Below are positions 1 through 64,000 of a stretch of DNA of 64,000 bases, in pieces. The stretch is taken from positions 163,871 through 227,870 of the forward strand of contig CALSSE010000007.1 of assembly GCA_943788935.1 (NCBI GenBank), read 5' to 3'. A program made the position numbers and the translations under genes. Positions within the stretch are counted from its first letter, which is position 1. Each line of letters begins with the position of its first letter. The DNA is from an uncultured bacterium (GTDB taxonomy: Bacteria > Myxococcota_A > Bradymonadia > UBA7976 > VGTA01). A model generated the notes under the pieces. The model was not told the DNA's origin. It ran no database searches and was given only the letters and a program-made list of their open reading frames with translations.

Positions 1-1297
1 CGAAATTAAGTGTGAAATCATCAATTTGGGGTATCTCTGAATCTCCTGAATAGTTTGTAACTAGTAGAGACCAGCTCCCTTGCAAGTCTCGAGAAGGTTC
101 TCTATTGAGTCGAGTAATATCGTTCCAATCGAGACCGAGCGGTGGTTGTTCTGCTGAGAAGTTATATTGGGCTGAGGTAAGGAGCTCTCCTAGTGGTTCA
201 TCAGTATGAGTGAGCAGGGAATAACGGTCACCATTGGGAGTGACTAAGGTGAGGTCAAGATGATGGATACCCGAAGACAATTCGATGCTTACACTGATCG
301 CTAAAGATTCTAAAACGCCTTGATCAGAGAAGATCACTTGAGCGGCAGTCCACTCTTCACCAGGCGTGACTTGTGTTACATAGTCTTCAGCGGTGAGGCT
401 AATATCAAAGCGATGAGACAAACTACTTGGATCAAAAGGAAGTGGGGGTACGAGCGCTTCATAGACAGGTTGGAAATAGTCATAGATTCCATCGGTATTC
501 TCGTCTAGAGGAGCGCTCTCAGCGCTTAATGGGTCAGTCCCGATGAGTAGCTCAATAAAGTCGAGTGCCCCATCATTATCCATATCTTTGAAGTCGATCG
601 GCCCCACCCATACTCCACTCTCATCGACCAGCGGTGTTGGCTCTGCCATTGGGCTTAAGCGATGAGCGAGTTGGGCGGTGCTAACCGCCGCGAAATGCGC
701 ACGATTGGCCTCTAAGTAGCCAATAATATTCGCTTCATCAGCCTCTAGGCGAGAGGCATTTACCTCACCGGTGGTGGCCACCGCCCCAATCCACTCTCCA
801 TCGGGACTGACAACCTCATCTCCATTCACTTGAATAGAGTTCGTCTCTACAGGGCCTCTCACGCTGAGAGCGACAGCCGCTCTGGGCGTTGAGCCTACCA
901 GCTCTGTGGTAATGACTTCATGATTACCGTTATTATTGAGATCACATTTTGTGAAGAGACTGACACGGCCTATGAAGAGATCAGGGGTGAGAGGGGTTAC
1001 GCCGGCTCCCAAAGTGACCGTAAAGCGTCTATCAATTACACTGACCGTCCTATCTCTCTCTCTAAATAGTGATTCACTTTGTTCATCAAGGAGATCAAAG
1101 GTGCAGTCAATCGTATTGGAGAGCTCCTCGATATTTCCCTCAAGTTGCCCTTGATATCTGAGTAAGAGTGGAGCTGCATCGAGGGTCTGCGCTTGTCCAG
1201 ACGAGGAAGGATGAATAGCTAAGGATACGGTAAGTGTAGCGGTGACTAGTAGGGCTCTTAACCTCTGGGGTGAATAGATGTCTTTCAAAGTGTGCAT
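1..1297 (-). CDS. Partial secreted surface protein with P-domain
   Basis: The frame is open for 432 codons from an ATG at 1297 to the window edge, so the C-terminus lies outside the window. Residues 1-36 form a signal peptide (basic start, hydrophobic LLVTATLTVSLAI, then SGQAQ). Residues ~45-110 (YQGQLEG, FDLLDE, FTVTLGAG) follow a pattern common at the start of tail-fibre-like bacterial surface proteins. Near residue 235, DMDNDGALDFIELL resembles a calcium-binding thrombospondin type 3 or EF-hand loop. Residues ~300-430 look like a proprotein-convertase P (Homo B) domain, with LDLTLVTPNGDRYSLL and LQGSWSLLVTN. P-domains usually sit beside secreted proteases, but no protease domain is visible in the part seen. 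The ribosome site is weak (TAGGAAAA upstream). The reading frame is directly observed; the domain names rest on pattern recognition. Confidence 0.8.
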   Translation of the reverse strand, partial: MHTLKDIYSPQRLRALLVTATLTVSLAIHPSSSGQAQTLDAAPLLLRYQGQLEGNIEELSNTIDCTFDLLDEQSESLFRERDRTVSVIDRRFTVTLGAGVTPLTPDLFIGRVSLFTKCDLNNNGNHEVITTELVGSTPRAAVALSVRGPVETNSIQVNGDEVVSPDGEWIGAVATTGEVNASRLEADEANIIGYLEANRAHFAAVSTAQLAHRLSPMAEPTPLVDESGVWVGPIDFKDMDNDGALDFIELLIGTDPLSAESAPLDENTDGIYDYFQPVYEALVPPLPFDPSSLSHRFDISLTAEDYVTQVTPGEEWTAAQVIFSDQGVLESLAISVSIELSSGIHHLDLTLVTPNGDRYSLLTHTDEPLGELLTSAQYNFSAEQPPLGLDWNDITRLNREPSRDLQGSWSLLVTNYSGDSEIPQIDDFTLNF

Positions 1298-1355
1298 AGC
1301 GAGATACCGGTTTTCCTATTTGTAGGTATTTAATGGTGTACACTTTAAGACAGCA

Positions 1356-1814
1356 TTACTCGTGAGTACGAGGCTGATCTTTATGTAACTTTGTCTTTGA
1401 TTTAGTGGAAGAATTCACTTTTTTAGAGTCATCTGTTGGGGCTTGAACCCACAGGTAGTGACCTCGTAATATAGGTTCTACATCGTTATAGGTTGACTGG
1501 ATCTCACCGACAAATTCCAAGCCGAGAGTGCGTAGCTGAGGAGCACCTCCTTGATCCATGGGGATCATATCATCAGTGATCACCATATCGATACCAAAGT
1601 CTTCAACGACCAATGGTGAGCTCTGAGCATCTGTTCGGACGACAGGATCCGTCGAGGGTAACTCAAAATCCTGAGGGACTTCGGGGTAAGTTAAACGAGG
1701 AGAGTCAATACAGCCTGATAAAGACACGCTCACCATGGTAGAGGTGAACACAATGACCGACCATAAGTTCACGATGGTCCGCATAAACATTGGCAAACGG
1801 TAGCGATGTCTCAT
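1356..1814 (-). CDS. Small lipoprotein of unknown function
   Basis: This 152-residue protein has a basic N-terminus, a hydrophobic stretch and the lipobox SLSGC with Cys35, so it should be an exported lipoprotein. The mature part is Pro/Asp-rich at first and ends in a basic Lys/Ser/Thr tail. I recognise no domain. It starts 7 bases after the stop of the helicase upstream, behind a good GAGGA ribosome site inside CTGAGGATGAC, so the two genes are probably co-transcribed. The pairing of a cytoplasmic helicase with an envelope lipoprotein suggests no shared function. Confidence 0.75.
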   Translation of the reverse strand: MRHRYRLPMFMRTIVNLWSVIVFTSTMVSVSLSGCIDSPRLTYPEVPQDFELPSTDPVVRTDAQSSPLVVEDFGIDMVITDDMIPMDQGGAPQLRTLGLEFVGEIQSTYNDVEPILRGHYLWVQAPTDDSKKVNSSTKSKTKLHKDQPRTHE

Positions 1815-1821
1815 GTCATCC

Positions 1822-4437
1822 TCAGGCTAGGCCATGGGCGTTAATATCTAAGAGGGTGACTAATGCGCCCTCAGGTGTCTCTTGGTTAATCAAGTTAACC
1901 TCTCCATTCAAATACCACAAGCGATCACCGAGATTATCAATCAAGACTTGTCTCACAGACCAATGTCGCGGCTCTATGACAGTAATAACAGTGTTATGGT
2001 TCGCTCTCGCTTCCTGATTGAACAAGATCTCTTCATACTCTTTATAATAAGGCTTCATGACCAATGAGAGCTTGCCACTTGTCCATACTTCGCTAGGGAG
2101 TGAGTCAAGGTCTAATGAGGTGACATCGGGGTCAAAGTCTTCAGGGAACCTGATATGCTGAAGGACTTCAGCATAATCTTGACGGCTGAGCGCTTGTACG
2201 ACCTGTCTCATCTGAGCTCTGATACGAGCATAGAAAGCTTTAGGATCTTCGGTTAAGTCTTGTCTCTCGAGGGTCACTTCATCAGAGTCCGCTTGTAACT
2301 TTTGCTGGAGCCGGGTGACCGCTTTATTACCAAAGCGCATCTTCATCCACGCCTCGAGGAGACTAGAGTCGGCGCGACGTAGTGTCGCTCGTAAATAAGC
2401 TATGATGTCATGTAGGGTGTCTGTCTGGCACATCTCAGGGACATTTTGAATGAGGGCTTTATACACAGAATTGAGATAACGAAGAACAAGACCTTCAGAG
2501 GCTTTAAGGTTATAAAGTTGGATATAATCTTTGAAAGTAGCGCAACGCATGTACATCTCGCGGAGAACGGACTTAGGACTTACAGGAGAGGCGAGTAACC
2601 AAGGTCTCTGCTCCACATATTGGTTAAAGGTCTCAAAAATAAAGTCTGCTTCAGGCATGGGGTGAGTAAGCTCTTCGATGATCTCTAGTCTCTCTTCATA
2701 TTCAACACCATCAGCTTTAAGCTCTGATATTTTATCCTTAATGACCGTATCTCTTTGCTTTTTTAAGATGAGGCTAGGGTCTTCAAGAATAGACTCGACG
2801 AGGGAGACTAGCTTAAGCTCGTAGTCCTCGTCAAAGGGGAGGCGACCGATCGCATAGAGTAGATAGAGTGATAAAGGGTGATGCATTGAGAACTGGTCTT
2901 GAAGATCTTCAGCGATCTTGACTGTGTTCCCCTCTCTCTCGATGACCCCCGCTTTGAAGAGGGCGGTAAAGATTCGCTTTGATTCAAGAAGCAGCTCTCG
3001 TTGTCGCTGTGTGTCAAAAGGAGTGCGGCGAATAATCTTTACGAGTACTCCATACCCTCCACCTCTTTGAGCGCTATTTACCTCACTCTGCAACACGTTG
3101 ATGACTAAACCGAAGTCGACTCTAAATCGAGGAATGAGTACTTCTGAGGGACTGTTAATAAGCTTCTCAAAAGTGGACTCCGACCAAGAGACTCGGTCCG
3201 CTGGAGCTGATTTGAACTTGAGCTTTTTGGCCTTTTGGGGAGACGCCTCTTTCTTTCTCTTAATCGCCGTGTTTTCAATGATCCACTCTGGCGCTTGAGA
3301 GATGACGAAGCCTTCATCATCAAAGCCTTTTCGGCCGGCTCTTCCAGCGATTTGTTTAAAATCTCTGACAGTCAGTAGACGATTCTTACGTCCATCAAAC
3401 TTTGAGAGCTCATTGAAAACGACGGTACGTATCGGTACATTGATCCCCACTCCAAGTGTGTCCGTGCCGACGATCACCTTTAATACTCCCGCTTGAGCGA
3501 GGCTCTCAACCAATAGCCTATATTTAGGTAAGAGTCCGGCGTGATGAAGCCCAATTCCTGCAAAGAGAAACCTCTTTACATCCGCTCCATAGGGACTGTC
3601 GAGTCTAGTTCCCTTCACTTCCCTCTGAATGGCAGTCTTCTCTTCCTTAGAACACAGGTTTAGGCTGGTCAGGCTCTGCGCGATAGAAGCGCAGCCAGAC
3701 TGGGTAAAGCTCACGACATAAATGGGCGCTCGCCTCAAGGTCAACAGTTCGGGGATCGTCTCATGCAGTGGTTGAAGATTAAAAGAAAAGTCAAGCGGAA
3801 CAGGCCGTTGGGTCGATTGGACTAAGCTCACCTCTACTCCGGTTTGATCTTGTAAGTGATCGGAGATGTGCTTGGTGTCTCCTAAAGTCGCTGACATAAG
3901 TAAAAACTTAGTTTGAGTGAGCGCGAGGAGAGGTAGCTGCCACGCCATACCGCGGTCACGATCACCGTAGTAGTGGAACTCATCGATGATGGCATAGTCA
4001 ATGCGACCTGCATCTCCTTCATTGAGTGCTAAAGTAGAGAGAATCTCTTGAGTACAGCAGATAATAGGAGCATCACGATTCATGCTCGCATCACCGGTGA
4101 GCATACCTACATTCTCGGCTCCAAAAGTTTTACAGAGACTAAAAAACTTTTCATTGACCAAGGCCTTAATCGGAGAGGTATAGACGGAGCGTTTCCCGTG
4201 GGCAAATGCCCAAAAATGAGCGCCTAAAGCGACCATACTCTTTCCTGAGCCTGTAGGAGTGTTCAAGATGACATGATGGTCGCTCATCACCTCCATAACC
4301 CCCTCCTCTTGAGCGGGATATAGCTCTAATCCTAACTCGATCGTCCACTCCATAAAAGCGTCAAAGGCATCTTCCATCGATGGGGATTTGGGTAGGGCTG
4401 TAAGGTGGGTCATGAGCTCTGTGGGTTGTCGAACCAT
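1822..4437 (-). CDS. Ski2-like DExH-box helicase
   Basis: This 871-residue protein is a superfamily 2 helicase acting on RNA or DNA with ATP. Walker A is TPTGSGKS at residues 60-67, the DExH box is DEFH at 152-155, motif III is SAT at 182-184, and motif VI is QIAGRAGRKG in the second RecA domain. The DEFH box and the QxxGRAGRxG motif place it with the Ski2/Mtr4/HelY group rather than the RhlB-type DEAD helicases. The ~450-residue C-terminal half resembles the DUF3516 extension found after bacterial helicases of this type. The length is normal for that family. The ribosome site before the ATG is poor. Substrate and pathway are unknown; a role in RNA turnover is an inference from family relatives. 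Confidence 0.9.
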   Translation of the reverse strand: MVRQPTELMTHLTALPKSPSMEDAFDAFMEWTIELGLELYPAQEEGVMEVMSDHHVILNTPTGSGKSMVALGAHFWAFAHGKRSVYTSPIKALVNEKFFSLCKTFGAENVGMLTGDASMNRDAPIICCTQEILSTLALNEGDAGRIDYAIIDEFHYYGDRDRGMAWQLPLLALTQTKFLLMSATLGDTKHISDHLQDQTGVEVSLVQSTQRPVPLDFSFNLQPLHETIPELLTLRRAPIYVVSFTQSGCASIAQSLTSLNLCSKEEKTAIQREVKGTRLDSPYGADVKRFLFAGIGLHHAGLLPKYRLLVESLAQAGVLKVIVGTDTLGVGINVPIRTVVFNELSKFDGRKNRLLTVRDFKQIAGRAGRKGFDDEGFVISQAPEWIIENTAIKRKKEASPQKAKKLKFKSAPADRVSWSESTFEKLINSPSEVLIPRFRVDFGLVINVLQSEVNSAQRGGGYGVLVKIIRRTPFDTQRQRELLLESKRIFTALFKAGVIEREGNTVKIAEDLQDQFSMHHPLSLYLLYAIGRLPFDEDYELKLVSLVESILEDPSLILKKQRDTVIKDKISELKADGVEYEERLEIIEELTHPMPEADFIFETFNQYVEQRPWLLASPVSPKSVLREMYMRCATFKDYIQLYNLKASEGLVLRYLNSVYKALIQNVPEMCQTDTLHDIIAYLRATLRRADSSLLEAWMKMRFGNKAVTRLQQKLQADSDEVTLERQDLTEDPKAFYARIRAQMRQVVQALSRQDYAEVLQHIRFPEDFDPDVTSLDLDSLPSEVWTSGKLSLVMKPYYKEYEEILFNQEARANHNTVITVIEPRHWSVRQVLIDNLGDRLWYLNGEVNLINQETPEGALVTLLDINAHGLA

Positions 4438-4785
4438 CTGTCTTTGTCTTTTCTTTGGTAGTTTTAGAGTCTGTTTAGACGAGTATTAGCAGATGCCTGA
4501 TGTTAGTCATAAATGGGATTAAAGAAAACATGAATGCGTGATCTACTGTGAGGGAGTGACAGACCGCTCAGGACATGTGAGCTAAAGAGAAATGACTAAA
4601 TATGTTTGTTTAAGACATACATCAGAACTATTTTCAGATGAGGGGTTGTCACTGACTGATCGGGGTTTAGGGTAACCCGAGTTAATCTATCATTAATAAG
4701 CCCATTGGATTAGAGAAGACGTGTACCAGGTTAAGGTCATTTCAAGTGCTTTGATCTAGCGCATGTTTCTAAAGGAGTTTTCACT
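4438..4785. other. Divergent intergenic region, helicase / ABC transporter
   Basis: These 348 bases separate two divergently transcribed genes and should hold promoters for both. Besides the minus-strand extended -10 there is an imperfect hairpin at 4661-4679 (CGGGGTT and AACCCG arms around TAGGGT), which could be an operator. A clear AAAGGAG ribosome site precedes the ATG at 4786. I found no convincing plus-strand -35/-10 pair, small gene or RNA gene. Confidence 0.4.
4483..4491 (-). promoter_or_regulatory. Possible extended -10 promoter for the helicase
   Basis: Read on the minus strand this is TGCTAATAC, an extended -10 element (TGn plus a TATAAT-like hexamer), about 46-54 bases before the helicase ATG. 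A poor -35 match (ATGACT) lies further upstream at roughly normal spacing. It is plausible only; no other signal supports it. Confidence 0.3.
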
Positions 4786-5754
4786 ATGATTGTGATTCAA
4801 GGCGTTGAGAAACGCTATGGAGACCTTAAAGCGGTCTCCGATCTAAATTTCTCAATTGAGAAAGGTGAAATAGTCGGTTTACTTGGACAAAATGGTGCAG
4901 GCAAGACGACATGTATGAAGATTATTACCGGCTATCTTGAGCCGACAGCAGGTACGGTCACCGTAGATGGACTAGACGTCATCGATCAACGGACTGAGGT
5001 TCAAGATAGAGTAGGGTATCTTCCCGAGAATGCTCCTCTTTACCCAGAGATGCGTGTTGAAGAATATTTGTCGTTTATTAGTGAATTAAGGGGTCTAAGA
5101 GGGAAGGAAGCGCGAGAGGCGATCAAAGAAGCCTTAGAAGCGACAGGACTCACAGATCGTAGACGACAAGAAATCAGCACTTTATCTAAAGGCTATAAGC
5201 AGAGGGTTGGACTTGCTCAGGCGATTGTGCATAAGCCAAGTATTCTCATCTTGGATGAGCCGACGAACGGTCTTGATCCGGTACAGATTCAAGAGATTCG
5301 CTCGCTTATCAAAAGGTTAGCAGAAGATACCACGATTCTATTAAGTACCCATATCCTCTCTGAAATAGAGGCCGTTTGTCATCGGGTTGTGATCCTTATT
5401 GATGGTCAAATCGCCACTGACAGTACACTGAAAGAGCTCTTAGATATCTCAAGTATCAGGCTAAAAGTAAGAGCAGGCGATGAGGAGGGGGATGAGGAAA
5501 TGTCAGAGGTTCTTATCACGACTCATGAGCAGATCGAGAGGGTGACTAGAATCGGTGAAAGCTCGGAGGGTTACCCCCTCTACAATATCACGATCAAAGA
5601 GGGAGAGGAGCCCAGCCTGCTAATCTCTCAGGTCGCCAAAACCTGTCTCAACAAGGGATGGTTACTCGGCGGGATCGATGTAGAGACTCAGAGTCTTGAG
5701 TCTGCCTTTAAGTCCTTAATGTCTGATCATGTTGAGCGGGCGCTCAACTCATAA
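4786..5754 (+). CDS. ABC transporter ATP-binding protein, GldA-like
   Basis: This 322-residue protein is the ATPase of an ABC-2-type transporter. Walker A is GQNGAGKTT at residues 34-42, the signature is LSKGY at 133-137, and Walker B with the catalytic Glu is ILILDEP at 153-159. The H-loop lies in STHILSE. The ~110 residues after the nucleotide-binding domain match the C-terminal extension seen in GldA/NosF/CcmA-type ATPases. The ribosome site is AAAGGAG. The next gene, 27 bases on, encodes a GldF-GldG fusion and the third a DUF4340 protein, so this should energise that membrane complex. In Bacteroidota the equivalent GldA works with GldFG in gliding. A role in motility here is unproven. Confidence 0.92.
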   Translation: MIVIQGVEKRYGDLKAVSDLNFSIEKGEIVGLLGQNGAGKTTCMKIITGYLEPTAGTVTVDGLDVIDQRTEVQDRVGYLPENAPLYPEMRVEEYLSFISELRGLRGKEAREAIKEALEATGLTDRRRQEISTLSKGYKQRVGLAQAIVHKPSILILDEPTNGLDPVQIQEIRSLIKRLAEDTTILLSTHILSEIEAVCHRVVILIDGQIATDSTLKELLDISSIRLKVRAGDEEGDEEMSEVLITTHEQIERVTRIGESSEGYPLYNITIKEGEEPSLLISQVAKTCLNKGWLLGGIDVETQSLESAFKSLMSDHVERALNS

Positions 5755-5781
5755 CTTAGCTGTTAGTCACAGGAGAATATA

Positions 5782-8703
5782 ATGAACCTCAGCGGTATGT
5801 TCAGTATTATGAAGAGAGAGATCCGCAGCGCTTTTTTATCACCGGTAGCGCTGATCTTTATCGGGATCTTTCTACTCATCACCCTCTTCAGCTTCTTCAC
5901 TCAGTCTCGCTTCTTTATTCGTGGGATCGCTGATGTCAGACCACTCTTTGAGTGGATGCCTCTCTTGCTGATCTTTTTGGTCAGCGCAGTGAGTATGCGG
6001 GCATGGTCTGAAGAATCTCGATCAGGTACCCTTGAGCTATTGTTAACTCTACCTCTAAAGAGCGTAGATCTAGTGCTAGGTAAGTTCCTAGCCGGATTGA
6101 CGTTAGTCGCAGTCTCCTTAGCTTTGACCCTCCCTCTTCCGCTCAGCGTCGCTGAATTGGGTCCTCTCGACTTTGGGCCAGTATGGGGTGGGTATTTAGC
6201 TTCATTGCTATTAGCTTCTGCTTATCTCTCTATTGGTCTATTCGTGAGTGCGGTCACCGAAAATCAAATCGTCTCGTTGATGATCAGTCTCTTGGTGTGC
6301 GGCTTACTGTATTTTTTAGGGTCAGAGACATTGCTCTCTTTTGTTGGCCAGGAGGCCGGCGAGGTCCTCGCTGCTTTGGGAACAGGGACTCGTTTTGAGA
6401 GCATAGAGAGGGGTGTCATAGATCTTAGAGATCTCTTCTATCTCTTCTCTATTTCAGGGTTGTTCTTATACCTTAATACGATCGCCCTAGAGCGTAAGCG
6501 GATTGAGCGTAACCCTATTGGGAGAAGCTCAAGATGGAGTACGGCGATGCTCACTGTCGCTCTTCTAGGTTTAAATTTGTTATTCGCGAATCTACACCTC
6601 TCCGAGAGTCGAGCAGGGCGAATCGATCTCACAGAAGATCAACTCTACAGCGTCAGTGAGGTCACCGAAGAGGTGGTCGCTAGTCTTGGTGAGCAGATGA
6701 CGATCACCGGCTACTTCTCAGAGAGGACTCATCCTTTACTCGCCCCGCTCGTCCCTCAGATTAAAGATCTACTCAAAGAATATGCGGTCAAGGGAGGAGA
6801 TCAGCTAGAAGTTGACTTTATAGACCCTCATAGTGATGCAGAGCTTGAGGAGGAGATCGGCTCTCAATTCGGGATACGTTCGATCCCCATCTCAGTCGCA
6901 GATCGGTCAGAGATGGCGTTCGTGAATGCTTATTTTCATGTCCTTATCCAATATGGTGACGAGCATAAGGTGTTGAGCTTTGAAGACCTTGTTGACATTA
7001 AGCGAGACCACAGTAGTGACAGCGTAGAATTAAGACTCAAGGGTCTTGAGTATACCTTGACCAAGGCGATGAAGGGAGTGAGTCAAGAGTTCCTCTCCTT
7101 AGACGCTCTGATGGCGACAGAGCCCATCAAGTTAACGGCTTATGTCACTGCTAAAGAGCAGCTACCCGAGGGACTCTCGCAGCTCCCTGATACCTTGAAT
7201 AGTATATTCAAAGATCTGAAAGAGAGAGCTGAAAAGAACGGAGGTTCATTGAGTATTAACTTTATAAATCCTGATACTCTCAGCGCCTCTGAACAGCTCA
7301 AGCTCTCTGAGGAGCGAGGCTTTATGCCGATTCAATTGATCGATGGAGGCGTGTATTGGCTCTATGGTCTCATCGAAGTGGGCTCTAAAGCGGAGTCGGT
7401 CTTATTCCTGCAAAAAGACCTCACCGAAGAAAACCTCACTCGTCTCATTGAATCCTCAATCAAACGTAGCGCCCCAGGCTTTAGGAAGACGATCGGTCTA
7501 TTCACTAAAGTAGACTCTCCTGAGCATCCAGAGATGCCTTATGGCCAAGCTCCACCGCCTCCGAAAACAGACTATCGCCAACTAGAAGAGCTACTGAGCG
7601 CTCAATTTGACGTGAAACGTCTCGCTCTTAAAGATGAGCTTGTCCCCAGTGATATTGACGTCTTACTCCTCGGTAAAGTGGGATCATTAACCGCTAATCA
7701 GAGGTTCGCCATCGATCAATATATTATGGGGGGGGGGGCGGTGATCGCCTTGGCAGGTAGGCATGCTGTCGAGCCAGAGTTTATGGGAGAATCCCAGCAA
7801 ATTCCTCCGACGTTTAAGGATGTCGAGCTCAGTGATGAGCTTTCTAAACTGCTCGCTCATTATGGAGTAAAAGTTGACTCTGGATTCGTCGCTGACGAGC
7901 AAGCTCTCGAGATCGTTTACCCTGTGAAGCAAGGTTTTAATCGCGTACAGATCACTCAGGCGAGTTATCCATATTTTATACAGGTTACCCGAGATCAGTT
8001 CGACTCTGCTGACCACTTAGCGCTCGCAGGTTTAAATTCTCTATCATTGCTATGGACGTCTCCTCTGTCCATCAGTGAAAAGCTACCCGAAGGAGTAAAC
8101 TCTCAGGTTTTAATCAAGAGCAGTACACAAGCATGGGTCGACGAGAGCGGCGACTTGAGTCCGAGTATTAAACCTGGTGATAAACAGCGAGGAGAGAGCG
8201 CGCTAGTCGTCACACTCGAGGGGAGATTCGATAGCGCATTTAAATCAGTGCCAAAGTCTAAGGGGAAAGCTACTGATAGCTCGACCGGTGCTGAGTCAAC
8301 CCATAAGGGTATCGAAGAGACCAAGTCATCCTCCTTATATACCGAATTGTCGCGGACCAACCGAGTATTGAAGAGGTCGGTGGTGGGATCGAAAATTGCG
8401 GTCATCGGCTCTTCTGAATTAGTCTCAGACCTTGGTCTGGGTGTAGGGAACTATTACAGCGGTTTATTTGGTCTACGTGGGGATTATGGAAGCGGTGTTT
8501 TGATGATACAGAACCTCATTGAGTGGGCGGTCGCTGATGAGAGTCTAGCCTCTATTCGTTCAGGGGGGCCTTCATCTAGGATCCTTCGCTCAATGACCAA
8601 GGAAGAGCAGTCAGAGATGGAGACATTTAATTATGCGGTCGCCTTGACCTCACTCTTTTTTATAGCGCTGATCAGTATATTACCACGACGCTTTAACGCT
8701 TAA
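5782..8703 (+). CDS. GldF-GldG fusion: ABC-2 permease plus auxiliary domain
   Basis: This 973-residue protein joins two parts that are separate in Bacteroidota. Residues ~1-240 are an ABC-2 permease with about six membrane segments and the family sequence SRSGTLELLLTLPL. A further membrane segment at ~257-275 leads into a large extracytoplasmic region (~280-920) like GldG (ABC-transporter auxiliary/DUF4350 type). A final segment near 948-968 anchors the C-terminus and is followed by the basic tail PRRFNA. The ribosome site is ACAGGAG. A run of eleven G at 7728-7738 encodes MGGGAV inside the GldG-like part, so slippage there would truncate the protein. The reading frame is intact in this sequence. 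The substrate is unknown. Confidence 0.9.
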   Translation: MNLSGMFSIMKREIRSAFLSPVALIFIGIFLLITLFSFFTQSRFFIRGIADVRPLFEWMPLLLIFLVSAVSMRAWSEESRSGTLELLLTLPLKSVDLVLGKFLAGLTLVAVSLALTLPLPLSVAELGPLDFGPVWGGYLASLLLASAYLSIGLFVSAVTENQIVSLMISLLVCGLLYFLGSETLLSFVGQEAGEVLAALGTGTRFESIERGVIDLRDLFYLFSISGLFLYLNTIALERKRIERNPIGRSSRWSTAMLTVALLGLNLLFANLHLSESRAGRIDLTEDQLYSVSEVTEEVVASLGEQMTITGYFSERTHPLLAPLVPQIKDLLKEYAVKGGDQLEVDFIDPHSDAELEEEIGSQFGIRSIPISVADRSEMAFVNAYFHVLIQYGDEHKVLSFEDLVDIKRDHSSDSVELRLKGLEYTLTKAMKGVSQEFLSLDALMATEPIKLTAYVTAKEQLPEGLSQLPDTLNSIFKDLKERAEKNGGSLSINFINPDTLSASEQLKLSEERGFMPIQLIDGGVYWLYGLIEVGSKAESVLFLQKDLTEENLTRLIESSIKRSAPGFRKTIGLFTKVDSPEHPEMPYGQAPPPPKTDYRQLEELLSAQFDVKRLALKDELVPSDIDVLLLGKVGSLTANQRFAIDQYIMGGGAVIALAGRHAVEPEFMGESQQIPPTFKDVELSDELSKLLAHYGVKVDSGFVADEQALEIVYPVKQGFNRVQITQASYPYFIQVTRDQFDSADHLALAGLNSLSLLWTSPLSISEKLPEGVNSQVLIKSSTQAWVDESGDLSPSIKPGDKQRGESALVVTLEGRFDSAFKSVPKSKGKATDSSTGAESTHKGIEETKSSSLYTELSRTNRVLKRSVVGSKIAVIGSSELVSDLGLGVGNYYSGLFGLRGDYGSGVLMIQNLIEWAVADESLASIRSGGPSSRILRSMTKEEQSEMETFNYAVALTSLFFIALISILPRRFNA
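7728..7738 (+). repeat. G11 homopolymer inside the GldFG gene
   Basis: Eleven consecutive G residues run from the last base of an ATG codon through three GGG codons into GCG, encoding MGGGAV. The frame continues on both sides in this sequence. Homopolymers this long are typical slippage sites. Confidence 0.95.
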
Positions 8704-8721
8704 AGTGAAGGGAGCATTTTT

Positions 8722-10014
8722 ATGAAATTCAACGTTATTTTAACCGTTTTGCTCATTGTTCAAGGAACCGTCTTCCTCTTAGGTAGTGATGGTCAAGAGA
8801 AGGGTCGTCAAATACAAACGATCGCTCATTTAGTGAGTCCTAACACAGTCTTTAAACGCTCACCTAGTGGAGCTGATTTACAGCGTTGGTTTGATAAACG
8901 AGGGGTAAAACCAGGGGAGAGCGCTAGCACATATGAGGTTGAGGCTGACGAGGTGGCTATGGCTCTTAAGTCTCCTAAAGTAGACTTAAACCTTGCTAAT
9001 CGCTTGGAGCTTGCGGCGAGCCTTGAACAGGTTAAGTCTCTTAAGATATCTGAGGAGAGAGACGAGGAGAGCCTCAAAGGGCCGACTTCCGTTACGCTGA
9101 GTCGAGCAGGGAGCGATTGGGTTGTAACCAGCGCTTCATCTTATCCCGCAGAGTCGATTAAGGTCACAAGTATACTCAAAAAAGTCCTTAATGCAGAGCT
9201 GAAAACAGTGATCGCTAGACGACCTGAAAACCATATGAAACTAAACGTCAGCCCGTCGAGCTTTGATCGTTTAGTTGAGATCGTGAGCGTAGAGAATACT
9301 TCGCTTAAGATGTATATAGGGAATGGTAAATCAGGTGCTTTGCATCTAAGAGTCGCCGGTGATGATCGAGTATATAGAGTTCGTGGCATCTCCACGTGGA
9401 GTGATCTCAACGCGAGCTCAACTCGCTTCGTAAAGACCTCTTACTTGAAGGTCGCTGAGGCGAATAAGGTGATGATTCAAGGACCGGGAAGCCGATCTCT
9501 TGAAGTGAGCAAGAGCTCAGATGTTTGGTCAGTGAGAGGAGTTAACGCTGACGACCTTGATCAGGATAAGGCCAAGCGTTTTGTTGATGCCGCTAAAGAG
9601 CTTATCTTAACCAGTGTGGTCGGCAGTGATCTACCTACTTATCAGTCACAATTTAATCAAGGTATCACAGTGGTTGTCAGCTCCGCGAAACAGAGCATCA
9701 CTTATCAATTAGCGGAGACATCCAAGGAAGACTTTATTGCCCACTCCGAACAAAGTCCCTTCATCGTTAAAGTCGCCTCTTATAAAGTCAAGCCACTGCT
9801 CACCCAAAGTTTGGATGACTTCAGGACAGAGGCGTCAAAACAGAGAACTCAGGAGGCAAACCTTGAACGAGTTAAGGTCCCAACAGGGGCCATACCCGCT
9901 TTGGCACCGGCTCTAGCTCCGGCTCCAGCTCCGGCTCCGGCTCCGGCTCCGGCTCCAGCTCCGGCTCCGGCTCCGGCTCCGGCTCCAGCTCCGGCTCCAG
10001 CTCCGGCTCCTTGA
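8722..10014 (+). CDS. DUF4340 protein with Ala-Pro repeat tail
   Basis: This 430-residue protein has an N-terminal hydrophobic anchor (residues ~4-21) and an extracytoplasmic body that fits the DUF4340 family, which commonly follows GldG-like genes. It starts 18 bases after the GldFG stop behind GAAGGGAG, so the three genes look like one operon. Its probable role is as an accessory subunit of that ABC complex on the outer face of the inner membrane. The C-terminus, from about residue 393, is a nearly pure Ala-Pro repeat running to the stop codon, encoded by alternating GCTCCG/GCTCCA units. Such tails form stiff extended rods and can span periplasm or peptidoglycan. The repeat length is likely to vary between strains. 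Confidence 0.85.
   Translation: MKFNVILTVLLIVQGTVFLLGSDGQEKGRQIQTIAHLVSPNTVFKRSPSGADLQRWFDKRGVKPGESASTYEVEADEVAMALKSPKVDLNLANRLELAASLEQVKSLKISEERDEESLKGPTSVTLSRAGSDWVVTSASSYPAESIKVTSILKKVLNAELKTVIARRPENHMKLNVSPSSFDRLVEIVSVENTSLKMYIGNGKSGALHLRVAGDDRVYRVRGISTWSDLNASSTRFVKTSYLKVAEANKVMIQGPGSRSLEVSKSSDVWSVRGVNADDLDQDKAKRFVDAAKELILTSVVGSDLPTYQSQFNQGITVVVSSAKQSITYQLAETSKEDFIAHSEQSPFIVKVASYKVKPLLTQSLDDFRTEASKQRTQEANLERVKVPTGAIPALAPALAPAPAPAPAPAPAPAPAPAPAPAPAPAPAPAP
9906..10012 (+). repeat. 6-bp tandem repeat encoding an Ala-Pro tail
   Basis: Alternating GCTCCG and GCTCCA hexamers fill the last ~110 bases of the DUF4340 gene, giving ~18 Ala-Pro pairs up to the TGA stop. Because the unit is a multiple of three, gain or loss of units changes the tail length without shifting the frame. 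Confidence 0.9.
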
Positions 10015-10053
10015 ATGACGGATTGATTTTTTTACGAGAGAACCTAGGTGCTA

Positions 10054-10977
10054 CTATCGCTGTCGAAGTCGATTGAGCACACGAGAGGCGCTCGCTCCAT
10101 AGATACTATGCCAGCGTTTACCTGTGAACCAAAGCCGGTCACGGAGAACGTCATAAGCGACACCATTACTCACTCCAATAAATGCTGTTGATCTGTTCTC
10201 TTCATCGGTCATAAGAGAAGTAAGGTCTAGTTTAGCGATGACTTGGCCTGTTTGTGCGTGAATGACCACGATCTCTGATTCTGGATAAACATTAGCAAAA
10301 ATAAACTCTTCAACCCATTCTAGCTCATTGAGCTGAAAGAGCGGATGTTCTCTTTCATACACGTTGAGCTCTTTTGTGATCTCGATCAAGGGAGTGAGCT
10401 CTCTTTGAGGAGATAGCTCACTCTCTTCGATTGCCGAGGAGAGTGAGTCTTCATCGATCCATCTCAAGGTCGAGGAGCCATCACTGTAGAGGAGACCTCG
10501 CGCAGAGTAACTCATCCCCCACCCCTCGGTTCCGATGGTGAACCGCTTCACTTCAAGACCGCTGAGTGGATCGATGACGAGTAGAGCAAATGATCGCCAT
10601 GTCAGCACTAACAGCCACTGTCTCCACAGAGTACAGCCCTCAGCGAATAGTTGATTCAACGGCCAAGACTCTACACTTCCTAGGACGAGATCTCTCTTGA
10701 TCAGTAATGAGCCATTAACCGATCCTGAGGTTTGCCAGAGTGTGTTAGGGGCTGACCATGCGAGACATTGAGTTGACCAAGAGCGATCATTTGTGATCGT
10801 CTCATCGATAAGCGAGCTGAGCTCTATCACTTTGATCTCAGATGAGGGGAGACGTTCATCATCACAACCCATAGAGGTCAATGTGAGAGTCAAGAAAGTG
10901 AGTGCGTGAACGAGTGAACGGTAGCGGTAAGGATGGATAGAAGAGACGCGAAGAGAGTTTTCATTCTTGTCTCTCAT
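10054..10977 (-). CDS. Lipoprotein glutaminyl-peptide cyclotransferase
   Basis: This 307-residue protein matches the plant/bacterial-type glutamine cyclotransferase family, a beta-propeller enzyme that converts N-terminal Gln of peptides to pyroglutamate. Telling segments are TEGWGMSY, SDGSSTLRWID, LNELEWVEEFIFANVYP, TGQVIAKLDLTSL and NGVAYDVLRDRLWFTGKRW. The N-terminus has a long basic lead, a hydrophobic run and lipobox TSMGC with Cys38, so it should be an exported lipoprotein. It lies 65 bases downstream of a sigma-factor gene on the same strand. Its start codon is the last ATG of a 14-bp tandem repeat that makes two short start-stop reading frames ahead of it. The reaction is assigned from family resemblance only. 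Confidence 0.85.
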   Translation of the reverse strand: MRDKNENSLRVSSIHPYRYRSLVHALTFLTLTLTSMGCDDERLPSSEIKVIELSSLIDETITNDRSWSTQCLAWSAPNTLWQTSGSVNGSLLIKRDLVLGSVESWPLNQLFAEGCTLWRQWLLVLTWRSFALLVIDPLSGLEVKRFTIGTEGWGMSYSARGLLYSDGSSTLRWIDEDSLSSAIEESELSPQRELTPLIEITKELNVYEREHPLFQLNELEWVEEFIFANVYPESEIVVIHAQTGQVIAKLDLTSLMTDEENRSTAFIGVSNGVAYDVLRDRLWFTGKRWHSIYGASASRVLNRLRQR

Positions 10978-11007
10978 CTCTTGTCTCTCATCTCTTGTCT
11001 CTCATCT
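10966..11007 (-). repeat. Three 14-bp repeats forming an ATG/TGA ladder
   Basis: Three exact 14-bp copies (AGATGAGAGACAAG on the minus strand) span the glutaminyl cyclase start. Each copy carries an ATG. The first two ATGs (11005 and 10991) each encode MRDKR followed by TGA, and each TGA overlaps the next ATG as ATGA. The third ATG (10977) begins the main gene, which reads MRDKNENS. No strong Shine-Dalgarno site lies before the first copy. Confidence 0.9.
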
Positions 11008-11042
11008 CTCGAGATCTAGACCGATGGTGACTCGAGTATTTA

Positions 11043-11657
11043 CTATGCTGAATGAGGAGGGTTTTTGAGAGCTTTCTCAATCTTGGCGCGGATTCTCTTG
11101 ATTCGAGCTCTAATGGCGGTCGGCGTCACTCGTTCGTTGATCGCCTCTTCTGCGACAGACCAGCTTGCTGTCAGCATACGCTTTAACATAGCTTGCTCGC
11201 TTTTAGAGATCAAATCTTGGATCATTGACAGCTGGTCACGAGCCTCGATCTCTCTGAGTATATTAGGGGAGACTTGCTCTTCCATATTACGAGTGACTCC
11301 TGGCACGTAGTAATGGGCGTCAATGAGGCTATGTTTGTTCGTTCTATAAAGTTCATCCAGTGAGAAATTATGAACCATACGAGCAATGTATTTAATGAGC
11401 TTAAAACTCGGGTCTTGAATATTTAGTCGATGCATCTTTCCGGGGAGTTTTTTTGCATAAAATTCTTGGACGACATCAACTGCGACATAACGATTATTGA
11501 AGACAGCACGGGCGATGTGTAGCCAGCGTTGTTCATGAGCGATGATTTCATGGATCACATATTTACAATGAGAGCAATCAGTCACCTCAGGGTGATCTAA
11601 GCAATGAGTAGGTTTGGAGATTGTGTGAGCGTGAAGACGTTTTCTTTGTCGGGTCAT
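11043..11657 (-). CDS. Sigma-70-family (ECF-like) RNA polymerase factor
   Basis: This 204-residue protein has a sigma region 2 at about residues 40-110 (HIARAVFNNRYVAVDVVQEFY) and a region 4 helix-turn-helix at ~145-200 (SKSEQAMLKRML to AIRARIKRIRAKIEKAL). Both regions are fairly divergent, so promoter choice cannot be predicted. The N-terminal extension holds His18, Cys19, His22, Cys28 and Cys31, spaced like a small metal site that might act as a sensor. No anti-sigma gene lies next to it. The following gene on this strand is the glutaminyl cyclase. A putative promoter and a C9 tract lie upstream. The ATG is not preceded by a clear ribosome site. Confidence 0.75.
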   Translation of the reverse strand: MTRQRKRLHAHTISKPTHCLDHPEVTDCSHCKYVIHEIIAHEQRWLHIARAVFNNRYVAVDVVQEFYAKKLPGKMHRLNIQDPSFKLIKYIARMVHNFSLDELYRTNKHSLIDAHYYVPGVTRNMEEQVSPNILREIEARDQLSMIQDLISKSEQAMLKRMLTASWSVAEEAINERVTPTAIRARIKRIRAKIEKALKNPPHSA

Positions 11658-11756
11658 GTAGCCTCTAGAGTCAATGGAATAAGCAGATGAGTAGAGAGGT
11701 GGGGAGTAAGGAGCCTAGGATCAAAGGAACGCGGGGAGGACAAGAAGAGCGTTTCT

Positions 11757-11765
11757 GGGGGGGGG
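11757..11765 (-). repeat. C9 tract in the sigma-factor leader
   Basis: Nine G on the plus strand (nine C in the sigma-factor transcript) lie between the putative promoter and the start codon, about 100 bases before the ATG. A length change here would alter the leader but not the protein. Confidence 0.85.
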
Positions 11766-11782
11766 TAGGGAGGGGTGAGTTA

Positions 11783-11812
11783 TTGATATCTTATTGGTCG
11801 AGTGTCTGTCAA
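11783..11812 (-). promoter_or_regulatory. Putative sigma-70 promoter of the sigma-factor gene
   Basis: On the minus strand a consensus -35 hexamer TTGACA (11807-11812) is followed after 18 bases by TATCAA (11783-11788), a 4 of 6 match to the -10 consensus. The sequence just upstream of the -35 (11811-11850) is A/T-rich like an UP element. The leader would be about 120 bases long and carry the C9 tract. Confidence 0.4.
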
Positions 11813-12051
11813 ATTATTTTTAGATTTATTTAGATTTTAAGTAATAATGGTAATAAAGTCTGTCGAATTACGATGACTTATGCATGATGCTTTGTATGGT
11901 TTATCCAGTGTTGTCTATTTTTGATAATTTCAGCAATTTTAAGTGAAAATACTTTATGACTATATAACTGTTATATATAGCTTATGTTAGGTATTGTAGA
12001 TTATAGAAAATAAAGAGTGACAAGAGCACGATTGGGCATTTTATCCAATCA

Positions 12052-12348
12052 TTATATGACTTTTGCTTGATTGATGGCAGGCGGCCCGGTCCTGTCTCTA
12101 GCTTGAAGTACTTGAGTCATTTCATGCTTGACCAAAGCGGTGCTGAGAGATGAGAGTCGAGCGAAGATGGCAGAGGCCACCTCTCTGATTGCTGAGCTAG
12201 ATTTGTATCCGATGAGCCTCTCCCCGCTTAAGTATTCAGGTTCAATTCTACCTTCAAGTAGAGCGAGTAGGCAGTCTATGTCGAATCGTTCGATGGATGT
12301 GAGTCATCAGGCTTGGGTAGCGTCAGGCGTGAGTGTGAGCTTAATCTT
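12052..12348 (-). pseudogene. Probable gene remnant with internal stops
   Basis: On the minus strand, 12303-12052 is open for 83 codons with codon use like the real genes nearby, reading IERFDIDCLLALLEGRIEPE and SGERLIGYKSSSAIREVASA before a TAA at 12052. It has no ATG start near its beginning. Two adjacent TGA stops (12309-12304) interrupt it. The same frame above those stops also looks protein-like (REIKIKLTLTPDATQA). The simplest reading is a small gene broken by mutation at the TGATGA site. I cannot name the family. The alternative is a chance open frame, but its composition argues against that. Confidence 0.4.
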
Positions 12349-12446
12349 AATCTCTCTAGTTCATGAGAGATTGGGTAGATTATCATAGTCTCTTTCAGTA
12401 GACTTCTCCCAGTAGCTCACCCGAGGATCACTAAGAGGAGTCTCTA

Positions 12447-13049
12447 TTGAAGTATTTGCTTATGTCTTGCTCACATCGTGTAAACAGTGAGTCTCTCAAG
12501 GTCACTCAGCATCTTAAGCGATCTCTCGAACGGAGAGGTCATGAGGTTAAGTTACATGATTGCGGTGCTTATCCCTTACCGCTTTGGGACCCTGATGAGC
12601 GAGGAGACCATTGGCCAACATGGCAGGCCCTTAAGCCTGAGTTGAAGAGCTGTGAAGGCTTGATATTGGTCACGCCTGAGTGGCACGGGATGGCTACCCC
12701 TCAAGCTAAAAACTTCTTCTTATTAGCAGGTTCAAGCCCACTAGCACATAAAGCAGGCTTAATCGTCTCTGTCAGCGCAGGGAGAGGTGGAGCGTACCCT
12801 ATCGCGGAACTGAGGCTCTCCTCCTACAAGAACAGTAAGCTCTCTTGGATTCCTGAGCATCTCATCATCCGACAGGTAGAGAGTGTGCTCAACGAAGAGG
12901 AGACTCTGTCAGAGATCACGAAGTCTAATGAGAAGTGGATACGTGATCGAATCGATCATACACTTGAGCAACTAGAGCTCTATACGGAGGCGCTAAACTC
13001 TATTAGAGATCGCATTCCTCATGACTCTCGCTTTGGGTCGGGTATGTGA
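12447..13049 (+). CDS. NADPH-dependent FMN reductase-family protein
   Basis: This 200-residue protein has the flavodoxin-like fold of NAD(P)H-dependent FMN reductases. The phosphate-binding loop is SHRVNSESLKV near the N-terminus, and TPEWHGMATPQAKNFF at about residue 75 is the family's flavin-contact segment (usually TPEYNxSxPxxLKN). It probably reduces flavin or quinone-like substrates in the cytoplasm. It starts with TTG at 12447; an AAGAGGAG ribosome site 6 bases upstream supports that codon. It converges on the repeat-tailed protein, with only 4 bases between the two stop codons and no terminator. Confidence 0.85.
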   Translation: MKYLLMSCSHRVNSESLKVTQHLKRSLERRGHEVKLHDCGAYPLPLWDPDERGDHWPTWQALKPELKSCEGLILVTPEWHGMATPQAKNFFLLAGSSPLAHKAGLIVSVSAGRGGAYPIAELRLSSYKNSKLSWIPEHLIIRQVESVLNEEETLSEITKSNEKWIRDRIDHTLEQLELYTEALNSIRDRIPHDSRFGSGM

Positions 13050-13053
13050 AGAC

Positions 13054-13470
13054 TTACGCTTCAGCAGCAACTACAGAGGACTCAGCAGAGCCCTCGGTTG
13101 ACTCAGCAGAGCCCTCGGTTGACTCAGCAGCGCCCTCGGTTGACTCAGCAGCGCCCTCGGTTGACTCAGCAGAGCCCTCGGTTGACTCAGCAGAGCCCTC
13201 GGTTGACTCAGCGCCCTTCTCTTCATCATTGCGGTCACGCTTACGAGGGCGTCGATCATTACTTCGCGTCTCGGCGACATACACTTCGAGGCTACCTCCA
13301 TTATATGTCATAGAGATCGTTGAGCTAGCGTTTTCATCGACGCTATCAACATTTACGCTCATAGGGACGTCATTACTCTTTGTCTTGGCGAATGCTACAG
13401 CCTCAGCACGACCTTCGATGACGGTCTCTTCATCTCCCCAGGTAATCTTGAAGTTTGTTGGCTCGGTCAT
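13054..13470 (-). CDS. Acidic protein with AESTEG tandem repeat tail
   Basis: This 138-residue protein begins with a compact domain of ~70 residues (FKITWGDEETVIEGRAEAVA, ISMTYNGGSLEVYVAE), then a charged linker (RPRKRDRNDEE), then six copies of a seven-residue AESTEGS/A repeat and a short end. An excellent ribosome site (GGAGGAG) precedes the ATG, which supports this strand over the overlapping plus-strand frame. There is no signal peptide or membrane segment, so it is probably cytoplasmic. I do not recognise the N-terminal domain. Confidence 0.7.
   Translation of the reverse strand: MTEPTNFKITWGDEETVIEGRAEAVAFAKTKSNDVPMSVNVDSVDENASSTISMTYNGGSLEVYVAETRSNDRRPRKRDRNDEEKGAESTEGSAESTEGSAESTEGAAESTEGAAESTEGSAESTEGSAESSVVAAEA
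13079..13213. repeat. 21-bp tandem repeat, six copies plus a part
   Basis: Six copies of a 21-bp unit (13079-13204) and a partial seventh make up the 3' half of the acidic-protein gene, differing only at one AGA/AGC position. The unit is a multiple of three and lacks stops in several frames, which explains the long frames on the opposite strand. Confidence 0.95.
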
Positions 13471-13566
13471 CTTTATCTCCTCCGGTTATATATGAGAAAT
13501 AGACCGTCTGAGTAAGATTGTTCACCTACGTTTGTCAAGGATAACTCACTGAAGTCTGCACAAAGA

Positions 13567-14376
13567 TCAGAAGTAGTAACCGATCATCAACGATAAGTTA
13601 TTGATGTTATAGGTCTGACGAGAGAGAGGTTTGGGATTACCATAGGCCACCGCCTCTGTTTCGGTGGTCTCTACATCAGTGTCGGCGATATTGGCCATCC
13701 CTTGTGAATAGCGTAGCTCAGCCGATAAGAAGCCTGCTCCCTTAGAGAGAACAAAGTAGGAGCCTCCAGCGAGGACAAATCCATAGTCAAAGGTGCTAAA
13801 GGGGCGTCGGGCTTCATCGAGTACCCCATCATCTACCTGCTCACCATCGACGCTCAATAGCATCGCTCCATAGACACCACCCGCGATATATGGCCTGATC
13901 AGCTGACCTCTCATAAAGCGAGCGACGAGCATGATTGGGACTTCAATAAAGTCCATATATGTCGAGGTCTCTTTCATGGTATTGACCGCGAGATTGTAGT
14001 TACTCCGACCCTCGGCGGAGAAGTTTTTATTTTGGTATAGAGCGTCTAATCTTAATGACATTATATCATTTAAGCCCTTGTCAAAAGTAACACCAAATCC
14101 AACACTTGACCCTCGACTAGGGTCACGAACGAATGGATCTGATGAACGAGTACTATCGATCACAGCGAAGTTTCCATGTATCCGAAGACCAAAGAGACCA
14201 TACTTGTTATTTTGCATCTGCCGATCCAAGCGCCTCGCTTGCTTCTTACGACGCTTACCTTTAGCGTCTACATCGGTGATGAGCGCGGTTTGAGTCAATG
14301 AGAGTCCTAATAGTAGGCTGAGCCCTCCCAACAATGTTGTGAGGCTAAACTTGCATTTGCCATTTGGTCTGTTCAT
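13567..14376 (-). CDS. Outer-membrane beta-barrel protein
   Basis: I place the start at the ATG at 14376 (MNRPNGKC), preceded by AAGGAAAG, rather than at a longer upstream frame. The 269-residue product has a signal peptide (FSLTTLLGGLSLLLGLSLTQTA), a basic linker (KGKRRKKQARR), and then alternating hydrophobic/polar strands ending in SLMIGYYF. A final aromatic residue is typical for recognition by the outer-membrane assembly machinery. The size suits an 8-10-strand barrel of the OmpA/OmpW/PorT-like type. The precise family and role are unknown. It is divergent from the NYN-LOTUS gene, and the 14-bp palindrome lies between them. Confidence 0.8.
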   Translation of the reverse strand: MNRPNGKCKFSLTTLLGGLSLLLGLSLTQTALITDVDAKGKRRKKQARRLDRQMQNNKYGLFGLRIHGNFAVIDSTRSSDPFVRDPSRGSSVGFGVTFDKGLNDIMSLRLDALYQNKNFSAEGRSNYNLAVNTMKETSTYMDFIEVPIMLVARFMRGQLIRPYIAGGVYGAMLLSVDGEQVDDGVLDEARRPFSTFDYGFVLAGGSYFVLSKGAGFLSAELRYSQGMANIADTDVETTETEAVAYGNPKPLSRQTYNINNLSLMIGYYF

Positions 14377-14441
14377 GATACTTTCCTTCAGTTTCAGGTG
14401 TGGATAGAGGTTGATGAGCATCGTTTCTATAAGAGTTTTGT

Positions 14442-14455
14442 GCCTTGATCAAGGC
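14442..14455. promoter_or_regulatory. Perfect 14-bp palindrome, operator candidate
   Basis: GCCTTGATCAAGGC is a perfect inverted repeat with no spacer in the 131-base divergent region between the beta-barrel gene and the NYN-LOTUS gene. Its position suits a dimeric regulator acting on one or both promoters. No regulator gene is adjacent. Confidence 0.35.
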
Positions 14456-14507
14456 GTTGTCAAGAGGCTTAAAGAGATGAAGCGAAGTCATTGAGGAGCA
14501 GAGCGTC

Positions 14508-15812
14508 ATGTCGAGTCAGCATGTTGGATTATTCATTGATTTTGAGAACCTCATTTATGGTTTGGTTGATAAATATGGAGAGCAGGGAGCATTTGAGCTG
14601 TTCAAGGTTCATTTCCTGAGTGATTTCGCCGCTAGATACGGTGTGGTTTGCAGCGCTTATGCTTATGCTGATTGGCGGATTAAAGCGGTTAACCAATGGC
14701 AGGTGGACCTTTATGGTAGAGGGGTAGAGCTCGTTCATGTGCTAGGCCGTGGAGGAAAGAACGCGGTCGACATTAGAATGGCCATAGATCTAGTAGAGTC
14801 GATCTATACCCAACCTCTTTTAGACACATACATAGTGGTCTCGGGTGATCGTGACTTCTTACCGGTCATTAATGCACTAAAGAGAGCAGGGAAGAGGGTA
14901 ATCGCGCTCTCTACTTCGAGAGCGATGAGCAAGGAGATGAAGAGGGTCTGTGACGAGACATCGAGTTATGAGAGCCTCTTACATGATCTCTCCCACTCGG
15001 TCACCACAGCGAAGCGTGACCCTGAAGTACTGCTTGATGAAGTGCTCAGTATCGCAAAGAGTTTTAACGGCGATGAGCTCACCGGAGCTCAACTCAAACA
15101 GCTTTTGTTACAGAGTCATAAAGGTCAATTTGTTGAGCGAGATTATGGCTTTGTATCTTTTGGTGCGCTCATGGAGCAGCTCTCCAAGCTCTCTCGGGAG
15201 AGAATCAGTGATGATGAAGGACAATTCCCACCGATCTTGAGCCTCATTAGACCTCCTCAAGGTGACTTGAGAGTGATGATCGTGGCAGATGCCGACCAAG
15301 AAACCGCGCTTCCCCCCAGCGCTCAAGAGTGGCAGGGGGCCCACGAGGTCCAATTAGCCATCGCCTGCCTTAAAGGATATCAATATATGCCGGATGCCAA
15401 GAGGCGAAGAGAGGTTTTAGAGGCTCTCTACACAGTCCTCTCTCCTACTCAAGGAGCATGTTGGGCAGAGGCGCTTGATGAAGTATGTCAAACGGTCGGT
15501 CTATCAAGGTCACAGGCCTCAAAATATCACGCGGTATTACTTCAGTCACAAGCCTTTATTCAGGTTGATCCACATGATGATAAGCCAGTGAAGCAGAGGA
15601 CGATGAAGTTGATTGAAGGTTTGAGATCAGCTGAGTCTCTTATTCATCGCTATGAGCAGAGTATTCTTCATAAAATCATCTCTCGCAGAGGGCCTGTTTC
15701 TGATGAAGTCGCTGCTCAGGTTTTAGGGATAGACTGTGATCAAAATCAAACGTATCTCCAAGGGCTAATCAACGCTGCTTCCAACGAGGCATCCGAGCAC
15801 GTGGATCAATAG
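14508..15812 (+). CDS. NYN-domain nuclease with OST-HTH/LOTUS domain
   Basis: Residues ~1-160 form a NYN (PIN-like) ribonuclease domain. Its acidic sites are visible in GLFIDFENL (Asp11, Asn14), AVDIRMAIDLV and VVSGDRDFLPVI. Residues ~170-245 (DEVLSIAKSFNGDELTGAQL to DYGFVSFGALMEQL) look like an OST-HTH/LOTUS RNA-binding domain, a common partner of bacterial NYN domains. The last ~150 residues are helical and unassigned; one stretch (YQYMPDAKRRREVLEALYTV) could be a second winged helix. The ribosome site is GAGGAG. The product is probably a cytoplasmic RNase with RNA recognition; its target is unknown. Confidence 0.85.
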   Translation: MSSQHVGLFIDFENLIYGLVDKYGEQGAFELFKVHFLSDFAARYGVVCSAYAYADWRIKAVNQWQVDLYGRGVELVHVLGRGGKNAVDIRMAIDLVESIYTQPLLDTYIVVSGDRDFLPVINALKRAGKRVIALSTSRAMSKEMKRVCDETSSYESLLHDLSHSVTTAKRDPEVLLDEVLSIAKSFNGDELTGAQLKQLLLQSHKGQFVERDYGFVSFGALMEQLSKLSRERISDDEGQFPPILSLIRPPQGDLRVMIVADADQETALPPSAQEWQGAHEVQLAIACLKGYQYMPDAKRRREVLEALYTVLSPTQGACWAEALDEVCQTVGLSRSQASKYHAVLLQSQAFIQVDPHDDKPVKQRTMKLIEGLRSAESLIHRYEQSILHKIISRRGPVSDEVAAQVLGIDCDQNQTYLQGLINAASNEASEHVDQ

Positions 15813-15844
15813 TACGTATATTTAAAACATAACCATAGAGCTGA

Positions 15845-17317
15845 GTGTTAATGACTTCTGCAACTTTAGAGTATAAATATCCTGTTGATCCAAGCGTCGC
15901 TTGGGGTAGGGGCGTCGATGAGGTACAGAGAGCTCTGCAGTTGTCTTTAACACGGCTCCTTGAATTGAATCAGTTAGATATTGAGATCCCTGTTCGAGAG
16001 ACCATTAGCCCTGAAGAGTTGTCTGAGGGTCTAAACTTAATGATCCCCGACCAACCCCAAGAGCTGTCTGACATCATAGATCATTTAGAGCAGATCATGG
16101 TGAAAACGCCGACGACCTCTAGTCGACGATTCTTTAATCAGCTCTTCTCCGGTAGAGATCCTGCGGGGTTAGCCGGTGACCTCTTTGCTGCTTTCGGTAA
16201 TCAGTCGATATACACTTATAAAGTAGCTGCTCCTATCGTGTTGATAGAGGAGATCTTGATCCAGAAGATGGGCGCATTAGCAGGTTTCTCAAATGATGGA
16301 GGGAGGTGTGGAGGTATCTTTACTCCTGGAGGGAGTCTCTCAAATCTAGCGGCGATGCTATGCGCTCGTGATCAGCTTAACCCTAAGTGGAGAGATCAGG
16401 GATCGCTTAGAGGCCGAATCTATACCTCTGCTGAATCACATTATTCAGTGAAGAAAGGCGCAGGTATTATCGGTTTAGGTCGAGATCATGTTGTTAGCGT
16501 TCCCGTTAACGAACGCGGACAGCTCGATCCGGAAGCCTTGCAGGCTTATATTGAGCGAGATTTAGCTGAGGGTCATCAGCCAATGATGGTCATCGCTACG
16601 GCAGGGACTACAGTGAGAGGTACCTTTGATCCCTTTGTGGAGATCGCTGACGTCTGTGAACGATATACACTCTGGTTTCATATCGATGGGGCTTTTGGGG
16701 GAACCGCCTTATTGAGTCCTGTATTGGCTGATAATATGAGAGGGTGTGAGAGGTCTGACAGCCTCACTTGGGATGCTCATAAAGCTATGGGAGTCCCTCT
16801 AACGTGTTCGGTCTTACTCACTAAAGACGCTAAAGCATGTGAACGCTCGCTCTCGGAGAGCGCCTCATACCTATTTCAAGCCGATAGTGACCTTTTAAAT
16901 CCGGGAACTCGTTCTCTTCAGTGTGGTCGGCGTAATGACGCTCTCAAGCTCTGGGGCGCTTGGCAGTTTCATGGTGATCAAGGTTGGTCTCGCAGGCTAG
17001 AGCGCCAGCGGAACTTAGCGCTGGCTCTGGCAGAGGAGGTCAACTTGAGGTCAAGATTTAAGCTCTGTGAGCCTCCTCCTTATCTCAATGTGTGCTTTGA
17101 GGTGCTCGCCGAAGAGGGTCAAAACCTGATCGATCATGAAGAGCTCTGTTATCAGCTACAGCTTAGCCAAGAAGCTCTTGTCGGTTATGCGAGCTTTAGT
17201 GGAGCGCAAACCAAAAATGAGACTGTAATCAGAGCAGCGGTCATTAACCCTGAATGTACTCTAGAAGATATCAAGAGGCTACTCGATTCTATCGAGAAGC
17301 TCGCCGCTCAAGTATAG
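15845..17317 (+). CDS. PLP-dependent group II decarboxylase
   Basis: This 490-residue protein belongs to the pyridoxal-phosphate group II decarboxylases (glutamate, cysteine sulfinate, aromatic amino acid and related types). The PLP lysine is Lys313 in WDAHKAMG, Asp281 in HIDGAFGG should pair with the cofactor ring nitrogen, and SAESHYSVKKGAG holds the stacking histidine. TPGGSLSNLAAM binds phosphate. The usual DxHK motif is intact. SRRFFNQLFSG near the start resembles substrate-side sequences of glutamate and cysteine sulfinate decarboxylases. The substrate cannot be fixed from sequence. The start may be GTG at 15845 or ATG at 15851; neither has a strong ribosome site. Confidence 0.85.
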   Translation: MLMTSATLEYKYPVDPSVAWGRGVDEVQRALQLSLTRLLELNQLDIEIPVRETISPEELSEGLNLMIPDQPQELSDIIDHLEQIMVKTPTTSSRRFFNQLFSGRDPAGLAGDLFAAFGNQSIYTYKVAAPIVLIEEILIQKMGALAGFSNDGGRCGGIFTPGGSLSNLAAMLCARDQLNPKWRDQGSLRGRIYTSAESHYSVKKGAGIIGLGRDHVVSVPVNERGQLDPEALQAYIERDLAEGHQPMMVIATAGTTVRGTFDPFVEIADVCERYTLWFHIDGAFGGTALLSPVLADNMRGCERSDSLTWDAHKAMGVPLTCSVLLTKDAKACERSLSESASYLFQADSDLLNPGTRSLQCGRRNDALKLWGAWQFHGDQGWSRRLERQRNLALALAEEVNLRSRFKLCEPPPYLNVCFEVLAEEGQNLIDHEELCYQLQLSQEALVGYASFSGAQTKNETVIRAAVINPECTLEDIKRLLDSIEKLAAQV

Positions 17318-17341
17318 TTCGGTCCTTGACCAGAGAGCTGA

Positions 17342-18181
17342 GTGACCTTGCAGTTCATAGTGGTGGATATTGAGGCGACATGTTGGCCACCCGGTGATGA
17401 GCGTCGTGGTAGGCAGTCTGACATCAGTGAGATTATTGAGATCTATGCCTATGTACTATCAGATGTTGAGGTTAAACCTCCATTTCACATGATTGTTCGC
17501 CCTAATCAGAACCCTCAGCTCAGCTCATTTTGCAAGGAGCTCACCGGGATCTCTCAACTAGACATCGATCGAGCACAGTCAAGTGAGAGCTTTATAGTGA
17601 GGTGGGAAGAGTGGCTTCAATCGGTGAGGGCGGCTAGCCCTAAAACGGAGCTAGAGATCGCGAGTTGGGGAACGTTTGATCAGGTGTTGTTAAAGCGGGC
17701 TTGGGGCCAATATAGACCCACCTCTCCTCCATGGGCTCATTTGGATATTAAGTTCCTCTTTGAGAGCTTTTGTAGAGCCCATCGAGGAGAGGATACGGAC
17801 TGGTTTCAGGGTTGCTCATTAGAGCGGATATCGGGTTTGTCGTTGAGAGAAGCGATGAAGGCTATTCAGAGTGAGTTTACTGGTCGAGTTCATAGCGCAC
17901 GCTCGGACACGATTGCCGCAGGAGAGTGCTTAAGATTTATTATGGAGGAGAGTCAAGTGACACCGAGAGAGGGTTCACTGTTATCTTTGATCGATCGAGA
18001 GAGGCGTAGAGGTGAGTCACTCGGCATCGATCGCCCAGCGTATTGGGGTGAGTCTGCGCGGGTATTTGCGCCTAATAAACAAGAGTTTCAGAGGATCGCC
18101 GCCCAGCTCATCAAGCGCCGTTTTATTCAACAGGAGAGCGAGACTGGAGCTCTTAGGCGAAGGAGAGCTCACTCGGAATGA
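17342..18181 (+). CDS. DEDDh 3'-5' exonuclease
   Basis: This 279-residue protein has the RNase T/DNA polymerase III epsilon exonuclease fold (residues ~1-200). The catalytic acids are visible: Asp9 and Glu11 in VVDIEATCW, Asp113 in WGTFDQVLL, and His184 with Asp189 in HSARSD. It therefore belongs to the DEDDh group and resembles the ERI1/KapD-like branch. It likely trims RNA or DNA 3' ends in the cytoplasm. The start is GTG at 17342. The ~80-residue C-terminal tail is unassigned and basic. Its end overlaps the convergent acyltransferase gene by 13 bases. Confidence 0.85.
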   Translation: MTLQFIVVDIEATCWPPGDERRGRQSDISEIIEIYAYVLSDVEVKPPFHMIVRPNQNPQLSSFCKELTGISQLDIDRAQSSESFIVRWEEWLQSVRAASPKTELEIASWGTFDQVLLKRAWGQYRPTSPPWAHLDIKFLFESFCRAHRGEDTDWFQGCSLERISGLSLREAMKAIQSEFTGRVHSARSDTIAAGECLRFIMEESQVTPREGSLLSLIDRERRRGESLGIDRPAYWGESARVFAPNKQEFQRIAAQLIKRRFIQQESETGALRRRRAHSE

Positions 18182-19038
18182 GCCTGAGCGCGTGCCTCAT
18201 CTCCTAGCTCTTGTATAAGTTGATGAACTTGAGAGGCGATTTCAGCCGCGTCCCCACTGAACTGACTCGGTGATGTAGGTTCACCCCAAAAAAACTCAAT
18301 CGGGTCCGTCTTAGCGGCGTCTGATCCCCTCAGGCTCCACTCTCTCTTCACATCACCGCTGAGGCCGCTGATAAATAGAGGGAGGATCACCAAATCTTCT
18401 CGAGATTCCTCAAGAAGCACACCGACACCTCTCTTAGGTGGCAGGAGGGTGAAAGGGTCATCACTTTTGGATCTTTTTCCTTCGGGGTGAAAGCCAAAGC
18501 ACACCCCATCGAGATTCATCAGAGATTTCATCTCGGCAGTGGTCACTTGGTTGAGCTGTTCACGGCGATTATCACGGAATACAGGAGGCCACATACACCC
18601 ACCTGAAGCGATCAAATTGAGGATCACTCCTAACGGGCGATCATAGAAAAAGGGAGCCCTCACTGGGAAGACACTAGGCGCGCCGAGTCGATATTTAGTG
18701 AGATATCGAAGGGCGGTGATCCCAACATACATATCAAAGAACGTACGATGATTGCTCACGACCAAGAGGGGGGCTTGGCGGCTGATCTGTTGCAGGCGGT
18801 CAGAGTGATGATGTCGCCAACGGTGTCCGGTGACTCGTTTAAGAACAGGACAGGTGAATAGTCTCCCCCACCAGACACTGAACCAGCGAAGTAAGCCGGG
18901 GTGGTTGATTCGTCTCCCGATCGATATGGCGATTCTTTCTGTGAGGCTGAGTAGTTCACGAGGATATATATCGCTCAATGGGACTGAGGTCTCATTTGTC
19001 TCTCTGAGTGAGCCGCTCTGTTCATTCTCCACTTTCAT
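18169..19038 (-). CDS. PlsC-type acyltransferase
   Basis: The protein (~290 residues) has the acyltransferase motifs NHRTFFD (NHx4D, block I) and FHPEGKRS (block III). It would transfer an acyl chain to lysophosphatidate or a related acceptor at the inner membrane. The N-terminal start is uncertain: ATG at 19038 and GTG at 19032 are close together, the GTG having a GGAGA site 6 bases away, and an in-frame TTG/ATG lies further upstream (19083, 19071). It directly follows a second acyltransferase gene on the same strand, so the two are probably co-transcribed. The motifs are intact. The exact acceptor is not predictable. Confidence 0.85.
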   Translation of the reverse strand: MKVENEQSGSLRETNETSVPLSDIYPRELLSLTERIAISIGRRINHPGLLRWFSVWWGRLFTCPVLKRVTGHRWRHHHSDRLQQISRQAPLLVVSNHRTFFDMYVGITALRYLTKYRLGAPSVFPVRAPFFYDRPLGVILNLIASGGCMWPPVFRDNRREQLNQVTTAEMKSLMNLDGVCFGFHPEGKRSKSDDPFTLLPPKRGVGVLLEESREDLVILPLFISGLSGDVKREWSLRGSDAAKTDPIEFFWGEPTSPSQFSGDAAEIASQVHQLIQELGDEARAQAHSE

Positions 19039-19089
19039 TCTCCACGTTTGTGTTCCATGTTTGTGCTCCATATGTATACACAAGAATGT

Positions 19090-20433
19090 TCAGTCTGCGT
19101 TTTGTTGATGCTCAGTCTGTGTAGTCTCTGTATAAAAGAGCCTCTCTATATCAGCAGGTATATATCGGTTTACGGCCTGGTGAATCTCATCCCTTAGGGC
19201 CCGACGCTCAGCCCGTAATTCTATAATCGTCCGACGCGCTGTGATACATTTACTCCATACCCATAAGGTCTTCAAGAGCGCTCGTCCCCGTTCAGCGAGC
19301 TTCAAACACGCGAAGCCACTCAAGGCTAAGAGGGGGGGGACTAGCGCTGACCATAGACCCCATCCTGCATACCACACTAGGAGCCCTATCGCTAGATAGA
19401 GACCGTTGAGGAGTAGAAACCCTGCGATAAACTTGGTAGTAGCGATCACGTCTTTACGGGGGGCGATGACACGACTGCCATGGCCTAGTATGTACGCGAT
19501 CGGGAAATGAAGCGGAGAGCCGAGGAGCGCCAAGGGGAGCCAAATGAGAGAGAGCGTGAGGTGGCGAAGAGATCTAAAAAACAACTTAGAGGCCTTTAGG
19601 TTTACGCTCATGTCCCTGTCTCTGAGCCCTAGCAGGAAGAGATGATCTTGATACGCTTGTACATGAGTGGCGAGCTGAACGACCTCCGGATGATGCTTAA
19701 TCGTAGGATAATGAGTCGTGAATCTTCGAGCGAGCTCTACTCGCTCCTCGATAGTGATTTTAGATGGCTGATAGAGTCGTCTCACTGTATCTAAGAGCGT
19801 AATCTCGGCCCAACTCTCAGCGTTGATGGTAAGCGCTCGTAGATGCCGCTCCATGAGATCGGTTAAGGAGCGAGCGTTGTGTTCTTCGTTGTTGATGATT
19901 GAGATCGGTTCTCCAAATTGTATAAGAACCGAGCTCCTGAATCGATCGCGGGTGAGATAAGTGAGCCCACAAGGGATGAGCTTTATTTCGACCCCCTGAC
20001 GCTTCATTTCTAGCGCGATCCTAGCAGCGCCAGTTTTTAATTCTGCTAAATGGGCTTGGTTATGGGAGATCCCCTCAGGGAAAATCCCCATCGCACCACC
20101 TCTCCTTAAAAGCTGATAGAGAGCCTCAAAAGCGCTCTCATTTTTGAGTTCACCTTGAGCTTGGTCCTGCCTCCTCTTTATAGGGACCGCCCCCATATTC
20201 GCGAGTAGAATGTTGAGGAGTGGCTTACTGAATAAGCTATCTTTAGCCATAAAATGGAGTTTTCTCTCTCCAAAGGCAGTAATCAAGGCAGGGTCAAGTA
20301 GAGAGTTGGGGTGGTTCCCAAAGAAAATAGTTGCTCCTTCTCGAGGAATATTTTCAAGACCGACAACTTCGATGTGTCGGTAAAAAATATGGGCGCTGAG
20401 CCGAACTAACTCTCTGATGAGATGGTAGATCAA
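19090..20433 (-). CDS. Membrane glycerolipid acyltransferase (GPAT/PlsC-like)
   Basis: This 447-residue protein has block I FFGNHPNSLLD (NHx4D), a VPIKRR segment and block III FPEGISHNQ, followed by LKTGAARIALEM. After the ~220-residue catalytic domain come two or more membrane segments (ALLGSPLHFPIAYILG, AGFLLLNGLYLAIGLLVW, LVPPLLALSGFACL). This layout resembles acyltransferases of the SCT1/GPT2-like kind, which acylate glycerol-3-phosphate or dihydroxyacetone phosphate. The start is TTG at 20433, supported by TAGGAGT five bases upstream. A C8 run (19332-19339) lies in the membrane part. The exact acceptor is an inference. Confidence 0.88.
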   Translation of the reverse strand: MIYHLIRELVRLSAHIFYRHIEVVGLENIPREGATIFFGNHPNSLLDPALITAFGERKLHFMAKDSLFSKPLLNILLANMGAVPIKRRQDQAQGELKNESAFEALYQLLRRGGAMGIFPEGISHNQAHLAELKTGAARIALEMKRQGVEIKLIPCGLTYLTRDRFRSSVLIQFGEPISIINNEEHNARSLTDLMERHLRALTINAESWAEITLLDTVRRLYQPSKITIEERVELARRFTTHYPTIKHHPEVVQLATHVQAYQDHLFLLGLRDRDMSVNLKASKLFFRSLRHLTLSLIWLPLALLGSPLHFPIAYILGHGSRVIAPRKDVIATTKFIAGFLLLNGLYLAIGLLVWYAGWGLWSALVPPLLALSGFACLKLAERGRALLKTLWVWSKCITARRTIIELRAERRALRDEIHQAVNRYIPADIERLFYTETTQTEHQQNAD

Positions 20434-20525
20434 GGGGACTCCTAAACAAGGTCGCTTAGATTCAACTTAGATCGTTGTAACCATGCCTCTTTTCCTTGCA
20501 TCGGTAAAGATCAAACTGTGTACTG

Positions 20526-20548
20526 TATCTCTTTCCTTAAAAGAGATA
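20526..20548. promoter_or_regulatory. Inverted repeat in a divergent promoter region
   Basis: Perfect 9-bp arms TATCTCTTT and AAAGAGATA are separated by CCTTA. The element lies between the acyltransferase gene (minus) and the first metzincin gene (plus). It sits just upstream of a perfect TATAAT (20568-20573) that lacks a good -35, so it could be an activator or repressor site. Confidence 0.4.
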
Positions 20549-20567
20549 TAGACATCACACATTACCT

Positions 20568-20573
20568 TATAAT
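20568..20573 (+). promoter_or_regulatory. Consensus -10 box for the first metzincin gene
   Basis: A perfect TATAAT lies 38 bases before the ATG at 20612. No good -35 is found at 16-18 bases; the nearest inverted repeat covers that position, which would suit activator-dependent transcription. An AAAGGAG ribosome site follows downstream. Confidence 0.45.
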
Positions 20574-20611
20574 GAAGAGTATACGTTACTTTATACAAAG
20601 GAGACCTCGAG

Positions 20612-23600
20612 ATGAATATTGAGAGCCTTAGACGAGGCCGACCTCTGTGGATTCGCTCCATTCCTGCTATCGCTTCACTGACACTCTTAATCATCGTCCC
20701 CCTTTGGGGCTGTACTGATGAAGTAGCTGATATTGATAGAGTGCAGCCGCATTACCTCAAAAAAACCAACCTAGAGGGGGCTTGGTATGCTCGGCAGACT
20801 GTTGTTGACCATCCTAGCCACATCTCATTTGCTTTCAGTGGCTTAGAGGGTCCATTGGAGAAAATAGAATGGGAGGTGCGTGAGAATCAGTTGATCGCTA
20901 GGAGAGCTTACGAGCCAGTGCCGGGCTTAAATAGTCAAGCGAGCGTCCCCGGTGGAGAGCTCCGAGGGAATCCAATTGCAGTGTATCCGATCACTGGGCA
21001 CTTTGACATTATCCGCAACTTTAACCGAAGCACCGGTCAGCAGAGTAATGTTATTCAAGAAGATCAGAGCCTTAAGCCTTGGCATGAGCGAGAGTATATG
21101 CGGGTTGATTGGTCGCAGAACTCTCTAGTCGGTACTCTAAAGCTCTTCGAGATTCAGGTCTCTCCCCGCTCCTACCTTCAGCCCGAAGAGGTAGACCGTT
21201 GGTTTAGAGAGGATGAGGCGGATAATCCTAATCATTTACAGGTGACCCCCAATTATATCGCGGTGACCACAACAGCGACCCTAAACGATAGCGGCTATGG
21301 CTGCCTTCTCAATTATGTGAGCCCTACTCTAGGTGGTATACAGTGTCCTTCGGCGGAGGCTCTTTTACGCTCTGCTTTCATGAAGATAAACCCTGAAGAG
21401 GAACGTCAATTTCAAGCGAAGAGCTACTTAGATCGTGAGCTTCTTGAGGATGACTCCGGGAATACCTTAAGGTACACCGAGGTGAGCGTAGGTCCTGACC
21501 GAGCGTCCACAGCAGAGGTCGCTTGTACTCCGGAGCTCTTAGAAGCCCTCGAAGGAGAGGTCGAAGCCGATGACTGCCAAGAGCTTAAGTGGGATCATTT
21601 TGGACGTTTTGGATATTTTCGAACGGAGCGTCGTCGTTATGATCGTCGAGTAGGAACTAATCATGATGATAATCGAATCTACTTGGCTAATCATCATCAA
21701 ATTTGGGAACAAACCGAAGACTCTGATGGTGAGATGATCCCTATGGAGAGGAGGTCATTGAGGCCTGTGATCTATTATCTTAATGCTCACTTCCCTGAAG
21801 ACCTCCAGCAGAGCGCGGTGAAAATCATGGAGGATTGGGATCGATCATTCATGGGAGCGGCGGTCAACGCAACTCGTCGATCAGAAGAGCAGCTGCGCGT
21901 CGAGTTGGCAGAGCGGGCGACCCTTAGAGGAGAGCGTGCGGTCTACTTAAGAGGCGCAGACGGAGAACGAATAGGTGCAGACTCTCTGTTTCAAATTCGG
22001 GTCAATAATTGCTCCTATGAGGGCATTGACCTCTATTTGAGTGATTATCCAGATTTAAGAGAGGTATTGAGTGACCTCCCCTCGGCAGGAGATACCGATC
22101 AAATGCAATCAGGTGAGCTTGAAAGAGCCTGTTCTCTGCTCACTTACCACTCCCAAAGACAAAACTCTGAAGATCCCTTTTTGTGGCAGCAGATGGGTGA
22201 TCCACGCTTCTCATTCTTATGGTGGATTGTCGAAGACCAGCCGAATGGACCACTCGGTTATGGGCCCTCCTCCGCAGACCCCGAGAGCGGTCGGATCATG
22301 AGCGGGAACGCCTATATTTATGGGGGAGCGGTCGATCGGTATGCGCGAAGCGCGACAGACCTCGTTCGTGCGATGAATGGTGACCTGTGCGAAGAGTTTG
22401 GTCTCGAATCAGGGGATATTTCATGCGCCATACGAGGTGAAGACTTTAAACAGTGGATCACTGAGGGAGCGTTCTCAACCACCCAAGCGAAGCCGATCAG
22501 TGAGGCCTTTAAAGACTCACTCTCTCAGCGGCTTGGGTTACACTTAGGAGACTCTATCGGCGGCGATCAACCTGCGGATGCGGTAGAAGCGATGAGACAC
22601 CTCAAGCGGAGATTCAATCGCCCTCATTCCCATGATCGCCTTATGGATTATGCGGAGCGAGGTGGAGAGAGCGCTGAAGTGTGGATTGAACATCTAAAGA
22701 GAGACCCCATGATGCGAGCGAGGTTGCTGACACCAGAGATGATTCAACTCGTGAATCCGCTCTTTGGACTCGACCCACAAGAAGAGCCCAGTGAAGAGGT
22801 CATTGATTATGGGCTCAAGATGATGCTCGACCCCCAAAAGACCTTAAAGAACAGAGATCAAAATAGGCATTATCTAGCGGCTCATAACGTCCTCTTGGGT
22901 GAAGAGATGGATCCTTCCATTATTGGGCAGGCTCTAGAGCTAAAAGATAGGCCGCTAGAAGAGATCTACCGTGAGTTGAGAGAAGAGATCTTTGAAGCGG
23001 TCGCCTTACATGAAATCGGTCACACTGTGGGCTTAAGGCATAACTTTGAGGCCTCTTTTGATGCTCTCAACTATCAAGATGAGTTTTGGGAGATTCGCCG
23101 ATCAAGCGCTCCCGAAGATTGGGATGAGGAGAGACTCCCTGAGTATCGATATGCCTCTATTATGGATTATGGAGCTCGGTTTAATAGTGATACCAAAGGG
23201 CTCGGTCGATACGATGATGCAGCGATCAATTATGTCTATGCCGGTTACGCGCAAGTGTTTGATGATGGCATCGATGTACCGAGCTCTCTCTCCACTTTGT
23301 TGAAGGTTAAAGACTATAGTAAGATCCCTGACATGCTCGGTGGAGAAGAGGCGATCAAACAGCGAGAATACCGCCCTGTAGAGAGCTTAATGGAGGAGAG
23401 GCTAGAGAGCATCCTCACCAACACACGGCTTATCTTGGAGGACCGAGATCAATCAACACAAAATTACAAGGTAGATCGCACCGTTCCTTACGCTTTCTGT
23501 AGTGACGAGTACCGAGGCGACCTTCGCTGTCGCACCTGGGATGAGGGCGCTAATCATGTAGAGTCCGTCAAGAGCGCCTTCAATCGCTTTTGGACTTACT

Positions 23601-24802
23601 ACTTCTTCGATAATTATCGGCGCGGTCGAGGTGAAATCGCCTTTCAGAATGGTTTCTTTGGACGAATCTCTCGAGTAATGGAGTACCTCGTTTATCCATG
23701 GCAACATTATGTGTTCTATGATCAATACGACCTCGACGTGCGAGATGATCTCCTCAGCGCTTCAATGATGGGATTAAATTTCCTCAATGAGGTGCTCGCC
23801 GCTCCAACGCCTGGTTACTATTGCCGATACTTAGCTGAGAACTTTTATGTTCCTCGCGGTTACTTAGCTCGTCCGAGTGATGAGCTCTGTGACCTCTATA
23901 TTCCCCAAGGTGTGGGACGCAGTATGTATCTACAGTTCAGTAATGACTATCTCTATAAGATTAATAGCTTTGGTGCTTACTATGACAAGCTATTCTTAAT
24001 GCAGACATTGGTGATGAACTTCACGAGCTTCTTTAAGGTCGTTGATGGGTCAGATCGGCGACGATTCAATATTAATTTCTATCGAGGCTTCAAGCGTGAA
24101 ATCGTCAACCTTGTCCGCAATCTTATCTTCTCGGCTCTCCCCGCCTATTACAGAAGTGGAGCCTCTAATGTGCCGGAGATGAGCACTTATCGCGCTTCTA
24201 ATTTCCATTATAGGCTCGATGATGAGGGAACGCCGAGACCGGTCCCCATGATTGATACCAGCGAAGCGCTAAAGCCGCTCATCGGACCTGATGCCCTCCC
24301 CGAGAGCCTAGAGGAGATCAGAGAGGGAGCGCCGCGTATCTTCGCGCCGGTCCCTTATAATATGATGAGACAAGGGACCATGTTGGCTTCGATCTTTAAC
24401 TCTTCTACCGATGATGAAGAGACAGACATGATCGATTATCTCACCATCGAAGAGGTGGGCTCAAGTGATGAGCGTACCTATGATGATGAGATCGAGGTGA
24501 TCCGCTTTACTGATCCTTACACGGGGACGATCTATGCTGCTGCGCAAACCTATGATGGGTTTTCTATCGGCGTAGAGATCTTGAGAGAAGCGAAGGCTTA
24601 TCATGAAGGCCCTTGGCAGAGAGCGTATGACCAAAGAGAAGAGTTCCCGGGAGAGTCTGCTTATGAAGAGCAGTTCGCTAATCGGGAGTTCATTTTGCAG
24701 CAATACATTGAGTTGATGAATGACTTGCGTGAGATGAGGATGTTTGTCGACATGAGTCGCAGCCAGACAAACTTCAGCGCTCAAGGGGAGGTTACTCCAT
24801 GA
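20612..24802 (+). CDS. Giant metzincin-type zinc protease, lipoprotein
   Basis: This 1396-residue protein has a signal sequence with lipobox VPLWGC (Cys34), so it is predicted to be lipid-anchored outside the cytoplasm. The zinc site is HEIGHTVGLRH at residues 800-810, the full HExxHxxGxxH metzincin signature. The Met-turn is SIMDYG about 55 residues later. Both elements match the EcxA/DUF4953-type zinc-dependent metalloproteases. The ~800 residues before the active site are beta-rich and unassigned. The C-terminal ~500 residues are rich in Tyr and Phe. The ribosome site is AAAGGAG. The next gene is a paralogue overlapping by ATGA, so the two proteases are probably made together. The substrate is unknown. 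Confidence 0.88.
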   Translation: MNIESLRRGRPLWIRSIPAIASLTLLIIVPLWGCTDEVADIDRVQPHYLKKTNLEGAWYARQTVVDHPSHISFAFSGLEGPLEKIEWEVRENQLIARRAYEPVPGLNSQASVPGGELRGNPIAVYPITGHFDIIRNFNRSTGQQSNVIQEDQSLKPWHEREYMRVDWSQNSLVGTLKLFEIQVSPRSYLQPEEVDRWFREDEADNPNHLQVTPNYIAVTTTATLNDSGYGCLLNYVSPTLGGIQCPSAEALLRSAFMKINPEEERQFQAKSYLDRELLEDDSGNTLRYTEVSVGPDRASTAEVACTPELLEALEGEVEADDCQELKWDHFGRFGYFRTERRRYDRRVGTNHDDNRIYLANHHQIWEQTEDSDGEMIPMERRSLRPVIYYLNAHFPEDLQQSAVKIMEDWDRSFMGAAVNATRRSEEQLRVELAERATLRGERAVYLRGADGERIGADSLFQIRVNNCSYEGIDLYLSDYPDLREVLSDLPSAGDTDQMQSGELERACSLLTYHSQRQNSEDPFLWQQMGDPRFSFLWWIVEDQPNGPLGYGPSSADPESGRIMSGNAYIYGGAVDRYARSATDLVRAMNGDLCEEFGLESGDISCAIRGEDFKQWITEGAFSTTQAKPISEAFKDSLSQRLGLHLGDSIGGDQPADAVEAMRHLKRRFNRPHSHDRLMDYAERGGESAEVWIEHLKRDPMMRARLLTPEMIQLVNPLFGLDPQEEPSEEVIDYGLKMMLDPQKTLKNRDQNRHYLAAHNVLLGEEMDPSIIGQALELKDRPLEEIYRELREEIFEAVALHEIGHTVGLRHNFEASFDALNYQDEFWEIRRSSAPEDWDEERLPEYRYASIMDYGARFNSDTKGLGRYDDAAINYVYAGYAQVFDDGIDVPSSLSTLLKVKDYSKIPDMLGGEEAIKQREYRPVESLMEERLESILTNTRLILEDRDQSTQNYKVDRTVPYAFCSDEYRGDLRCRTWDEGANHVESVKSAFNRFWTYYFFDNYRRGRGEIAFQNGFFGRISRVMEYLVYPWQHYVFYDQYDLDVRDDLLSASMMGLNFLNEVLAAPTPGYYCRYLAENFYVPRGYLARPSDELCDLYIPQGVGRSMYLQFSNDYLYKINSFGAYYDKLFLMQTLVMNFTSFFKVVDGSDRRRFNINFYRGFKREIVNLVRNLIFSALPAYYRSGASNVPEMSTYRASNFHYRLDDEGTPRPVPMIDTSEALKPLIGPDALPESLEEIREGAPRIFAPVPYNMMRQGTMLASIFNSSTDDEETDMIDYLTIEEVGSSDERTYDDEIEVIRFTDPYTGTIYAAAQTYDGFSIGVEILREAKAYHEGPWQRAYDQREEFPGESAYEEQFANREFILQQYIELMNDLREMRMFVDMSRSQTNFSAQGEVTP

Positions 24803-27800
24803 TCGACCGAGCACAATTTCGTTTTTTCATCCCCTCCCTATCCGCTAGAGTACCTCACGTTGAGCAGAGCCCTATGAGAGCCATCGCTAATCTTTATTCT
24901 TCTTTCACCTTATCTCCAAGAGCGACGTTGCTCTCTATCACTTTAGCGATGTTCAGCTTCGCTTGTGCTGAGCGAGCGCCTGAGGTCAACACTGTTCAAG
25001 CAAACTATGTCGACAAGTCGATCTTTACCGGAGAGTGGTACTTTCAGCAGACAGTCACCGATGTGTCCCCCGAGGGCTCCCTCGGCTTCGCTGGTTATGA
25101 GGCCTCCCTGGAGAAGATCCGCTGGGAGCTCTCTGAAAACACCCTTTATGCTTTACAGAGCTACGATCCAGTCCCTGGTCTCAATGAGAGTGAGGCGCGA
25201 CCTGGCAGTGGAGAGTACGCTGATGGAGTGATCGCGGCCTACCCCATCATCTCTCACTTTGATATTCGACGTACTTATAACTCTTCTACCGGGGAGGCGA
25301 GTAATGTCTTGGAAGAGAACACTGCTGATCGTCCATGGAGTGAGCGAGAGTACATTCGCGTTGATTGGGGAGGGAATCGGATCAATGGACCGGCGGGCAT
25401 GTCTTTTATACTCAGTAATAGCGCGAGTCCTGATTTTATCCGAGATCATGAGAGAAATGATCCCGATCATTTAATCATTGATGAGGATCATATTCAGTTT
25501 ACTACTCAAGGTGACCTCAGGGATGGAGGACGCACATGCTTCTTTGTCTATGGAGTGAGCACTTGCGGTGATGCTGAAGTAAGAGTACGCACCTCGATGT
25601 ATAAAGTTAAGCCCGAAGATGAAGAGGGTTTTGAGCCGATCGTCTACCCTGACTTTCTTCAGCTCGCTAAACTGAAGACCTCTAATGAGCCTTGCCCTCA
25701 TCCTGAATATTCTACGGAATTCGTTGCCGAGTGCGACTATATTCGCACAACTTCTTTCGGTTTTGGAGAAGAGGGAGCCTCAGTAAGTTTCGCTTGTACT
25801 CCGGAGTTCAACGAAGCGATTAACGATGAGGTCGTTGGATACTCCGGCTACCTAAGAGATGACAGTTGTGGGATCTCTCAACTTCCGGTCGCCGCTCGCT
25901 TTGGTTATTTTAGGACCGAGCGTTTCGCCTATTCACGGCAACTTGGAGGCGCTCATGACAGCAGTCGGCTCTTCCTCGCTAACCATCACAATATTTGGCG
26001 AGATCGCGAACGGACACACCCTAAACCCATTATTTACTATACCAACCCAGGTTATCCTGATGACCTCGAAGAGATCACTTCACAGCTCAGTAATCAATGG
26101 GACACCCCCTTCATCACCGCGGTGAAGTTACGTACAGGTAAATCTGAGCAAGAGATCAGAGAGCAGCTCACTGCAGATGCTGAGTCGATTCAAGTTAAAC
26201 CTTGGATGTTCCTCTCTGGTGATCGTCTGCGCGCAGGCGCCATGTATCAAGTTCGGAGAAACTCATGCTCACCCGAGGGGATAGAAGATTATCTTAAGCG
26301 CTTCAGCGATGACCGAGTCAACTCTGCTCTATTAGAAGACAGCGTTGATGAAGCGACTGAAGGAGAGGGGCTCAAGAGAGGTAATCTCCTCAAAGTGTGC
26401 GCCGGGCTGAGATATACGAGTCGTGAGCTCGCTTTAGAGCCTTATTTTACTTGGCAACAGCTCGGTGATATCCGCTACAGCTTTGTGAATTGGGTGTTTG
26501 ACCCTCAACCCTCCGGTCCACTTGGTTATGGTCCCTCGGCGGTTGACCCAGAGACCGGACGGATCTTAAAGGGGAACGCTAATGTCTATGGAGCTGCTGT
26601 AGACACCTATGCGAGGAACGCTGCTGACATTGTCCGAGCGATGAATGATGATCTTAGCTTAGATGCCCTCCTCTCAGGAGATCATTACAGCTCTTGGTTA
26701 GAGAGCAGCTCGGGGGTAAACCTCTCGGAGCGGTCATCAGCCCTCACCGTTGGGGATTTAGAGACCGATGATCAGGTCACTCAGTTTGATGTTGAGCAAG
26801 CTTATGGAGCATACCATGACCCACAGGGGCGAGTCGACCTCGGCCAGCTACGCGCTCACTTAAGACGACGCCTCTCTCATCCGGTAGAGCATGACCCATT
26901 ACATAAGATGAGTAACCTTCCCCAAGAGGCAGAGGCCCGTCTAGAGATGGTAAAGCAGCATCCACGCGTACGGGAGATGGCGGAGAGCCATGATCGATTA
27001 GCTCTCTTGAAGCCCCTCCATGGTCTTCAGCCAGAGGATGAGCTCAGTCCTGAGGTGAGAGAAGCCGCTGTAAACACTCTCATCGATCCAAGAGAGAACA
27101 CCAAGAGAGATGAGCAGAGGACTAAATTCTTTGCCGATCAAAATATGCTGATGGCAGACTTTGTAGATGACTCAGTGATCGGCTTAGCCCTCGACCTTAA
27201 AGGTGTGGATGCCGACGAGGTATACCGTATCTTGAGAGAAGAGATCTATCGAGCGGTGATGCTTCATGAGATCGGTCACACTCTCGGGCTCACTCACAAT
27301 TTCTCGGCGAGTTTTGACTCTCTCAATTACCCAGATAAGTTTTGGGAGATTTACCAAGAGAATGAGACCGATGATGCTAGAAATAGAGCTCGAATCGATG
27401 AGTATAGATATACCTCTATTATGGACTATGGCAGTCGCTTTAATTCAGATATTCATGGTCTAGGTAAATATGATCACGCAGCGATTCACTTCGTTTATTC
27501 TGGAGAGATGCAAGTCGAAGAATATACGGCAGATGTACCTCCCTCAATCGATTATGAGGCGCTCGTTAACGGCTATGAGTCTGTTCCAGAGCTACTCGAT
27601 GGAGACCTGTCAAAACTCCAAAAACGTCGTCATCGACCTTTAGCCGAGCTCTATGAAGAGCGAGTCAAAGGCTTCTTGAATAATAGTCAAGTCGTCGCTG
27701 ATGATGTCCAAGGCGCCCTCGCAGGAGCGGGATATGACACTGATGCCGAGCCATTACCGATCGGTGAGCTCTACTATAATGATCGAAGTGTCCCCTACAA

Positions 27801-29034
27801 TTACTGTGCTGATTTTTATAATGGTAACTTAGACTGTAAGACCTGGGATGAAGGCGCCTCTCACATGGACGTCGTTCAAGGTGCGATTCAAAACTACTGG
27901 AATTATTATGTATTTAATAATTATCGCCAAGGTCGAAGTGAGCGCACATTCCTCAACGGATACTTTGGTCGTGAGGCTCGACTAGGGAACTATATCAGCT
28001 ATCCTTTTCGGTACTATTATTTCTATCAAAACTATGATCTTAACCTGCGCTTAGACCTCTATCGAGCAGCGGTTAGCAGCCTTAACTTTATCTCTCAAGT
28101 ACTCGGAGCGCCACAACCGGGTAAGCATTGCTATGATGAGCAGCAAGATCTCTACCGCCCCGCTTATGTATTCGATTCAGAGTTGAGACAAGAGGCCTGT
28201 GAGACTGCGGTCGAGATTCCCTTTGGCGTTGGCCGACCCTTTGAGCATGCCTTCAATGACGAATATTATTATCAGATCGATCGTATCGGCAGCTTCATGA
28301 GTAAAGAGAGCTTACTCTTCTACCTCACCGATACTTCGAGTCAGTTCTTTAGAATCAGTAATATTGGTGACACTCGCGCCTTCTCGATTGGATATTATCG
28401 CATATATCAAGAGGCTATGGTCGAGCTCATAAGAGATCTCGTGATCGCTTGGGTTGATGATGGCAAGCCAACTTATAACCTCGCTAGTGACACCACTGGA
28501 GACAGCTTCAATTATCTAGTAGATAATGAGCAATATATCCCTAGAGCGATCGCTGCAGCCAATCAACTTGGGCAGAGTGATGAGGAGAGAGCGGCTACCG
28601 CTAGAGTAGAGGCCCCTATCAGTTACAACATGGTCTGGACTGGGCTCCTCTTGAATACGATCTTTAATACATCTACCTATGATGGTAGACCAGACTTTGC
28701 GGACTATATAACGATCGCCGAGGCAGGGACCGGTGAGGATCGAGAGCTTGACCCAGAGCGGCCAGTGATCACCTTTACCCATCCTCATACAGGTGTGATT
28801 TATCGCGCTGCTCAAATGCTCGATGAATTATCTATCGGCTATGAAGTTCTCCGTCGCGCTCAACTCATGGTCACTGAAGAGTGGTTACCAGCACAAGCTG
28901 CGTTGGAGTCTGACCCTGAAGATCCTCAGGCTCAAGATCGTTTCTCCGAAGCTCAACGAAGGCTCGGACGATATCATGATCTGATTCAAGATTTGCGGAT
29001 GATCAGAGATTTAGTTGACTATTATAACGATTAA
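24799..29034 (+). CDS. Second giant metzincin lipoprotein (paralogue)
   Basis: This 1411-residue protein aligns with the preceding one from its N-terminus (EWYFQQTV against AWYARQTV, LEKIRWEL against LEKIEWEV, YDPVPGLN against YEPVPGLN) through to the active site. The zinc motif is HEIGHTLGLTH at residues 823-833 and the Met-turn is SIMDYG. The lipobox is probably FSFAC with Cys56, after an unusually long N-terminal lead. An internal ATG at codon 27 (24877) would give a more normal signal peptide. The annotated start overlaps the upstream stop as ATGA, which favours coupled translation. Both active sites are intact, so neither copy is decayed. Confidence 0.87.
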   Translation: MIDRAQFRFFIPSLSARVPHVEQSPMRAIANLYSSFTLSPRATLLSITLAMFSFACAERAPEVNTVQANYVDKSIFTGEWYFQQTVTDVSPEGSLGFAGYEASLEKIRWELSENTLYALQSYDPVPGLNESEARPGSGEYADGVIAAYPIISHFDIRRTYNSSTGEASNVLEENTADRPWSEREYIRVDWGGNRINGPAGMSFILSNSASPDFIRDHERNDPDHLIIDEDHIQFTTQGDLRDGGRTCFFVYGVSTCGDAEVRVRTSMYKVKPEDEEGFEPIVYPDFLQLAKLKTSNEPCPHPEYSTEFVAECDYIRTTSFGFGEEGASVSFACTPEFNEAINDEVVGYSGYLRDDSCGISQLPVAARFGYFRTERFAYSRQLGGAHDSSRLFLANHHNIWRDRERTHPKPIIYYTNPGYPDDLEEITSQLSNQWDTPFITAVKLRTGKSEQEIREQLTADAESIQVKPWMFLSGDRLRAGAMYQVRRNSCSPEGIEDYLKRFSDDRVNSALLEDSVDEATEGEGLKRGNLLKVCAGLRYTSRELALEPYFTWQQLGDIRYSFVNWVFDPQPSGPLGYGPSAVDPETGRILKGNANVYGAAVDTYARNAADIVRAMNDDLSLDALLSGDHYSSWLESSSGVNLSERSSALTVGDLETDDQVTQFDVEQAYGAYHDPQGRVDLGQLRAHLRRRLSHPVEHDPLHKMSNLPQEAEARLEMVKQHPRVREMAESHDRLALLKPLHGLQPEDELSPEVREAAVNTLIDPRENTKRDEQRTKFFADQNMLMADFVDDSVIGLALDLKGVDADEVYRILREEIYRAVMLHEIGHTLGLTHNFSASFDSLNYPDKFWEIYQENETDDARNRARIDEYRYTSIMDYGSRFNSDIHGLGKYDHAAIHFVYSGEMQVEEYTADVPPSIDYEALVNGYESVPELLDGDLSKLQKRRHRPLAELYEERVKGFLNNSQVVADDVQGALAGAGYDTDAEPLPIGELYYNDRSVPYNYCADFYNGNLDCKTWDEGASHMDVVQGAIQNYWNYYVFNNYRQGRSERTFLNGYFGREARLGNYISYPFRYYYFYQNYDLNLRLDLYRAAVSSLNFISQVLGAPQPGKHCYDEQQDLYRPAYVFDSELRQEACETAVEIPFGVGRPFEHAFNDEYYYQIDRIGSFMSKESLLFYLTDTSSQFFRISNIGDTRAFSIGYYRIYQEAMVELIRDLVIAWVDDGKPTYNLASDTTGDSFNYLVDNEQYIPRAIAAANQLGQSDEERAATARVEAPISYNMVWTGLLLNTIFNTSTYDGRPDFADYITIAEAGTGEDRELDPERPVITFTHPHTGVIYRAAQMLDELSIGYEVLRRAQLMVTEEWLPAQAALESDPEDPQAQDRFSEAQRRLGRYHDLIQDLRMIRDLVDYYND

Positions 29035-29143
29035 AGCGTTTTCAATATATAGTCTATCTCAATCCTCAACCTTGTCTTGAGTCATCCACCTTGATCGGTG
29101 TGTGACACAGCCATTTCGTGCTCAACCTCAGAGGTCTCTCCGC

Positions 29144-30817
29144 TTGCTATCCCACCTCAGAATTCAAAATTTTGCGATTATAGAGGAAGAGGAGATCGAA
29201 TTTGAGCCGGGCTTTACCGCGCTCACCGGTGAGACAGGGGCGGGGAAGTCAATCATCCTCGACGCTATGAATTTAGTCTTAGGAGGACGGGCGAGTGTGG
29301 ATATGGTGAGAAGAGGTGAGCTCAGAGCCGAGATCATCGCCTCTTTTCAGCTCGCTGAGGAGGAGGAGGAGATGCTAAACGCTAAGCTCATCGAGCGAGG
29401 CCTACCCCTCTGTCAAGCATCTGAGCTTAAGATCAAGAGAGTAGTGAGTATCAACGGCAGAAATGTTGCCCAAGTGAACGCGGCGCGGGTCTCAATGGCC
29501 ACCCTGCGTTTAATCACCGAGGGTCTAATAGAGGTGGTTCGTCAGCATGAGAGTTATACCCTCCTCGACCCTGAAGAGCATCTTAATCTCCTCGACTCAT
29601 TCGGTGAGCATAAGAGTGAAGTCATCGCGCTAAGTACCGAAGTTGAGTGCTGGCGGGCGCTTGAGCTTGAGCAGCGAAAGCTAAGGAGTACTCAAGAGGA
29701 GCGACAAAACAAGATTAAGACATTACAGAGTCGTATTGATCATATTGAAAGAGTGGGGCCTGAGCCTAATGAAGATGATCAGGTTGAGAGAGACCTACGT
29801 CTGCTACATGCCGCTGAACAGCTCCGCTCATGGGTCGATGAGGGTGTCCACTCTCTATATGATGACCAGAGCGCAGTGCTTAGTCGTCTAGATCGCTTAA
29901 GCGCTGGTCTTGAGCCTCTCGTTCATGTCGATGATAAACTAGAGGGATTTTATGAGGCACTACAGCGCGCCCACATGGAGCTAGACGAACTCACCCATGA
30001 TCTCCGGCGCTTTAGAGGGGATATTCCTCATGATCATAGCACTCTCGTTGAACTAGAGACGAGGCGAGCTCAACTCGAACAGCTTAAAGATGAGTATGGG
30101 CTCAGTTTAGAGGATATCCTCGACCAAACAGAACAACTGAAGAGTGAACGTGATGCGCTTGAGAATTTGAATCTCAGAGTTCAAGCCGCCGAAGTCGAGG
30201 CACGTGCTGCGTTAGCGGCTGCAGAACTCAGAGCTAAAGCCTTATCAACACTTCGCCGAGGACTCGGCGCTCGATTAGCTGAGGAGATTGAGTTAGAATT
30301 ACAGCATCTAGGGATGGCCCAGTGTCGGTTTCAGGTTCAATTCTCGGAGGGGAAGCTCAACGAGAGAGGCATCGACAGAGTTGAGTTTCTCATCTCACCT
30401 AACCCTGGAGAGGGTTTTAAACCCCTCGCTCGCATCGCTTCTGGTGGAGAACTCTCTCGTCTAACCCTCGCCTTAAAGGTAGTCTTAATGCATAGCGACC
30501 GTACCCCTACTTATATCTTTGATGAAGTTGATAGCGGGATTGGGGGAGCTGTGGCGGAGGGGGTAGGGATTAAGCTAAAGAGGATCTCCCATAGTCGGCA
30601 GGTGATCTGTATTACTCACTTACCACAGGTCGCTTGTAACGCTCATCGCCACCTGAAAATCGCTAAAGTGCTCCTCTCTGATCGTACCTTTAGCTCTATT
30701 AAGTCGCTCACTGATAGGCAGCGTGTTAGGGAGGTCGCACGTATGCTGGGGGGCCAAGACCTCACTGAGACAACCCTCGCTCATGCCCAAGAGATGGTGG
30801 CGCGAGGTAAACTATGA
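29144..30817 (+). CDS. recN: DNA repair protein RecN
   Basis: RecN is an SMC-like ATPase for repair of double-strand breaks. It shows Walker A GETGAGKS near the N-terminus, a long coiled coil (~residues 150-370), the signature region ASGGELSRLTLALK and Walker B TYIFDEVDSGIGG. The frame is open from a GTG at 29102, but I prefer the TTG at 29144. It follows AGAGG and makes the protein begin LSHLRIQNFAII, the usual RecN start, with 557 residues, the usual length. The next gene overlaps its stop by ATGA. No SOS-like box is recognisable upstream. Confidence 0.93.
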   Translation: MLSHLRIQNFAIIEEEEIEFEPGFTALTGETGAGKSIILDAMNLVLGGRASVDMVRRGELRAEIIASFQLAEEEEEMLNAKLIERGLPLCQASELKIKRVVSINGRNVAQVNAARVSMATLRLITEGLIEVVRQHESYTLLDPEEHLNLLDSFGEHKSEVIALSTEVECWRALELEQRKLRSTQEERQNKIKTLQSRIDHIERVGPEPNEDDQVERDLRLLHAAEQLRSWVDEGVHSLYDDQSAVLSRLDRLSAGLEPLVHVDDKLEGFYEALQRAHMELDELTHDLRRFRGDIPHDHSTLVELETRRAQLEQLKDEYGLSLEDILDQTEQLKSERDALENLNLRVQAAEVEARAALAAAELRAKALSTLRRGLGARLAEEIELELQHLGMAQCRFQVQFSEGKLNERGIDRVEFLISPNPGEGFKPLARIASGGELSRLTLALKVVLMHSDRTPTYIFDEVDSGIGGAVAEGVGIKLKRISHSRQVICITHLPQVACNAHRHLKIAKVLLSDRTFSSIKSLTDRQRVREVARMLGGQDLTETTLAHAQEMVARGKL

Positions 30818-31464
30818 ATCAACGGTGGATGACTGATCAATTTCGAACATGGGCCGCTTTGGAGGATGGTGGACAAGAGTTCTCAGGTGAAGATTCGCCG
30901 AAAGTCACCTTAGAGTATCACGGTGGTGACAAGATTCACCTCTCACTGAGCGCGCCTTGGCTACAGAACCCATCACCTTCTTCTCCGAGCGGGAGACTGT
31001 GGGGTCTCTGGGAGCATGAGGTCGTCGAGGTGTTTATCAGTGGGCCAGAGGAGTCTTATCTCGAGCTGGAGTTTGGTCCTTTTGGACATTATCTCGCTCT
31101 AGGTTTTAGAGGACGAAGACAACTCGTTACCGAAGATTACCAGATCAACGCGCTCTCTTTTTGGAGAGACCGAAAAGGAGCGCGATCTCCTCAAGGTGAA
31201 CAGGAGAGACCGAATCGCGGTCAACGACTCTTTTGGGGAGCGCATTGTGAACTGAACTTATCGACTCTCCCTCCTCCATATCGAGCTCAGCCAAGCGGAT
31301 GGGGAGTCAACGCGTTCTGGTGCTTTGACTCCATAAAGACTGAGAGCGCTCGGTTTTATTGTTGCGCTTCACCGCTGCCCGGATCGAGCCCTAACTTTCA
31401 TCAGCCCCAGTATTTTCCAAAGTGGTCGCCAGAGGGACTTAGTGATACTTTATATCAATCATGA
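30814..31464 (+). CDS. UPF0462 (C4orf33-like) family protein
   Basis: This 216-residue protein resembles the UPF0462 family, named for human C4orf33, a carbohydrate-binding-module-like beta-sandwich. Matching stretches are LWGLWEHEVVEVFISG, YLELEFGPFGHYLALGFRGRR and, near the end, NAFWCFDSIKT with PNFHQPQYFPKW. There is no signal peptide. It overlaps recN by ATGA, so the two are translationally coupled. No function is established for the family. The neighbour does not explain it, because RecN repair is not linked to sugar binding. Confidence 0.7.
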   Translation: MNQRWMTDQFRTWAALEDGGQEFSGEDSPKVTLEYHGGDKIHLSLSAPWLQNPSPSSPSGRLWGLWEHEVVEVFISGPEESYLELEFGPFGHYLALGFRGRRQLVTEDYQINALSFWRDRKGARSPQGEQERPNRGQRLFWGAHCELNLSTLPPPYRAQPSGWGVNAFWCFDSIKTESARFYCCASPLPGSSPNFHQPQYFPKWSPEGLSDTLYQS

Positions 31465-31498
31465 TGAGGAACGTTAATCATGAAGAGAAAGCGTTAAG

Positions 31499-33214
31499 AT
31501 GATCGATGAAATAAATAAAACTCAGCCAACGAGCGCCCGATCATTATCACGTGTGTTTATCACTTTAACTTTGGCGCTAATCGTCTGTTTCGGGGCTTTG
31601 CTCTTCTTGACTCGTCTAAGCGCTGAACGAATCCCTGTATTTGATGAGTCAGACACCTTCATCTCTCTTAGCGAAGTTAAAGACTCGGTTATCCCTTCAG
31701 TCTTCAGCTGGCTTTATAGCAAACAACTTGAGGAGCGTTCGATACGCCTTGATATAGCCTTAGTTAATCATCTGAAAGAGTCTAGACTTAGGCTACTAAG
31801 AGGCATTCATGACGCACCGCTCTCTCGCTCCCCATTAACGTTAATCCATGAAGACCGAGAGCTGATGACCCTTCAAGCTCAGACCTTACAAGTTCGGCAA
31901 TGGCTTGACTCCGGTCAGTTCATGATCGAGGCTCGCAAAGGAGCTGAGGTAGAGTTACTGTGGAGCGAGCAGCTACTCGTAGCCCTTACCCAGTGGGTTA
32001 AGCCATTAGAGGCTCTATCGACTGCCGATCAGCTCAAAGCGGTGGGTGGAGAGTCCGCTCGATCGATTATCTTGATGGCAGAGGCGGCTCATCAAAAAAC
32101 ATCTCTTCCCCTTGAGCCGAGAGTCAGGTCAATCCTTGATCAATATCACCTCGCATGGTATCGCCATTGGGCAGAAGAAGCGCTCCGCGAGCTCTCTGAA
32201 CCGCCCTCCAATATCTTAAATGAGGGGCCAAGAGAGAGGATTATCTTTGAGCGTCTTAAAATCTTAAAAGGCCTCTATCAGAGTCTACAGAAACTCTCTG
32301 AATCACTCGCAAACTTTGTCTACTTTAAAGTCTTACGCGCTAATGAAATGCACTGGAATGACCTGTGGCGTTTGATGACTCAAGAGATTAAAGAGGCCAG
32401 TGATGAAGAGAGACGTCTTAAAACGCTCTTTCATTTTGGGGATCGTTTCGCGGTGTTAAATCAGCTTCGAGGAGCGCTCGATGAGAAGAGTGAAGATCCA
32501 TCGTTACTCCCTAAAAGGGTTATCGAGGCATGGCGTAAACAATTCACCTCAGTGAGTGATATTACCTTCGCCATCACCCTACAGCAGATGGGGTTAAAGC
32601 AGAGCTCACCCCGGGAGGATTTAGAGAAAGTGTGGTTTATACCACTCTTGGAAGAGAGACGAGTTCGAGGCATTGAAGCGGAGCTTAGAGGCTTGGTTTT
32701 GAGAGATCTCTTAAAACAATATTTAGGGGTCAACGCGCTGACTAAAAGTCAGCGCTTAAGGATTCGAGATCAGGTAAAGTCGCTGCGAGAACTCGGTGGA
32801 GATGATCAAAGTTGGACCCAACGACTCCATGAAGTGATAGGGCTTCTAGAGCCATCATGGCGATCTCTACGGGGGAGTATTGACTGTCGGGAAGAAGAGC
32901 TTGATATCGGTGATTCTTGGCGAGACTTAGGCGCCCTCGATCGCTTATCACCTTCTCTTTATTTAGTATCCAAGACGGATCGAGCGCTCCTCAGTCGACG
33001 AGTTGGTCGAATCTATTGGAGCGCAGAACGTCATCAAATATTAAAAGTCAGAGTCTATGATGAGGATAAAATAACCGATCCTGACTTACTCTTTATTGCG
33101 CCGATGCCTACTGTTTTACAGATGATCCTCGCTCAACCTGTCAAAGCTCATGGCTGTGAATATAAAGTAGAGCTTTTAAATACTGAATCTCTAGCGACTT
33201 GGTTACGAGATTAA
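31499..33214 (+). CDS. Membrane-anchored protein of unknown function
   Basis: This 571-residue protein has one N-terminal membrane segment (residues ~20-41, FITLTLALIVCFGALLFL) and a long, mostly helical extracytoplasmic part with many Leu/Arg/Glu-rich stretches. There is no lipobox and no motif I recognise. It sits in a close series after recN and the UPF0462 gene and 15 bases before the SixA-like gene, so it is probably in the same operon. The start ATG has only a weak ribosome site. Confidence 0.75.
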   Translation: MIDEINKTQPTSARSLSRVFITLTLALIVCFGALLFLTRLSAERIPVFDESDTFISLSEVKDSVIPSVFSWLYSKQLEERSIRLDIALVNHLKESRLRLLRGIHDAPLSRSPLTLIHEDRELMTLQAQTLQVRQWLDSGQFMIEARKGAEVELLWSEQLLVALTQWVKPLEALSTADQLKAVGGESARSIILMAEAAHQKTSLPLEPRVRSILDQYHLAWYRHWAEEALRELSEPPSNILNEGPRERIIFERLKILKGLYQSLQKLSESLANFVYFKVLRANEMHWNDLWRLMTQEIKEASDEERRLKTLFHFGDRFAVLNQLRGALDEKSEDPSLLPKRVIEAWRKQFTSVSDITFAITLQQMGLKQSSPREDLEKVWFIPLLEERRVRGIEAELRGLVLRDLLKQYLGVNALTKSQRLRIRDQVKSLRELGGDDQSWTQRLHEVIGLLEPSWRSLRGSIDCREEELDIGDSWRDLGALDRLSPSLYLVSKTDRALLSRRVGRIYWSAERHQILKVRVYDEDKITDPDLLFIAPMPTVLQMILAQPVKAHGCEYKVELLNTESLATWLRD

Positions 33215-33229
33215 AGAGTGGAGAGAGAT

Positions 33230-33763
33230 ATGATCTGTGAACTCTTAATTCTGCGCCATGGAGAGGCGAACCTTGAGGGGACCACTGATCATGAGCGGTC
33301 ACTAACACAAAAAGGTATCGCGCAGGCGAAAATGGCTGGACAACGTCTCCGTGAATGGCTCACAGCTCTCGACACGTCTAGCTCAAACAGAGAGGTGCTC
33401 ATTATTGTGAGTGACGCCCACAGAACCCAAGAAACATGGGCTCAGGTGCGTGACTGTCTCGATGATGATGAGGTCCGAGGGTGGACGGTACGACACACTA
33501 GAGAGCTCTATTTAGCCTCTGTTGATTATCTGTACAGCCTAACGCTTGATGTCTTTATGGAGCCATATTCTGCTCAGTCTTTCTCTCCTCCTCTTTCTAA
33601 TGAGGTCTCTAACTCAGCGCGAGTTTTAGTGCTCATCGGTCATAATCCGGGCTTATCAGATCTCATTCATTCCCTGAGCGGTGAGTGGCTCAGTCTTCAA
33701 ACGGGAGAATACCAACGTCTTCAGGCTCTCGATTCTTCTCTGACGACGTGGTCACGATGTTAA
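33230..33763 (+). CDS. SixA-type histidine phosphatase
   Basis: This 177-residue protein is a histidine phosphatase (phosphoglycerate mutase fold). The catalytic motif is LILRHGEAN at the N-terminus, with DAHRTQET and LIGHNPGLSDLIHSL supplying the further Arg and His. Its length and the order of these motifs fit SixA, which dephosphorylates phosphohistidine. I place the start at ATG 33230, behind GGAGAG, because it puts RHGE at the family's usual distance from the N-terminus; a GTG lies four codons upstream. It overlaps the next gene. Confidence 0.85.
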   Translation: MICELLILRHGEANLEGTTDHERSLTQKGIAQAKMAGQRLREWLTALDTSSSNREVLIIVSDAHRTQETWAQVRDCLDDDEVRGWTVRHTRELYLASVDYLYSLTLDVFMEPYSAQSFSPPLSNEVSNSARVLVLIGHNPGLSDLIHSLSGEWLSLQTGEYQRLQALDSSLTTWSRC

Positions 33764-35955
33764 GCGATGCTGCTGTCATGAAGAGGAGCGGGAGTGCCCA
33801 CTTTAATTGGCGATGGAGAGTTTATCAGGGCTGTTTACTTATTTTCACCATGCTTGGTTGCCAACAGCTTTCAGAGACCGTTGAAGGGCCTCTCACTGAG
33901 ACTGAGCGATCTAATGTGGAAGTGTTTGAGCTGAGTTTAAATATCAGTTTTGGCGATGAGCTACGACATCTCGCTCGAGCGAATCGAGCCCTTGGTATTG
34001 AGATCTATGATGTGGAGAGTGGTCTGCTCGAGCGGAGAGAGTGGTTAGATTATGAGATTTTATCTCTTCAGAGTCAGTTAGAGGGAGACCGAGGAGAGCT
34101 GATGATTAGCCCGATTCAACCTCTCTCGCTAAGTCTAGGTGTCTATAGGATTTATCTCTTCTTGCGCGGCGAAGAAGAGAACCTCATCGAGAGGAGCGGG
34201 ACCCCACTATCGATCTCTTGTCCTCAGCCTTTTACCCTTCGCTCTCCGCTTACCGAGAGAGACCTCGATATGGCGAGTACTTCATGGACAGGACGGGTTC
34301 AAGGAGATAAAGAACTGACGCTTCTCTTTACCAATAGAACATGCGGCCCCGGCGAGCTCTCAACCTCACTGAAAGGAGAGCTCATCTTACCTTTTCATGA
34401 AGACCAGTCGACCATGAAGGGCCTAATGCTACATCTCTCTCCTCGAGACAACGCTGAGTCTATCGCTCCGTTAACGATCCCTTTGTCGAGGTATATTCGT
34501 CAGATAGACGATGAGAGATACGAATATAGCGTTAATCAATTACCGAGTGGCTCTTTTGATCTACAGTTATTTGTAGATTCAGACGGGGATTCTTTACCAA
34601 GCCCTTGTGATATGAGTTCAAGATCAGGTGGAGACCTGTGGGCCTCTGAAGATCTGGCTGAGGTCAGCTTGCAGAGAGGTGAACAGCTGTCTATCGAAGC
34701 GCCGATTACCGTCTCTTCGGTCATGGAGTGTGATGAGATTAGACGTATAGAGGAACGTAGCGGCCAGTCGATTGTTTATCAGGGTCAGCTCGATCTCAAT
34801 GAGCTCTTAAGGACAGCGATCCGCTTTTCTCCTGATGGTCAAGTCTTCTTCTCCGAGCAACGACGCTCACTTCCACCCTATCGGTTTCTTTATGGAACCC
34901 CACTGTTTAACTTACAGGAAGCGATCATCGCCGAAGGCCGCTTTACTGTATATTTAGAGCCTATGGCAGACCCTTCCACAGAAGAAGTGATGACTGAGCT
35001 CGCTATGTGGGTGGATGAAGGCTCTGATCGTATCCTCACTCCCTGTGATGACTTGGCTGACCTAGGAGTCGACTTGTGGTGGTGGACTGGGAGTAGAGCT
35101 CGACTCAGACCGCTTTCGCTCATGGGCGAAGAGTCAAATCTCATCACTCCAGAGTTGATTACGGTCTCACGACGCTGCGACTCACCAGAGTCGCTTCTTG
35201 AGATCGATTTTCAACTCAACTTTATGTGGCCGGAGCTCAGTTCATCGAGACCGCTAATCCTTGTCTATGAAGATCTATTGAGTGGACAGATCTATCAGAG
35301 CACTCTGAGAGACATCGCACCGTTAGACATCTCTTCTCCACTCAAGGTCAGCAGGAGACTTCCCGCCGGCGCCTATTTATTAAGTGCTTATATCGATCAA
35401 GATCTAAACTCTCTCTTCACGCCCTGTACTGAGCAGAGTTTAGGTGATCGATTCAGTTCATCGAGATCGACGATCGTCTCTCTTGATCTAGGTGAGATTG
35501 GAGAGGTCTCATTGTCAGTAATTCCCAGAGATTGTCCGGAGAGTCGATCTACACCCATCATCACTTTGATCTCAGCTTTAACCGGTGAGACTCTCTCTCC
35601 TGAAGAGGTCAGCTCATGGATTAACGCCCAACCTATACCCGCAGACTTATGCGCTGAAAGAGAAGCCTATCTCTCGTTAAATGACCCTAACCTACTCAGC
35701 AGGAATCAAAGGGTATTATCTCTGTTTGATGGTTGTCTATCACTCTCAGAGAGCAGACTCTCATTACAACCTCTACCGGCAGGGGGATATGTGGTTAAGG
35801 CATGTGTTCCTATCGCTACAGACCTAAGATCAGAGCTACAATCGACTGAATGTGCCTCTCCGGTTTATTGGAGAGGAGAGACTTCCTTTACGCTGAGCGA
35901 GGTGCCTACCCAAGACATTGAAATCTCGATGGCTGCTGCCTGCGCTTGTCCGTAA
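33757..35955 (+). CDS. Modular lipoprotein with three related repeats
   Basis: The likely start is ATG 33757, overlapping the SixA stop by 7 bases; a longer frame upstream lies inside the SixA gene. The protein (~732 residues) has lipobox FTMLGC (Cys35). Three stretches in the mature part share a pattern of PSG/PAG plus aromatic strand, acidic loop, then L/FxPC: FVDSDGDSLPSPCD, WVDEGSDRILTPCDD and YIDQDLNSLFTPC. This suggests repeated beta-sandwich modules with a conserved Cys. The C-terminus ends ACACP. I recognise no named family. Envelope location is secure; function is unknown. Confidence 0.75.
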   Translation: MLSDAAVMKRSGSAHFNWRWRVYQGCLLIFTMLGCQQLSETVEGPLTETERSNVEVFELSLNISFGDELRHLARANRALGIEIYDVESGLLERREWLDYEILSLQSQLEGDRGELMISPIQPLSLSLGVYRIYLFLRGEEENLIERSGTPLSISCPQPFTLRSPLTERDLDMASTSWTGRVQGDKELTLLFTNRTCGPGELSTSLKGELILPFHEDQSTMKGLMLHLSPRDNAESIAPLTIPLSRYIRQIDDERYEYSVNQLPSGSFDLQLFVDSDGDSLPSPCDMSSRSGGDLWASEDLAEVSLQRGEQLSIEAPITVSSVMECDEIRRIEERSGQSIVYQGQLDLNELLRTAIRFSPDGQVFFSEQRRSLPPYRFLYGTPLFNLQEAIIAEGRFTVYLEPMADPSTEEVMTELAMWVDEGSDRILTPCDDLADLGVDLWWWTGSRARLRPLSLMGEESNLITPELITVSRRCDSPESLLEIDFQLNFMWPELSSSRPLILVYEDLLSGQIYQSTLRDIAPLDISSPLKVSRRLPAGAYLLSAYIDQDLNSLFTPCTEQSLGDRFSSSRSTIVSLDLGEIGEVSLSVIPRDCPESRSTPIITLISALTGETLSPEEVSSWINAQPIPADLCAEREAYLSLNDPNLLSRNQRVLSLFDGCLSLSESRLSLQPLPAGGYVVKACVPIATDLRSELQSTECASPVYWRGETSFTLSEVPTQDIEISMAAACACP

Positions 35956-36067
35956 AGAGAATCGATATCTTCTTTGAGGATTGATCGCTAGAGAGTCAAC
36001 GTGATAGGTGATATTTCATCTGTTGAGCGTTCTCTGTAAGAGCGTGATTGTTCGTCAGGCTTTGTTT

Positions 36068-37582
36068 ATGTCAAATTTAGAGATCATCTTCTTAAGCGCT
36101 TACTTCTTCACTTTGTTAGTGCTGTGCTTCTATGGCAGCCATCGATACAAAATGGCCTACCTGTATAAGAGATATAGGGAGTCTCCACCGAGAGAGCCAG
36201 GGTCGATTGAGGATGTCTTTGAGCGGGCTCCGAGAGTCCTCATCCAGCTCCCCGTTTATAATGAGAGGTATGTCGTTGAGAGGTTAATCGCGCGAGTATG
36301 TGAGCTCAAATATCCTCACGAGCGGATGATGATTCAAGTACTTGACGACTCGACTGATGACTCGACGATGATCGCTGAACGCGCTGTGGATCATTGGGCA
36401 TCATTAGGCTATCCTATTGAGTATCGCCATCGAGCAGATCGTGTGGGCTTTAAAGCGGGCGCCTTGGAAGCGGGATTAAGAGCTCAGCCTGATTATGAGT
36501 TTATAGCTATATTTGACGCTGACTTTCTGCCGGAAGTAGATTTCTTGGAGCGTCTGATACCGCACTTTAGCGATTCAGGTATCGGTATGGTTCAAGCGCG
36601 ATGGGAGCATCTGAACAGAGAAGACTCTCTCCTCACCCAGTCCCAAGCGATTCTCCTCGATGGTCACTTTATGATCGAGCATACCGCCCGTAATCGAGCA
36701 GGCTATTTTTTTAACTTTAATGGTACGGCAGGGATGTGGCGACGAACATGTATCGAGGAGGCCGGTGGATGGCAGCATGACACGATCACCGAAGATCTAG
36801 ATCTCTCTTATCGGGCACAGTTGGAGGGATGGAGATTCCTGTATTTAAATGATGTGAAAGCCCCCGCCGAGCTTCCTGTAGAAATCAATGCCTTTAAGAA
36901 TCAGCAGCATCGATGGGCTAAGGGGTCGATCCAAGTCGCCTTAAAAATACTCCCTCGTCTCCTTAGGAGCCCTGTCTCTTATGGGATTAAGTATGAGGCT
37001 TTTTGTCATCTCACTGGTAACATCGCTTATTTGATGATGGTTTTACTCTCTTTAATGCATCCCTTCGCTATCCAACTGAGAGTTGATCATGGATGGCGTC
37101 AAGCGGTCTTAATCGATCTTCCATTCTTTCTCGGTGCGACGATCTCAGTGGTTATCTTCTTTGCGCTCAGTCAGCTAGAAGTTAGCCCTGAGCGAGGGAG
37201 ACAGCGACTACGTTATTTACCCGCAGTGCTCGGGATAGGAATCGGACTCACGATCAACAATGCCAAAGCGACCATAGAGGCTCTTATGGGTCAGCGATCT
37301 CCCTTCGTGAGGACTCCTAAATGGGCTTCGAGTTATATGGCGAGTGATCGTTCGGTCATTCAGAGTTCATATCGTGGGACTCGAGGCATTTTACCTATTC
37401 TAGAGCTGTGCTTAGCCTTATACTATGCGAATACGATTGCTTACTGTATTAGCGAAGAGCTGTGGTTCGCTCTCCCCTTTATGTTCTTGTTTTTTTGGGG
37501 CTTTTTCTACACAGCATGTTTGAGTCTCTTTCAGGCTTCCTGGCTAGAGCGGAGAGCCTTGAGGTTGCATAGAGGTACATAA
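36068..37582 (+). CDS. Processive GT2 glycosyltransferase, CslA-like
   Basis: This ~504-residue inner-membrane glycosyltransferase family 2 protein shows the D,D,D,QxxRW pattern of polysaccharide synthases: PVYNERY near the start of the domain, FDADFLPE, TEDLDLSYR, and QQHRW. One membrane segment precedes the catalytic domain (SAYFFTLLVLCFYG) and several follow it. The layout resembles mannan/glucomannan-synthase-like (CslA) and related bacterial enzymes, though the sugar cannot be predicted. I prefer ATG 36068 to a GTG at 36008 because the first membrane segment begins just after it. Neither has a strong ribosome site. Confidence 0.87.
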   Translation: MSNLEIIFLSAYFFTLLVLCFYGSHRYKMAYLYKRYRESPPREPGSIEDVFERAPRVLIQLPVYNERYVVERLIARVCELKYPHERMMIQVLDDSTDDSTMIAERAVDHWASLGYPIEYRHRADRVGFKAGALEAGLRAQPDYEFIAIFDADFLPEVDFLERLIPHFSDSGIGMVQARWEHLNREDSLLTQSQAILLDGHFMIEHTARNRAGYFFNFNGTAGMWRRTCIEEAGGWQHDTITEDLDLSYRAQLEGWRFLYLNDVKAPAELPVEINAFKNQQHRWAKGSIQVALKILPRLLRSPVSYGIKYEAFCHLTGNIAYLMMVLLSLMHPFAIQLRVDHGWRQAVLIDLPFFLGATISVVIFFALSQLEVSPERGRQRLRYLPAVLGIGIGLTINNAKATIEALMGQRSPFVRTPKWASSYMASDRSVIQSSYRGTRGILPILELCLALYYANTIAYCISEELWFALPFMFLFFWGFFYTACLSLFQASWLERRALRLHRGT

Positions 37583-37650
37583 GACCTCTGTTGATTGACT
37601 GACTAATATAGTGCGAAGAAGAACTAGAAGAACTTATAGTGTGATTGTGA

Positions 37651-38376
37651 TCACTCCTCGGGTGGCATCGGAGTAGGAGGCTCAACAGAATCGATTTCCT
37701 CTCCCATGGTAGTTAAGTCTTCTGTTTGATCCTCTGAGCTGTCGTCACTGTTATTGGTTAACATATTTAAGTCATCGGCGTCTTCACCGATCAAATCGTT
37801 GATCCAAGTAGGGTCTCCGCCCTCTTCTCCTGCGATAAGTGGGAACAGCTGCTCATGTAAGATCTCTTCGTTATAGCGAAGGGTGAACCACAGGATATAG
37901 GTCTCCCCTTCTGCTAAGAGAGTGGTGAGATCAAGACTTCTAGAGCGGCTACCTTCTACAAAGATCGCGCTCTTCTCAGGGCTTGCCTCTCGCATCTCTT
38001 CCTGTTGATAACCGATGATCTCTCGGTCGTGATTCACGAGTTCAAATGTCCAAGTGATCACTCCGATTCCGTCCTCATCGACTAGGCCGATGAGGTAACC
38101 GACGTCAAAATCAAGAATATAGGACCCACCATCACTCCTCATTAATGACCACTCATTGAGCCCCAAATGGGCTTGGTTATATGTGTCATTAATCTCCTCT
38201 TTTACCACGCAACCCATAGAAAAATTGATGATGATGAGAGGGAGGAGGATCGTATAGAGTCCCCTCTTGAGCTGATGACGATCAGTCTTCAAAGAGGCGC
38301 GGATCATTGAGAATAAGGATGATATGTCCATAAATCGCTTCGCTGATAATGAGGTGAGAGAGGAGTAATGATTCAC
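37651..38376 (-). CDS. Lipoprotein with acidic C-terminus
   Basis: The 241-residue product has a long basic lead, a hydrophobic run and lipobox FSMGC (Cys56). The mature part forms one probable beta-sandwich domain (GSYILDFDVGYLIGLVD, YILWFTLRYNEEIL). A very acidic Asp/Glu/Ser-rich tail follows (NNSDDSSEDQTEDL), ending PPTPMPPEE. A GTG at 38376 is supported by TAGGAT upstream; ATGs at codons 16 and 24 are alternatives that give a shorter lead. It converges on the GT2 gene. No family was recognised. Confidence 0.75.
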   Translation of the reverse strand: MNHYSSLTSLSAKRFMDISSLFSMIRASLKTDRHQLKRGLYTILLPLIIINFSMGCVVKEEINDTYNQAHLGLNEWSLMRSDGGSYILDFDVGYLIGLVDEDGIGVITWTFELVNHDREIIGYQQEEMREASPEKSAIFVEGSRSRSLDLTTLLAEGETYILWFTLRYNEEILHEQLFPLIAGEEGGDPTWINDLIGEDADDLNMLTNNSDDSSEDQTEDLTTMGEEIDSVEPPTPMPPEE

Positions 38377-38532
38377 CCAGAGATCCTAACATATTATTGG
38401 CCTCATTTTCATCTCTGAATAATTTCTACACCTTAATATTCACTCTGTTCTTGAGCGGGAGCGAGAGATCATTTAATAAGTCATTGGGAGAGTGTTTAAA
38501 TAGAAGAGGATGCTCATCTTAGTCTGCAAATC

Positions 38533-38548
38533 GTCGGATGAGACCGAC
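38533..38548 (+). promoter_or_regulatory. Small hairpin in the glycogen phosphorylase leader
   Basis: GTCGG and CCGAC flank a 6-base loop 22 bases before the ATG at 38570. The start has no clear Shine-Dalgarno site. The hairpin could influence initiation, but a stem this short is weak evidence. Confidence 0.2.
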
Positions 38549-38569
38549 TTCTAAATACGGATATTTAAT

Positions 38570-40672
38570 ATGTTAAATCAGTTTTCTGACTGTGTTTCTG
38601 CGCTAGAGCGCATCTCAAGCAACCTATGGTGGAGCTGGCAAGCGGGTGGAGATCAACTGTGGGCTCGCTTAAGCCCTCAAATATGGGAAGAGTGCCAGCA
38701 TAGCCCTAAAGCTCTCTTGCGACAACTCGGTGATGACCTCACCGCTGTTTTGAGTGATCAACCTTCTCTGCGAGAAGAGATCCTAGAGTGGGATCAGCGT
38801 CTTACTGATGCTCTTAGCGCTGATGAGACTTGGCATTCCGAGGTCGGCGCTCCCTGTGAAGGTGGAGTGGTTTATTTCTGCTCTGAGTTTGGTCTTCATG
38901 AGTCGATCGCTACTTACTCAGGAGGCCTCGGTATCTTGGCGGGTGATCATGTAAAGAGTGCCTCTGATCTGGGCCTCCCATTCTCGGCGGTTGGTCTGCT
39001 CTATCGTAATGGATATGTGCAGCAGCGCTTAAACGCTGAAGGTGGACAGGAGGCTGAATTCCTCACCTTTAATTTTGAGGACTATCCGGCGGTTCTCGCA
39101 GTCAATGAGTCGGGGCAAACCCTGCGCGTTGAAGCGCCGCTCCTCGATGGAGAGACCTGCCAGTGTCAGGTGTGGGAGATGAGCGTTGGTCGAGTTAAGC
39201 TCTATCTTCTCGATGCTGACCTAGAGGAAAACCCTCCCGAGGTTAGAGCGTTAACCGCGAAGTTATATGGTGGTGATCACATCACTCGTATTCAGCAAGA
39301 GCTCATCCTCGGTGTTGGTGGAGTCAGAGCGCTCCGTGCTCTTGACATTAATCCTCGTGTCTACCACCTCAATGAGGGACATTCTTCTTTTCTAAATCTT
39401 GAGCGTTTAAGAGAGCTCAAAGAGGCAGGGGTGTCATGGTCTGAAAGCGTCGCTCAGGTCAGATCGAGCTCGGTCTTCACGACTCATACACCAGTCGAAG
39501 CCGGTCATGACCGTTTTGATCATGAGACCGCGTGGCGAGGTCTACAATGGTTTGGTGAAACGATGGGGATGAGTCGGGAAGAGGTGCTCAAGCTAGGCCA
39601 ATGGCCTGATGAGACCGATTCGACAGCGCTCTTTAATATGACACTGCTCGCTATGCAGACCTGCGAACACCTCAATGGTGTTGCCGCCTTACATGGTGAG
39701 GTCTCTCGACAAATGTTTAAGCGTTTTTGGGGAGATATTCCTACTGACCAAGTACCTATCACGAGTGTTACTAATGGTGTTCATGCACCAACTTGGCAAT
39801 CTGAGCCGGTTCGACGTTTCCTCTTCGAAGGACTCGGAGAGCTAGGTCCTGAACGGTGGATTGAAGATGAGACGTGGTCGACTGTCGCCCAGCTCTCCAA
39901 TGAGAGTTTATGGGCTGCGAAGTCCTCCTCTCGTCGAGCCTTAATCGAGCTCGCGCGGAGGAGAGAGGCGACTCGTCGCGAGCGACTAGGCTTACCTGTA
40001 TGGGAAGATCGTCTCGATCCTAACGCGCTTACCATTGGTTTCGCTCGTCGCTTCGCTACATACAAGCGCGCGAGTCTCATCTTCAGCGAGATGGATCGCT
40101 TGATCCGCATTTTAGAGGCTGCGCCTGGCCCGGTTCAGCTCTTCTTCGCAGGTAAAGCTCACCCGGCGGATGAAGGAGGGAAAGCTCTAGTCAAGGCGGT
40201 TTATGAAGCCAGTGAGCATCCTGCGCTTAAAGGTCGAGTCCTGCTCATTGAAGATTATGATATCGATGTCGGTCGGGCTATGGTTCAAGGCTCAGATGTA
40301 TGGCTAAACAATCCTCGAAGGCCTAAAGAAGCGAGCGGGACTAGCGGGATGAAAGTTGCTATGAATGGAGGGCTAAACCTCTCTATTCTAGATGGATGGT
40401 GGCCAGAAGGTTACAACGGAGATAATGGGTGGGCGATCGGTGAAGAGAAGGAGTATAGCGATCCGGAGATTCAAGATCGTGAAGACGCGATGTCTCTATA
40501 CCATCTCCTAGAGAATGAAGTGATCCCCACCTTCTTCGATCGAGGAGCTGACGGCTTGCCTCAACGTTGGCTAGAGAGCTCAAAATCAGCGATCGCATCT
40601 TGCACGCCACAATTTCATAGTCACCGACAGGTTCGTGACTACGTGCGCGCGCTTTACTCGATCGCTCGCTGA
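38570..40672 (+). CDS. Alpha-glucan (glycogen) phosphorylase
   Basis: This 700-residue protein is an alpha-glucan phosphorylase of the shorter bacterial/archaeal type, releasing glucose-1-phosphate from glycogen or maltodextrin with PLP as cofactor. The PLP lysine is Lys595 in SGTSGMKVAMNG. Other family blocks include AYSGGLGIL-like YSGGLGILAGDHVKSASDLG, YHLNEGHSSFL, FTTHTPVEAGHD, GFARRFATYKRASL and DGWWPEGYNGDNGWAIG. The length fits that family rather than the ~800-residue GlgP/MalP type. No glycogen synthase lies nearby. The ribosome site is poor. Confidence 0.93.
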   Translation: MLNQFSDCVSALERISSNLWWSWQAGGDQLWARLSPQIWEECQHSPKALLRQLGDDLTAVLSDQPSLREEILEWDQRLTDALSADETWHSEVGAPCEGGVVYFCSEFGLHESIATYSGGLGILAGDHVKSASDLGLPFSAVGLLYRNGYVQQRLNAEGGQEAEFLTFNFEDYPAVLAVNESGQTLRVEAPLLDGETCQCQVWEMSVGRVKLYLLDADLEENPPEVRALTAKLYGGDHITRIQQELILGVGGVRALRALDINPRVYHLNEGHSSFLNLERLRELKEAGVSWSESVAQVRSSSVFTTHTPVEAGHDRFDHETAWRGLQWFGETMGMSREEVLKLGQWPDETDSTALFNMTLLAMQTCEHLNGVAALHGEVSRQMFKRFWGDIPTDQVPITSVTNGVHAPTWQSEPVRRFLFEGLGELGPERWIEDETWSTVAQLSNESLWAAKSSSRRALIELARRREATRRERLGLPVWEDRLDPNALTIGFARRFATYKRASLIFSEMDRLIRILEAAPGPVQLFFAGKAHPADEGGKALVKAVYEASEHPALKGRVLLIEDYDIDVGRAMVQGSDVWLNNPRRPKEASGTSGMKVAMNGGLNLSILDGWWPEGYNGDNGWAIGEEKEYSDPEIQDREDAMSLYHLLENEVIPTFFDRGADGLPQRWLESSKSAIASCTPQFHSHRQVRDYVRALYSIAR

Positions 40673-40681
40673 GTAAGACGC

Positions 40682-41854
40682 TTGGAGAGCTATGACTCAG
40701 ACTTGGAAGCTGATGATACTCGTTGGGTACACATCGCTCACAGAGCGTTAGATCGCCTTATGGAGCTCAGCTCATTGGAGGAGCTCCGCGCGCTGAGAGT
40801 TAGCGTTGACTTTGATCATCCCCAAGAGCTCGAGAGAGCTTTAGAGAGTCTCAAGCAGATTATACAGCGTAACGCTTTGCAGCTGTGTTTACTACAGGTT
40901 AAGTATAAGCCCACTACCCTCACTGCTGAGGCGAGGGCTCTCCATGAGGCCTTCGCGAGAGACTACTCGGAGGTCTCGACCTATCTCCCTCTTTGTCTCC
41001 CCCCCTCGCCTCTAGGGGATCAAGTACAGTGGTCGAGTCCTGAGGCTTGTGAGCAATGTATCTTCTTTGAGGCGCGACGCTGTGGAGGGCTCACTGGAGA
41101 GGAGTGGAGCTCGGCGCCTCAAGCGCGAGGAGAGCTCGCTGGGGGGGCGCTCTCCCCCACTTGGCCTTCAGAGTGGCCTCTCGCTTTCTCCAGAGATGAC
41201 ATTATGGGAGATCCTCCCGTTTGTTATTGGTGGCCTTCACCCCCTCTCATGAAGCGTATGGGAGGGTTGCTAGGCGCATATAATATCAGTCAATTATGGG
41301 ACATTGGTGGGGGGAATGGCTTCTTATCTTGGCTCTTTAAGCGTTCTTGTGCGACTCTCAATGAGTCACTGAATGTCGACCCGGTAGCCGAGATTTACCC
41401 TCAGCCAGAAGGGGTACTTAGCCTCCCGGTAACAGCAGAGGAGGGCTTAGCGCGTATCAGATCTGGTCAGCTCACTTCTCCTGACGCAGTCTTGGTCTCA
41501 TGGCCGACAATGGGAGAGTCCTATCGTGAGATTCTCCGAGAGCTCAATCCACGAGTCATTATACGCGCTACCGATGAGGAGGGCGTCTGTGGGGTGAGGC
41601 GGGGTCATCGCGCTTTAGTCATAAAGGGAGGGAGCGCTAGTGTATTCGCACTCGCCGAATCGATGGAGTCTATCCAAGGTGAAGACCCACTGCGGCTGAC
41701 TACTTATGATGACCTCGAGCCTCCGCTTGGGTATCAGTTGATCCTCAGTGAGTCGGTGTGGGGTTATAGAGACGTTAAAAGAGGGCTGACATCACCTTCT
41801 GGTCGTGTTGTGGTTTTTGCACAGAGACCTCTTAAAGACAGAGAGCCCTCTTAA
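40682..41854 (+). CDS. Unknown protein with methyltransferase-like loop
   Basis: This 390-residue protein starts with TTG at 40682, 9 bases after the phosphorylase stop, without a clear ribosome site, so the start is uncertain. Residues ~200-225 contain LWDIGGGNGFLSWLF, which resembles the SAM-binding glycine loop of Rossmann methyltransferases. Near residue 123, CEQCIFFEARRC is a compact cysteine cluster that could bind metal. There is no signal peptide or membrane segment. The last codons and stop lie in a 19-bp tandem repeat. Function is unknown; a methyltransferase is only a suggestion. Confidence 0.65.
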   Translation: MESYDSDLEADDTRWVHIAHRALDRLMELSSLEELRALRVSVDFDHPQELERALESLKQIIQRNALQLCLLQVKYKPTTLTAEARALHEAFARDYSEVSTYLPLCLPPSPLGDQVQWSSPEACEQCIFFEARRCGGLTGEEWSSAPQARGELAGGALSPTWPSEWPLAFSRDDIMGDPPVCYWWPSPPLMKRMGGLLGAYNISQLWDIGGGNGFLSWLFKRSCATLNESLNVDPVAEIYPQPEGVLSLPVTAEEGLARIRSGQLTSPDAVLVSWPTMGESYREILRELNPRVIIRATDEEGVCGVRRGHRALVIKGGSASVFALAESMESIQGEDPLRLTTYDDLEPPLGYQLILSESVWGYRDVKRGLTSPSGRVVVFAQRPLKDREPS

Positions 41855-41897
41855 AGACAGAGAGCCCTCTTAAAGACAGAGAGCCCTCTTAAAGACA
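41829..41897. repeat. 19-bp tandem repeat over a stop codon
   Basis: Three complete copies of CTCTTAAAGACAGAGAGCC and a partial fourth run from the end of the unknown gene (stop TAA at 41852-41854 in copy two) to just before the stop of the convergent beta-barrel gene. The unit is not a multiple of three. Confidence 0.95.
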
Positions 41898-41903
41898 GCT
41901 ACC

Positions 41904-42413
41904 TCAAAAGCTCAGCATAAGACTGAACTCTGGACTCACAGTTCGGCAGTCTTTTCCGCACTCTATGCCTTGAGTGACCCTCGCTCCAAGACCAAGAAAG
42001 CCCCCTCCTTGTCGTAGAACGATCCCTGCTCTCGCACCAATCGCCGAGGTCTCATCGAGGGGTTGCTCTGAGAGAGCATATTGATAGAAGGCCCCTGCGT
42101 AGGGAACAACCACTCCTAGTTGATAGAGATAGGCGGTGACACCGGGAGTAAAAACATAGATTGAGCTGAGGTCATCATCGAGAGGTACCCACCCTTGAAG
42201 CCCTAGTTCAGCGACCAAACCATCAGCCCAGAAATAACCATAGCGACCTTGAAGGATAAGATAGCTCCCCTCGCCAATGCTCGATGTACCCCCGCCAATG
42301 GAGAGCTGACTCTGTCCTGCGGCGAAGGCGCCCGGAGAGGTCTCAGCGTTAGCGAGCTTAGAAGTGAGACCCACTAATCCTAAACACAGCAGACAAATGA
42401 AGTATTTCATCAT
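41904..42413 (-). CDS. Small outer-membrane beta-barrel protein
   Basis: The start is placed at ATG 42413 (MMKYFICLL), behind CGAGG, rather than at a longer frame. The 169-residue product has a signal peptide ending LANA, then alternating strands such as SYLILQGRYGYFWADGLVAE and VVPYAGAFYQYAL, and ends in EFSLMLSF with a terminal Phe typical of barrels. It is probably an 8-strand barrel of the OmpW/OmpX-like size. It follows the sulfotransferase gene on the same strand (65-base gap) and could be co-transcribed. Function is unknown. Confidence 0.78.
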   Translation of the reverse strand: MMKYFICLLCLGLVGLTSKLANAETSPGAFAAGQSQLSIGGGTSSIGEGSYLILQGRYGYFWADGLVAELGLQGWVPLDDDLSSIYVFTPGVTAYLYQLGVVVPYAGAFYQYALSEQPLDETSAIGARAGIVLRQGGGFLGLGARVTQGIECGKDCRTVSPEFSLMLSF

Positions 42414-42478
42414 ATATAACCTCGAGATGAACTTGGAGTGTAAAACAGATCCCCACAATAGCGACGATACACATCAGT

Positions 42479-44044
42479 CTATGCTCGAATACATCTTGAG
42501 TAAAGAGAGCGGTATTGAGAGAGGAGGCGATCTCTGAGCTCAAATGAGATGTCCTCAGGACGAACTCTCTTGGGAGCAGGCTTTAGTCGATGAGAGAGCT
42601 CAGCGATTTGCGCTGAACTGAGGTCTAAGTCGAGCCAAGCGCTCAAAGCGGTGAGGGTAGAGATGGGGTGAGCGCTGAGATCATCGTAATCGATCAAAGT
42701 GATTTGCTGAGGGCGTGTTTGAGCTGAGGAGATCTGATCGACGCGCTGATAAGCGTCGAGCCAACGTTCGGCCCAATATTCGATGTTCATCATCTGGTCG
42801 GGGTTAGGTTTAAACAGTGAGCTGCTCTTCTCAGCGCAGAGCGAGAAGGGTATATGTCCGCTCCCAAACTCATGATGGGCGAGCCAATCCATATAGGAGC
42901 GAGAGAAGGGATCATCTGCATGTCTCTCTACCCACCTTATATGTTGCCTCCTGAGGGACTCAGCGTGCTCGAATGGGTGTCTGAGAGGGATAATGACTTG
43001 CCCTTGAGGGATCTCTTTGAGAAGAGATGGCAACCGCATTAAGTGATTGTTATTCTTTGATAAATATCGGGTATGGTGCTGTCCGTTTGCGCGAGCTTCA
43101 ATGAGTAATAACTGAATATACTCCCTAAAGGCTTTGAAGGTCTTTGGGCATGGTTGATGGGAGCTCAGTTGGGCATGATCTATATAGATATGCGGTTCAT
43201 AGGTTCGCCAGAAGACCTCCTCAAGGGCTTCAGGGCTGTCAATACTGACCATCAACCCATCGCCATGAGCGCGTTCTACCTTGGTCTGTTCGCCGCTGAT
43301 CCCCCATCGACTGAACCGACGCCATAAGTTAGGCGCGAGAGGAAATGGCATATGCCTATAGGTGAGGGAGGTGAAGCGCTCCGTCTCATACAGTAGATCG
43401 GTGAGTATGGTGGTACCGGCCCGCGCGAGACCACAGACCCAGACTGGTTGATGGATCTCAGGAGTCGATAATGTCTCTTTCTTAAGATAACGCCGCCTCT
43501 CATACTCAAAGCTCAGACGGGAGATGAGCTCTCCCTCTAAGGCGAATGCATGGAGCCCCTTAGAGATCTCTGAGTAGAGGAGTTTATTAGCAGCAGGGTC
43601 CTGAGCGATGGTCGAATCATCTTGGAGACCGTCATCACCTGTGTTGAGCTCAGAGCTGAACCGCCGTCGACTGAACCAATATAAAACCGATAGCAGGCTT
43701 TTACCGATGAGTAGCCAAGGAGAGGGGAGAGACTCGAGATTGAGAGCGGTGAAGAGTAGCTCATCACTCCAAAAAAAGAGACCGATCAACAGGAAGATCA
43801 AGAGAGTCTTAAAGCTCACTGAAAGCATAGAGAGCGCCGCTCGTCTTAGCGCGACTTCGCGCTCTGCGTCATTGAGCTGATCGTCAAAGAGAGAGATGAT
43901 AGTCCGCTTTATGCCCTGAAGGAGTGAGCAGACGAGCGTCGATCCTCTCACTCTTAAAGAGAGCTCGACGGTGATGAGCGTAGCGATGACGGGCCCAATG
44001 ACCTGTTCGATCGCCGGGAGCTCAGTGAGCCAACTCATGGCCAT
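42479..44044 (-). CDS. Membrane-linked sulfotransferase-like protein
   Basis: This 521-residue protein has two or three N-terminal membrane segments (to ~residue 115), then a sulfotransferase domain. PVWVCGLARAGTT is a 5'-phosphosulfate-binding (P-loop-like) motif for PAPS, and VIIPLRHPFEHAESLRRQH carries the Arg/Ser-type 3'-phosphate-binding pattern. ATG 44044 overlaps the upstream TGA (TGATG); an in-frame TTG lies one codon earlier. It is coupled to the 81-residue membrane-protein gene and follows an arylsulfotransferase-like gene on the same strand, so the three may act together on a membrane or surface substrate. The acceptor is unknown. Confidence 0.82.
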   Translation of the reverse strand: MAMSWLTELPAIEQVIGPVIATLITVELSLRVRGSTLVCSLLQGIKRTIISLFDDQLNDAEREVALRRAALSMLSVSFKTLLIFLLIGLFFWSDELLFTALNLESLPSPWLLIGKSLLSVLYWFSRRRFSSELNTGDDGLQDDSTIAQDPAANKLLYSEISKGLHAFALEGELISRLSFEYERRRYLKKETLSTPEIHQPVWVCGLARAGTTILTDLLYETERFTSLTYRHMPFPLAPNLWRRFSRWGISGEQTKVERAHGDGLMVSIDSPEALEEVFWRTYEPHIYIDHAQLSSHQPCPKTFKAFREYIQLLLIEARANGQHHTRYLSKNNNHLMRLPSLLKEIPQGQVIIPLRHPFEHAESLRRQHIRWVERHADDPFSRSYMDWLAHHEFGSGHIPFSLCAEKSSSLFKPNPDQMMNIEYWAERWLDAYQRVDQISSAQTRPQQITLIDYDDLSAHPISTLTALSAWLDLDLSSAQIAELSHRLKPAPKRVRPEDISFELRDRLLSQYRSLYSRCIRA

Positions 44045-44289
44045 CAATCTGTTCGATTTTCATCGTTTATGCTTGGCTTCCGCTTGAGACGACGCTTGAT
44101 CGGAAACCACACTAAGGCATAAATAGCTAGGATGATTGAGAAGAGCACGATCAAAGAGATCACGATAGCGCCGACGCTTAGACCCGGACCGATGTAGGCA
44201 TGAGCGCTGTGAGGTGTCATCACTATCAGAGCGCCCATAAAACAGAAAAGAGAGCGCTGCTCAGCTGAGATTCGTTGATCGTTTAACAT
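44044..44289 (-). CDS. Small membrane protein (AYIGPG-type)
   Basis: This 81-residue protein has a first hydrophobic segment ending PHSAHAYIGPG, which looks like a signal peptide or signal anchor with a cleavage site before AYIGPG. A second, strong membrane helix follows (AIVISLIVLFSIILAIYALVWF) and then a basic tail (PIKRRLKRK). Its GAGGAGA ribosome site is good. It is coupled to the sulfotransferase gene by TGATG. Similar short AYIGPG proteins are common hypothetical neighbours of envelope enzymes. Function is unknown. Confidence 0.75.
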   Translation of the reverse strand: MLNDQRISAEQRSLFCFMGALIVMTPHSAHAYIGPGLSVGAIVISLIVLFSIILAIYALVWFPIKRRLKRKPSINDENRTD

Positions 44290-44325
44290 TGCTGTAGATC
44301 TCCTCAGAGATGGAGGCGGTTGGGG

Positions 44326-45660
44326 TTATTCTTGATCACGTTGGCAAGGTTTGATCCCACCTTCACCAAAGTAATCGAGGGGGAGGGTGATGAGCTCAGA
44401 GATTAGCATACTCTTCTTTTCGTCGTATCGATTGACGAATTCAAACACAGTCTCTCCCGACTCATCGACCTCAAAGACTCTCCCTTGTTGAGGAGAGGAG
44501 AGGGTAATGTGCCCATTCTTGAGCACTTCATGCTTACCGCGCATCCAAGTATAGAACTTCTCTTTTTTACCGTGATAGATGATCTCTTGCTTATAGGTCT
44601 TAGGGTCTATTTTAATTAGGGTGGAGACCCCACGATGCATATTGTTATTATAGAGAGTGATCGTTCCATCAGCCTGCCAATCGGGATCATGTTGACGTCG
44701 CCATCCACCGCTCCTCCACCACTTGATCTTTAGGGTTGTAGGAGAGAAGACGAAGATGAGGTTGATCGAGCGGAGACTCACCAAGAGGTCTCCGGGAGAG
44801 AACTGTGGAAAGGCTTTAGCATAAGCTTTTGGGAGGGGCTCTGCGTCATTAGGGTGCCAATAACTACCGCCTCTCACATACCAACGTGAACTCTTGCTAT
44901 AATCAGTCTGACGTATACCCAAAGGGTCTATCTGAGGGTTAGCGCGCATGAGGCGATTCATATTGATTTTCTTTAATGCGCTGCCGTCTTTAGCAGAGAA
45001 GAGTCCTAGTGAATTGGGTCCCATTACTGCCCAGATCTCCCCTCGATCATTTAAGCTGAGGCTGTGATCCACCTTAGCCTCTTCAGCCCAAACCCTCCGC
45101 GAGCAACGATCAAACTTTTGTAGTGATTTACCGTTGTCATAAGCGACGATCAAGGAACCATCTCGGTCAACGATGACCCCATGAGGGAATTTCCTCTCCT
45201 CACCAGCAATGAGTCTCCAAGGGAGCCCATTTTCAGTGATGGTCCATTCCCAGAGGAGTTTACCCTCTCGGTCGATGAGCAATGCGCCATTAATCCCTTC
45301 TTGGTGGTCAAAACTGCCGTAGAGTAAACGCAAGGCAGGGGTCGCTCGCTCACTGATAAACACCACAGGGTCCCGACGTCGTGAGAGCTTATTTGGTAAG
45401 ACTAACTGTGTATATTGTCTCTTTGGGTGCGCCTTGAGTGGGTTGTAGGTGATGAGTTTTCGGTGTGGATGTATCCCGAGGTCATTCTTAAGTTTCTCAA
45501 TGACTGTGGTGGACACCTCTTCGGGATCACCCTTTACAAAATCACCGATCTCTTTGATGACGCTGTAAGGCCACCAGTGGTGTTCTCCTACCATATAGCC
45601 TAATATCGCGATGGAGATGGCCCCTAGATAAGTCAGAGCGGCTCTCTGAACCCAAGTCAA
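44326..45660 (-). CDS. Arylsulfotransferase (ASST)-like protein
   Basis: This 444-residue protein has one N-terminal membrane segment and a beta-propeller-like body that resembles the arylsulfotransferase (Arylsulfotran) families: GINGALLIDREGKLLWEW, FPHGVIVDRDGSLIVAYDNG, DHSLSLNDRGEIWAVMGPN, HDPDWQADGTITLYNNNMHR and, near the end, KHEVLKNGHITLSSPQQGR. Such proteins move sulfate between phenolic esters; many homologues have no proven activity. A TTG start at 45660 is supported by AAAGGA 7-8 bases upstream. The gene heads the sulfotransferase group on this strand. Confidence 0.8.
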   Translation of the reverse strand: MTWVQRAALTYLGAISIAILGYMVGEHHWWPYSVIKEIGDFVKGDPEEVSTTVIEKLKNDLGIHPHRKLITYNPLKAHPKRQYTQLVLPNKLSRRRDPVVFISERATPALRLLYGSFDHQEGINGALLIDREGKLLWEWTITENGLPWRLIAGEERKFPHGVIVDRDGSLIVAYDNGKSLQKFDRCSRRVWAEEAKVDHSLSLNDRGEIWAVMGPNSLGLFSAKDGSALKKINMNRLMRANPQIDPLGIRQTDYSKSSRWYVRGGSYWHPNDAEPLPKAYAKAFPQFSPGDLLVSLRSINLIFVFSPTTLKIKWWRSGGWRRQHDPDWQADGTITLYNNNMHRGVSTLIKIDPKTYKQEIIYHGKKEKFYTWMRGKHEVLKNGHITLSSPQQGRVFEVDESGETVFEFVNRYDEKKSMLISELITLPLDYFGEGGIKPCQRDQE

Positions 45661-45712
45661 AATAGTTCCTTTGATGAGATATTGAGTGATCTTAGTCGTC
45701 TACATGTAGTCT

Positions 45713-45901
45713 TTACTCCGCAGATAAGTGGAGATACCACGCAAAAGTTAAGAATTCAAATAGCTCGGTATATGAACGCCCCTCTGTGGCTTTGATGATC
45801 CCATTTCTGTGGTAGGCCAACTGTCTAACATCGGTCTTATCTCTCATCATCAGATCTAGACAAAATAAACAGGCGAGAACTTCTCGACAATACGACCTCA
45901 C
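45713..45901 (-). CDS. Doubtful 62-codon small gene
   Basis: A GTG-initiated frame of 62 codons encodes LACLFCLDLMMRDKTDV and SYTELFEFLTFAWYLHLSAE, which looks protein-like in composition. There is no ribosome site, and a TAA lies immediately before the GTG in frame. It could be a small gene, the end of a decayed one, or chance. Confidence 0.25.
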   Translation of the reverse strand: MRSYCREVLACLFCLDLMMRDKTDVRQLAYHRNGIIKATEGRSYTELFEFLTFAWYLHLSAE

Positions 45902-45966
45902 TTAGTCAGAATGTCGCTTGTCAGTCTATTAAGTATCACATCATGAGCGAGATAAGTGCCTCCTTA

Positions 45967-45986
45967 CTATCTGGGGGCCCCGATAG
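45967..45986 (+). promoter_or_regulatory. Imperfect dyad just before sucA
   Basis: CTATC-T-GGGGG-CCCC-GATAG is an inverted repeat with one extra base in the left arm, ending 19 bases before the sucA ATG and a few bases before its AGGA ribosome site. It could be an operator or a translational hairpin. No regulator is adjacent. Confidence 0.3.
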
Positions 45987-46005
45987 AGAATCACAGGAAT
46001 AAGCG

Positions 46006-48834
46006 ATGAGCAGAGAAGGTCTAGAGACCAATTTACTTGGTCAATTTAGTGGAGATAGCTTAGGTTTCATTGAAGAGCTATATGGGATGTATCTCACTGA
46101 CCCACAGAGCGTAGATCCCGATTGGAGATCGTTTTTCGCAGATCTTCCTGTTGAGGTGGGGCTCACCCCCGAGAACTTATCGGGACCACAAAAGTCTTCA
46201 GCGCCTCTGTTTAGGGCTGGTGGTGGTTCATCTCAAGTAGGGTCCGATGTCGCTGCTAGACAAGATAAGGTCGATCAACTTGTGAGGGCCTACAGGGTCA
46301 GAGGTCACCGAACCGCCCAACTCGATCCACTCGGTTTACAGAATGAGACGCACCCTGAGTTAGATGTTGGTCATTATGAGCTCACTGATCGTGATCTCGA
46401 TCAGGATTTCTCTGCTCGCACGCTCTCTGGTGTCGGTAAGCGACTTCCATTACGCGATATTATTGAGCGTCTTCATAAAACATACTGTAGCCATATTGGC
46501 GCTCAGTTTATGCATATCGATGACATCGAGCCCAAGCATTGGTTACAGAAGAGGATGGAAGAGAGTCAAAATGTCCGCTCTCTTACCCGTGAGCAGCAGC
46601 TACGAGTTCTAGCTAAGCTGATCGATGCAGAGACTTTCGAGCAGTTTATACATAAAAAGTTTCTCGGCGCTAAGCGCTTCTCCTTAGAAGGAGGAGAGAG
46701 CTTGATCCCTCTGATCGATCAAGCGCTTGAGAAGGCAGGAGATCAAGGAGTTGAAGAGGCGGTGATCGCCATGGCTCACCGCGGTCGATTAAATGTCCTC
46801 GCTAACGTGATGGGGAAATCTCCCGCTCAGATATTCCATGAGTTTGCAGATAATGATCCTAAGCGTTTTCTGGGAGGTGGTGACGTCAAATACCACCTCG
46901 GGTATAGTTATGATCACACGACATCTGTAGGTAAGCGAATCCACCTGTCCTTATGCTTCAACCCGAGCCATTTAGAGTTTGTGAATCCAGTCCTCTTAGG
47001 ACGGGTACGAGCTAAACAGGATCGACGAGGCGACGGAGAGCGCTCTCGCGTACTCCCGATACTGATTCACGGTGACGCCGCCTTCGCCGGTCAGGGGATC
47101 GTCCAAGAGACGCTGAACCTCAGCCAACTTGAGGGCTATAAGGTTGGAGGAACCATTCATATTATCGTGAACAACCAAATAGGATTCACGACTCCGACTG
47201 AGTCCTCTCGCTCAAGCACATACTCTTCTGACGTCGCGAAGATGCTGCAGATCCCGATCTTCCATGTTAATGGAGAGCACCCTGAAGCGGTCGCTCAAGT
47301 GATCGAGCTAGCGATGGACTTCCGCAGCACTTTTAAGCGCGATGTGATTATCGATATGTATTGCTATCGGCGATACGGACATAATGAGGGTGACGAGCCA
47401 GCCTTTACTCAACCCCTCATGTACTCGGTGATTCGTAAGCGTAAGAGCGTCAGAGAGAATTATACAGATAACCTACTCTCTTTGGGAGAGGTCACTCCTT
47501 CGGAAGCGAAAGACCTCGTCAAATCTCGCCGAGAAAAGCTCAATGTCGCCTACTCTGAAGCGCGGAGTGAGTCTTTCAAATACGCTCTCGACTATGGTCG
47601 AGGCTTGTGGGAGACCTTTAGAGGAGGAGCGGATAAAGATGAGCCAGAGCAGGCGACGAGGGTAAAGTCGGGTGCGGTTCCCGCCATGTTACAACAGCTT
47701 AGCACTGCACCTGCAGACTTTAACGTCCATAGAACCTTAAAGAAATTATTGAAAAGGAGGCTAGACTTCGCCACTGGAGAGATGGAGCTGGATTGGGGAG
47801 CAGCGGAGGCTGTCGCCTTTGCTAGCCTCTTAATCGATAGAGTTAATATTCGCCTCAGCGGTCAAGACAGCGGCCGTGGAACGTTTAGTCATCGTCACTC
47901 AGTGTGGCATGACGAGAAGAATGGAGAGCGCTATATCCCTCTCAATAACCTCTCTCCGGTTCAAGGGGGCTTTGAGGTCATCGACAGCCCTCTCTCTGAG
48001 TCCGGTGTCTTGGGGTTTGATTATGGATATAGTCTCGATAGCCCCGACGCGCTAGTCATCTGGGAAGCACAGTTTGGAGATTTTGCTAACGGTGCTCAGG
48101 TGATCATTGACCAATTCATTGTCAGCAGTGAAGATAAATGGAATCGACTCAGCGGTTTGGTGATGCTACTCCCTCATGGTTTTGAAGGGCAGGGTCCAGA
48201 GCACTCTAGCGCTCGCTTGGAGCGATTCTTATCCCTCTGTGCAGAGGATAATATACAAGTAGTTAATCTCACGACGCCCGCTCAGGTCTTCCATTGCCTA
48301 CGTCGGCAAGTGGTCAGGCCTCTCCGCAAGCCGTTGGTGGTGATGACTCCAAAGAGTCTCTTACGTCACCCGAAAGCGACCTCTCCACTAGCGCACTTCA
48401 CTGATCGTGATTTCCAAAGAGTGATCGCAGACTCCCGTACTCAAGAGATGGCATCAAGCGGCCAGGTCAAGCGGGTGATCATCTGCAGCGGCAAGGTCTA
48501 TTACGACTTGCTAGAAGCCTCTGAGCGCTTTGAGGGCGTCTCGAACAGTACGCTGATTCATCGCCTTGAGCAACTTTATCCACTTCATGAAGATGTTGAC
48601 TTGTTGCCATTATTTGAGGGGGTCTCTACCGATGCAGAGGTCCTCTGGGTTCAAGAAGAACCTCTAAATCAAGGCGCTTGGCCATCGCTATGTCTTTGGT
48701 GGGGTTCTCGATTGGGTCAATATACTGTAAAGGTTGTTTCAAGACCAGCGAGCGCAAGCCCCGCTACAGGTTCGGCTGCGAGTCATAGAATCGAACAAGA
48801 GAAGTTGATGTGTGAAGCGTTTGGTGTTAACTGA
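46006..48834 (+). CDS. sucA: 2-oxoglutarate dehydrogenase E1 component
   Basis: This 942-residue thiamine-diphosphate enzyme decarboxylates 2-oxoglutarate and passes the succinyl group to the lipoyl arm of SucB in the TCA cycle. Family segments present include the N-terminal FIEELYGMYLTDPQSVDPDW (E2-binding region), MAHRGRLNVLANVMGK, YRRYGHNEGDEPAFTQP and, near the C-terminus, VIICSGKVYYDL. Its length matches typical SucA proteins. The ribosome site is CACAGGA. It heads a sucA-sucB-lpdA series on one strand, with gaps of ~148 and ~84 bases. Confidence 0.96.
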   Translation: MSREGLETNLLGQFSGDSLGFIEELYGMYLTDPQSVDPDWRSFFADLPVEVGLTPENLSGPQKSSAPLFRAGGGSSQVGSDVAARQDKVDQLVRAYRVRGHRTAQLDPLGLQNETHPELDVGHYELTDRDLDQDFSARTLSGVGKRLPLRDIIERLHKTYCSHIGAQFMHIDDIEPKHWLQKRMEESQNVRSLTREQQLRVLAKLIDAETFEQFIHKKFLGAKRFSLEGGESLIPLIDQALEKAGDQGVEEAVIAMAHRGRLNVLANVMGKSPAQIFHEFADNDPKRFLGGGDVKYHLGYSYDHTTSVGKRIHLSLCFNPSHLEFVNPVLLGRVRAKQDRRGDGERSRVLPILIHGDAAFAGQGIVQETLNLSQLEGYKVGGTIHIIVNNQIGFTTPTESSRSSTYSSDVAKMLQIPIFHVNGEHPEAVAQVIELAMDFRSTFKRDVIIDMYCYRRYGHNEGDEPAFTQPLMYSVIRKRKSVRENYTDNLLSLGEVTPSEAKDLVKSRREKLNVAYSEARSESFKYALDYGRGLWETFRGGADKDEPEQATRVKSGAVPAMLQQLSTAPADFNVHRTLKKLLKRRLDFATGEMELDWGAAEAVAFASLLIDRVNIRLSGQDSGRGTFSHRHSVWHDEKNGERYIPLNNLSPVQGGFEVIDSPLSESGVLGFDYGYSLDSPDALVIWEAQFGDFANGAQVIIDQFIVSSEDKWNRLSGLVMLLPHGFEGQGPEHSSARLERFLSLCAEDNIQVVNLTTPAQVFHCLRRQVVRPLRKPLVVMTPKSLLRHPKATSPLAHFTDRDFQRVIADSRTQEMASSGQVKRVIICSGKVYYDLLEASERFEGVSNSTLIHRLEQLYPLHEDVDLLPLFEGVSTDAEVLWVQEEPLNQGAWPSLCLWWGSRLGQYTVKVVSRPASASPATGSAASHRIEQEKLMCEAFGVN

Positions 48835-48982
48835 ACACTATATACAATCATAGCTTCCTAGACATTCTCTGCTCCTATTATTGATCTCATCTACAGGATG
48901 AAATAGAGGCATTGATAGATCACTCTTAACCGTTATTAGATCACTAGATCGTTAGCCCCATATCACAGGAGACATTTGAGTC

Positions 48983-50191
48983 ATGGCCCTAATCGATGTA
49001 AAAGCGCCTTCCGTTGGAGAATCAATCACTGAAGTAGTGATTGGAGAATGGCTTAAGCAGCCTGGTGAATGGGTTGAAGAAGATGAGTCCATCGTCGTCG
49101 TCGAGAGCGACAAGGTGAACATGGAGGTGCCTGCACCCAAAGCAGGTGTTCTCAGCGCAGCTCTGTTGGGAGAGGGTGATACCGTAACGGTAGGGACAGT
49201 GATCGCTCAACTTGATCCCGACGCTCAACCCTCTGTCTCTCAAGAATCAAGTACTAGTAGTGATCAAGTCACTCCGTCAGCTGCGGCGTCTCCTGAAGCT
49301 GCAGCGAGAGTTATGCCTGCCGCAGCCCGAGCGCTAGCTGACCGAGGCCTCACCGCGGGTCAGGTCTCAGCGACAGGACCAGGAGGGCGACTCTTGAAGG
49401 AAGATGTCCTCAAACATAGCGCTTCAGCATCAGCGACAGCCTCGCCGGCGGCAGCACCTGTTCCAGCCGCTCCCAAGCCTGTGGCTGGTCAGCGAGAGGT
49501 TGAGACTGTAAAGATGAGCTCTCTACGCCGAACGATCGCTAAGAGACTTGTGGAGGCTCAGCAGACCGCTGCCATATTGAGCACCTTTAACGAAGTCGAT
49601 ATGTCGGGAATTATGTCCGTTCGTAAGCGTTACAAAGAATCTTTCATAGAGAAGCATGGGGTTAAGCTCGGCTTCATGTCTTTCTTTGTAAAGGCGGTCT
49701 GTGAAGCGCTTAAACAATACCCAGCGGTCAACGCTCAACTCGATGGGAATCATGTCATCTATCACCACTACTGTGATATTGGTGTGGCCGTCGGTGGCGG
49801 TAAAGGTCTTGTCGTCCCTGTGATCCGTAACGCAGAAGCGCTAGGTTTCGCAGAGATAGAGGGGACGATCAATGATTATGGTAGACGGGCTAAAGCCAAT
49901 AAAATAAAGCTCGAAGAGCTTCAGGGAGGTACCTTCACTATCACTAATGGTGGTGTCTATGGCTCATTGCTCTCTACCCCGATCATTAACCCACCACAGA
50001 GCGGGATATTGGGGATGCATGGGATCCAAGACCGACCGATCGCTGTAGATGGGCAGGTCGTGATCCGACCAATGATGTATATCGCGCTGAGTTATGACCA
50101 TCGTATTGTAGATGGTCGAGAAGCGGTCAGCTTCTTGAAGCTCGTGAAAGAGCTATGTGAGGACCCACAGCGTATCTTACTCGAGATCTAA
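48983..50191 (+). CDS. sucB: Dihydrolipoyllysine succinyltransferase (E2)
   Basis: This 402-residue E2 core enzyme has a lipoyl domain at residues 1-77 with the lipoyl lysine Lys44 in [13 protein letters not shown] flexible Ala/Pro/Ser linker follows, then a peripheral-subunit-binding domain at ~110-145 ([13 protein letters not shown] to [14 protein letters not shown]). After a second Ala-rich linker comes the catalytic acyltransferase domain, ending with the active-site [13 protein letters not shown]. It transfers succinyl to CoA. The order and length match SucB. The ribosome site is CAGGAGA. Confidence 0.96.
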
Positions 50192-50275
50192 GTGAGGGGC
50201 TCTGCTCGGTCTTTAAGCACACTAAAATGATCTTGAATCGTACAGCCTGTAAAGTATGAATCCTATAAGGGAATA

Positions 50276-51673
50276 ATGATGAGTGAGTCACATTTTGATC
50301 TGATCGTGGTCGGCGCTGGCCCTGGCGGTTATGTCGCCTCTGTTCGCGCTGCTCAACTCGGCCTTAAGGTCGCCTGTATCGAGAAAGAGTCTGCGCTCGG
50401 CGGGACCTGTCTGAGGGTAGGTTGTATACCAAGTAAAGCGCTTTTAGAGTCTAGTGAGCGCTATGAAGAGGTAAAGAACCATTATAAAGTCCATGGCATA
50501 GATGTCCTTGGCGTAGAGCTTAACCTCGATCAGATGATGAAACGTAAAAAGAAGATCGTTAAGACTCTGACGACAGGTGTCGCCTACCTCTTCCGTAAAA
50601 ACAAGGTAAAGCGCTACGAAGGTATCGGTACGCTGCTCGGTGGTGGTAAAGTCCAAGTGAGCCAAGAGGGTAAAGAGCCTCAGCAAATCAGCGCGGATAA
50701 GGTCCTCATCGCTACCGGTAGCTATGCGGCGAATCTTCCCAATATCGAATGGGATGATGATCGAATCGGAGACAGCACTACGGCGCTCTCTTTCCCCGAG
50801 GTTCCCAAGCACCTAGTGGTCATTGGAGCTGGGGTCATCGGTTTAGAGTTGGGGTCAGTGTGGGCTCGACTCGGCGCTCAGGTGACGGTGCTCGAATATA
50901 TGGACCACGCTATGCCGGGGATGGATCGTGAACTGAGCGACGAGGCGGTTAAGGTCTTCAAGCAACAAGGAATGGACTTTAAGTTTGGGGTCAAGGTCAC
51001 CGGAGCTCGCGTTGAAGGTGAGGGATGTATCGTTCAGCGGGAAGGTGGAGAGGATATTAAGTGCGATCGAGTACTCGTCTCTGTTGGACGTCGGCCTAAT
51101 ACCGAAGGGCTTGGGCTAGAGAATATCGGTATCGAGACCGATCGAAGAGGCTGTATCCCTGTGAATGAGCACTTACAGACGAGCGTCGCCGGAGTCTTTG
51201 CGATCGGTGATGTGATCGCTGGTCCCATGCTCGCCCACAAGGCAGAAGAAGAGGGGGTCGCCTGTGTCGAATACATGGTTACAGGTTATGGACATGTCAA
51301 TTATGACGCGATCCCAGGTGTCGTCTATACTCATCCTGAGATCGCTAGCGTCGGTAAGAGCGAGGAAGATCTGAAAGCGGCCGGAATCCCCTTTAAAAAG
51401 GGAAGTTTTCCCTTTAAGGCCAATGGACGAGCGATGGCGCTAGAAGCGAAAGAGGGCTTTGTTAAACTCCTCGCCCACGCTGAGACTGATCGAGTGCTTG
51501 GTGCCCACATTATTGGCGCTCGCGCAGGAGACCTTATCGCAGAGATCGCCGTCTCCATAGAGTTTGGCGCGAGCTCAGAAGATATTGGTCGCAGCAGTCA
51601 TGCGCACCCGACTCTCGCCGAGATTGTTAAAGAGGCTGCGCTCGCGGTTGACGGTAGAGCGATTAATATTTAG
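50276..51673 (+). CDS. lpdA: Dihydrolipoyl dehydrogenase (E3)
   Basis: This 465-residue flavoprotein re-oxidises dihydrolipoamide with NAD. It has the FAD-binding VVGAGPGGYVASVRAAQLG near the N-terminus, the redox-active disulfide in GGTCLRVGCIPSKALL (CxxxxC), an NAD-binding VIGAGVIGLELGSVWARLG and the C-terminal catalytic HAHPTLAEI with His and Glu. The start may be either of two ATGs, at 50276 and 50279, behind AAGGGA. It completes the 2-oxoglutarate dehydrogenase set and may also serve other complexes. Confidence 0.96.
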   Translation: MMSESHFDLIVVGAGPGGYVASVRAAQLGLKVACIEKESALGGTCLRVGCIPSKALLESSERYEEVKNHYKVHGIDVLGVELNLDQMMKRKKKIVKTLTTGVAYLFRKNKVKRYEGIGTLLGGGKVQVSQEGKEPQQISADKVLIATGSYAANLPNIEWDDDRIGDSTTALSFPEVPKHLVVIGAGVIGLELGSVWARLGAQVTVLEYMDHAMPGMDRELSDEAVKVFKQQGMDFKFGVKVTGARVEGEGCIVQREGGEDIKCDRVLVSVGRRPNTEGLGLENIGIETDRRGCIPVNEHLQTSVAGVFAIGDVIAGPMLAHKAEEEGVACVEYMVTGYGHVNYDAIPGVVYTHPEIASVGKSEEDLKAAGIPFKKGSFPFKANGRAMALEAKEGFVKLLAHAETDRVLGAHIIGARAGDLIAEIAVSIEFGASSEDIGRSSHAHPTLAEIVKEAALAVDGRAINI

Positions 51674-51682
51674 CCGCCTCAC

Positions 51683-51719
51683 ATCACGCCTCGCTTAATT
51701 GTTTAGGTGGGAGCGTGAT
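51683..51719 (+). terminator. Weak hairpin after lpdA
   Basis: Seven-base arms ATCACGC and GCGTGAT, extended by TC/GA past a bulge, flank a ~23-base loop in the 69-base gap after lpdA. No T-run follows, so it is a poor intrinsic terminator and may have another role. Confidence 0.25.
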
Positions 51720-51742
51720 CAAGGAATAATGAGGAGCAGGGC

Positions 51743-53407
51743 GTGGCCACACTTGAATATTATGTCTCATCTATCGCTCACCTCCGTGATCCTCGTCTGT
51801 CGCTGGGCGGCTTTCCTCGCCTAATCATATTACCGATCTTTTTTAGCCTAGTTTATATCACCTTTATCGGTCAGCAGGTCGCTCGAGCGACTCCGTTCAC
51901 TCTGAGATTCACCGAGAGTCTGATCGCTGATGCTCGAGATAATAATAAAAACGGTTTCGACGCGGATGATGATTATCAACTACTCATTAACCGTCTGAGC
52001 ATGAGCGGACAATATGAGGGGTATACTTTTGATACTCGACTCGACACCATGTATTTTCATCAAGCGCCCACCGATGATTTTAAGACTACATGGGCGCGGC
52101 TAGAGCGTGGGACTCTCAACAAGCGATGGTATTTCTCAGGAGGTCGTCAGATCGGGTTTCAGATCGGAGACCTCTATCAACAGCTCGGTAAAGGTCAAAT
52201 TCTCGCTTTACGTAAAGTCGATGAGCTTGGAGTAGATATCGCTCTGCGAGGGGCAAAGGTCAGCGCTAAGACCTCCTCTTTTAATATGCAAGCCTTTGGG
52301 GGGGTCAGTAATGTTGTCAACCTTGATATGGTCTCAATGCATTATGTGGAGGATAAAGCGGATCTGATTCTTGGTGGACAAGGTGGATATCGTCTCCCAA
52401 TCGGGGGGGAGGTAGGGCTCTTGTATGCCTATCTAGAACCCACCGAACAGACCCTTGATTACTCTTATCTGCAGTCCGCAGATCAGGCTCTTAAAGATGA
52501 GCCCTTAAATGATGCCACTAGCTCGGCGGGACTCTATCTCAATCTCCCCTCGTTGACTGATTTCCTCTCTGTCTATGGTGAGGTTGACGCTCAACAGAGG
52601 AGACTCATCGAGAAGGTTCAAGAGGGGTATGCGGGTTATCTCACTTTAGACTGGCATTTCGCTGATACAACCATTTTAACAGAGGGTTTATGGGTCGATA
52701 ATTTCGAACAACGAGGGAGTAATAACAGCGCGCTCGTCTCTCGATTTAACTATAATCAAGGACCAACACTAGAGCGGATCGATCAAGAGGTCGCAGAGAC
52801 ATATGACGTAAGAGGGACAAGAGTTAGAGTTCAACAAGACTTCCTGGAGGGAGACCTCTCCGTTCATGCTAATGGTCTATTTCGAAATACTAAACCCAAT
52901 GATCCAATGGAGCTGACTCAATATCATGGCTACGGGGGTCTAGAGTGGTACTATGATCTCGGTCGGTCGAGATTAAGCGCTAGCGGAGGCCATCGTTTCG
53001 ATAGGCGTGAAGGCTTTATTAATAGAGTCTGGAGTCACGCTGAGGGAGATTATGTTCAGCGACTTTGGGGAACCGTAGCCGCTCACCTCACCACCCAGTT
53101 CCAGCGTATTCAGATCGAGCAACAGCCCTTCTTCACGAGGGGATCAACAGTGTTTGGAGTGGAACGATCGGGACTAGGGTCGATCAGTATGGAGTGGGGA
53201 GTTGACACCCAAAATCGCTCAGAAGGAGTGCGCCAACAATTTTATGCGGGCATCTTCAGCTGGGATCTAAGCCGTATGTTACTCGTGCGGGCGACGGTGG
53301 GTAATCAGCGTGGGGGGATTAAGTGTGTCGGAGGTGTCTGTCGCGATTTTCCAGAATTTTCTGGATATCGACTTCAGCTGATCGCTCGTCATAATCTATC
53401 GTTTTAG
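51743..53407 (+). CDS. Large outer-membrane beta-barrel, porin-like
   Basis: This 554-residue protein has a long N-terminal lead, a hydrophobic signal (LIILPIFFSLVYITFIGQ) with a probable site after ARA, and then many amphipathic strands with aromatic girdle residues. It ends LQLIARHNLSF, with the terminal Phe of barrel proteins. Early mature residues include ARDNNKNGFDADDDYQ, a calcium-loop-like acidic stretch. The start is GTG at 51743 behind GAGGAG. Probably a 16- to 18-strand barrel; I cannot name the family. The order lpdA-barrel-lpxB gives no clear functional link. Confidence 0.75.
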   Translation: MATLEYYVSSIAHLRDPRLSLGGFPRLIILPIFFSLVYITFIGQQVARATPFTLRFTESLIADARDNNKNGFDADDDYQLLINRLSMSGQYEGYTFDTRLDTMYFHQAPTDDFKTTWARLERGTLNKRWYFSGGRQIGFQIGDLYQQLGKGQILALRKVDELGVDIALRGAKVSAKTSSFNMQAFGGVSNVVNLDMVSMHYVEDKADLILGGQGGYRLPIGGEVGLLYAYLEPTEQTLDYSYLQSADQALKDEPLNDATSSAGLYLNLPSLTDFLSVYGEVDAQQRRLIEKVQEGYAGYLTLDWHFADTTILTEGLWVDNFEQRGSNNSALVSRFNYNQGPTLERIDQEVAETYDVRGTRVRVQQDFLEGDLSVHANGLFRNTKPNDPMELTQYHGYGGLEWYYDLGRSRLSASGGHRFDRREGFINRVWSHAEGDYVQRLWGTVAAHLTTQFQRIQIEQQPFFTRGSTVFGVERSGLGSISMEWGVDTQNRSEGVRQQFYAGIFSWDLSRMLLVRATVGNQRGGIKCVGGVCRDFPEFSGYRLQLIARHNLSF

Positions 53408-53456
53408 AGGTTACACTCCACGACCTATCCTCCGATAAGTGATCGATCAAGAGTAC

Positions 53457-54752
53457 ATGATAAAGATAGCGCTATGTGTATCAATCGAGGCCTCTGGCGA
53501 CAGATTACTCGCGGAAATGATCCGTACTTTAAAGAGACGAGAGGGGCAGAAGTATAGACTGGTGGGTGTAGGTGGCCCTCTCTCTCAAGGTGAGGGTTTA
53601 GAGAGCATTATTGATCCGAGTAGGTTAGCCGCTCATGGTCTCATAGAGGCCCTCGCTGTTCTCCCGCAAACATGGTCAATTATCAATCACTTAAAGAGAC
53701 TCTGTGTAGAGGCAGACCTGTTACTCTTGGTAGATGCGCCAGAGATTAATATGAGACTCTTAAGATGGGTGAAAGCTAATCATATGCCACAGGTGAGGGC
53801 TACCCCAGTGGTATACCTCGCTCCTCCACAAGCGTGGGCTTGGCGGCCTAGAAGAGCTCAGACGATCGCTCTCGCCGATGAAGTCGGCTGCTTGTTTAAC
53901 TTTGCTGCTGAGTGGATGAGAGCTCATGGTGTACGAGCTCACTATATAGGACACCCTCTAGTGAGGAAGAGGTTCTCTAGCGGCCATGTGGTTCATCGAA
54001 GAGGTCGACCTTTAAGAGATAGAGAAGAGCGATTAAGGATCGCGCTCTTTCCAGGGAGTCGGGCCTCTAGTGTACAGCGAGCCCTACCATTAGCCTTAGC
54101 AGGTCTCGCTCACTTCATCGAAGTGACCGAGCAAAGTATTATAGTGAATGTGGCCTATACTCGGTGGGTGAGCGATGAGATTTATACACGCTCTATAAAA
54201 GCGGCTTCCCTCAGTCTTCATGATGAAGGATGGAAGATGAATATGAGTATCGTAGACTTCAGCGAGCGACTGAGAGCGATGACATGTGGGTCTCATCCTT
54301 CGATAGAGTTAGTCTATACTTCGTCAAGTTCTCATTGCTTAACTCTTCAATGGATAGACCCGCAGACTCCTCAAGTTGATGAGAGCTCCGCAGAGGTTCA
54401 TCCTGCGTTAAGGAATGCAGAGGTCGCTTTATGTCACGCAGGGACTTCTAGTCTGGAAGCTGCGCTCGCCGGTGTTCCCCCGTTGACAATCGCTCCTCTC
54501 TCTTGGCTGAGTCATCAAGTGATCAAGTACCTCGCTCAGGTAAAATATTGTGCTTTGCCTAATCTCTGCTTGGGGAGGAGAGCTCTCCCTGAACTTCTCG
54601 CTGATCGATGTACGCCAGCGGAGCTGTCTTCGGCACTCATAGAACTAGTCGCAGATCTCTCTCAATATCAAGCGACGCTCGATGAGCTAAACGAGCAGGT
54701 CTCACCGCTTGATAATGAGACCTTAGAGCAGATCATTTATCCATATTTATAG
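53457..54752 (+). CDS. lpxB: Lipid-A-disaccharide synthase-like protein
   Basis: The protein (~431 residues) fits LpxB, which joins UDP-diacylglucosamine and lipid X at the inner membrane. It has EASGDRLLAEMI at the N-terminus, VVYLAPPQAWAWRPRR, YIGHPLV and CHAGTSSLEAALAGVPPL. I choose ATG 53457 over a GTG at 53439 because it gives the family's N-terminus and follows AAGAG. It is longer than the usual ~380 residues, with extra sequence between ~180 and ~330. Asp-Pro in the usual LLIDSPDFN motif is replaced (LLVDAPEINMRL). No other lpx gene lies in the window. The name is likely but not certain. Confidence 0.75.
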   Translation: MIKIALCVSIEASGDRLLAEMIRTLKRREGQKYRLVGVGGPLSQGEGLESIIDPSRLAAHGLIEALAVLPQTWSIINHLKRLCVEADLLLLVDAPEINMRLLRWVKANHMPQVRATPVVYLAPPQAWAWRPRRAQTIALADEVGCLFNFAAEWMRAHGVRAHYIGHPLVRKRFSSGHVVHRRGRPLRDREERLRIALFPGSRASSVQRALPLALAGLAHFIEVTEQSIIVNVAYTRWVSDEIYTRSIKAASLSLHDEGWKMNMSIVDFSERLRAMTCGSHPSIELVYTSSSSHCLTLQWIDPQTPQVDESSAEVHPALRNAEVALCHAGTSSLEAALAGVPPLTIAPLSWLSHQVIKYLAQVKYCALPNLCLGRRALPELLADRCTPAELSSALIELVADLSQYQATLDELNEQVSPLDNETLEQIIYPYL

Positions 54753-54850
54753 TAAGAGTTTACTTAACAAGCCTGCTCCCACTTGCTATGTTCTCACACC
54801 TTTTATACTTCAATACTCAATCTTCCGAGATCATTTCTAGGTAGGTCATT

Positions 54851-56383
54851 ATGGCGACTCGCGGAAAAAATAAAAAGCAACAGAAGCGAAGAGGCTCAAG
54901 CCCAAAGAGCACATCGTCACGTGGTTTGGTCAAGAAGATCTCAAAGAATAAACCTGTCTCACAGCAGCTCACTGACCCTTCGGCGACCAAAGAGGAGGGC
55001 TCCTCTAAGCCATGGAGCTGGTATGATCCTAACGCTCCTCTGTTGAGCATGGCGATGATGGTCAAAAACGAAGAAGAGTTTCTTGAAGAGGCCTTAATCA
55101 GCTGTAAGGCCCTCGTAGATGAGATGATCGTCATCGATACAGGCTCAACTGACCGCACCGTTCAGATCGCTGAAGCTCATGGCGCTAAGGTCTTTCATTA
55201 TGCTTGGCGAGATGATTTCTCCGATGCGCGAAATGAGACGATTCGCCGTAGTACTGGGCAATGGGTCCTAATCCTCGACGCAGATGAGCGATTACAGATA
55301 AGCGCTGATAAGATCGATATCTTCCGACGCGCTCTGAAACGTTTTAATCAAAGTGGCCCATACGTTGGCGTCTCTATAGATGTCATTAATATCCGCTTAG
55401 ATGGCTCGGTAATGAATTCTTTACCGAGCTTAAGGTTTTTCCCACGATGTGAAGAGATCTGCTACCAAAATAGAGTTCATAATCAAATGAAGCTCGCAGA
55501 TCCTGATGTAGAGATGAACCTCAAGATGTGTGACTTTGTCACGATTAACCATCTCGGTTATGATCCAGTGGTTTATGAGAAGCGTAAGAAGAGTGATCGT
55601 TCTCTCCCTTTAATTCAGAAGATGCTCATCGATGAACCTGACAATATGGTTTACAAGTTTTATGAGGGCCGTGAGTATGTGATTAAGAAGCAGCCCAAGC
55701 TCGCTGTTCAATCACTCGAGGCCGCGGTACTCGGTATCTTGGAAGGGAAACATGGTTATTTTGCCGAGACTCTTAAGACTCTATTAACCGCCTATGAGCA
55801 GGTTCGTGTGGAGCCAGAGAGAATTATCCTCTTCACTGAAATGGGAATAGAGAAAGATCCTACTCAGCCTGACTTCTATCTCTTTAAGGGGTGTGCAGAG
55901 CGGTCTAGCGGTATGAATGAGGCAACGGTGATCAGTATCCGTGAGGCATTGATGCGTTGGGAGAACTTTAAGATCACCGAAGTGAGTCAATCTAATCCGA
56001 TTATTGCTCAGCGTGTATGGCTCGCCCACTTGACTCTCGGTGAGACCCTGTGGGATCTTGAGCGGTATGAGGAGTCTTATGCATCGTTGCTAGAGGTGAC
56101 ACGATGTTTACCACCCGCCCATCCTAAGTGGGGAGTCACGCTTAATAATACCATCGCTCTTGCTATTGAGGTCAAAGATGATGAGCGTTTACTAGAGCTA
56201 TTCGAACACCTCTTTAGGCGGAGTGATACTCAGCTCGAGATGTTCTACTTTAGGTTAGAACACCTCATCGCTCATCAGAGACTAGACGATGCTCGGACGC
56301 TATTGACTTGGGCTCTAAAGACTAGCAGTCGAGTGAAAAAAGATGATCAGACAAGATCTTTTAGAGATCAGTTAGGCCTTTGA
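54851..56383 (+). CDS. GT2 glycosyltransferase with TPR-like C-terminus
   Basis: This 510-residue protein starts with a very basic ~50-residue lead (KNKKQQKRRG, KKISKNKP). A GT2 domain follows at ~70-290, with SMAMMVKNEEEFL, VIDTGSTDRTVQIA, DDFSDARNETI and LILDADERL, the GT-A metal and nucleotide-sugar pattern of SunS/WaaE-like enzymes. The remaining ~220 residues are helical and TPR-like. No membrane segment is seen, so it is probably cytoplasmic and could glycosylate a protein or an envelope sugar. The ribosome site is weak. Confidence 0.83.
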   Translation: MATRGKNKKQQKRRGSSPKSTSSRGLVKKISKNKPVSQQLTDPSATKEEGSSKPWSWYDPNAPLLSMAMMVKNEEEFLEEALISCKALVDEMIVIDTGSTDRTVQIAEAHGAKVFHYAWRDDFSDARNETIRRSTGQWVLILDADERLQISADKIDIFRRALKRFNQSGPYVGVSIDVINIRLDGSVMNSLPSLRFFPRCEEICYQNRVHNQMKLADPDVEMNLKMCDFVTINHLGYDPVVYEKRKKSDRSLPLIQKMLIDEPDNMVYKFYEGREYVIKKQPKLAVQSLEAAVLGILEGKHGYFAETLKTLLTAYEQVRVEPERIILFTEMGIEKDPTQPDFYLFKGCAERSSGMNEATVISIREALMRWENFKITEVSQSNPIIAQRVWLAHLTLGETLWDLERYEESYASLLEVTRCLPPAHPKWGVTLNNTIALAIEVKDDERLLELFEHLFRRSDTQLEMFYFRLEHLIAHQRLDDARTLLTWALKTSSRVKKDDQTRSFRDQLGL

Positions 56384-56411
56384 TATTCGATTCGCCTCGC
56401 CTTGATCTCCC

Positions 56412-56741
56412 TTAAGTCTGATAGTTTTTTTTCCACTCTGCGTAGGTCATACCATAGATGTGTTCTCTGACGGTGAGATCTTCGATCTGTACTTGACGAG
56501 AGTCAGCCTCTGCTCGGTACCATTTAGAGAGGCAGTTACGACAAAAACCAGCGAGGTTCATAAGGTCGATGTTTTGAACATCTGTTCGTGATTGAAGATG
56601 AGAGACTAGACGACGGAAAGCCGCAGCTTCGATCTCTACACGCTGCTCATCTGAGAGGCTAGACAGTGCCTCTATAGAAGAGATGGTCTCAACGTTGATT
56701 GACGCCTCATCTTGAGGCTTGAGACTTTGATTCTGACTCAT
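56412..56741 (-). CDS. DUF1244-family protein
   Basis: This 109-residue protein has the DUF1244 core: AFRRLVSHLQSRTDVQNIDL, then MNLAGFCRNCLSKWYRAEA with a CxxC, then LTVREHIYGMTYAEWKKNY. Family proteins are ~100 residues and of unknown role; the Cys pair may bind metal. A GGAGAG ribosome site precedes the ATG at 56741. The gene begins 35 bases inside the 3' end of the TPR lipoprotein gene, in a different frame. Confidence 0.85.
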   Translation of the reverse strand: MSQNQSLKPQDEASINVETISSIEALSSLSDEQRVEIEAAAFRRLVSHLQSRTDVQNIDLMNLAGFCRNCLSKWYRAEADSRQVQIEDLTVREHIYGMTYAEWKKNYQT

Positions 56742-57960
56742 ACATCTCTCCTTGATCCTGTGGAGTGGGGGGGAGTGGAACGATTACGGGTGATCGTTTA
56801 TAAGGAATACTAGTTTTTCTTTTATAAGCGTCAAGAGGATCCATAGAAAGTCGTCGTTGTAACTCCGCTTCTAATTTACGAAGACGAACTAAACTCTCTT
56901 TGGTTGACTGAACCCAGCTATTGCCAGCTCCTTGAGTGGCGCTAATCGTGATCGTCTTTTCATAAATAGAGATCGACTCTCGGATTAAGGGAGCGAGTTT
57001 TTTATCAAGCTCAAAGAAGTAATAAGCTCTCGTCTCCTCATCAAACTCGGGCGGATACTCGGCGTGGAGTAAGTCTTCATAGATATCTTCATGAAGCACA
57101 CCGAGCTGATGACCAGCGGCGATCGCCCAATAAGTATGGTTAACTTTAATCGACGAGACATAGGCATGGAGTGACTTTCGGAAGAATCGAGTCTTATCAG
57201 CGATGCTTCGCTTTATTCTACTGAGGGGCATTTTTAAATCGATCTCTCCCATATGTCTTCGATAGACTTCGCCTCTCTGAAAGTGGACTTCAGCGAGCGC
57301 TTCATTGCCTGGTAGCTTAGAACCGATCGCTCCATAAATATGGCTGATCGCAGCGCTGAGGTCTCGGTCTGCTTCAGCATATTTTTGAAGACCTGTCTTG
57401 GCCATCGCTCTTCGAAGGTGACATTCTGCACGATCGAAGCCTTTGAGTGGATAAGTGGTCAAAAGTTCAGAGTAGAGATCGACAGCCTCTTCTAGACGAT
57501 TAGAGAAGACAAAGTTATACCCTAAGCGCACAGCCCCATCGAGTCGGTCGCTTGGGTCTTTAGAGAGATCATAATAGCTCTGAAACTGCTCGGCGGCGTC
57601 TTTATGCTTCCTCTGGAATTCTAGACAAAGCCCAAGATTGTAATGAGTCGCATGAGTATAAATCTCGTCGCTAAAATGTACGAGATATGTCTTCAATAGT
57701 TCTTCGCACTTAGCGAAGAGTTGACCCTGAAAAGCCCCGACTCCTTCCTCAAAGAGCGCTTTAGCGTCTAAAATGGGCCCAGTCGGTCTAATCACGAGGG
57801 TATCCATCTCTATCTCATTGGGCAGAGCGGGAAGATGAGAAGGTCTCGCTGAGCAGGCATAAAGGCAAGTGAGCCCTATAAAGATAACCGCTGATCGTTT
57901 GATATAACAAGTTGAAGAGATGAGCAGAGCATTCAACGCTTTATCCGATAATGGTTTCAC
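56707..57960 (-). CDS. TPR-repeat lipoprotein
   Basis: The 417-residue product has a signal with lipobox CLYAC (Cys36) and a helical tetratricopeptide-type body (for example YNLGLCLEFQRKHKDAAEQF, RLEEAVDLYSELLTTYPLKG). These proteins usually scaffold envelope complexes. The start is GTG at 57960. The C-terminal ~70 residues are Pro/basic-rich and not TPR-like. It overlaps the DUF1244 gene by 35 bases. The partner is unknown. Confidence 0.8.
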   Translation of the reverse strand: MKPLSDKALNALLISSTCYIKRSAVIFIGLTCLYACSARPSHLPALPNEIEMDTLVIRPTGPILDAKALFEEGVGAFQGQLFAKCEELLKTYLVHFSDEIYTHATHYNLGLCLEFQRKHKDAAEQFQSYYDLSKDPSDRLDGAVRLGYNFVFSNRLEEAVDLYSELLTTYPLKGFDRAECHLRRAMAKTGLQKYAEADRDLSAAISHIYGAIGSKLPGNEALAEVHFQRGEVYRRHMGEIDLKMPLSRIKRSIADKTRFFRKSLHAYVSSIKVNHTYWAIAAGHQLGVLHEDIYEDLLHAEYPPEFDEETRAYYFFELDKKLAPLIRESISIYEKTITISATQGAGNSWVQSTKESLVRLRKLEAELQRRLSMDPLDAYKRKTSIPYKRSPVIVPLPPTPQDQGEMYESESKSQASR

Positions 57961-58002
57961 AAGTTTCCCTAAGCTAATATGTATATCTTTATGAGAGTCT
58001 CT

Positions 58003-61000
58003 CTACGGCTTATTGCTCAACATCTCCACTCTACAGTCAGTAGAGATGTCATAGGGGCCTCGTGCGTTCCCTCTGAGATCACAGCTCTTCACGGTCCCCG
58101 TAGATTGATTGTTCATCCACAGACCTTCGAAGTGGTTACCACAAATCACGGTATGATAAGCGATCAGCTGAGACTTAAAGCCAACTTGAATCCCTATACG
58201 TTGGTTATTGGAGATATCACAGTCCATTAACCTTATGGAGGTGTGACCCTGACCATCAATACCTGATTCCTTCGACTTGATGATCGCAGTGCTAGCGAGC
58301 GTTGCCTGAGCTCTCGCTCGAAGGAAGAGTCCAGAGCCTCGGACTTGAATAATACGAGAGGCTCTAGTCGTCAATTCAGCGCTCTCACCTTCCAATACAA
58401 TGCCATGACCATTCTCGCAACGAATCTCAACTTTCTCTAGTCTAAGATGACCAGAGCGAACTAAGATCGCGGGTCGCTCACTAGGTGGACCGCCAACTTC
58501 AGTAGTGATACTAGAGATCGTGAGACTCACAAGAGATACCTCATCGGTGCCGGTCTTATCTTCGAAGACGCTGTCGTCAGCAATCGAGGGGCCTCCGAGC
58601 TGTTTTTTAAACCATTTGAGCACTTGAGAGCCCTTGCTGGTCTGCTCTACTGAAGTATATTGTTGGAGTTTCTTACGGACCTCTTTCTCTTGTTTACTCG
58701 ACATCGATTCTTCGTATACACCGCCTAGACGGTTAAGGATGAGCGCGCACTCTTCTTTGACTTGAATCAGTATATCTTGTGGACGGCCGAGCCCAATAAT
58801 CTTCACCGGCTTAGAGATCTCGATGGGGTCTTGATAGATCCCAGGCATCACCCCAATATAGGCGCCGACTGGTGCCGCATCGATCGCCTCTTGAATCGAT
58901 TGATAATCACCCTCATCAGGGTCAAGAGAGACTCGAATATCTGTCGCTTGCTTAGTAGGGTCGTTGGCAGACAACTTCTCATCGAACGCCGAGAGCTTCG
59001 CCTCAAAACCTTCCATGAGCATCTCTAATTGAGAGAGTCGTTTGTGATGAACCTTGAGTCCACTCGCGGTTTTCTGAGAGACATCACGGGCTTTCTCTAG
59101 TTTACTGACTCGCTTTTTAATCTTCTTGCTCTCTTGTTGTGAGCGAGAGACAAGCTGCTCTATGATCTCGTTTTGAGTACGATTAATCTCTTCTTGTTGA
59201 TTCACTTTCCCTGAAACTTGGTTAGTTTTAAACTCTTGTCGTTTAAGAAGTTGAGTATGTTGCATGACCATAGACATTAGCTGTGGGTCTGGGCCAGCGT
59301 TCATACCTTGGAATCGGCTCATCGTCAAACCGCCGACATTGAACTCCAAGCCTGCGTTATCATTCTGTCCTACGGCGGGACCTTGAGTCTCGATTGACTT
59401 CTGACCCTTTTGAGCCTCTGCGTCTTCCCTACTCCCATCAACTTCGTGAGGTTGACTCTTGATATCATCAAGCGATAACCCCATATCATTTTGGTCTTCA
59501 CCGAAGATTTCACTAGAGATAGGTTGTGGGGCGTTGGTCACGACTGGGGTTTTAAGGAGTAGTGCCTCTTGTCGCCAATCTAGCTCAGACTCTCTCGGTG
59601 TATCTTGTGATTCGAGGTGTAGCTCTTCTATAGGAGTCTGTTCCTCAAAAGGATCATAGACGGGTACTGGCGGTGGCATAGGTAAGTCAGCGGCTGAGGT
59701 GACCGCCCTCAGCTCATCAAAAGTCTTGGCTTTTTTAGGAACCAAGCCTGAGATGGAATCACTGACTCGTTCCATCATCTTAGAGAGGCCTCCCAAGGAA
59801 AACCGACTCCTTGACTTTTGAGGGGTACGAGTCTCTCGAGTCCCTTGATTCATCTCGGCCATCGCGCTCGCTTGCAGCGCTTGCGCTGAGGCCTGTTGAA
59901 CTTGAGCCGCTTGTTGATGGACTTTACGTTGTAAATGGTGCAGCTCAGCTCTCAAGTCGTTGATGAGCTCAGGGTCAATAGGTGACTTCTCTGCTCGCTC
60001 TGAGCGATTCATCTCCTGAGTTTTCGCGAGGTCATGCTTGAGCCGTTTGATCTCATCGGCTTGGTTTCGCATCAGCTGATGCATGGGAATCAAGATATTT
60101 TGCAGCTGCTGAGGACTGACCCCTGTGGGCGCCCTCGAAGTTTGTGGGTCTCTTGAGGTCTGAGGGGCTCTTGAAGTTTGAGGGTCTCTTGAGGTCTGAG
60201 GGGCTCTTGAAGCCTGGGGGTCTCTTGAAGTTTGAGGGTCTCTTGAAGTTTGAGGGACTCTTGAAGTTTGAGGGACTCTTGAAGTTTGAGGAGCTCTTGA
60301 AGTCTGAGGAGCTCTTGAAGTCTGAGGGTCTCTTGAAGTCTGAGGGTCTCTTGAAGTTTGAGGAGCTCTTGAAGTCTGAGGGTCTCTTGAAGTCTGAGGA
60401 GCTCTTGAAGTCTGAGGGTCTCTTGAAGTTTGAGGAGCTCTTGAAGTCTGAGGGGCTCTTGAAGTCTGAGGGGCTCTTGAAGTTTGAGGGACTCTTGAAG
60501 TTTGAGGGACTCTTGAAGTCTGAGGGGCTCTTGAAGTCTGAGGGGCTCTTGAAGTCTGAGGGGCTCTTGAAGTCTGAGGGGCTCTTGAAGTCTGAGGGGC
60601 TCTTGAAGTCTGAGGGGCTCTTGTGGAGTTTTGTTGAGCCTCAATCGCCTGCGCTTTTTTCTGTGCCTCTGCTTGATGTCTCTGTGCTTCTGCTTGATGT
60701 CTCTGTGCTTCTGCTTGACGTCTCTGTACTTCTGCTTGACGTCTCTGTGCTTCTTCTTGGCGTCTCTGTGCTTCGATCTCAGCTGCTCGTCGTTGAACCT
60801 CTTCTTGTCGTCTAAGAGTCTCTTCTTGACGTCTTTGAGCCTCTTCTTGACGTTTCTGTGACTCTACCTGAGCTCTTCGGGCAGCCTCTTGGCGTCTCTG
60901 AGCTTCTTCCTTAGCTCTGCGAGCCTCTTCTTGAACTCTACGAGACTCTTCTTGAACTCTACGAGACTCTTCTTGAACTCTACGAGACTCTTTTCTTCGA

Positions 61001-61440
61001 CGAAGTTCAAGCTCCTGTGCTCGTTGTTGCTCTTCTTTTAGTCGCTGTTGCTTGATAGCTTTCGCTTGACGATTTGCTTCTTGTCGCTGGAGCTGTTCTC
61101 TCTGCTCTTGGGCTTGTCGTTGACGTTTTAGAGATTCCGCCTCTGCTCGCCTTCTCTCCTCTTGTTTCCGTTGGTTGAGCTGGTGATTGGGGTCCGCTTG
61201 ACCTCTATGATTCGGTCGAGCATTACGCTTCGCTGCGGGAGGATTAGACGCAAAGGGGTCTTCAAATCCCATATCAGCAAATGGGTCAAGTGAAGTTTTC
61301 TCTTTAGTCTTAGGTTTACTAGAGAAGGGGTCACTGTCAGTAAAACCCCAATCTGCGTCATCGAGCCACGCCTCATCAGAGATTCCCTGAGGAGGGTCAC
61401 TCGATGGTGTTGTGTTGGCGGCGAAAGGCTCTCTTTTCAT
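58003..61440 (-). CDS. Large repeat/coiled-coil/beta-helix protein
   Basis: This ~1145-residue protein starts at ATG 61440; a TTG 13 codons earlier is less likely. Residues ~15-85 are acidic with several DPF motifs. A long Gln/Arg/Glu coiled coil follows (RRQEEAQRRQ type). Next come 27 copies of a six-residue (A/D/V)PQTSR repeat, then a second coiled coil and a DPFEEQTP region. The C-terminal ~270 residues look like a right-handed parallel beta-helix (pectin-lyase/NosD type), from DYQSIQEAIDAAPVGAYIGV onward. There is no signal peptide or membrane segment, so it appears cytoplasmic unless exported another way. Function is unknown; a structural or scaffold role is inferred. Confidence 0.8.
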   Translation of the reverse strand: MKREPFAANTTPSSDPPQGISDEAWLDDADWGFTDSDPFSSKPKTKEKTSLDPFADMGFEDPFASNPPAAKRNARPNHRGQADPNHQLNQRKQEERRRAEAESLKRQRQAQEQREQLQRQEANRQAKAIKQQRLKEEQQRAQELELRRRKESRRVQEESRRVQEESRRVQEEARRAKEEAQRRQEAARRAQVESQKRQEEAQRRQEETLRRQEEVQRRAAEIEAQRRQEEAQRRQAEVQRRQAEAQRHQAEAQRHQAEAQKKAQAIEAQQNSTRAPQTSRAPQTSRAPQTSRAPQTSRAPQTSRAPQTSRVPQTSRVPQTSRAPQTSRAPQTSRAPQTSRDPQTSRAPQTSRDPQTSRAPQTSRDPQTSRDPQTSRAPQTSRAPQTSRVPQTSRVPQTSRDPQTSRDPQASRAPQTSRDPQTSRAPQTSRDPQTSRAPTGVSPQQLQNILIPMHQLMRNQADEIKRLKHDLAKTQEMNRSERAEKSPIDPELINDLRAELHHLQRKVHQQAAQVQQASAQALQASAMAEMNQGTRETRTPQKSRSRFSLGGLSKMMERVSDSISGLVPKKAKTFDELRAVTSAADLPMPPPVPVYDPFEEQTPIEELHLESQDTPRESELDWRQEALLLKTPVVTNAPQPISSEIFGEDQNDMGLSLDDIKSQPHEVDGSREDAEAQKGQKSIETQGPAVGQNDNAGLEFNVGGLTMSRFQGMNAGPDPQLMSMVMQHTQLLKRQEFKTNQVSGKVNQQEEINRTQNEIIEQLVSRSQQESKKIKKRVSKLEKARDVSQKTASGLKVHHKRLSQLEMLMEGFEAKLSAFDEKLSANDPTKQATDIRVSLDPDEGDYQSIQEAIDAAPVGAYIGVMPGIYQDPIEISKPVKIIGLGRPQDILIQVKEECALILNRLGGVYEESMSSKQEKEVRKKLQQYTSVEQTSKGSQVLKWFKKQLGGPSIADDSVFEDKTGTDEVSLVSLTISSITTEVGGPPSERPAILVRSGHLRLEKVEIRCENGHGIVLEGESAELTTRASRIIQVRGSGLFLRARAQATLASTAIIKSKESGIDGQGHTSIRLMDCDISNNQRIGIQVGFKSQLIAYHTVICGNHFEGLWMNNQSTGTVKSCDLRGNARGPYDISTDCRVEMLSNKP
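60133..60618 (-). repeat. 27 tandem copies of an 18-bp unit
   Basis: Twenty-seven near-identical 18-bp units encode (A/D/V)PQTSR in the large coiled-coil protein. Only the first codon (GCC, GAC or GTC type) and a few silent sites vary; one copy reads PQASR. Units are contiguous without spacers. Other frames through the unit also lack stops, which explains the long spurious frames here. Confidence 0.97.
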
Positions 61441-61577
61441 GTCGACACTCGAGATATACTGATGAGGTGAGAGAAACAAAAGATAGACAAATAAAAACGG
61501 AGGGAGTTCAATAGAAACTTAGCATTTTCTAGTATTTATTCCGAATTTATCGAATAGTTACAGAGCAAATCTATCAC

Positions 61578-62657
61578 TTATTGTGTAGTGACCCATTCTC
61601 TCTGATTGTCGAGGGAATAAATCGCCCCTAACACTGGAGCGATAAATCGATTAGTAGATATACCTCGCTCTTCGAGGGATGATCTTAACATTTTAGGAGG
61701 ATCCATCACCGGTTCCGCGGTGAGTGGAAAAGTCCCCCAGTGAGCGCCTAGAGATCGAGAACTCTTCACATCTACGTGGATCGAGACCGCTTCTTTAGGC
61801 TTGACATGGGCATAATGCATAAATTCACGAGGGGCGTAAGCGCCTATGGGGATTACTCCAAGAGAGAAAGGGCCGAGCCGTTTGCCGATGTCTTTGAAGA
61901 GCTCAGAGTGATATCCGGTATCACCCCCAAAAAAGACTTTATGCTCACCGACTGCAAACACCCACGATGACCACAGCATCTCATTGCGATCAAAGAGTCC
62001 TCGGGCTGACCAATGTTGAGCAGGCGTGGCGGTGAAGGTGATTGGAGTCTGCTTTGGTCCTAACGTTGCCTTTGATGAGTCCCACCAATCTAGTTCAATG
62101 ACACGAGAGCTGGGTACATTGACTTCCGTTAATAATTCCCCATTTTTCAGGGGGACATACCAATGAGGATCGAACTGATCTTCAATGAGCTCAATACTCT
62201 CTTGATCGAGGTGATCATAGTGGTTATGGGAGATGACCACGGCATGGATTTCCGGCAGCTTAGCAATAGAAATCGGAGGTTGGGTGTATCGCTTCGGGCC
62301 AGCGAAGGAGACGGGAGAGGCTCGATCAGAGAAGACCGGGTCGGTGAGAATATTGAGTCCATTCACCTGAATGAGAAAGCATGAGTGACCGAGCCAGATC
62401 ACTTGGTCTTGATTGACTTCTTGGAGTTCAGCAGCGCTCACTTTCACCCGAGGAACTTGATCGCCTTCACTGACATCTACCCAATCGGTGTTGGCTCTCA
62501 TCCATAAGAAACTAAAAAACGATCGAGGGCTCGGAGAAGTACCTAGATTCTTATACGTTCCCTCAGCGGTATGATGGGGTCGAGTGGGTGTGATCTCAGG
62601 AGCACTGCAGGTCGTTAAATATAACGACAAGCAGAAACACCAGCGCCCAGGGGTCAT
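61578..62657 (-). CDS. NAPE-PLD-like metallo-beta-lactamase-fold hydrolase
   Basis: This 359-residue protein has the MBL-fold zinc motif HNHYDH at residues 144-149, an earlier GHSCFLIQVNGLNILTDP, and GDTGYHSELF and AHWGTFPLTAEP further on. This order matches the NAPE-hydrolysing phospholipase D branch of the fold (UlaG/RomA-like). A hydrophobic N-terminus and Cys17 in LTTC suggest a lipoprotein, although Thr before Cys is unusual. The start overlaps the upstream lipoprotein stop as ATGA. It probably hydrolyses a phospholipid or related phosphodiester outside the cytoplasm; the substrate is inferred. Confidence 0.85.
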   Translation of the reverse strand: MTPGRWCFCLSLYLTTCSAPEITPTRPHHTAEGTYKNLGTSPSPRSFFSFLWMRANTDWVDVSEGDQVPRVKVSAAELQEVNQDQVIWLGHSCFLIQVNGLNILTDPVFSDRASPVSFAGPKRYTQPPISIAKLPEIHAVVISHNHYDHLDQESIELIEDQFDPHWYVPLKNGELLTEVNVPSSRVIELDWWDSSKATLGPKQTPITFTATPAQHWSARGLFDRNEMLWSSWVFAVGEHKVFFGGDTGYHSELFKDIGKRLGPFSLGVIPIGAYAPREFMHYAHVKPKEAVSIHVDVKSSRSLGAHWGTFPLTAEPVMDPPKMLRSSLEERGISTNRFIAPVLGAIYSLDNQREWVTTQ

Positions 62658-63697
62658 TCTGACTCCTCAACCTTAAACGCTAACCTCTGAAGATCAACAC
62701 CTCCTCGCCCATCTCTGAGGACAATATAGAGGAGGTGTTCACCCGGCTCTTCTCCAAGGGTGAGCTCACTCATGCTGTCATCAACGAGCTTGACCGCTTG
62801 GTCAAACTCACCGCTAGTGGTGTAATAAGACACTAATAGGGACTCGGTGATGACCTCGGGGGGGATCCCCTCTTTAATATCTTCAGCGCTCTGGGGTGTC
62901 TGATAATCTTCAGCAGACCCTTCTCGAGCGCTGACCTCAAGCTCTAGCGTGGATGAGATTGGCAGCGACTCGTCTTCATTGATGTCTTCAGAGAGGCTGA
63001 CTTCATCGAGTTGAGGGTTTTGGTTCGGCGTTCGCTCATCATCAAAGCTGATGGTCATGCTCTTGACGAGCTCAAAATTAGGTTCTCCTTCTATCTCTAC
63101 GGTGAGTTTGACATAGACCTCTGAGATCCCTGACTCAAAGAAATTCATCTCTGAGCCAAGCATACCCGCCCCCATCTCTAGTTGTTCCATCTGCATTTGG
63201 AGATCTTCTCCCAAGGTCGCCAAGAGCGCAGCGGGGTTTAGGGTCAGACTCGCGTTAGCGGGAGGTAGACTTGAAGACTCAGCATCTTCTGAGGGTTCAC
63301 TCATCATCTCCTCGCTCAAGAGATCATCGAGGGGGATCTCTTCGAGGAGACAATCGTATTGAGTGATTGAACCGAGAGAGAACAGACAGAGTCGCCAAGA
63401 GTATTCAATCGAGGGTCGATCCCCTTCAAGCTCATCGGGGTGGAAGTCATAAACGGAGAGGACGCTAGACTCGATCAAGGAGAGCTCAGGAGGCTCTGCT
63501 CTCAGAGCGACCACTCGATAGGTCTGAAGGACGCTCTTTGAGTCAAACCCATCATCACCACATCCCGAAGAGAGGCCGGCAAGTACCAAGCCGAGAGTCG
63601 CTAAGGTCATGAGCCATTGTGGACTGCGATAAGGGTGTGTGTTCTGTTCCTTGATGGTAGCAGTAGGGGATGTCGGCGGGGTTATCTTTCGACTCAT
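62654..63697 (-). CDS. Lipoprotein in the TonB-receptor operon
   Basis: The 347-residue product has lipobox LSSGC (Cys46) after a long lead. The mature part is acidic, with two or three probable beta-sandwich stretches (EYSWRLCLFSLGSI, VYVKLTVEIEGEP, LLYIVLRDGRGGVDLQRLAF). The end resembles an Ig-like/PKD-type strand pattern. It overlaps the TonB receptor stop by ATGA at 63694-63697 and the MBL gene by ATGA at 62654-62657, so it is translated together with both. Family and ligand are unknown. Confidence 0.8.
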   Translation of the reverse strand: MSRKITPPTSPTATIKEQNTHPYRSPQWLMTLATLGLVLAGLSSGCGDDGFDSKSVLQTYRVVALRAEPPELSLIESSVLSVYDFHPDELEGDRPSIEYSWRLCLFSLGSITQYDCLLEEIPLDDLLSEEMMSEPSEDAESSSLPPANASLTLNPAALLATLGEDLQMQMEQLEMGAGMLGSEMNFFESGISEVYVKLTVEIEGEPNFELVKSMTISFDDERTPNQNPQLDEVSLSEDINEDESLPISSTLELEVSAREGSAEDYQTPQSAEDIKEGIPPEVITESLLVSYYTTSGEFDQAVKLVDDSMSELTLGEEPGEHLLYIVLRDGRGGVDLQRLAFKVEESE

Positions 63698-64000
63698 AGC
63701 TCACCTCGTAATCCGATTGAGGGGATAATAGGAAGAGAAGTGATCACTTGTGACTGCGTGAAGTTGTAGTTCCAGTTTTCACCCTCAGGGTTGGCTCGAT
63801 TGAGCGCATTTTGGATTTCGAGGTAGGCGGTCAACATCCAATCATTAAAGATCCATTTGCGATCAAGGCGGAGATCTAGCTGCTGGAAAGCGTCAACTCG
63901 AGTGCTGTTGACCGGTCCAGGGATGGGGACATAGACATCATTATCGGCGTTATAAATCGCGTTGACAAATGGGGTCTGTGGATTACCGGTTGTGTATCGA
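63694..64000 (-). CDS. TonB-dependent receptor, C-terminal part
   Basis: The frame enters from the right edge and ends at the TGA at 63696-63694, giving 101 residues. RVDAFQQLDLRLDRKWIF, WMLTAYLEIQNALNRANPEG and NYNFTQS are the typical last strands of a TonB-dependent outer-membrane receptor. It ends at SIGLRGEL, without a terminal Phe. The barrel, plug and any TonB box lie outside the window. The stop overlaps the next gene's ATG as ATGA, making a receptor-lipoprotein-hydrolase operon. The substrate is unknown. Confidence 0.85.
   Translation of the reverse strand, partial: RYTTGNPQTPFVNAIYNADNDVYVPIPGPVNSTRVDAFQQLDLRLDRKWIFNDWMLTAYLEIQNALNRANPEGENWNYNFTQSQVITSLPIIPSIGLRGEL

Follow-up and report, generated by a model that had tools for sequence, protein, structure and literature searches.

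Tandem start-stop repeats ahead of a glutaminyl cyclase gene in an uncultured bacterium: a possible chain of translational reinitiation

Introduction

Repeat contingency genes of the Haemophilus type carry tandem repeats near the start, where several ATGs lie in different frames, and changes in these repeats switch the frame of the protein; in the window, as we call the whole stretch of 64,000 nucleotides that was analysed, from an uncultured bacterium related to myxobacteria, a glutaminyl cyclase gene is likewise preceded by start codons within tandem repeats, but its protein does not depend on their copy number.

Several described systems share single features with this locus, and they are compared here as far as excerpts of the cited reports describe them. 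Overlapping gene pairs have the same 4-nt ATGA overlaps of stop and start (PMC6728339, PMC10666635). In reporter work, the 4-nt overlap favours termination-reinitiation and is the commonest coupling distance, and in native pairs of E. coli and Haloferax reinitiation was steeply distance-dependent and worked best at short overlaps, with the upstream gene's final 15 nt being enough for it (PMC10666635). The upstream frame of such pairs, however, is a real gene, whereas those ahead of the cyclase gene are identical five-codon tandem repeats, chained at least two deep (PMC6728339, PMC10666635). The mg2 minigene of axe-txe is similar in that a very short leader ORF acts in cis and the distance to the next start matters; as portrayed in the excerpt, mg2 has two codons and its own Shine-Dalgarno (SD) sequence, lies 15 nt from the gene and is unrepeated, whereas the frames ahead of the cyclase gene lack an SD, overlap and are repeated (PMC8708949). 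In the pil1 leader of Streptococcus gallolyticus, the number of GCAGA repeats ahead of the gene also acts via leader translation, but these repeats extend a single leader peptide and exert their effect through a terminator (PMC3894217); no terminator-like site was found at 10900-11900 of the window. The TAACTGA heptamers of Beggiatoaceae are intergenic repeats that likewise abut the starts of genes mostly devoid of an SD; they are one dispersed sequence and offer stops but no ATG, whereas the units of ladders carry starts and differ from gene to gene (PMC4679880). Single minigenes such as that of axe-txe (PMC8708949) and repeat-containing leader peptides such as that of pil1 (PMC3894217) are, on these excerpts, the nearest experimental precedents. 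Among the literature matches listed, no title or opening of an abstract describes a tandem start-stop ladder.

Organization of the Array and Its Gene

A 14-nt tandem array spans the start codon of the cyclase gene (Table 1). Read across the start, the minus strand runs ...GATCTCGAGAG, then ATGAGAGACAAGAG, ATGAGAGACAAGAG and ATGAGAGACAAGAATGAA..., with GAGAG directly preceding the first ATGAGAGACAAGAG unit. The original prediction, made from the sequence of the window, described 14-bp copies that each supply an ATG in a different frame, and this agrees with the sequence, in which the three rungs begin at 11005, 10991 and 10977 on the minus strand. The two upper frames read MRDKR-stop, as had been stated, and computation of both junctions gave the same 4-nt overlap (ATGA), in which the TGA of rung 1 meets the ATG of rung 2 and the TGA of rung 2 meets the ATG of the main gene. 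The third copy was correctly taken to open a predicted lipoprotein gene, a 307-aa ORF from 10977 with a conserved Cys38. It had also been argued that gain or loss of a copy leaves the protein the same, and this follows from the sequence logic, because each copy brings a start and a stop of its own and the gene always starts from the final one.

Table 1. Location and content of the array, its neighbourhood and the other ladders.
Feature	Locus	Coordinates	Strand	Content or basis
14-nt tandem array over start codon	Window	10961..11009	-	TRF: 3.6 copies, 97% matches
Rung 1, mini-ORF ATG AGA GAC AAG AGA TGA (MRDKR-stop)	Window	10988..11005	-	Sequence
Rung 2, mini-ORF same as rung 1 (MRDKR-stop)	Window	10974..10991	-	Sequence
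Rung 3, main gene start, 307-aa ORF	Window	10054..10977	-	ORF list, PF05096 match
Upstream co-directed ORF, 204 aa, perhaps sigma-factor-like	Window	11043..11657	-	ORF list
G000 ladder 1	Window cyclase			MRDKR-stop frames
G000 ladder 2	L111			MS-stop frames before ORF with hydrophobic N-terminus (by eye); length uncertain, partly N
G001 ladder 1	Cyclase			MRHL-stop frames
G001 ladder 2	L105			MMSKT-stop/MMSEK-stop frames before CxxCxxCC-domain gene
Further G000 ladder	L177, contig C4	1470-1546		MRHL-, MRHQ- and MRHQ-stop frames, 1-nt overlaps
Survey ladder	L189	1501-1574		Aldehyde dehydrogenase to BMC shell protein; five MRRIV-stop mini-ORFs, 4-nt overlaps
Survey ladder	L186			253-aa upstream ORF without Pfam match to acyltransferase
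Survey ladder	L193			318-aa upstream ORF to probable lipoprotein
Survey ladder	L178 (G002, other genus of the family)	1093-1179		Seven rungs, MSERA/MSEIA-stop

Both junctions fit the geometry of coupled pairs, in which a stop shares 4 or 1 nt with the next start or is at most a few nucleotides away from it, and the mini-ORFs, at 18 nt, are longer than the 15 nt of upstream gene published as sufficient. No SD 4-mer precedes any of the three rungs, on which ground a regulatory minigene with its own ribosome binding site was rejected. Across the 5.95 Mb genome, a search that tolerated as many as three mismatches placed the 28-nt double unit at the array site only, and a dispersed repeat family was accordingly dismissed. 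Between 10900 and 11900 there are no terminator-like sites, which led us to reject leader-peptide attenuation, and folding of the leaders is unremarkable (z -0.78 and +1.31), which speaks against a special RNA structure. Three promoter-like matches, compared with a mean of 1.7 in shuffles, are all distant from the array; no sigma-70-like promoter match was found near the array upstream, the closest on the minus strand ending at 11493.

The main ORF matches PF05096 (Glu_cyclase_2) in Pfam with an E-value of 6.3e-45 and 154 bits, against a cut-off of 22.3. The protein has an N-terminal signal, and Cys38 is nearly invariant in an alignment of 11 sequences; both features fit a predicted lipoprotein. 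By eye, the N-terminal region contains no alternative ATG, GTG or TTG that preserves the signal peptide, and the last rung is the likely start for that reason. The 204-aa ORF upstream has no Pfam match of its own and shares 50% identity with the ORF that precedes the orthologue in the sibling genome described below, for which matches to Sigma70_r4_2 and r2 were both sub-threshold. Its stop is separated from rung 1 by 37 nt; since this gap exceeds the published distances, coupling from the 204-aa ORF to rung 1 is not expected. Downstream of the cyclase gene, a gene on the opposite strand ends at 10014.

Other repeats were seen in the window. Positions 9903-10010 hold a coding (AP)n repeat at the tail end of a DUF4340 protein, 13046-13495 a 21-nt coding repeat with several frames open on both strands, and 41823-41898 a 19-nt array outside ORFs (4.0 copies, 98% by TRF), which is one of very many in the genus. 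On the minus strand at 19071-19020, ahead of a 287-aa ORF, four 13-nt units open with ATG, ATG, GTG and GTG at 19071, 19058, 19045 and 19032, respectively; read by eye, the opening ATG and the final GTG share a frame, and the two copies between them close as MEHKRGE-stop and a seven-codon frame.

The Orthologous Ladder in the Sibling Genome

Searches returned a sole other genome of the genus (G001), which is compared here with the window's genome (G000). The cyclase gene and the upstream ORF are adjacent in G001 as in the window, and the two cyclases are 42% identical (135/322 columns). The intergenic region of G001 contains an array with a 15-nt unit, ATGCGACACTTGTAA; ACACTTGTAAATGCG is repeated 5.3 times. 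This array forms a ladder of five rungs, four of which are ATG CGA CAC TTG TAA (MRHL-stop); every TAA abuts the following ATG with a 0-nt gap, and the fifth ATG opens the gene (MRHWPP...). The two arrays thus differ in period (14 versus 15) and in sequence, yet they share the same logic: every copy combines an ATG with a stop codon that runs into the following ATG, and the gene begins at the final copy. In a test of common descent, the two units matched at 5/11 positions after the ATG (p 0.15). The original prediction had counted conservation of a different start codon in homologues against any relevance of the ladder; the sibling does start at another codon, although there too the final rung of a ladder serves as the start.

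The cluster of the window protein comprises 5 member sequences on 3 contigs. A protein query against genome contigs, from which near records may be left out, returned no further related locus; an alignment query returned the contig with the G001 gene and four distant homologues, and no related locus was found among viral contigs. The nearest other proteins (P0002-P0008) are 39-44% identical to the window cyclase, and P0121 is 38% identical to the G001 cyclase. P0006 is 87% identical to the G001 cyclase and has a predicted start inside the signal peptide (MISCDSD...), which looks as if a start further upstream lay in another frame or had been truncated away.

Frequency and Conservation of Ladders in the Two Genomes

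Ladders were sought in samples of 1.64 Mb from G000 and 0.97 Mb from G001, which contain approximately 1020 and 644 ORFs, respectively, of 100 aa or longer. Two scans, one by exact match and the other tolerant and based on TRF, looked for starts that follow two or more copies of themselves in closed frames. The tolerant scan, which required that the gene start with ATG, that the ORF reach 80 aa and that its start be the last rung, kept two ladders per genome sample and is not exhaustive (Table 1). It left out two rows of a single coding repeat (L125), and the exact-match scan left out rows of two copies and of coding repeats (window 19032, L041, L120, L125 and L135). Another ladder inside the G000 sample, L177, was missed because its last rung is a short frame; this final frame of 11 codons overlaps a DUF2071 gene by 4 nt. 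Tandem arrays numbered 368 in the G000 sample, of which 97 lay outside ORFs and 62 at ORF starts (159 together), and 203 in the G001 sample, with 59 outside ORFs and 30 at ORF starts (89 together). Tandem arrays as such are very common in the window's genome; start ladders are rare.

Some resemblances among these arrays were also observed. The peptide MRHL is common to the L177 ladder and the cyclase ladder of G001, and the 14-nt unit of L177 matches that of the window at 8/11 positions after the ATG (p 0.002, uncorrected for 15 comparisons). A looser MRH-type pattern was found only on C12 of G001 and C4 of G000, among three genomes. Immediately before the L111 ladder, at L111:4222-4348, lies a 16-nt array of 7.9 perfect copies, each unit of which holds GTG ACT CTC TAG, a three-codon frame.

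Conservation was assessed at three orthologue groups, and a ladder is common to both siblings in one of them, that of the cyclase. In G001, the gene beside the L111 neighbour, matched by position, has no ladder and starts ATGTCCGCAAAG. The orthologue of L105 in G000 has no ladder either; its start follows a GAGGAG motif, and a 16-nt array is present further upstream. The DUF2071 gene of L177 had no match in G001. The chance of a ladder at a given G001 orthologue is about 2/644 = 0.003, or 0.009 over the three groups, and both values are lower bounds because the scan missed L177. Set against chance, the shared cyclase ladder is suggestive and not overwhelming.

Junction Stops and Shine-Dalgarno Motifs

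As a null, three-copy duplications of 10-20 nt were simulated over real ATG starts (591 in G000 and 378 in G001). By arithmetic, 64-66% of the 14-nt duplications close the upper frame at the junction, compared with 18-19% of the 15-nt duplications, the remainder of which are in-frame extensions, and only 8-12% of those of 13 and 16 nt. In all four sampled ladders the upper frames close at the junction (overlap 4, gap 5, gap 0 and overlap 4), which is expected with p ~0.27 given their periods, the 15-nt case being counted as 1 because the scan excluded in-frame ladders. Junction stops are largely arithmetic and so do not prove selection, and with 64-66% of simulated 14-nt duplications giving this geometry, we rejected it as a sign of selection.

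An SD-like 4-mer was found 16-5 nt before 52% of the ATG-start ORFs in both genomes and in 3-13% of cases at shifted positions. In contrast, not one of the 14 rungs that make up the four sampled ladders is preceded by such a 4-mer (p ~0.05 for four genes). This absence is not universal, as L189, a ladder from the survey described below, has GAGG at 5/6 rungs. The array may have displaced the SD at ladders, or coupling may replace it.

Ladders Across the Phylum

Two patterns were searched in 377 genomes of the phylum. TAAATG repeated three times at 15-nt spacing occurred in one genome, at the G001 cyclase only, with 2/377 for the backwards control. ATGA repeated four times at 14-nt spacing was found in 38 genomes, against 14 for its backwards control (counted by eye); within G001, the control outnumbers the pattern by 11 matches to 3. 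One place was cut out in each of 30 of the 38 matching genomes, and at 10 of the 30 places the frame that begins at the last rung is 80 codons or longer. The 4-nt overlap of such cases is largely by design, because the search pattern itself demanded ATGA.

Seven of the ten, together with L177, were scanned against Pfam, with L174, L175 and L190 left out. Two of the seven last-rung frames scored above the cut-off: that of L186 is an acyltransferase, and that of L189 a BMC shell protein. L193 and L178 fell below it and are probable genes; the last-rung frames of L191, L192 and L196 had no Pfam family and were not counted as genes. The 365-codon open frame that follows the L178 ladder has a weak P450 match below the cut-off and runs off the locus. 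In L186, L189 and L193, the stop of an upstream ORF overlaps rung 1 by 4 nt, as it likewise does in L190, and the repeat unit of L189 consists of the last codons of the aldehyde dehydrogenase gene. A stop-start junction was multiplied in L186, L189 and L193, where any coupling must pass three to five mini-ORFs. The cyclase ladder of the window belongs to a small class that recurs. The claim of the original prediction that no case of this form had been described holds for the literature, among the matches listed by title and opening of abstract, but not for genomes, in which further cases were found.

Discussion

The most likely account of the locus is that the start-spanning array works, at least passively, as a reinitiation chain. 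Judging from the arrangement of starts and stops, ribosomes that start on an upper copy would be handed from rung to rung to the cyclase gene by termination-reinitiation, and to this we tentatively give close to an even chance. Ribosomes would begin at the upper rungs, reinitiate at each overlapping ATGA and so reach the gene; as the 18-nt mini-ORFs and the 4-nt overlaps agree with the published lengths and distances, those entering rung 1 or 2 should be passed on. An added rung would change the yield and not the protein, which would make copy number a silent rheostat, and slippage or tandem duplication is the probable origin of the array, at no cost to the protein. Multi-step reinitiation should, moreover, lose ribosomes at each rung, which could turn the ladder into a brake. 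The original suggestion that ribosomes step down the ladder thus gains from the 4-nt geometry and from the sibling's own ladder, but it is weakened in that junction stops are largely arithmetic and arrays are common.

These last two facts lie at the heart of the neutral explanation, which comes close behind the reinitiation chain and which we regard as quite possible: the genus gathers short arrays outside genes, and one that happens to span a start leaves the protein intact, its upper ATGs being little used and of no consequence. The abundance of arrays outside ORFs or at ORF starts in both samples, the simulated null, in which most 14-nt duplications yield junction stops, and the two other ladder genes, whose counterparts in the sibling start without a ladder, are all consistent with it. 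What it accounts for poorly is a ladder at the orthologous start of a protein that is only 42% identical, which is unlikely by chance (~0.003-0.009, as lower bounds); a neutral three-copy array should not persist for so long, and its re-forming at the same gene would be a coincidence. Initiation at the upper rungs may, alternatively, be unproductive. The mini-ORFs would then be decoys that catch ribosomes which drop off, as in the minigene effect, with each copy lowering expression of the gene. Very short ORFs do cause peptidyl-tRNA drop-off and alter expression of the next gene, according to an excerpt of the axe-txe report (PMC8708949), and initiation at rungs without an SD would be weak; the 4-nt overlap, or the abutting stop in G001, nevertheless favours reinitiation over loss, and we consider such a decoy improbable.

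Less probable again, and by a clear step, is a leader of no relevance, either because the transcript starts at or below rung 2 or because SD-independent initiation on a purine-rich leader occurs at the last ATG alone. The three rungs each follow purine-rich sequence and lack an SD, and there is no sigma-70-like promoter match close upstream, all of which would suit this explanation, but it leaves the sibling's ladder unexplained, and the upper ATGs share their local sequence with the last one and would be equally usable if transcribed. A contingency locus, in which slippage changes the copy number and switches the gene ON or OFF between frames, is brought to mind by a short and nearly perfect array whose unit is not a multiple of three, yet we find it scarcely credible. 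With an ATG in every copy, the last of which always opens the gene, the frame is the same at any copy number, and the 15-nt unit of G001 with its stop per copy cannot switch frame either; phase variation by frame switching was rejected on this sequence logic.

Beyond the single locus, the reinitiation chain may be extended to a general proposal, which we hold to be doubtful, that start-stop ladders are a sequence-independent translational device and that the chain at the cyclase gene of this genus was kept while its unit changed (14-nt MRDKR versus 15-nt MRHL). Short tandem duplications that span a start codon, or the junction of a coupled stop and start, would create chains of mini-ORFs for ribosomes to descend by reinitiation, and the chain at the cyclase gene would act as a rheostat set by copy number while the protein stays unchanged. 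Near bacterial starts, tandem repeats are usually taken as ON/OFF frame switches or as promoter spacing elements. A start and a stop in each unit follow a different logic, in which copy number is free to vary and could tune expression stepwise. Because natural chains of three to six rungs precede Pfam-supported genes, such ladders would also make it testable how many successive reinitiations a bacterial ribosome can perform.
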